The translations under genes were made by a program, and so were the position numbers. 21,662 nt of DNA from Clostridia bacterium. GTDB taxonomy: Bacteria > Bacillota_A > Clostridia > Oscillospirales > CAG-272. The stretch lies in assembly GCA_017626655.1 (NCBI GenBank), contig JAGAIH010000142.1, positions 1 through 21,662 of the forward strand, given 5' to 3'. This document shows, piece after piece, positions 1-21,662 of this stretch (position 1 is its first letter; every line of letters starts with the position of its first letter). The notes under the pieces are model-generated. The model was not told the origin of the DNA and ran no database searches. It worked only from the letters and a program-made list of their open reading frames with translations.

Positions 1-1
1 C

Positions 2-337
2 GTCAACGACTCCGTCCTGGAGTCCGCCCGTCTGGACGGCGCGAAGGAGCTGAAGATCTTCTGGGTCATCGCCATGCCCATGGTTAAGCCCGCATGGTTG
101 ACTCTGATCATCTACTCCTTCCAGGGTCTGTGGAACGCAGGCGCGTCCATGTACATCTATTCCGAGCAGTACAAGTCCTTCAACTACGCGATCGGTCAGA
201 TCCTGGCCGGTGGTATCAAGCGTGCGGGCGCAGGTGCTGCATCCCAGGTGATCATGATGCTGGTCCCCATCATCATTTTCGTCATCTCCCAGTCGAACAT
301 CATCGAGACGATGGGTTCCTCGGGTATGAAAGACTAA
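2..337 (+). CDS. Carbohydrate ABC transporter permease, MalG type (C-terminal part only)
   Basis: This is the 3' end of an inner-membrane permease subunit of a sugar-type ABC importer; the gene begins left of the window. The reading frame is open from base 2 and ends in TAA. The first residues visible form the cytoplasmic EAA loop that contacts the ATPase (ESARLDGAKELKIFWVIAMP). Two hydrophobic membrane segments follow, around PAWLTLIIYSFQGLW and VIMMLVPIIIFVIS, and then a short polar tail. The tail pattern (hydrophobic helix, then IIETMGSSGMKD) resembles the MalG/AraQ-like class (COG0395) more than the LplB/UgpA class. It lies 19 bases before the next gene with an AGGAGG site between, so it is co-transcribed. 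No ATPase gene is visible; importers of this family often share an MsmX-like ATPase encoded elsewhere. The class is well supported, the substrate is unknown. Confidence 0.9.
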   Translation, partial: VNDSVLESARLDGAKELKIFWVIAMPMVKPAWLTLIIYSFQGLWNAGASMYIYSEQYKSFNYAIGQILAGGIKRAGAGAASQVIMMLVPIIIFVISQSNIIETMGSSGMKD

Positions 338-356
338 TCAGGAGGTATATATAATA

Positions 357-2516
357 ATGAAGAATTTGAATAAGATTCTCTGTACCTTCTGCGCCATTCT
401 GATGGTCCTGACCGCCTTCTGCGCCACCGCAAGCGCCGGTTCGGCCTATCAGACCTACGTGTACGATGTGTACGGCGAGGCACTGTATTCCCCCGATGCC
501 TACACCGCCATCAGCTCGGTCGGCTCGGACTACATGGGCCTGGAGCTCCCCATCGAGAACCCCGGTGACATGGTCACCGACGAGGCCCAGAACGTCTACA
601 TCGCCGATACCGGTAACAACCGTATCGTGGTGCTGGACCGTTACTATAAGGTCAACTTCACCATCTCCGAGTTCTCCAACGACCAGGGCGTTCCGGATAA
701 GCTCACCGCTCCCCAGGGCGTGTTCGTCTCCGAGCCCAACGAGAAGTACGACAAGCTGATCTGGGTCTGCGACACCGGCTCCAACCGTATCGTGGTCTTC
801 GATGAGTTCGGTAACTTCCAGCGCATCGTCGAGGAGCCTGAGTCCTCCCTGTTCGATCAGGATTCGGTCTATAAGCCCGTGGCTATGGCCGTGGACGCCT
901 ACAACCGTCTGTACGTGGTGTCCTCCACCACCTACCAGGGTATCATCGTCATGACTGACGAGGGCGAGTTCACCGGCTTCATCGGCGCCCAGGCCGTCCA
1001 GATGTCCGCGTGGGAGATCATCTGGCGCCGCTTCCAGACTAAGGAGCAGCGCGAGGCTTCTGAGCAGAAGGTCTCTACTGAGTTCAACAACATCACCATC
1101 AACAAGAACAAGGGCCTGGTCTACGTCACCACCTCTACCATCGACGAGGCCGCCGTCTCCGGTGCCATCACCGGTAAGGATAAGTCCGGTACCAACTCCC
1201 CCGTCAAGCTCCTGAACGCCAACGGCTCCGAGATCATGAGACGTAACGGCTTCTGGATGCCCGCCGGTGAGATCGACTTCTCCAGCCGCTCCACCGACGA
1301 GATCACCGGTGTCTCCACCATCATCGATGCCGCCGTGGGTCCCGAGGACACCTGGTCCATCATCGACGAGAAGAGAAACCGTATCTACACCTACGACTTT
1401 GACGGTAACCTGCTGTTCGCCTTCGGCGACAACGGTACCATGCTGGGTAACCTGGGCTCCATCGAGGCCATTGCCTACCAGGGCGAGACCATGCTGATCC
1501 TGGATAAGACCAACGATAACATCACCGTCTTCCAGCGCACCGAGTACGGCGATATCCTCCTCCAGGCCATCGCCGCCGAGTCCACCCAGGACTTCGACCT
1601 GGCCATCAACCTCTGGACCGACGTTCTGAAGCGTAACTCCAACTTCGACTCCGCCTACGTCGGTATCGGTCAGGCTATGTACCGTAACAAGGATTACGCT
1701 AACTCCCTGACCTACTTCGAGTCGGCCTACGACACCGATAACTGGTCTAACTCCTACAAGGAGTTGCGTAAGGAGTGGATGTCCACCTACTTCCTGCTCA
1801 TGCTCCTGATCATCGTCGCCATCATTGTGGTGGTCATGCTCTTCTTCAAGTGGATGGGCAAGATCAACAAGCGCGTGGCAACCTCCGGTAAGAAGCGTAC
1901 CTTCGGTCAGGAGATCGCCTACGGCTTCCACATCATCTTCCACCCCTTCGACGGCTTCTGGGATCTGAAGCACGAGAAGAGAGGCTCTGTCCGCGGCGCC
2001 ATCTTCTTCATCGTTCTGGCTATCGCCACCTTCTACTACCAGGCCATCGGCCAGGGCTACCTCCTGGATCCCTACGCAAGCCTTGCATCCGTTTGGGCAC
2101 AGGTCTTCGGCGTTCTGGTCCCCCTGTTCCTGTTCGTGCTGGCTAACTGGTGTCTGACCACCCTGTTCGAGGGCGAAGGCAGCTTTAAGGATATCTTCGT
2201 GGCCGCCGGCTACTGCCTGTTGCCCATCCCGCTGCTGATCATTCCCACCACCATCTATTCCAACTTCTGCATCACCACCGAGACCGATATCATCGGTTTC
2301 ATCAGCAGCTTCGCCTTCATCTGGCTGGGCCTGCTGCTCTTCTTCGGCACCATGGTCACTCACGACTACTCCATGGGTAAGAACGTGATCACCGTCCTCG
2401 GCACTGTTGTCGGTATGGTCTTCATCATGTTCCTGGCCGTTCTGTTCACTACTCTTGTCGGTAAGATCGTCGGTCTGATCACCAATATCGTTGACGAGAT
2501 TCAGTACAGACTATAA
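357..2516 (+). CDS. NHL-type propeller / TPR-like / Yip1-domain membrane protein
   Basis: The 719-residue protein starts at an ATG behind AGGAGG (about 331-336). A signal peptide covers about residues 1-27 (MKNLNKILCTFCAILMVLTA, ending ASA). NHL-like propeller blades follow at about 65-400, with repeated signatures such as NVYIADTGNNRIVVLD and LIWVCDTGSNRIVVFD. A TPR-like helical pair lies at about 405-470 (DFDLAINLWTDVLKRNSN, YANSLTYFESAY). One membrane helix follows at about 477-498, then a basic linker and a multi-helix Yip1/DUF1282-like domain from about 516 to the end. The propeller and TPR parts should face outside and the Yip1 part should lie in the membrane. I recall Yip1 proteins next to DUF5696 proteins in Paenibacillus-type sugar ABC loci, and this context agrees. 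A role as surface sensor, scaffold or transport partner is inference; no catalytic residues are apparent. Confidence 0.85.
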   Translation: MKNLNKILCTFCAILMVLTAFCATASAGSAYQTYVYDVYGEALYSPDAYTAISSVGSDYMGLELPIENPGDMVTDEAQNVYIADTGNNRIVVLDRYYKVNFTISEFSNDQGVPDKLTAPQGVFVSEPNEKYDKLIWVCDTGSNRIVVFDEFGNFQRIVEEPESSLFDQDSVYKPVAMAVDAYNRLYVVSSTTYQGIIVMTDEGEFTGFIGAQAVQMSAWEIIWRRFQTKEQREASEQKVSTEFNNITINKNKGLVYVTTSTIDEAAVSGAITGKDKSGTNSPVKLLNANGSEIMRRNGFWMPAGEIDFSSRSTDEITGVSTIIDAAVGPEDTWSIIDEKRNRIYTYDFDGNLLFAFGDNGTMLGNLGSIEAIAYQGETMLILDKTNDNITVFQRTEYGDILLQAIAAESTQDFDLAINLWTDVLKRNSNFDSAYVGIGQAMYRNKDYANSLTYFESAYDTDNWSNSYKELRKEWMSTYFLLMLLIIVAIIVVVMLFFKWMGKINKRVATSGKKRTFGQEIAYGFHIIFHPFDGFWDLKHEKRGSVRGAIFFIVLAIATFYYQAIGQGYLLDPYASLASVWAQVFGVLVPLFLFVLANWCLTTLFEGEGSFKDIFVAAGYCLLPIPLLIIPTTIYSNFCITTETDIIGFISSFAFIWLGLLLFFGTMVTHDYSMGKNVITVLGTVVGMVFIMFLAVLFTTLVGKIVGLITNIVDEIQYRL

Positions 2517-2534
2517 CGCAAATAGGAGAATACA

Positions 2535-5500
2535 ATGATGAATTTTAGAAAACTCATGTCACTCTTCTTGGCTGTTCTGATGCTTTGCGGCGTGTTTGGA
2601 AGCTTTTCCGTGATCACCGCATCCGCAGCAGAGGCGACCGAGGAGACCACGGGAGATGAGGACGAGGTCCTGATCGAGGATTATATCTCGACGATCTACG
2701 GCTCTCCCGAGGATAAGCTGGCAACCATGAAGCTCAAGACCACCAAGGGGAACTACTCCATCTACGCAGATGAGAAGTCCGGTGAGGTTGCCGTCAAGGA
2801 CCTGGCTACAGGTCAGATCCTGTTCACCAACCCCTACGACATCGGCGTGTCCACCGCGTCCGATAGCGTCAAGAATCAGATCCTCTCCCAGATCATCGTT
2901 AAGTTCACCGAGAACGGCCGTGAGCGCGAGTACTCCTCCTACGAGTATGCCGCACTCCGCGACCAGATCAAGGTCAAGAACATCAAGAACGGTATCCGTG
3001 TGGAGTACACCATCGGTCGTGAGGAGGCCAGACGTCTGGTCCCCCGCCGTATGGAGAAGGAGCGCTTTGAGACCATGATCCAGGCGCCCATGGAGGAGTA
3101 CTACGGCGTTTCCTATGAGGACGCCAAGAAGTTCAAGGACGAGTCGGGCCACCCCCTCCAGTCCGCCTCCTTCTACCTCTGCAAGCAGATGTCCTACTTC
3201 GTTTACAAGGATCTGGATGAGTGCTCTTCCGACCGTCTGAAGGAAGACCTGCTCGATTCCTTCCCCATCGTCAGCAAGTACGATATCTACGTCCTCGATC
3301 CCACCGCGAACATCGTGGAGATCGAGAAGATCGAGGAAGTCATCAAGACCGCTTGTCCCAACTACTCCTACGAGGAGATGGACTACGACCACATGATGAC
3401 CGAGTACACCAGCGATGAGGAGAACCCTCCCGTCTTTAAGATGGCTCTGGAGTACACCCTCGACGCCGATGGATTCACCGTGCGTATGCCCGCCAACGGT
3501 ATCCGCTTCAACGAGTCCAAGTTCCAGCTGACCAATGTCAGCATCCTCCCCTACATGGGCGCCGGTAACAACGCCTATGAGGGCTACACCTTCTACCCCG
3601 ACGGCTCGGGCGCCCTGTTCGCCTTCGAGGATCTGGCCGACCAGAACACCTACTCTGTGGCCTCCAAGATCTACGGCACCGACTACGCTTACCATAAGCT
3701 GACCGGTACCTACCAGCAGACCGTCCGTTACCCCGTCTTCGGTATCGTTGAGACCGCCCGCTACTACGACTGCGTCGCGGACGACGAGGCCACCGGCGAG
3801 ATGAAGACCACCACCGTCAGCGGCGTTATCTACGACGGCGTTATGAAGGCTATGGAGGAGTCCAACTCCGCCGCCCCCGTCTACAAGCAGTTCGGCGCTC
3901 TGATTAACTCCGCTGATATCACCGAGCGTACCGAGAGCCGTGGCTTCGTGGCCATCATCGAGGAGGGCGATGCCCTGACCGAGCTGGTCAACTACCACGC
4001 CGGTGTCCTGTCTCCCTACGACACCGTCCAGATGAACTTCAACCCCCGTCCTAAGGACTCCTACAACGTGGCAGACGCCATCTCGGTCGGTACCAACAGC
4101 GAGTGGACCGTCGTTTCCAACCGTAAGTACGTTGGTAACTACAAGATCCACTACGTCATGCTGGCTGACGAGGAGATCGCTGCCAAGAAGCAGCTGAAGG
4201 CTGACGAGTGGTACGAGTCTTCCTGGTTGGGCATGGCTAAGGCCTACCGCGACTACCTGGAGAACAAGGGCGTCCTGTCTCCTCTGACCGCCGAGCAGAC
4301 CTCCTCCGATATCCCCCTGTATATCGAGGCCTTCGGCGCTATGGAGGTCATTGAGAAGATCGCCTCCATCCCCGTTGAGGTCATGAAGCCCCTGACCTCC
4401 ACCGAGGACGTCATCACCATGTACGAGGAGCTGTCCGGTAAGGGCGCTACCAACATCAACTTCAAGCTGACCGGTTACGCCAACGGCGGTATGTACGCCA
4501 CCGCTCCCAAGAAGCTGAAGTGGGAGAAGGCCGTCACCAAGGATATGTCCATGCAGGAGCTGCTGGACTACGCCGCCTCCGTCGAGAACGGCACCATGGG
4601 CCTGTACCCCGACTTCGACTTCGCTTACATCAGCTCTGATACCATGTCGGATGGCTTCTCCAGAAGAAAGCACTCCATCCGTACCATCGACGATCGTATG
4701 ACCTATAAGCGCGACTGGATCCCCACCCAGCAGAGATACGGTGGCATGTTCCAGATGATCGTCTCCCCCGCTTACTACGAGAACTTCTACGTGAAGTTCA
4801 TGGAGAACTACCTGGAGCTGAACAACCTGACCGGTATCTCGGTCGGCTCCCTGGGTAACGCGCTGAACTCCGACTTCGACGAGGATGAGCCTTACAACCG
4901 CGAGGATGCCAAGGCCTTCACCGCCAAGGCTCTGGAGTACATCACCGGCAAGGATGAGAGCGAGCTGCAGGTTATGGTCGAGGGCGGTAACGCCTTCACC
5001 TGGAAGTACGCCGACCACATCCTGGGCGCCGCCCTGGATTCCTCCCGTTACATCAAGGCCAGCTACAGCGTTCCCTTCATCGGTGTGGTCCTCCACGGCT
5101 ACACCAACTTCACCGGCACTCCTCTGAATATGGAGGGTGACGTGAACTACGCCAAGCTGAAGGCCATTGAGAACGGCGCCGCCGTGTACTTCACTCTGTC
5201 CTATCAGAACACCCAGAAGCTGAAGGAGGACTTCTTCCTCAACCAGTACTACTCTGTCCGTTACGACATCTGGTTCGACGACGTTGTGGAGATCTACAAC
5301 CAGCTGAACACCGAGATGAAGGACGTTCAGAACAAGCTCATCATCGACCACCAGTTCCTGACCGGTATGCGTGTGCCCGATATCGATGAGCTGGATCGCG
5401 ACCTGACCACCGAGTTCGAGTCCGTCCTGGACTTCCAGAACAACAAGGCCGAGTACGAGGCTAAGCAGAAGGCTGAGGCCGTCGCTGACGCCCGTGACCA

Positions 5501-8282
5501 GATCGCCTCCGTCGAGGTCGCCGCCGGCCGCTTCGTCAAGGACTGCGTGACCTACTACAGCGGTATCTCCGGCGCTGCCTACATGTACGTCACCGGTGAC
5601 CGTTCCTTCGAGCGCCGTCTCGCCTCCTACGTCGAGGCCAAGGCCGCTTACGACGCCGTCATGGCCGAGTATGAGGCTGCCGACGAGGCAGGCAAGAAGG
5701 AGATGGAGCCCATCGTCTCCACCGCCGAGGCTACCGAGAAGCAGGCTCTGGGTCAGCTCAGAACCTACATCCGTAACGTTGGCCGCGCGATCGTGACCAT
5801 CGAGAATGAGTACGCCGCCCTGACCCAGCTCCTGGAGGATGCAAAGGCCGGTAAGCTGCTCATCAACAACACCGAGGGCTGCCCTCAGTCCATCATCAAC
5901 GAGATCGAGCTCCAGCTGGCCAACACCGAGAAGCTCATGGAGACCACTCTGGGCGTCAAGTTTAACATGACCGTTGATAAGGCCGAGGTCGATACCTTCC
6001 TGTACACCCACATCTCCACCCTGATCTTCTCCTGCTACGGTGAGGCCAACCACACCAGCGCAGGTATCGTCGGCAAGGCAGAGAACCTGTACAAGATGCT
6101 CTCCGCCGAGGACTACGGCCTGCTCATGAGCGAGCTGGATATCCTCCGCTACCTGGCTGCCAACAAGGATATGACCGACGATCAGCTGATCGCCAAGTAT
6201 GGCCTGAAGGCTGACAAGTCCTCCGTGGACGGTCTGATCCTCTTCATCAAGGAGCTGCTGGGCGAGACCTACAGCTTCGATCCCATCATCGCTAACATGG
6301 ACGGCGGTATCGAGGACAACATCCGCGACTACTTCGTCTCCCTGCTGTACTCCCAGATCACCAACCTGTCCGCAGGCTCCGTGGTCCCCGCTCTGAACTT
6401 CGTTCCCACCCGTATCAACGATAAGGGCCGTATCGTTCCCAACACCGCCAACATCAACAACGTCGTCAAGCTGATCGACGACGAGATCAAGGCTGTGCTG
6501 ACCGGTCCTAAGGGCGTTCTCTACAACATCGAGAACGGCGACTACACGCTCTCCAAGTACTTCACCGAGGAGCAGATGGAGAAGCTCATCGACGCCGGCG
6601 TCAAGATCATCAACGAGAACATCCGTACCGAGCAGAACATCATCCCCGCCGAGAAGGCTGTTGAGTACGCGACTCCCGATACCATGAGAGCCGATCTCCG
6701 CAACTACATCGAGAGCTCCTACTACCGCGCTGCCATCGACGAGATCACTCCCGCCGACGCAGGCGACGTGACCCTCCAGGTCATCACCGTCTCTACCCAG
6801 ACCAGCGCCAGCATCGACCTCCTGGTCAGCCTCCGCGCCGATGCCTACGAGTTCGGAGAGGAGACCAAGTACGAGGATATCGTCAAGGCTATGAAGGCTG
6901 ACACCGAGTTGCAGGCTCTCCTGGACGGCATCAACGATTCCGTCAAGGGCGCTTACGGCGACGTCCGTCCTCAGCTGGAGAAGGCATTCCTGAAGGCCTT
7001 CGCTACCAAGGTCCTGGGCAAGGATAAGGCTCCTACCCTGGAGAACGCTTCCTACGACGTCGAGGACGCCGAGGGCAACAAGACTACCTACAAGCTCCGC
7101 GACGAGGCTCTGGAGATCCTCTCCAAGCTGACCGCTACCTCCACCGTGGACGAGGCCGAGGCCATCGTCGCTGAGATCGTCACCCTGCACGACAAGTACA
7201 TCGAGTCCCTCGACGAGGGCTACGATCCCACCGCCGACGTCAAGAATTACGTCTACTACAGCTTCCTCGCTCTCATGAGAGACCAGGTCCTCAAGGAGAT
7301 CGACAACTACTTCTACGACGCCCAGATGGCTAAGATGGACGCTACCATCCGCGCCAAGGTTGCCGAGAATGTCGAGTCCATCAAGGCTAAGCTCCCCGCC
7401 GAGTACACGGTTTACGACATCTACGCAGAGGTCGCGAGCATCCTGGGTGATTCCGAGAACAACGTCAACGACTTCGTCGACGCCGTTGCCTCCGAGGTCA
7501 CTCACTCCGCCGAGGGCAAGTTCAGCACCGAGGACGACATCCTGGCTTACTACGCATACCTGCTCTTCAACTCCTTCGAGGGCTACGATCTCTCCGAGAA
7601 GCCTACCCTCTCTGTTGAAGGTAACGCCACCAAGGTCAACAACGCGCTGAAGATCCTGGACGCTGATTTCGAGGATCGTCTGCCCCTGCTGCTGGCCCAG
7701 GCCAAGGCGAACACCAAGCGCGGCTTCCTGCCCAACTACAACATCCGCGCCATGTTCACCGCTGAGGAGTACGAGGCACTCGGTAACGAGCTGGTCTCTG
7801 CTCTGATCAAGGCTAAGTTCGCTGAGGAGTCCCAGCGTGAGACCCTCCTTCCCGAGACTCTCCGCTACCTCGAGTACTGCTACTACACCGCAGTCCTGGA
7901 GCAGCTCTCCGCTGACGAGCTTCCCAAGTTCCACGTCTCCGAGATCTACGCCGGTACCCTGAGCGACGCCGCTATGGGTCTGAAGGATCTCATGTACTTC
8001 TTCGTCACCGCTTACTCCGACCTCACCGAGGAGCAGATCGACGCTCTGATCGAGCCTCCCAAGGGCCCCGGCACGGGTGATGACGATGAAGACGAGGCTT
8101 CCCGCTACCTGTCCGATGACGGTCGCATCGTGTCTGTTACCTACGGTACCAAGAACGCTGACGGCAGTTATTCCGCTTACAAGACTTTCATCCTGAACTA
8201 CAACAACTTCTCGGTGAACGTTGAGTACGGCGACGTCACGTACACCATCCCTGCATATGGTTACGTGGTCGTAATGCACTGA
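2535..8282 (+). CDS. Giant secreted DUF5696-type protein with large helical insertion
   Basis: The 1915-residue protein starts at the first of two ATGs behind TAGGAG. A signal peptide covers about residues 1-32 (ending ITASAAE). A beta-rich N-terminal domain follows (about 50-170, GNYSIYADEKSGEVAVKDLA). The stretch at about 338-364 (LPYMGAGNNAYEGYTFYPDG, then SGALF) is what I recognise as DUF5696. Residues 590-870 read like alternating strands and helices of a TIM barrel: LYIEAFGA, GLYPDFDFAY, LQVMVEGGNAF and VVLHGYTNFTG, with acidic residues at strand ends as in glycosidases. A helix-rich, partly coiled-coil region fills about 955-1850. After an acidic linker (GTGDDDEDEAS) comes a terminal beta module (FILNYNNFSVNVEYG, YTIPAYGYVVV) that in smaller relatives directly follows the core. 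The position between sugar permeases suggests surface glycan binding or cleavage; enzymatic activity is not proven. There is no anchor motif, so it is probably secreted or held by partners. Confidence 0.85.
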   Translation: MMNFRKLMSLFLAVLMLCGVFGSFSVITASAAEATEETTGDEDEVLIEDYISTIYGSPEDKLATMKLKTTKGNYSIYADEKSGEVAVKDLATGQILFTNPYDIGVSTASDSVKNQILSQIIVKFTENGREREYSSYEYAALRDQIKVKNIKNGIRVEYTIGREEARRLVPRRMEKERFETMIQAPMEEYYGVSYEDAKKFKDESGHPLQSASFYLCKQMSYFVYKDLDECSSDRLKEDLLDSFPIVSKYDIYVLDPTANIVEIEKIEEVIKTACPNYSYEEMDYDHMMTEYTSDEENPPVFKMALEYTLDADGFTVRMPANGIRFNESKFQLTNVSILPYMGAGNNAYEGYTFYPDGSGALFAFEDLADQNTYSVASKIYGTDYAYHKLTGTYQQTVRYPVFGIVETARYYDCVADDEATGEMKTTTVSGVIYDGVMKAMEESNSAAPVYKQFGALINSADITERTESRGFVAIIEEGDALTELVNYHAGVLSPYDTVQMNFNPRPKDSYNVADAISVGTNSEWTVVSNRKYVGNYKIHYVMLADEEIAAKKQLKADEWYESSWLGMAKAYRDYLENKGVLSPLTAEQTSSDIPLYIEAFGAMEVIEKIASIPVEVMKPLTSTEDVITMYEELSGKGATNINFKLTGYANGGMYATAPKKLKWEKAVTKDMSMQELLDYAASVENGTMGLYPDFDFAYISSDTMSDGFSRRKHSIRTIDDRMTYKRDWIPTQQRYGGMFQMIVSPAYYENFYVKFMENYLELNNLTGISVGSLGNALNSDFDEDEPYNREDAKAFTAKALEYITGKDESELQVMVEGGNAFTWKYADHILGAALDSSRYIKASYSVPFIGVVLHGYTNFTGTPLNMEGDVNYAKLKAIENGAAVYFTLSYQNTQKLKEDFFLNQYYSVRYDIWFDDVVEIYNQLNTEMKDVQNKLIIDHQFLTGMRVPDIDELDRDLTTEFESVLDFQNNKAEYEAKQKAEAVADARDQIASVEVAAGRFVKDCVTYYSGISGAAYMYVTGDRSFERRLASYVEAKAAYDAVMAEYEAADEAGKKEMEPIVSTAEATEKQALGQLRTYIRNVGRAIVTIENEYAALTQLLEDAKAGKLLINNTEGCPQSIINEIELQLANTEKLMETTLGVKFNMTVDKAEVDTFLYTHISTLIFSCYGEANHTSAGIVGKAENLYKMLSAEDYGLLMSELDILRYLAANKDMTDDQLIAKYGLKADKSSVDGLILFIKELLGETYSFDPIIANMDGGIEDNIRDYFVSLLYSQITNLSAGSVVPALNFVPTRINDKGRIVPNTANINNVVKLIDDEIKAVLTGPKGVLYNIENGDYTLSKYFTEEQMEKLIDAGVKIINENIRTEQNIIPAEKAVEYATPDTMRADLRNYIESSYYRAAIDEITPADAGDVTLQVITVSTQTSASIDLLVSLRADAYEFGEETKYEDIVKAMKADTELQALLDGINDSVKGAYGDVRPQLEKAFLKAFATKVLGKDKAPTLENASYDVEDAEGNKTTYKLRDEALEILSKLTATSTVDEAEAIVAEIVTLHDKYIESLDEGYDPTADVKNYVYYSFLALMRDQVLKEIDNYFYDAQMAKMDATIRAKVAENVESIKAKLPAEYTVYDIYAEVASILGDSENNVNDFVDAVASEVTHSAEGKFSTEDDILAYYAYLLFNSFEGYDLSEKPTLSVEGNATKVNNALKILDADFEDRLPLLLAQAKANTKRGFLPNYNIRAMFTAEEYEALGNELVSALIKAKFAEESQRETLLPETLRYLEYCYYTAVLEQLSADELPKFHVSEIYAGTLSDAAMGLKDLMYFFVTAYSDLTEEQIDALIEPPKGPGTGDDDEDEASRYLSDDGRIVSVTYGTKNADGSYSAYKTFILNYNNFSVNVEYGDVTYTIPAYGYVVVMH

Positions 8283-8316
8283 TGCGGACTAAGAAAGAAA
8301 GAGAGGTAACATTACT

Positions 8317-9291
8317 ATGACCAACGAAGCGAAGCTTCAACAGACGGTCAGCGCGCCTAAGACCAAGAAGCGCAAGGTTGCTTCCTTGGACAAGAAGAAG
8401 GCCCGCGCCGGCTGGGTATTCGTTCTGCCCTTCGTCATTGGTTTCCTTCTCGTTTACCTGCCTATCATCTGGAACTCCATTTTCATGAGCTTCCATAGCC
8501 TCCATATTGTAACCGGTGGTGGTTACACGCTGGAGTTTGTAGGCCTCGAGAACTACAGTGACGCCCTGTTTGAGGATCCGCTCTTTGTTCAGACCCTGAT
8601 CACGGGTCTGAAGGAGCTGGCCTTCGACGTTCCCGCAATCCTGATCTTTTCCCTGTTCATGGCCGTTCTTCTGAACCAGAAGATGGCCGGCCGTGCCGTT
8701 TTCCGTGCTATCTTCTTCATCCCCGTCATTCTTTCCACGGGTATCATGGAGTCCATCGAGGGCCAGAACATTCTGGGTACCATGATGGAGGGTAGCGACA
8801 GTATTGACGGCTCGGAACAAAGTGCCGCCAGCGAGATCGTTTCCGTCATGGATATCGAGCGTCTGTTCTACTCCATGAAGATCGGTAAAGAGCTGGTCGA
8901 GTACGTCGTTAAGATGATCAACGAGATCTATGACATCGTCAACCGTTCCGGTGTTCAGATGCTGATCTTCCTGGCCGGTCTCCAGTCCATCTCTCCCGCT
9001 ATTTATGAGGCTTGCCGTATCGATGGTTGTACCTCTTGGGAGACCTTCTGGAAGATCACCTTCCCCATGATCAGCCCCATGATCCTGGTCAACGCCGTGT
9101 ACACCATCATTGACTCCTTCACCACCGATTCCAACTCGGTCATGAAGTACATCAACCAGGTGTACCAGGGCTCTGACGGACAGGTTCTCTCCTCCGCCAT
9201 GGCGTGGATGTACTTCCTGATCGTTATGCTCATCCTGGCCGCGGTCGCCGGTATCTTCTCGGCATTCGTCTTCTACCAGAAACGTGATTAA
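8317..9291 (+). CDS. Sugar ABC transporter permease, LplB/UgpA type
   Basis: The 324-residue polytopic membrane protein starts at an ATG behind GAGAGG. A basic cytoplasmic N-terminus (KKRKVASLDKKKARAG) precedes the first helix at about 32-54 (WVFVLPFVIGFLLVYLPIIW). Helices follow at about 98-122 and 128-145, two more flank the EAA loop, and the last is at about 295-317. The EAA loop, at about 226-250 (AIYEACRIDGCTSWETFWKI, then TFPM), is the ATPase docking site of MalF/UgpA-class permeases (COG1175). The gene follows the DUF5696 gene by 34 bases and precedes the partner permease by 12, so all belong to one transcript. A polar stretch at about 148-195 between membrane segments is long for the class. 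The import direction is inferred from the family, and the sugar is unknown. Confidence 0.93.
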   Translation: MTNEAKLQQTVSAPKTKKRKVASLDKKKARAGWVFVLPFVIGFLLVYLPIIWNSIFMSFHSLHIVTGGGYTLEFVGLENYSDALFEDPLFVQTLITGLKELAFDVPAILIFSLFMAVLLNQKMAGRAVFRAIFFIPVILSTGIMESIEGQNILGTMMEGSDSIDGSEQSAASEIVSVMDIERLFYSMKIGKELVEYVVKMINEIYDIVNRSGVQMLIFLAGLQSISPAIYEACRIDGCTSWETFWKITFPMISPMILVNAVYTIIDSFTTDSNSVMKYINQVYQGSDGQVLSSAMAWMYFLIVMLILAAVAGIFSAFVFYQKRD

Positions 9292-9303
9292 GGAGGTATA
9301 GAA

Positions 9304-10404
9304 ATGGATACGAATATGCAAAATACACCCAAGATCACGAAAGAGTCCAAGAATAAGATCCGCGTTGAGTTTGAGCGTACCCCTCTGAAGGAGAGACTGA
9401 AGGCCAAGTTCCTGAACCTCTACTTCTTCCAGCAGGTTGCCTGGATCATCTTCCGTATGGTCCTGCTCGTGGGTATCTCCTACGTGGTCCTGTTCCCCTT
9501 CATCTCTAAGATCGCCGGTTCCTTCATGTCTCCCGAGGACTTCGTGGACGTGACGGTCCGTCTGATCCCCAAGAACTTTACCCTGGATATCTACAAGGCC
9601 GTCCTGTTCGAGCTGGATTACTGGGAGGCATTCGCCAACACCCTGCTGATCTCCCTGCTCTGCGGTCTGCTCCAGACCTTCGTCTGCTGCCTGATCGGTT
9701 ACGGTCTTGCCAAGTTCCGCTTCAAGGGTAACAGCATCGTCATGCTGCTGGTCATCCTGACCATGATCGTGCCTCACCAGACCCTGCAGCTCTCCATGTT
9801 CATGCACTTCCGTTACTTTGACGTTCTGGGCATCCTGTCCTTCCTCAGCGGCGGAGCCAGCATCGGCTTCATGCCCGACGGCTTCAACGAGATCCTGGCA
9901 GGTATCCAGATCTTCAAGCTGGACGACTTCGCTCTGCCTCTGACCAACACCTACTGGCCTCTGGCGATCCTGTCGGCAACCGGCCTGGCATTCAAGAACG
10001 GTCTGTACATCTTCCTGCTGCGCCAGTTCTTCACCGGCGTGCCGGATGCTCTGGAGGAGTCGGCTTACATCGACGGTTCGGGCGTGTTCCACACCTTCTT
10101 CACCATCATCCTTCCTCTGTCGATCCCCATGATGGTCACCGTCTTCATGTTCTCCTTCTGCTGGCAGTGGATGGACGACTTCTACACCGAGCTGTTCTTC
10201 ACCACGTCCAAGATCACCCTGATGCCCGACATCGTGGAGGTCCCCACGTCGCTGAAGACAGACTACGCGGGTCAAAATATGTACTACGCGGCAATCCGCA
10301 ACACCTGCGGTCTGTGTATCATCGCTCCCCTGGTCATCCTGTACTGCTTCGGCCAGAACTTCCTGGTCCAGGGTATCGAGCGCTCCGGTCTGACCGCCGA
10401 GTAA
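9304..10404 (+). CDS. Carbohydrate ABC transporter permease, MalG/AraQ type
   Basis: The 366-residue protein starts at an ATG eight bases after AGGAGG; that site overlaps the stop codon of the preceding permease gene, implying coupled translation. The charged N-terminus (about 1-42) is cytoplasmic, and the first helix lies at about 46-68 (MVLLVGISYVVLFPFI). Several further helices follow (ANTLLISLLCGLLQTFVCCL, IVMLLVILTMIVP). The EAA loop is at about 246-272 (VPDALEESAYIDGSGVFHTF), diagnostic of COG0395 permeases and matching an ATPase-contact loop. At 366 residues it is longer than the usual 270-300; extra sequence lies in the middle loop (GGASIGFMPDGFNEILAGI region) and near the C-terminus. 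It pairs with the upstream LplB/UgpA-type permease to form the heterodimeric channel and is the last gene before the operon terminator. Confidence 0.93.
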   Translation: MDTNMQNTPKITKESKNKIRVEFERTPLKERLKAKFLNLYFFQQVAWIIFRMVLLVGISYVVLFPFISKIAGSFMSPEDFVDVTVRLIPKNFTLDIYKAVLFELDYWEAFANTLLISLLCGLLQTFVCCLIGYGLAKFRFKGNSIVMLLVILTMIVPHQTLQLSMFMHFRYFDVLGILSFLSGGASIGFMPDGFNEILAGIQIFKLDDFALPLTNTYWPLAILSATGLAFKNGLYIFLLRQFFTGVPDALEESAYIDGSGVFHTFFTIILPLSIPMMVTVFMFSFCWQWMDDFYTELFFTTSKITLMPDIVEVPTSLKTDYAGQNMYYAAIRNTCGLCIIAPLVILYCFGQNFLVQGIERSGLTAE

Positions 10405-10418
10405 TGTCTGACGGATGG

Positions 10419-10465
10419 TTGGGGCTTTGCCCCAATCCCCACAAACCCCTTTGAAAAGGGGTTTG
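10419..10465. repeat. Tandem intergenic hairpins (dispersed palindrome, copy 1)
   Basis: Two hairpins sit between the last permease and the terminator. The first pairs TTGGGGC (10419-10425) with GCCCCAA (10429-10435). The second pairs CAAACCCCTTT (10442-10452) with AAAGGGGTTTG (10455-10465). No T-run follows, so this is not an obvious terminator by itself. The TTTGAAAA centre and trailing GATTCC resemble the element at 16202-16257, suggesting one dispersed intergenic repeat family. Confidence 0.6.
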
Positions 10466-10477
10466 ATTCCTAAACTG

Positions 10478-10517
10478 AAAAAGGCTGTCGCTCCCATATG
10501 GGAGTGACAGCCTTTTT
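10478..10517. terminator. Bidirectional intrinsic terminator after the ABC/DUF5696 operon
   Basis: A 20-bp inverted repeat (AAAAAGGCTGTCGCTCCCAT with its complement, a single G-T wobble) is flanked by A5 on the left and T5 on the right. It can stop the + strand operon that ends at 10404 and the - strand spoVT transcript that ends at 10604. Confidence 0.9.
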
Positions 10518-10603
10518 GGGCTTATAGAAGCATACCTTGAGGGGTATGCGGGGATCGGGGTAAAGTCCCGGGCCGTAGAGATCTGTCGGTGGTAATGGGG
10601 AGG

Positions 10604-11158
10604 TCAAGTCTCCAGTTGGCGACCAAGGAATCCCGCGGCGGTCTGAATGAGCTTGGCCTCAATGTCAAAGGCCAGGCGGTCGGTGTTGTCCCCCTCCAGG
10701 GGCTTGGCGGAGACCACACAGCCTACGATATCCCCCTCGCTGATGATGGGCATGGCGCAGCTGACCGTGTGGGAGCCGCCGTCGCGGATGATGTTGCGGG
10801 GCTCGGTGTCGCCGTTGTTGGCGTAAAAGGCGCGGCTCTCCATGATATGCTCCAGGGCCTCGGAGAGGGACTTTTCGTGGTACTCCCGCTTGGAGATCCC
10901 CGCGCAGGCGATGACCGAGTCGCGGTCGCATATGGCCACGGACAGGCCGCAGGTCTTGTGAAGGGTCTCGGCGTACTGCCCCGCAAAGGAGGCCAGCTCG
11001 CCAATGGGGGAATACTTTTTGAAGATGACCTCCCCCTCGCGGTCGGTGTAGATTTCCAGGGGATCCCCCTCGCGGATCCGCATGGTGCGGCGGATCTCCT
11101 TGGGGATGACGACACGGCCGAGGTCGTCGATGCGTCGAACAATTCCGGTAGCTTTCAT
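10604..11158 (-). CDS. spoVT: Stage V sporulation protein T, transcriptional regulator
   Basis: The 184-residue protein has the SpoVT architecture. An AbrB-type swapped-hairpin DNA-binding domain at about 1-50 (TGIVRRIDDLGRVVIPKEIR, then RTMRIREGDPLEI) is joined to a GAF-like sensor domain at about 55-180, ending IQTAAGFLGRQLET. Length and sequence match the Bacillus/Clostridium family. In Bacillus SpoVT tunes sigma-G-dependent genes in the forespore; the same role is inferred here. The ATG at 11158 is preceded by AAAGGA at a proper distance. It is divergent from the nitroreductase gene and shares the terminator at 10478-10517 with the ABC operon. I found no convincing sigma-G promoter upstream. 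The only candidate, CATACG near 11254-11259 on the minus strand, lacks a good -35 box. Confidence 0.95.
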   Translation of the reverse strand: MKATGIVRRIDDLGRVVIPKEIRRTMRIREGDPLEIYTDREGEVIFKKYSPIGELASFAGQYAETLHKTCGLSVAICDRDSVIACAGISKREYHEKSLSEALEHIMESRAFYANNGDTEPRNIIRDGGSHTVSCAMPIISEGDIVGCVVSAKPLEGDNTDRLAFDIEAKLIQTAAGFLGRQLET

Positions 11159-11312
11159 GGTAACGGAGTCCTTTCTGATGTTACTTACTGTATGCGAACG
11201 GCGGCGCGGGATCCGCCACCGAATGGTGCATGACGGCGGGCAGGATTCTGCCTCGTATGGGTATTATTTGAAAAAACGACAAGGTTTATACCCCGCGGGC
11301 GAAAAATCTTCC

Positions 11313-11341
11313 TTGACAGAGCCCTCCACTTTTGGTATAAT
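11313..11341 (+). promoter_or_regulatory. Sigma-A promoter of the nitroreductase gene
   Basis: A perfect TTGACA (11313-11318) and a perfect TATAAT (11336-11341) are separated by 17 bases, with the extended -10 dinucleotide TG at 11333-11334. Transcription should start near 11348, giving a very short leader that carries the GGGAGG ribosome site before the ATG at 11367. Confidence 0.93.
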
Positions 11342-11366
11342 AAAGAAAAAAGGGAGGTACACCCCC

Positions 11367-11888
11367 ATGAACGAGACAATGCAGACCATCCTCACCCGCC
11401 GCTCCATCCGTGCCTTCAAGCCCGATATGCTCCCCCGCGAGACCATCGACGCCATCATCGAGGCGGGCCTCTACGCCCCCAGCGGCATGAACACCCAGAA
11501 TACCGTCATCATCGCCATCACCGACAAGGAGACCCGCGACCGCCTCTCCCGCGATAACGCCGCGGTGATGGGCTCGGATCGCGATCCCTTCTACGGCGCC
11601 CCCGTGGTGCTGGTGGTCCTGGCCGAGAAGGGAAGGAGGACTTACGTCCACGACGGCGCCCTGGTCATGGGCAATCTCATGCTGGCCGCCCACGCCCTGG
11701 GTGTGGGGAGCTGCTGGATCCACCGCGCCGCCGAGACCTTTGCCATGCCCCATTGGCAGGAGTTCCTCGTCTCCCTCGGTCTTACGGGGGACTACGAGGG
11801 CATCGGTAACTGTATCCTGGGCTATACCGACGGCGACGAACCCCAAGCTCCCGCCAGACGGGAGGGCCGCGTCTTCTACGCCGATTAA
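11367..11888 (+). CDS. Nitroreductase family FMN-dependent oxidoreductase
   Basis: The 173-residue protein belongs to the compact nitroreductase family, NAD(P)H-dependent flavoenzymes of the cytoplasm that reduce nitro compounds, quinones or flavins. The N-terminal signature RRSIRAFKPDMLPRETIDAI (about 10-29) and LYAPSGMNTQN (about 34-44) carry the family's FMN-phosphate-binding Arg and Ser. NLMLAAHALGVGSCWI (about 104-119) is the conserved dimer-core helix and strand. The frame stays open upstream to an ATG at 11082, but the promoter lies inside that extension, and the ATG at 11367 follows GGGAGG by nine bases, so the short form is chosen. The gene is monocistronic, with a consensus promoter and a terminator just downstream. 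The physiological substrate cannot be predicted. Confidence 0.92.
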   Translation: MNETMQTILTRRSIRAFKPDMLPRETIDAIIEAGLYAPSGMNTQNTVIIAITDKETRDRLSRDNAAVMGSDRDPFYGAPVVLVVLAEKGRRTYVHDGALVMGNLMLAAHALGVGSCWIHRAAETFAMPHWQEFLVSLGLTGDYEGIGNCILGYTDGDEPQAPARREGRVFYAD

Positions 11889-11902
11889 AGACAAACAAAA
11901 AG

Positions 11903-11934
11903 AACGGTGTCATCCATGCGGATGACACCGTTTT
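11903..11934. terminator. Bidirectional intrinsic terminator
   Basis: AACGGTGTCATCC (11903-11915) pairs with GGATGACACCGTT (11920-11932) around the loop ATGC. T-runs follow on the + strand (11931-11934) and on the - strand (complement of the A-run at 11897-11901). It serves the nitroreductase gene and the convergent lipoprotein gene. Confidence 0.88.
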
Positions 11935-11952
11935 CAAATGAATGGAAGCAGA

Positions 11953-12699
11953 TCAGTTTGCGGGGGCCTCGGTGGTAGCCTCGGTGGTGGTATCCTCCAC
12001 GACCTTCAGGCAGTCGTTGCTGACATAGTACTGCTTGATCTCCACCTTGGCGTTACCCTCGGCGTCGGTCTCGGTCTCGGAAACCACCTCGAAGAAGATG
12101 CGGCTCCACTTCTCGCTGACGGCCACGCGGGTGACCTTGGTACCCTTCTTCAGGCTTCCGCGGACAGACAGGTTGCTGGCGGTAGAGGGGTAGGAACGGA
12201 CGTTGACGGCCTCAACGGTGATCTCCACCTCTTCCTCCACGTCGGTGTAGCCTTCCAGAGCGGCGGCATCGGCGGCGACGGTCTTGGCGATGTAGCACTC
12301 CTTGTCCTCGCCGTCCACGGGGTAGGTGATGCGGTACCAGTTCTCGCTCTCACCGGTGACGTCCAGGATCTTGCCCTCGGAGGGCCAGCCCACGCCGTTG
12401 TTCTCGGCGATCACGGTGCTGGAGCGCACGGTGGCGGTGTAGGTGAAGACCACGACCTTCTTGGTCACGTCCACGAAGGTGGGATCGGTCTCGCTGGGAT
12501 CAAAGGGATCGGTCACAGGCTCCTGAGTGGGGATATCGGTGACGTCGTTACCGTTCTCGTCGGTACCGATTACGATGTAGCTATCCTCGGGGGTGTTTCC
12601 GGAGTCGGTGGTATCATCACCGGTGCCGGGCTTGGTGCAGGCAGTCACGCTGGCAACCAGAAGACCTGCCAGAAGCAGGGCGAGCAGTTTCTTGTTCAT
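11953..12699 (-). CDS. Lipoprotein with two SH3-like domains
   Basis: The 248-residue protein starts at MNKKLL, nine bases after AGGAGG; the longer in-frame start at 12732 has no comparable site. A lipoprotein signal peptide ends in a VTAC lipobox (Cys at about 21), so the mature protein should be lipid-anchored outside the membrane. A low-complexity Asp/Thr/Pro linker (about 25-75) leads to two bacterial SH3-like segments. The first is at about 80-145 (VVVFTYTATVRSS, ENWYRITYP), the second at about 160-235 (VNVRSYPSTASNLSVRGSLK, EKWSRIFFEV). A Thr/Glu/Ala-rich tail ends the protein. SH3b pairs of this sort often bind peptidoglycan or sit in cell-wall complexes; that role is inferred. No enzymatic domain is present. 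It has its own promoter and converges on the nitroreductase gene. Confidence 0.85.
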   Translation of the reverse strand: MNKKLLALLLAGLLVASVTACTKPGTGDDTTDSGNTPEDSYIVIGTDENGNDVTDIPTQEPVTDPFDPSETDPTFVDVTKKVVVFTYTATVRSSTVIAENNGVGWPSEGKILDVTGESENWYRITYPVDGEDKECYIAKTVAADAAALEGYTDVEEEVEITVEAVNVRSYPSTASNLSVRGSLKKGTKVTRVAVSEKWSRIFFEVVSETETDAEGNAKVEIKQYYVSNDCLKVVEDTTTEATTEAPAN

Positions 12700-12811
12700 G
12701 GTTTTTTCCTCCTGTATGTTTGTATTTTCCACGTATGCGAGTCAGGCAAAATACGATCTCCAATGGCTGAAAATCCCTTGCCCAAACACAAGATATGCTT
12801 TGTTACCTTAT

Positions 12812-12840
12812 ATTATAGCACAAGATATCGGGGTTGTCAA
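12812..12840 (-). promoter_or_regulatory. Sigma-A promoter of the SH3 lipoprotein gene
   Basis: On the minus strand, TTGACA (12840-12835) and TATAAT (12817-12812) are 17 bases apart, and TGC precedes the -10 box (extended -10). Transcription should start near 12805, about 105 bases before the ATG at 12699. Confidence 0.92.
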
Positions 12841-12911
12841 GGTTATGAAGGGGAAAAATGAAAATAATTTGTGAACAATCGAGAAAGCCCGTGAAACTTG
12901 CTCCGCATCCC

Positions 12912-12940
12912 TTGAAACACCTTGTCGGGTATGGTATAAT
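12912..12940 (+). promoter_or_regulatory. Sigma-A promoter of the 349-residue unknown gene
   Basis: TTGAAA (12912-12917) and TATAAT (12935-12940) are 17 bases apart, with TG at 12932-12933 as an extended -10. It diverges from the lipoprotein promoter at 12812-12840. The two -35 boxes are about 70 bases apart. Confidence 0.9.
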
Positions 12941-12979
12941 AATGGTAAAAGACCGACTCTGCGGAAAGGAGATACCGCC

Positions 12980-14029
12980 ATGAAACCCTCCGCTATCCAA
13001 CGGCTATGGACAGACCCGACCCTGCTCCTGTCTCCCGACTTTTTCAGCATGAGCTATATCCTCTTCCAAACCGACGGCGACCCGGGCCGCGTAGTGGCCG
13101 CCCGCGTGCCGGATGTTCACACGATCCGTGTGGGTTCCAACCTCCTCGACTGCCTGGAGCTTTCGGAGGAGGCCCTGGCCTATATCATCGAAAAGCGGGA
13201 GGCCACCCGCCCACTCCTGGTTCTGTCCGAGCTGGGGCTGGGCATCCTCTGGAATCGCTACACCCTCTCGGCGGGGCTGGGGCTGTACCTCCACGTCCAC
13301 GCCAATCCAACCTCGGCCGCCCGTCTGATCAACAGCATGGGATGCCCCGCGGGTTTGCTCATATCCAAGCGTGTGCGCGGGATGGGCTCTGCCGTCACCG
13401 CCAAGGACGAGCGATCCTACCGTCCCTTGATGGAGGCCTGTGAGGCCATACAGAATACGCCGCCCTCCCTGTTTCCCGTGGATGATCACCGCCGTGTGTC
13501 CCTTGCCGATCTGCGCGAGACGGTGCGCCGCATGGCCGCCTTCGTGGGCTGTGACCTTTCCTTTACCCTCCGCCGCAAGCACCCCGGCGATTCCATCGCT
13601 CTCCATGCCCGCGTAGGCTGTTACCGTCCCCTCCTGTTGGAGGCGGTTCTCCTTTGCCTGCTGACCGAGATCCGCAACCGATCCGCCACCCGCGGCGGGG
13701 TCTGTTGCCTGGAGCTGCCCGACGAGACAAGCCACGGGGGACTGACCGTCACTCTGCGCTATCCTGTTCTCCCCTCCGCCCCGCCGCTAAGTCGAGCCCC
13801 TCATACCCAATTGGTCAGCGCCGCCGCCCTGGCGGGCCTAGATCTGTATGATTTTCCCGACCTCATCCAACCCCGAGAGGAGGGCGATCTGCCCCTTCAG
13901 AGCATCCTTCTGGATTGGCTCTACGATCCTACCCTCCTGCCCACTGCCGACCTCAAGGCCCGCCTCGATCTCCTCCATACCGAGGCTACCCGCCCCGCAT
14001 ACGAGGGGGAGGAGATCCCACTCCCATAA
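12980..14029 (+). CDS. Unrecognised 349-residue cytoplasmic protein
   Basis: I do not recognise this protein. The ATG follows AAAGGAG with nine bases between and lies about 30 bases after the predicted transcription start. It has no signal peptide or membrane helix and should be cytoplasmic. The N-terminal third (about 1-150) reads as mixed alpha/beta, with GSNLLDCLELSEEALAYIIE and the hydrophobic LGLYLHVHANP. The stretch at about 178-265 (SLADLRETVRRMAAFVGCDL; LLLEAVLLCLLTEIRNRS) faintly resembles the region around a histidine-kinase ATP-binding fold. The N-box Asn and the glycine-rich ATP lid are not visible, so at most it is a degenerate relative. The acidic C-terminus ends EGEEIPLP. It is transcribed alone, between a sigma-A promoter and a terminator, with no functional hint from neighbours. 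Confidence 0.8.
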   Translation: MKPSAIQRLWTDPTLLLSPDFFSMSYILFQTDGDPGRVVAARVPDVHTIRVGSNLLDCLELSEEALAYIIEKREATRPLLVLSELGLGILWNRYTLSAGLGLYLHVHANPTSAARLINSMGCPAGLLISKRVRGMGSAVTAKDERSYRPLMEACEAIQNTPPSLFPVDDHRRVSLADLRETVRRMAAFVGCDLSFTLRRKHPGDSIALHARVGCYRPLLLEAVLLCLLTEIRNRSATRGGVCCLELPDETSHGGLTVTLRYPVLPSAPPLSRAPHTQLVSAAALAGLDLYDFPDLIQPREEGDLPLQSILLDWLYDPTLLPTADLKARLDLLHTEATRPAYEGEEIPLP

Positions 14030-14031
14030 AG

Positions 14032-14065
14032 AAAACGGCTGCCGCTCGCTTGCGGTAGCCGTTTT
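14032..14065. terminator. Bidirectional intrinsic terminator
   Basis: AAAACGGCTGCCGC (14032-14045) pairs with GCGGTAGCCGTTTT (14052-14065), with one G-T wobble, around the loop TCGCTT. T-runs on both strands let it end the + strand unknown gene and the - strand operon finishing at 14078. Confidence 0.9.
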
Positions 14066-14077
14066 GTGATGATGGGA

Positions 14078-14395
14078 TCAGAACAGGGGAGGCAGGATGC
14101 CGAAGTAGGCCAGAGCGCCGATGACGACGACCTGCAGCACGAAAATCACGGGAATACCCACCATGAAGGACACGTGCTTGGTCTTGTGGCGGATGAGGTG
14201 CATGGTGACGTACATAGCCACCGAGCCGCCGACAGCCGACCAGATGAACAGGGACTTCTCGGGGATGCGGAGCTTGACGTTGTTGCGCTTGGAGATCTTC
14301 TTGTCGTAGATGCAAACCACGATGGAGCAGATGGAGACCACGATGATGTAGGCGAAGAAGATGAGCCAGAACAGATGAATGGGCAGATCGGGCAT
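14078..14395 (-). CDS. DUF1294-family small membrane protein
   Basis: The 105-residue protein starts at MPDLPIHLF behind AAGGAG; the upstream in-frame ATG at 14440 falls inside a hairpin and lacks a ribosome site. Three or four hydrophobic segments are visible: about 5-27 (HLFWLIFFAYIIVVSICSIV), 46-62 and 76-100. Between them lies the motif RIPEKSLFIWSAVGGSVAMY followed by HKTKHVSF, which is the DUF1294 signature. The family has no firmly established biochemical role that I can name. It is the last gene of the minus-strand group, 78 bases after glnS, and probably shares its transcript although a hairpin lies between. Confidence 0.9.
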   Translation of the reverse strand: MPDLPIHLFWLIFFAYIIVVSICSIVVCIYDKKISKRNNVKLRIPEKSLFIWSAVGGSVAMYVTMHLIRHKTKHVSFMVGIPVIFVLQVVVIGALAYFGILPPLF

Positions 14396-14429
14396 GGAAA
14401 CTCTCCTTTCTTGAGTGCGGAACTCTATG

Positions 14430-14452
14430 TAAGGGCGCATGACACGCCCTTA
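14430..14452. other. Hairpin between glnS and the DUF1294 gene
   Basis: TAAGGGCG (14430-14437) pairs with CGCCCTTA (14445-14452) around a seven-base loop. Neither strand has a T-run after it, so it is at best a weak or processing-type hairpin rather than a standard terminator. It may modulate readthrough from glnS. Confidence 0.4.
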
Positions 14453-14473
14453 TCATCGATCCTTGGACAGGCA

Positions 14474-16132
<1,659 letters not shown>

Positions 16133-16143
16133 GGTATTATGCA

Positions 16144-16162
16144 GGGAGAATCAATCTCTCCC
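16144..16162 (-). promoter_or_regulatory. Small hairpin in the glnS leader containing the only GA-rich ribosome-like site
   Basis: GGGAGA and TCTCCC pair (six bases, seven-base loop) just upstream of the glnS start. The GGGAGA arm is the nearest Shine-Dalgarno-like sequence, yet it is 24 bases from the ATG and sequestered. A regulatory role is a guess. Confidence 0.35.
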
Positions 16163-16201
16163 ATCAAAACCTTTCGTAAGAATTTCTTATTTGATTTGTT
16201 G

Positions 16202-16257
16202 AAAGTTTTTGGAATTCCTAAAACCTTTTTTCAAAAAGGTTTTAGGCCGCCGGAGGC
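16202..16257 (-). repeat. Dispersed intergenic palindromic element (copy 2)
   Basis: CCTAAAACCTTTTT (16217-16230) and AAAAAGGTTTTAGG (16233-16246) form a perfect 14-bp stem. On the minus strand it is preceded by GCCTCCGGCGGC and followed by GGAATTCCAAAAACTTT. From memory, this layout is common between genes of Oscillospiraceae-type genomes. It sits between gltX and glnS without a T-run, so it is not a standard terminator. Confidence 0.6.
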
Positions 16258-16269
16258 ACGTTCTCCTGC

Positions 16270-17955
16270 TCACTCCGCAAGCTTGTCCAGACGGGCGAAG
16301 ACGCGGTCACGGCCCAGCAGCTGCATGACGGTGTAGAGATCGGGTGCGTTGAGCTTACCCGTCACAGCCAGACGAAGGAAGCCCGACACATCGGCTACGC
16401 TGCCCTTGAAGGCAGAGGGATCGGCCTTGTAGGCCTTCATATCCGCCGCGTAGCCCAGGGAAGCGGCGATGGCCTTCACCTTATCGAACCAGGCGTTCAT
16501 CTCGTCTGCGGGGTCGTAGGAGGCCTTGAAGGCGGTGATGGCGGCCTTCACGTCAGCCAGATCGGTGCCCTCGGGGAAGGCGTCCTTGATCTCAAACAGC
16601 TCGTCGTAGAAGAAGTCCAGGTAGGGGCGCACGTCGGTCCAGACGGTGAAGTCCTTGCGGGGCTTCTTGCCGCCGCGGCCGATGGCGAAGATGGCCTTGG
16701 CGTAGTCGGGGGCGGCGGTCAGCAGAGTGTTCATCTCGGGATCGTACTCCGAAGCCCAGGCGGTGTACTTGGCGTAGACCTCCTCGGCGGTCATGCGGGA
16801 GAGGACGTTCTTGGATACGTCGTTGAGCTTCTGGAAGTCGAAGAGACAGCCCGAGGCCGACATCTTCTTGATGTTGAAGGGGAAGTCGGTGTAGGGCAGA
16901 GCGGTGTTGGCGGCTCTCCACTCCTCGTAGTTGGAGTTGAGCAGAGTCAGCACGTACTCGGCCACCGCCTCGGGGGCATAGCCCATCTTGGCGTAGTCGT
17001 CCAGGTTGGCGCCCATGTCGCGCTTGGAGAGCTTCTTCTTGTTGCCGTTCTCGTCCAGACGCATGATCTGGGAGATGTGCATATACTTAGGAGCCTTGAA
17101 GCCCAGGTAGTAGAAGAGCTGAAGGTGCTTGGGCAGGGAGGGAAGCCACTCCTCGCCGCGGATGACCAGGTTGGTGCCCATGAGATGATCGTCCACCGCG
17201 TGGGCGAAGTGGTAGGTGGGAATGCCATCGGACTTCAACAGCACGAAGTCCTCGTCGTTGACGGGCATTTCCAGCTTGCCGCGCACCAGATCCTGGAAGG
17301 TGATCTTCTTCTCACCGTCCCCGTCGGACAAGAGACGCAGTACCCAGGGATTGCCGGCGGCCAGGTTGGCCTCTACGTCCTCCATGGTGAACTCACGGTG
17401 GGACAGCATCTCGGCCCGTCTCGCGGCGGCCTCGGCCTCCCAGTCCACGCTCTTGATCTCAGCCTTCTTGTCGGCCTGCTTCAAAGCCTCCAGCTCCTCC
17501 TCGGTGGTGAAGACGGGGTAGGCCTTGCCCTCGGCCACCAGCTTCTTGGCGAAGACGTGGTAGAGATGGGCGCGGAGGCTCTGCTTGTAGGGGCCGTAGT
17601 CACCGATGTCGGTCACCTTGCCATCGGGGCCCAGGATGGCGCCCTCGTCGAAATGGATGCCGTATCGCTCCAGGGTGGTGATCAGACCCTCGGCGGCGCC
17701 GGGGACCTCGCGCTTGGCATCGGTGTCCTCGATGCGGAGGTAGAACACGCCGCCCGACTGGTGAGCCAGACGCTCGCCCACCATAACGGGGAACAGACCG
17801 CCGAAGTGGACGAAGCCCGTGGGGGAGGGCGCGAAGCGGGTCACCTTGGCGCCCTCGGGGAGGTTGCGGGCAGGGAATCTGGCCTCGCACTCCTCGGGAG
17901 TCTCGGTAACCTGGGGGAACAGTAAGTCAGCTAACTTTTGATAATTCATATCCAT
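16270..17955 (-). CDS. gltX: Glutamyl-tRNA synthetase
   Basis: The 561-residue class I synthetase charges tRNA-Glu in the cytoplasm. FAPSPTGFVHFGGLF holds the HIGH-type motif at about 50-53, written HFGG rather than the usual HIGG. FYLRIEDTDAKREV at about 75-88 is the family's catalytic-core signature. The KMSKS equivalent KKLSKRDMGA lies at about 307-316. The C-terminal half is helical, as in anticodon-binding domains. At 561 residues it is longer than the usual 470-500, like a long clostridial subgroup. The first ATG (17955) is preferred over the one two codons later (17949) because AAAGGA lies about 11 bases upstream. The gene is 34 bases after the metallo-hydrolase gene and upstream of glnS, so the two glutamate/glutamine synthetases are probably co-expressed. 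Confidence 0.96.
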   Translation of the reverse strand: MDMNYQKLADLLFPQVTETPEECEARFPARNLPEGAKVTRFAPSPTGFVHFGGLFPVMVGERLAHQSGGVFYLRIEDTDAKREVPGAAEGLITTLERYGIHFDEGAILGPDGKVTDIGDYGPYKQSLRAHLYHVFAKKLVAEGKAYPVFTTEEELEALKQADKKAEIKSVDWEAEAAARRAEMLSHREFTMEDVEANLAAGNPWVLRLLSDGDGEKKITFQDLVRGKLEMPVNDEDFVLLKSDGIPTYHFAHAVDDHLMGTNLVIRGEEWLPSLPKHLQLFYYLGFKAPKYMHISQIMRLDENGNKKKLSKRDMGANLDDYAKMGYAPEAVAEYVLTLLNSNYEEWRAANTALPYTDFPFNIKKMSASGCLFDFQKLNDVSKNVLSRMTAEEVYAKYTAWASEYDPEMNTLLTAAPDYAKAIFAIGRGGKKPRKDFTVWTDVRPYLDFFYDELFEIKDAFPEGTDLADVKAAITAFKASYDPADEMNAWFDKVKAIAASLGYAADMKAYKADPSAFKGSVADVSGFLRLAVTGKLNAPDLYTVMQLLGRDRVFARLDKLAE

Positions 17956-17989
17956 TGGTTACGTCATCCTTTCGGAAATAGTCGTTTTA

Positions 17990-18610
17990 TTATATATACA
18001 TGGTGTTATCCAGGGCCTTGGACAGGGTGTTGGTGTCACCGTGGCCGGGATAGATGGTGAGCCTGCCGTCAAAGTCCCGCAGACGCTTAAGGGATTGCCG
18101 CATGACCGAGTAGCTGCCGCCCCAGAGATCGCACCGTCCGATGTTGTCGGCAAACAGGGTGTCGCCCGTCAGCATAATGCCCTCGGACTCGCAGAGGTAG
18201 CACACCGATCCCGGGGAATGCCCGGGGGTATGCACCACGCGGAGGGTGACGGCGCCTACCCGGATCTCCTGCCCGTCGGTCAGCAGAATATCGGCCTCCT
18301 TCCACGCGCGATCCTGGCGGAAGAAGAAGGAGAACCCGTTTTTCTGCCCGTCGGGAAGCATGGGGGCGTCGGCCTCATGGATGTAGACCTTCAGGCCCGG
18401 CTCGGATTGGCGCAGGGTGTCGATCGACATGATGTGGTCGAAATGCCCGTGAGTCAAAAGGATCCCCACAGGGGTACAGCCGTCCTCGCGGAGCTTGCGA
18501 AGGATCGCGGAGGCCGCCGCGGAGGGGTCAACGATGAGGGCGTCGCCGTTGTCCTCTAAAAGGTAGCAGTTGGAGCCGTAGGAGCCGGGGAACAAATTCA
18601 CGATCTGCAA
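17990..18610 (-). CDS. MBL-fold metallo-hydrolase (glyoxalase II-like), TTG start
   Basis: The 206-residue cytoplasmic hydrolase has the metallo-beta-lactamase fold. The metal-binding motif LTHGHFDH lies at about 58-65, followed by VVHTPGHSPGSVCYL, the GDTLF loop and the terminal PGHGDTN. All are characteristic of the glyoxalase II/YcbL-like branch, which hydrolyses thioesters or related substrates through two metal ions; the actual substrate is unknown. I place the start at TTG (18610), eight bases after AAAGGAGG. The ATG at 18655 in the same frame would lie only about four bases from the predicted transcription start, with no ribosome site. It is the first gene of the minus-strand group and is followed by gltX after 34 bases. 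Confidence 0.9.
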   Translation of the reverse strand: MQIVNLFPGSYGSNCYLLEDNGDALIVDPSAAASAILRKLREDGCTPVGILLTHGHFDHIMSIDTLRQSEPGLKVYIHEADAPMLPDGQKNGFSFFFRQDRAWKEADILLTDGQEIRVGAVTLRVVHTPGHSPGSVCYLCESEGIMLTGDTLFADNIGRCDLWGGSYSVMRQSLKRLRDFDGRLTIYPGHGDTNTLSKALDNTMYI

Positions 18611-18618
18611 GGCGCGAT

Positions 18619-18626
18619 CCTCCTTT
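18619..18626 (-). promoter_or_regulatory. Strong Shine-Dalgarno deciding the TTG start of the MBL hydrolase
   Basis: AAAGGAGG on the minus strand is eight bases before TTG at 18610. No comparable site precedes the alternative ATG at 18655. Confidence 0.85.
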
Positions 18627-18665
18627 CGCGATGGGGACACACTCCCCCACTTCATTCATTCTACT

Positions 18666-18694
18666 ATTATAGCACAAAACCCCCGCCTTGTCTA
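18666..18694 (-). promoter_or_regulatory. Sigma-A promoter of the MBL/gltX/glnS group
   Basis: On the minus strand, TAGACA (18694-18689) and TATAAT (18671-18666) are 17 bases apart, with TGC before the -10 box. The start of transcription should be near 18659. The leader is too short to hold a T-box. Confidence 0.87.
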
Positions 18695-18724
18695 TATATT
18701 TTCAAAAAAATCCCTCCCGAAACC

Positions 18725-18754
18725 GAAAAAATCCCCCCGCGAATGCGGGGGGAT
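18725..18754 (-). terminator. Intrinsic terminator of the solute-binding protein gene
   Basis: On the minus strand, ATCCCCCCGC and GCGGGGGGAT form a 10-bp GC-rich stem (18731-18754) around a four-base loop. Six T residues follow (complement of 18725-18730). It separates this transcript from the MBL promoter just downstream. Confidence 0.92.
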
Positions 18755-18778
18755 GATCGACTATTGGGGCGGGAAGAA

Positions 18779-20845
18779 TTACTTCTTCTCCTCCTTCTCG
18801 TCCAGGAAGTACTGGGAGTAGATGGTGTTCGCGGTCTTGAACAGCTCGAACTCCTTGTAAGCGCACTCGTTGCACTCGGTGAACTTCAGCTCGCCGAAGT
18901 TGGCGGTGACGTAAGCCTTACCGGCCTCCAGGTACTTGGAGTAGCCGCTGATCTTGGCCTTCTGGAAGGACAGATCGTTGTAGTAGTTCACGTCGGTCTT
19001 CTTGAGCTGCTTGGAGGTCACGGAGGCATCCAGGTTGAAGACCACGGGGATGATGGGCATATCAGCCATCAGGATACCCTCGGCGGCGCGGAGATCCTCG
19101 GCGCGGTTGGCGACGGTCTTCTCTGCGTAGATCTTCTCCATCAGAGTGTTGTACTCCTCGCTGTCGTAGCCGGTGATGTGGGGGGTCAGCAGGTACTCGT
19201 CGGGGTTGGACATATCCATGCCGCGGCCGGAGAAGGGCTTAGCGAAGGGAGCCAGCACCGAGAAGGGATCGGCGGAGAATGCCACGTAGTCGAAGAGGAT
19301 GGCCTGGAAGGCACCGGCACGCAGCTCCTCGGCGTAGAGGTCGTCACAGATATCTGCGGGGATGGACTCGGTGTACTTGTACCAGTCGTTGTTCTGGATG
19401 GTGCCGATCTTCTTGGCGGAGACGTTGAAGCCCAGGGCCTTCCAGTTCTCCACGATGATGTCGGCGATGGCGCAGTGGACCTCGTCGTAGGCGGCGACGG
19501 TCAGCTCGAAGGTGTACTGGGAGGGCTTGATGCCGGCCTCGGACAGCAGGGCAGCGGCCTTGGCGGCGTCAGTACCCAGGTTGTCGTAAGTAGCGGTGCA
19601 GGCGTCGCGGAACAGAACCTTGCGGTTGCCGGACTCAAAGATACCGGTGGGGACCAGACCGGTAGCGGCCTGGGCGTAAACGACGGCGTCCACGATGGCG
19701 TTGCGATCGATGGCCAGAGACAGAGCCTGGCGGACCTTGGCGTCGGCGAAGAGCTTAGCGCCCTCCTCGGTGCCGTTGTCCACGATGGCGTTCTGGTTGA
19801 GGTAAATGGAGTTGGTGGAGAAGGACTTCTCGGCGATCACGGCATCGGCGGCAATGGAGCTGTCCTTACGGAGGGCCAGGGGCACGTCAGCGATGTACAT
19901 GACCATACCGGCATCGTACATAGCCACCAGCTGCTCGTCGGTGAGGGAGCAGTCCACGGTGATCTTGTAGGGAGTGACGGACTTCTTCAGACGGTCCTCC
20001 TCGTTGTCGCGGAAGTAGTAGATGTTGCGCTCCAGCATGAAGTCGGTGATGGACTGTCTGGCGCCCTCGATACCGATCTTGTCAAAGCCGTTATCGTCGA
20101 CCCACTCGTGCAGGGCGTCGAAGTAATTCTCGGACTTGTCGGTGGAGGTCTTCATGTTGACACGGCCCAGCTTGAAGGGACCGCTGCAGACCATGGTACC
20201 GGGCTTCTTGGCCCAGTCGTCGGACTTGGAGACGATGTCATCGCGCAGGGGAGCGAGAGCCAGGCTGGTCAGGTTCAGCATGAACTGATCGTAGTCGATC
20301 TTGCCCTCGAAGTTGATCTCCAGCATCTGCTGCTCGGCGGGGTAAATGCCCACGTCGTCGATGGAGGCATCGCCCTCCTTGGCGGCGCGCGCGTTCTTGA
20401 TGTCGAACAGAAGGGCGGCGGCCTCGTAGTTGACGTCCACCTCAAGGAGACGCTTCCAGGCGAAGACGATGTCGTTTGCGGAGACGGCGGTACCGTCGGA
20501 CCAGTTGGTGGTCTTCAGGTAGAGCTTCATGGTGTACTCGCCGGCGGCCTCGTTCTCCTCAATGACGTACTCCTCAACGAGAGAATTCTTGACCTTGCCG
20601 TTCTCGTCCAGCTTGAACAGAGTGTCGAACATGAGGCTGACCACACTGGCCACGGCCTCGTTGGTGTAGGCCTTGGCGGGGTCGAGGTCGTAGACATTGT
20701 CCGTCAGGTACGCGGTGATGTACTGACCCTTGTCCTCTTCCTTTTTCTCGGTCTTCTTCTTGTCCTCGAACTCACAGCCGACAAAGGCGAAGCAGGTGAG
20801 CAGGGTAGCGGCACAAAGAAGCAACGCAAAGATACGCTTCATCAT
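18779..20845 (-). CDS. ABC transporter substrate-binding lipoprotein, family 5 (oligopeptide type)
   Basis: The 688-residue surface lipoprotein captures peptides or similar ligands for an ABC importer. The start is the first of the MMK pair (20845), 10-12 bases after AAGGAGGAG. The signal peptide MMKRIFALLLCAATLL ends at an FVGC lipobox (Cys about 24), followed by a very charged linker (EFEDKKKTEKKEEDKG). The family-5 fold is shown by YDLDPAKAYTNEAVASVVSL, WSDGTAVSANDIVFAWKRLL and KVRQALSLAIDRNAIVDAV. It is longer than typical OppA-like proteins (about 530-560). No permease or ATPase gene lies beside it, so it is an orphan here and may serve a transporter encoded elsewhere. It has its own promoter and terminator and uses the same codon set as the ABC operon, suggesting good expression. 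Confidence 0.93.
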   Translation of the reverse strand: MMKRIFALLLCAATLLTCFAFVGCEFEDKKKTEKKEEDKGQYITAYLTDNVYDLDPAKAYTNEAVASVVSLMFDTLFKLDENGKVKNSLVEEYVIEENEAAGEYTMKLYLKTTNWSDGTAVSANDIVFAWKRLLEVDVNYEAAALLFDIKNARAAKEGDASIDDVGIYPAEQQMLEINFEGKIDYDQFMLNLTSLALAPLRDDIVSKSDDWAKKPGTMVCSGPFKLGRVNMKTSTDKSENYFDALHEWVDDNGFDKIGIEGARQSITDFMLERNIYYFRDNEEDRLKKSVTPYKITVDCSLTDEQLVAMYDAGMVMYIADVPLALRKDSSIAADAVIAEKSFSTNSIYLNQNAIVDNGTEEGAKLFADAKVRQALSLAIDRNAIVDAVVYAQAATGLVPTGIFESGNRKVLFRDACTATYDNLGTDAAKAAALLSEAGIKPSQYTFELTVAAYDEVHCAIADIIVENWKALGFNVSAKKIGTIQNNDWYKYTESIPADICDDLYAEELRAGAFQAILFDYVAFSADPFSVLAPFAKPFSGRGMDMSNPDEYLLTPHITGYDSEEYNTLMEKIYAEKTVANRAEDLRAAEGILMADMPIIPVVFNLDASVTSKQLKKTDVNYYNDLSFQKAKISGYSKYLEAGKAYVTANFGELKFTECNECAYKEFELFKTANTIYSQYFLDEKEEKK

Positions 20846-20919
20846 GGTTGGGTTTCTCCTCCTTGTTGTGCGGTGCCTCCAAAGGTCGTTTGGGGACACG
20901 TATACAGTTTTCTCACACT

Positions 20920-20948
20920 ATTATATCATACAATTCCCTCTGAATCAA
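20920..20948 (-). promoter_or_regulatory. Sigma-A promoter of the solute-binding protein gene
   Basis: On the minus strand, TTGATT (20948-20943) and TATAAT (20925-20920) are 17 bases apart, with TGA before the -10 box. The leader to the ATG at 20845 is about 70 bases. Confidence 0.85.
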
Positions 20949-20969
20949 TAAGCAAATGAGTATATTTTT

Positions 20970-21009
20970 CAGTTTTGGACGGTTGCACAACAACCGCGAT
21001 TGAAAACTG
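20970..21009. repeat. Two-tier inverted repeat between the solute-binding gene and gpr
   Basis: CAGTTTT (20970-20976) pairs with AAAACTG (21003-21009). Inside it, CGGTTG (20980-20985) pairs with CAACCG (20991-20996) around CACAA. It begins about 20 bases upstream of the -35 box of the minus-strand promoter, a plausible place for an operator or a structured leader. Confidence 0.5.
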
Positions 21010-21130
21010 TGCATATTGCCCACGAGAATTCGGTGTTTTTGCTTCTCGCGCATAGGCTTTTGGCCGTGGTGGAACACTATCCCCGAAAAGGGGGACCTTG
21101 CCCCTCAAAATACCGTTCGGGAGGCGTGGA

Positions 21131-21662
21131 ATGGAGTCAAAAAAACGCAAAAAAGATACGGTTACCGCCGTAAAACCGTTACGGTCTTCCTCTCGCGGTA
21201 TCTCCGAGCGGGTCCGCACCGACCTTGCCTGCGAGTCGGTGACCCCCGCCGCCGAGGTCAGCGAGGAGACGGTTGCGGCGGGCCTGTCTCCTGTAACAAT
21301 CACACGCCGACGGGAGGAGGACGGCGCCCGCTCGGTTACCCTGGCCCTGGGGCGCATCACCGAGCGGGGGGAGGGGGACCTGCCCGCTCTGGCCGAGCTT
21401 CTCGCCAAAGAACTGCGTCGCATGGCCTCCGTCCTGCTGGGAAGGGCCCCCGACCCTGCCTGCCGTATCCTGGTGGCGGGGCTGGGGAACCCCCATATGA
21501 CCCCCGACGTCATCGGCCCCGGGACGGTGCGCCGCATGACGGTGACCCGCCACCTGAAGGGCTATGACGAGAGCCTGTTTACCGCCCTGGGCTGCTGCGA
21601 GCTGGCCGCCATCTCCCCCGGGGTCCTGGGGCAGACGGGGATGGAATCGGGGGAGCTGGTCA
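21131..21662 (+). CDS. gpr: GPR endopeptidase, spore germination protease (N-terminal part)
   Basis: The first 177 codons of the germination protease are present; the gene runs off the right edge. The ATG follows GGGAGG (21119-21124) by six bases. GPR is an aspartic-type protease (family A25) made as a zymogen in the forespore; it degrades small acid-soluble spore proteins at germination. Diagnostic segments are RVRTDLACES at about 27-36, VAGLGNPHMTPDVIGPGTV (about 117-135, with the proposed catalytic Asp of TPD), TVTRHLKGYDES and ISPGVLGQTGMESGEL. The basic leader MESKKRKKDT contains the propeptide, which family knowledge says is autocleaved just before the RTDLA region. CCCC/GGGG/CCCC tracts at 21081-21104 could form alternative small hairpins in the leader. 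No convincing sigma-F/sigma-G promoter was found. Confidence 0.95.
   Translation, partial: MESKKRKKDTVTAVKPLRSSSRGISERVRTDLACESVTPAAEVSEETVAAGLSPVTITRRREEDGARSVTLALGRITERGEGDLPALAELLAKELRRMASVLLGRAPDPACRILVAGLGNPHMTPDVIGPGTVRRMTVTRHLKGYDESLFTALGCCELAAISPGVLGQTGMESGELV

Follow-up and report, generated by a model that had tools for sequence, protein, structure and literature searches.

Two described enzymes of the GH129 type can be compared with the protein studied here. The alpha-N-acetylgalactosaminidase NagBb (PDB 5wzn) has no insert, and its Glu478 we take to be the second GH129 catalytic residue. According to the published account, Asp435 of NagBb is catalytic, and the GH129-like 3,6-anhydro-D-galactosidase DagB (ZGAL_3152; PDB 5opq, 8rzk), likewise without insert, keeps this Asp as Asp486, one of two catalytic residues of which the second is not conserved (PMC5698469). 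The gene of DagB lies in a carrageenan cluster, unlike the gene in our stretch. A likeness in working principle only is seen in rBAT and 4F2hc, amylase-like (GH13-like) barrels which are subunits of human amino-acid transporters, another transporter class, and are not enzymes. rBAT appeared at rank 36 of our fold search, and neither rBAT nor 4F2hc is known to have an arm comparable to the one described below. The DUF5696 proteins of 13 loci outside the bacterial family considered here (L158-L170) have the same core, the same C-terminal motif and the same place between an NHL/Yip1 gene and a permease pair; they comprise 745-967 aa and are without insert. Literature searches on DUF5696 and on the GH129 nucleophile or anhydro-D-galactosidase found nothing, and a search on the combination of Yip1, NHL and ABC found nothing related as judged by title, subscription journals being mostly outside the scope of these searches.

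The stretch studied, hereafter the window, comprises positions 1-21,662 (21,662 nucleotides) of contig JAGAIH010000142.1 from a Clostridia bacterium. On its plus strand an NHL/TPR-like/Yip1 gene, a DUF5696 gene and two permease genes form an operon-like run (Table 1). The permease pair is of the carbohydrate ABC importer type (MalF/MalG). The NHL/Yip1 gene lies directly 5' of the DUF5696 gene and was recognized beside it in 101 of 102 loci. An upstream solute-binding gene is known from relatives; the window begins 3' of that position. Scans of the window for tRNA, tmRNA and Rfam families gave no matches.

Table 1. Features of the window; residue numbers refer to the DUF5696 protein.
Feature	Position	Strand	Evidence
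NHL repeat/TPR-like/Yip1 membrane protein, 719 aa	357..2516	+	Pfam: Yip1 2e-16, NHL 3e-7
DUF5696 gene, 1915 aa, single open frame	2535..8282	+	open reading frame, Pfam match, relatives
Sec signal-peptide-like N-terminus, residues 1-32	2535..2630	+	translation inspected by eye
Residues 40-953, GH129-like core together with strand 1 of the C-terminal beta domain (IIDHQFLTGMRV)	2652..5393	+	profiles, structure, hhalign
Ser772, column of GH129 catalytic Asp435	4848..4850	+	hhalign column match
Glu816, column of GH129 Glu478, variable in relatives	4980..4982	+	hhalign column match
Helical insert, residues 954-1855 (902 residues)	5394..8099	+	own profiles, composition, structure prediction
N1, arm base, residues 954-1136, long helices	5394..5942	+	profiles, structure prediction
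N2, residues 1137-1253, helical	5943..6293	+	profile match, structure prediction; border set by analyst
R1, residues 1254-1448, resembles R3	6294..6878	+	self-comparison, E 1.4e-8
R2, residues 1449-1658, possible third copy, weak	6879..7508	+	E 4e-4, probability 33 percent
R3, residues 1659-1833, resembles R1	7509..8033	+	self-comparison
Acidic linker, residues 1834-1855, low model confidence	8034..8099	+	composition, structure prediction
Remaining strands of the C-terminal beta domain, residues 1856-1915 and stop	8100..8282	+	own profile, structure prediction
Permease 1 of the downstream pair, MalF/UgpA type	8317..9291	+	Pfam, neighbourhood comparison
Permease 2 of the downstream pair, MalG/UgpE type	9304..10404	+	Pfam
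Permease 2 TM3-TM4 loop	about 9769-9951	+	coordinates transferred from L003

The DUF5696 protein matches Pfam DUF5696 (PF18952) with E 3e-129 and 432.7 bits, the curated cut-off being 25.6. The best stretch covers residues 468-942, corresponding to profile positions 133-576 of 612. The C-terminal part of the profile (positions 577-612) lies outside this stretch and was recovered 902 residues downstream of the core end (residue 953) with a profile of our own, which found the C-terminal beta motif at residues 1856-1913 (E 1.3e-26). The original prediction had described a DUF5696-type protein with a core ending near residue 950, a terminal beta motif reappearing after residue 1855 and an insertion at 5400-8085; the measured borders agree with it within 15 bases. 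The insert contains 12% Ala, 10% Glu and 10% Leu, as had been expected of a segment rich in these residues, and the residues directly before 1856 are acidic, in line with the acidic linker proposed there. A structure model of residues 930-1915 was predicted to be mostly helical up to the C-terminal strands (mean pLDDT 87, pTM 0.77), which bears out the helix-forming character assumed earlier; the C-terminal strands had lower confidence in this model, from which the core is absent. Of 1158 relatives found, 120 were listed, and most of these align over the full length with 46-95% identity. Since these relatives align in full and the segment is confidently predicted to be helical, the insert is not a product of chance.

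Three genome loci encode close relatives of the window protein, among them L003 in genome G003, which is 83% identical in its best segment. We assumed that the family of G003 is the bacterial family of the window and sampled 299 genomes from the phylum of G003 and 98 genomes from its family. For the draw of 299 genomes, 44 strong DUF5696 matches were listed in genomes other than G003. Of these, 43 extend to profile position 600-612 and lie in open frames that measure 731-980 residues, and one, G293:C145, ends at position 506. This fits the earlier statement that core and terminal motif are adjacent in smaller relatives. Within the family, 90 of the 98 genomes scored above the DUF5696 cut-off; here the main match usually stops at about position 573-583, and the open frames mostly comprise 919-2070 residues. 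For a comparison of loci we used 87 of these 90 together with L001 and L002, which were added by similarity (89 in all), and the 13 loci from outside. In 12 of the latter, -5 to 4 residues separate the core end from the C-terminal motif; L167 gave no C-terminal hit, and the C-terminal hits of L164, L166 and L170 were weak (E 0.003-0.025). In the family the insert ranges from 5 to 989 residues in the 88 loci that could be measured, L113 being cut off. The sizes are graded: 5-22 residues in 8 loci, 53-99 in 51, 116-188 in 7, 209-297 in 11, 405-529 in 5 and 903-989 in 6. The segment in the window protein is thus a genuine insertion, as had been claimed. It does not go back to a single event of 900 residues common to all long forms; it is the long end of a graded series. 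Four DUF5696 proteins of 1607-1743 aa (L117, L126, L146, L154) have their core end at residue 1406-1509, and they are enlarged more within or ahead of the core than in the arm, which points to a second site of enlargement.

Aligned with GH129 and GH129-like genes, the core gave an hhalign E of 7e-62. A model of the relative P0188 (1182 aa, with a shorter insert) has the GH129 fold including the C-terminal beta domain, and the GH129 structures aligned to it have no insert. The insertion site lies after the first strand of this domain. In this model the strands following the insert pack back on the core, and together with it they align to the end of the GH129 structures. As the loop leaves and re-enters one beta domain, 'arm' fits better than the 'stalk' of the original prediction.

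The catalytic Asp is replaced in the family. In 326 family-type proteins (315 distinct slices) the column of Asp435 contains Thr in 204, Ser in 116 and other residues in 6, and never Asp or Glu; among the 13 proteins from outside the family, Asp is present in 7. The column of Glu478 holds Asp in 152 of the 326, Glu in 75, Ser in 56, Asn in 30 and others in 13. Because the Asp435 column is never Asp or Glu in the family, the core is probably a pseudo-glycosidase without glycosidase activity. Other carboxylates are nearly invariant in the family, namely Asp780 (99%), Asp791 (98%) and Glu879 (100%), and for this reason they could support an unusual catalysis. Separate, true GH129-type genes with an LDVF motif (L010, L011, L179) are found in genomes of close relatives; L011 matches NagBb with E 3.5e-120.

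Within the arm, a profile self-comparison aligned residues 1255-1438 with residues 1661-1827 (E 1.4e-8); a third copy, less clear, may lie in between. The base N1 was recognizable in 35 of 187 shorter inserts belonging to other size classes, and the profiles of R1, R2 and R3 had no match among these 187 at E < 1e-3. We considered that the long inserts are additions of a common unit of 200 residues and rejected this, since the base alone recurs in shorter inserts. A structure search with residues 930-1915 as a whole gave no confident match. A protein search with the insert alone, which would miss proteins of much different length or with few exact words in common, returned six matches, three with DUF5696 and three without Pfam domain; the latter we took for pieces of DUF5696 relatives. 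The six being read as DUF5696 relatives or fragments, a free-standing occurrence of the arm elsewhere was rejected as well.

Arms of at least 900 residues arose at least three times, without detectable common sequence, since unrelated arm sequence and the tree of the cores agree. Among 126 inserts of at least 850 residues, all five segments of the insert in the window are recognized in 124, and none of the five in those of L150 (989 residues) and L156 (972 residues). The 260 inserts of at least 150 residues, most of them from length-limited protein searches and thus a measure of diversity and not of frequency, fell into 27 clusters at reciprocal coverage of 60% and into 19 if any detectable link was accepted. 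On a tree of 55 chosen cores, in which several branches are weak, three changes are needed for the long state. Grouping all long forms was rejected (AU test, simple model, p 0.0002), as was grouping with L150 alone (p 0.0002) or with L156 alone (p 0.003), in a test made after an earlier tree had been seen. It is possible that a shorter ancestral arm lies beneath all three long arms.

The gene order of the operon is conserved. In the wider set it reads solute-binding protein, two permeases, NHL/Yip1, DUF5696, two permeases, and all five flanking permease and NHL/Yip1 genes were recognized in 74 of 102 loci; in the remaining loci the contig or region ends, or genes were called differently by our simple rule. 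The upstream genes of L003, L134 and L168 have SBP_bac_1 or SBP_bac_8 domains. Three outgroup proteins served as queries for a second solute-binding gene in the retrieved stretches; such a gene is present at 9 of the 13 outside loci and at 0 of the 89 family loci. In the outgroup loci L159 and L160 up to five solute-binding-type genes follow the permeases in series. Genes for glycosidases are close by at two loci outside the family (L158, L165) and two within it (L077, L119), and one solute-binding protein has a CBM_35 trace below cut-off. From these traces and the names of the families we infer that the importer substrate is a carbohydrate.

Two neighbouring proteins were considered as partners of the arm. 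The loop of permease 2 that we presumed, by analogy to MalG, to lie between TM3 and TM4 comprises 43-80 residues in 20 loci with an insert of at least 200 residues, 36-59 residues in 66 loci with shorter inserts and 22-42 residues in the 13 loci outside. After correction for the tree, loop and insert size are correlated on the log scale (r 0.44, p 2.7e-5) and weakly on the raw scale (r 0.20, p 0.065), loop and log scale having been chosen after gene lengths had been seen and longer permease 2 genes noticed. When 41 length features were scanned, the loop segment ranked first on the log scale (p 6e-5), whereas with raw values the final segment of permease 2, close to the C-terminus, had a far lower p (8e-6). 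Among the loci with large inserts the trend is absent (rho -0.10, n 21). We regard the covariation as a hint of a contact of the arm with permease 2. The second candidate was the helical C-terminal tail of the solute-binding protein, which has at least 82 residues in all 21 readable loci with an insert of at least 200 residues (of 22, L002 being unreadable) and at least 70 residues in 12 of 60 readable loci with shorter inserts. With tree correction (n 81) the raw scale gave r 0.33 and p 0.003 (signs 35:37) and the log scale r 0.17 and p 0.14 (signs 37:35). Homology between tail and insert was not detected, and the tail was dropped as a partner as one clade explains most of the relation. A crude motif scan meant to tell a membrane anchor in the outgroup from a cleavable signal in the family did not separate the two groups (28 of 88 and 4 of 13).

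We tentatively favour, at somewhat less than even confidence, the reading that the DUF5696 protein is a non-catalytic GH129-type subunit of the importer which handles glycan and is docked to the importer by its arm. It would be an extracellular accessory subunit of a carbohydrate ABC importer with a GH129-type fold, its glycosidase activity probably lost, and its core would bind glycan without cutting it. The arm would exit at the loop after the first C-terminal beta strand and return via the acidic linker; its base of about 180 residues, recognizable in some shorter arms, would carry a tip with helical repeats. By this arm the domain may be docked to the importer outside the membrane, most likely onto the downstream permease pair. 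The unrelated sequences at the same insertion site count against one conserved docking surface. A more specific version is improbable in our view: the glycosidase would have lost its Asp and the operon its second solute-binding protein, the pseudo-enzyme serving as receptor of the orphaned permease pair, with the arm and the enlarged permease loop as docking pair. If this take-over were true, the human amino-acid transporters with their enzyme-like heavy chains would have a parallel in bacteria.

Instead of docking to the importer, the arm could be a binding or adhesion module which fixes the secreted protein to the cell wall or a glycan and replaces a membrane anchor. This is conceivable, though on the whole rather unlikely: by eye the 1915-aa protein has no lipobox-like or sorting motif, so that another means of retention is expected, and the tip in the window's clade is a recognizable, confidently predicted helical domain, but the insert has no match to a Pfam family that binds carbohydrate or wall (E up to 0.1) and the tips at the same site are unrelated. 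A plain spacer, in which length alone matters and any helical sequence suffices, would agree with at least three independent arms of 900-990 residues without detectable common sequence and with the Ala-rich arms of L150 and L156 (19 and 23%). We doubt it, as an arm with both ends in one domain connects it to nothing without binding at the tip, as insert sizes within one family span 5 to 989 residues and as all five segments are recognized in 124 proteins of the window's clade.

Most of the growth of the inserts might also be neutral, occurring at a tolerant surface loop of a secreted protein that evolves fast. In the clade of the window the insert evolves faster than both flanks (median identity to the window protein 45%, compared with 71% in the core and 85% in the C-terminal motif), and other sites are enlarged too in L117, L126, L146 and L154; a confidently predicted domain of 902 residues that is recognizable in 124 proteins would nevertheless be costly if neutral, and we consider this reading unlikely. 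That there is no insertion at all, the segment being an integral domain or the product of a fusion or an assembly artefact, is hardly credible. All close relatives inside the window's clade do carry the insert, which such a reading would predict, but one step further out they do not: it is reduced to 5-22 residues in 8 family loci and to at most 4 in 12 of 13 outgroup loci (the 13th being unreadable), it is missing from the GH129 enzymes, and many separate contigs agree.

New relative to the original prediction are the kinship with GH129, the loss of the Asp, the repeated growth of arms in graded sizes and the possible link to the permease. DUF5696, in Pfam a domain of unknown function, can thereby be identified as a GH129 relative, its catalytic Asp being gone in the family of G003, and is given a role next to importer genes that lends itself to testing. 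On several independent occasions a single loop of an enzyme fold was extended into helical arms, the largest of about 990 residues, which offers a natural series for studying the role of large helical insertions and the origin of new helical domains.

Elsewhere in the window, a plus-strand open frame of 349 residues (12980-14029) has no Pfam match at E 0.001. A gene for a peptide-type solute-binding protein (SBP_bac_5) lies on the minus strand at 18779-20899, with no permease gene seen beside it among the nearby frames scanned in the window. Two adjoining genes for class I Glu/Gln-type tRNA synthetases (552 and 561 aa) occupy 14474-17955 on the minus strand. Near-full-length open frames also run antisense on the minus strand, at 2559-8279 (1906 aa) over the DUF5696 gene and at 300-2363 (687 aa) over the NHL/Yip1 gene. 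TTA, CTA and TCA codons account for 1 of 1915 codons in the DUF5696 gene, for 1-20 in seven of eight relatives checked and for none in L001. We rejected the antisense frames as genes, since the near absence of these three codons explains their length.
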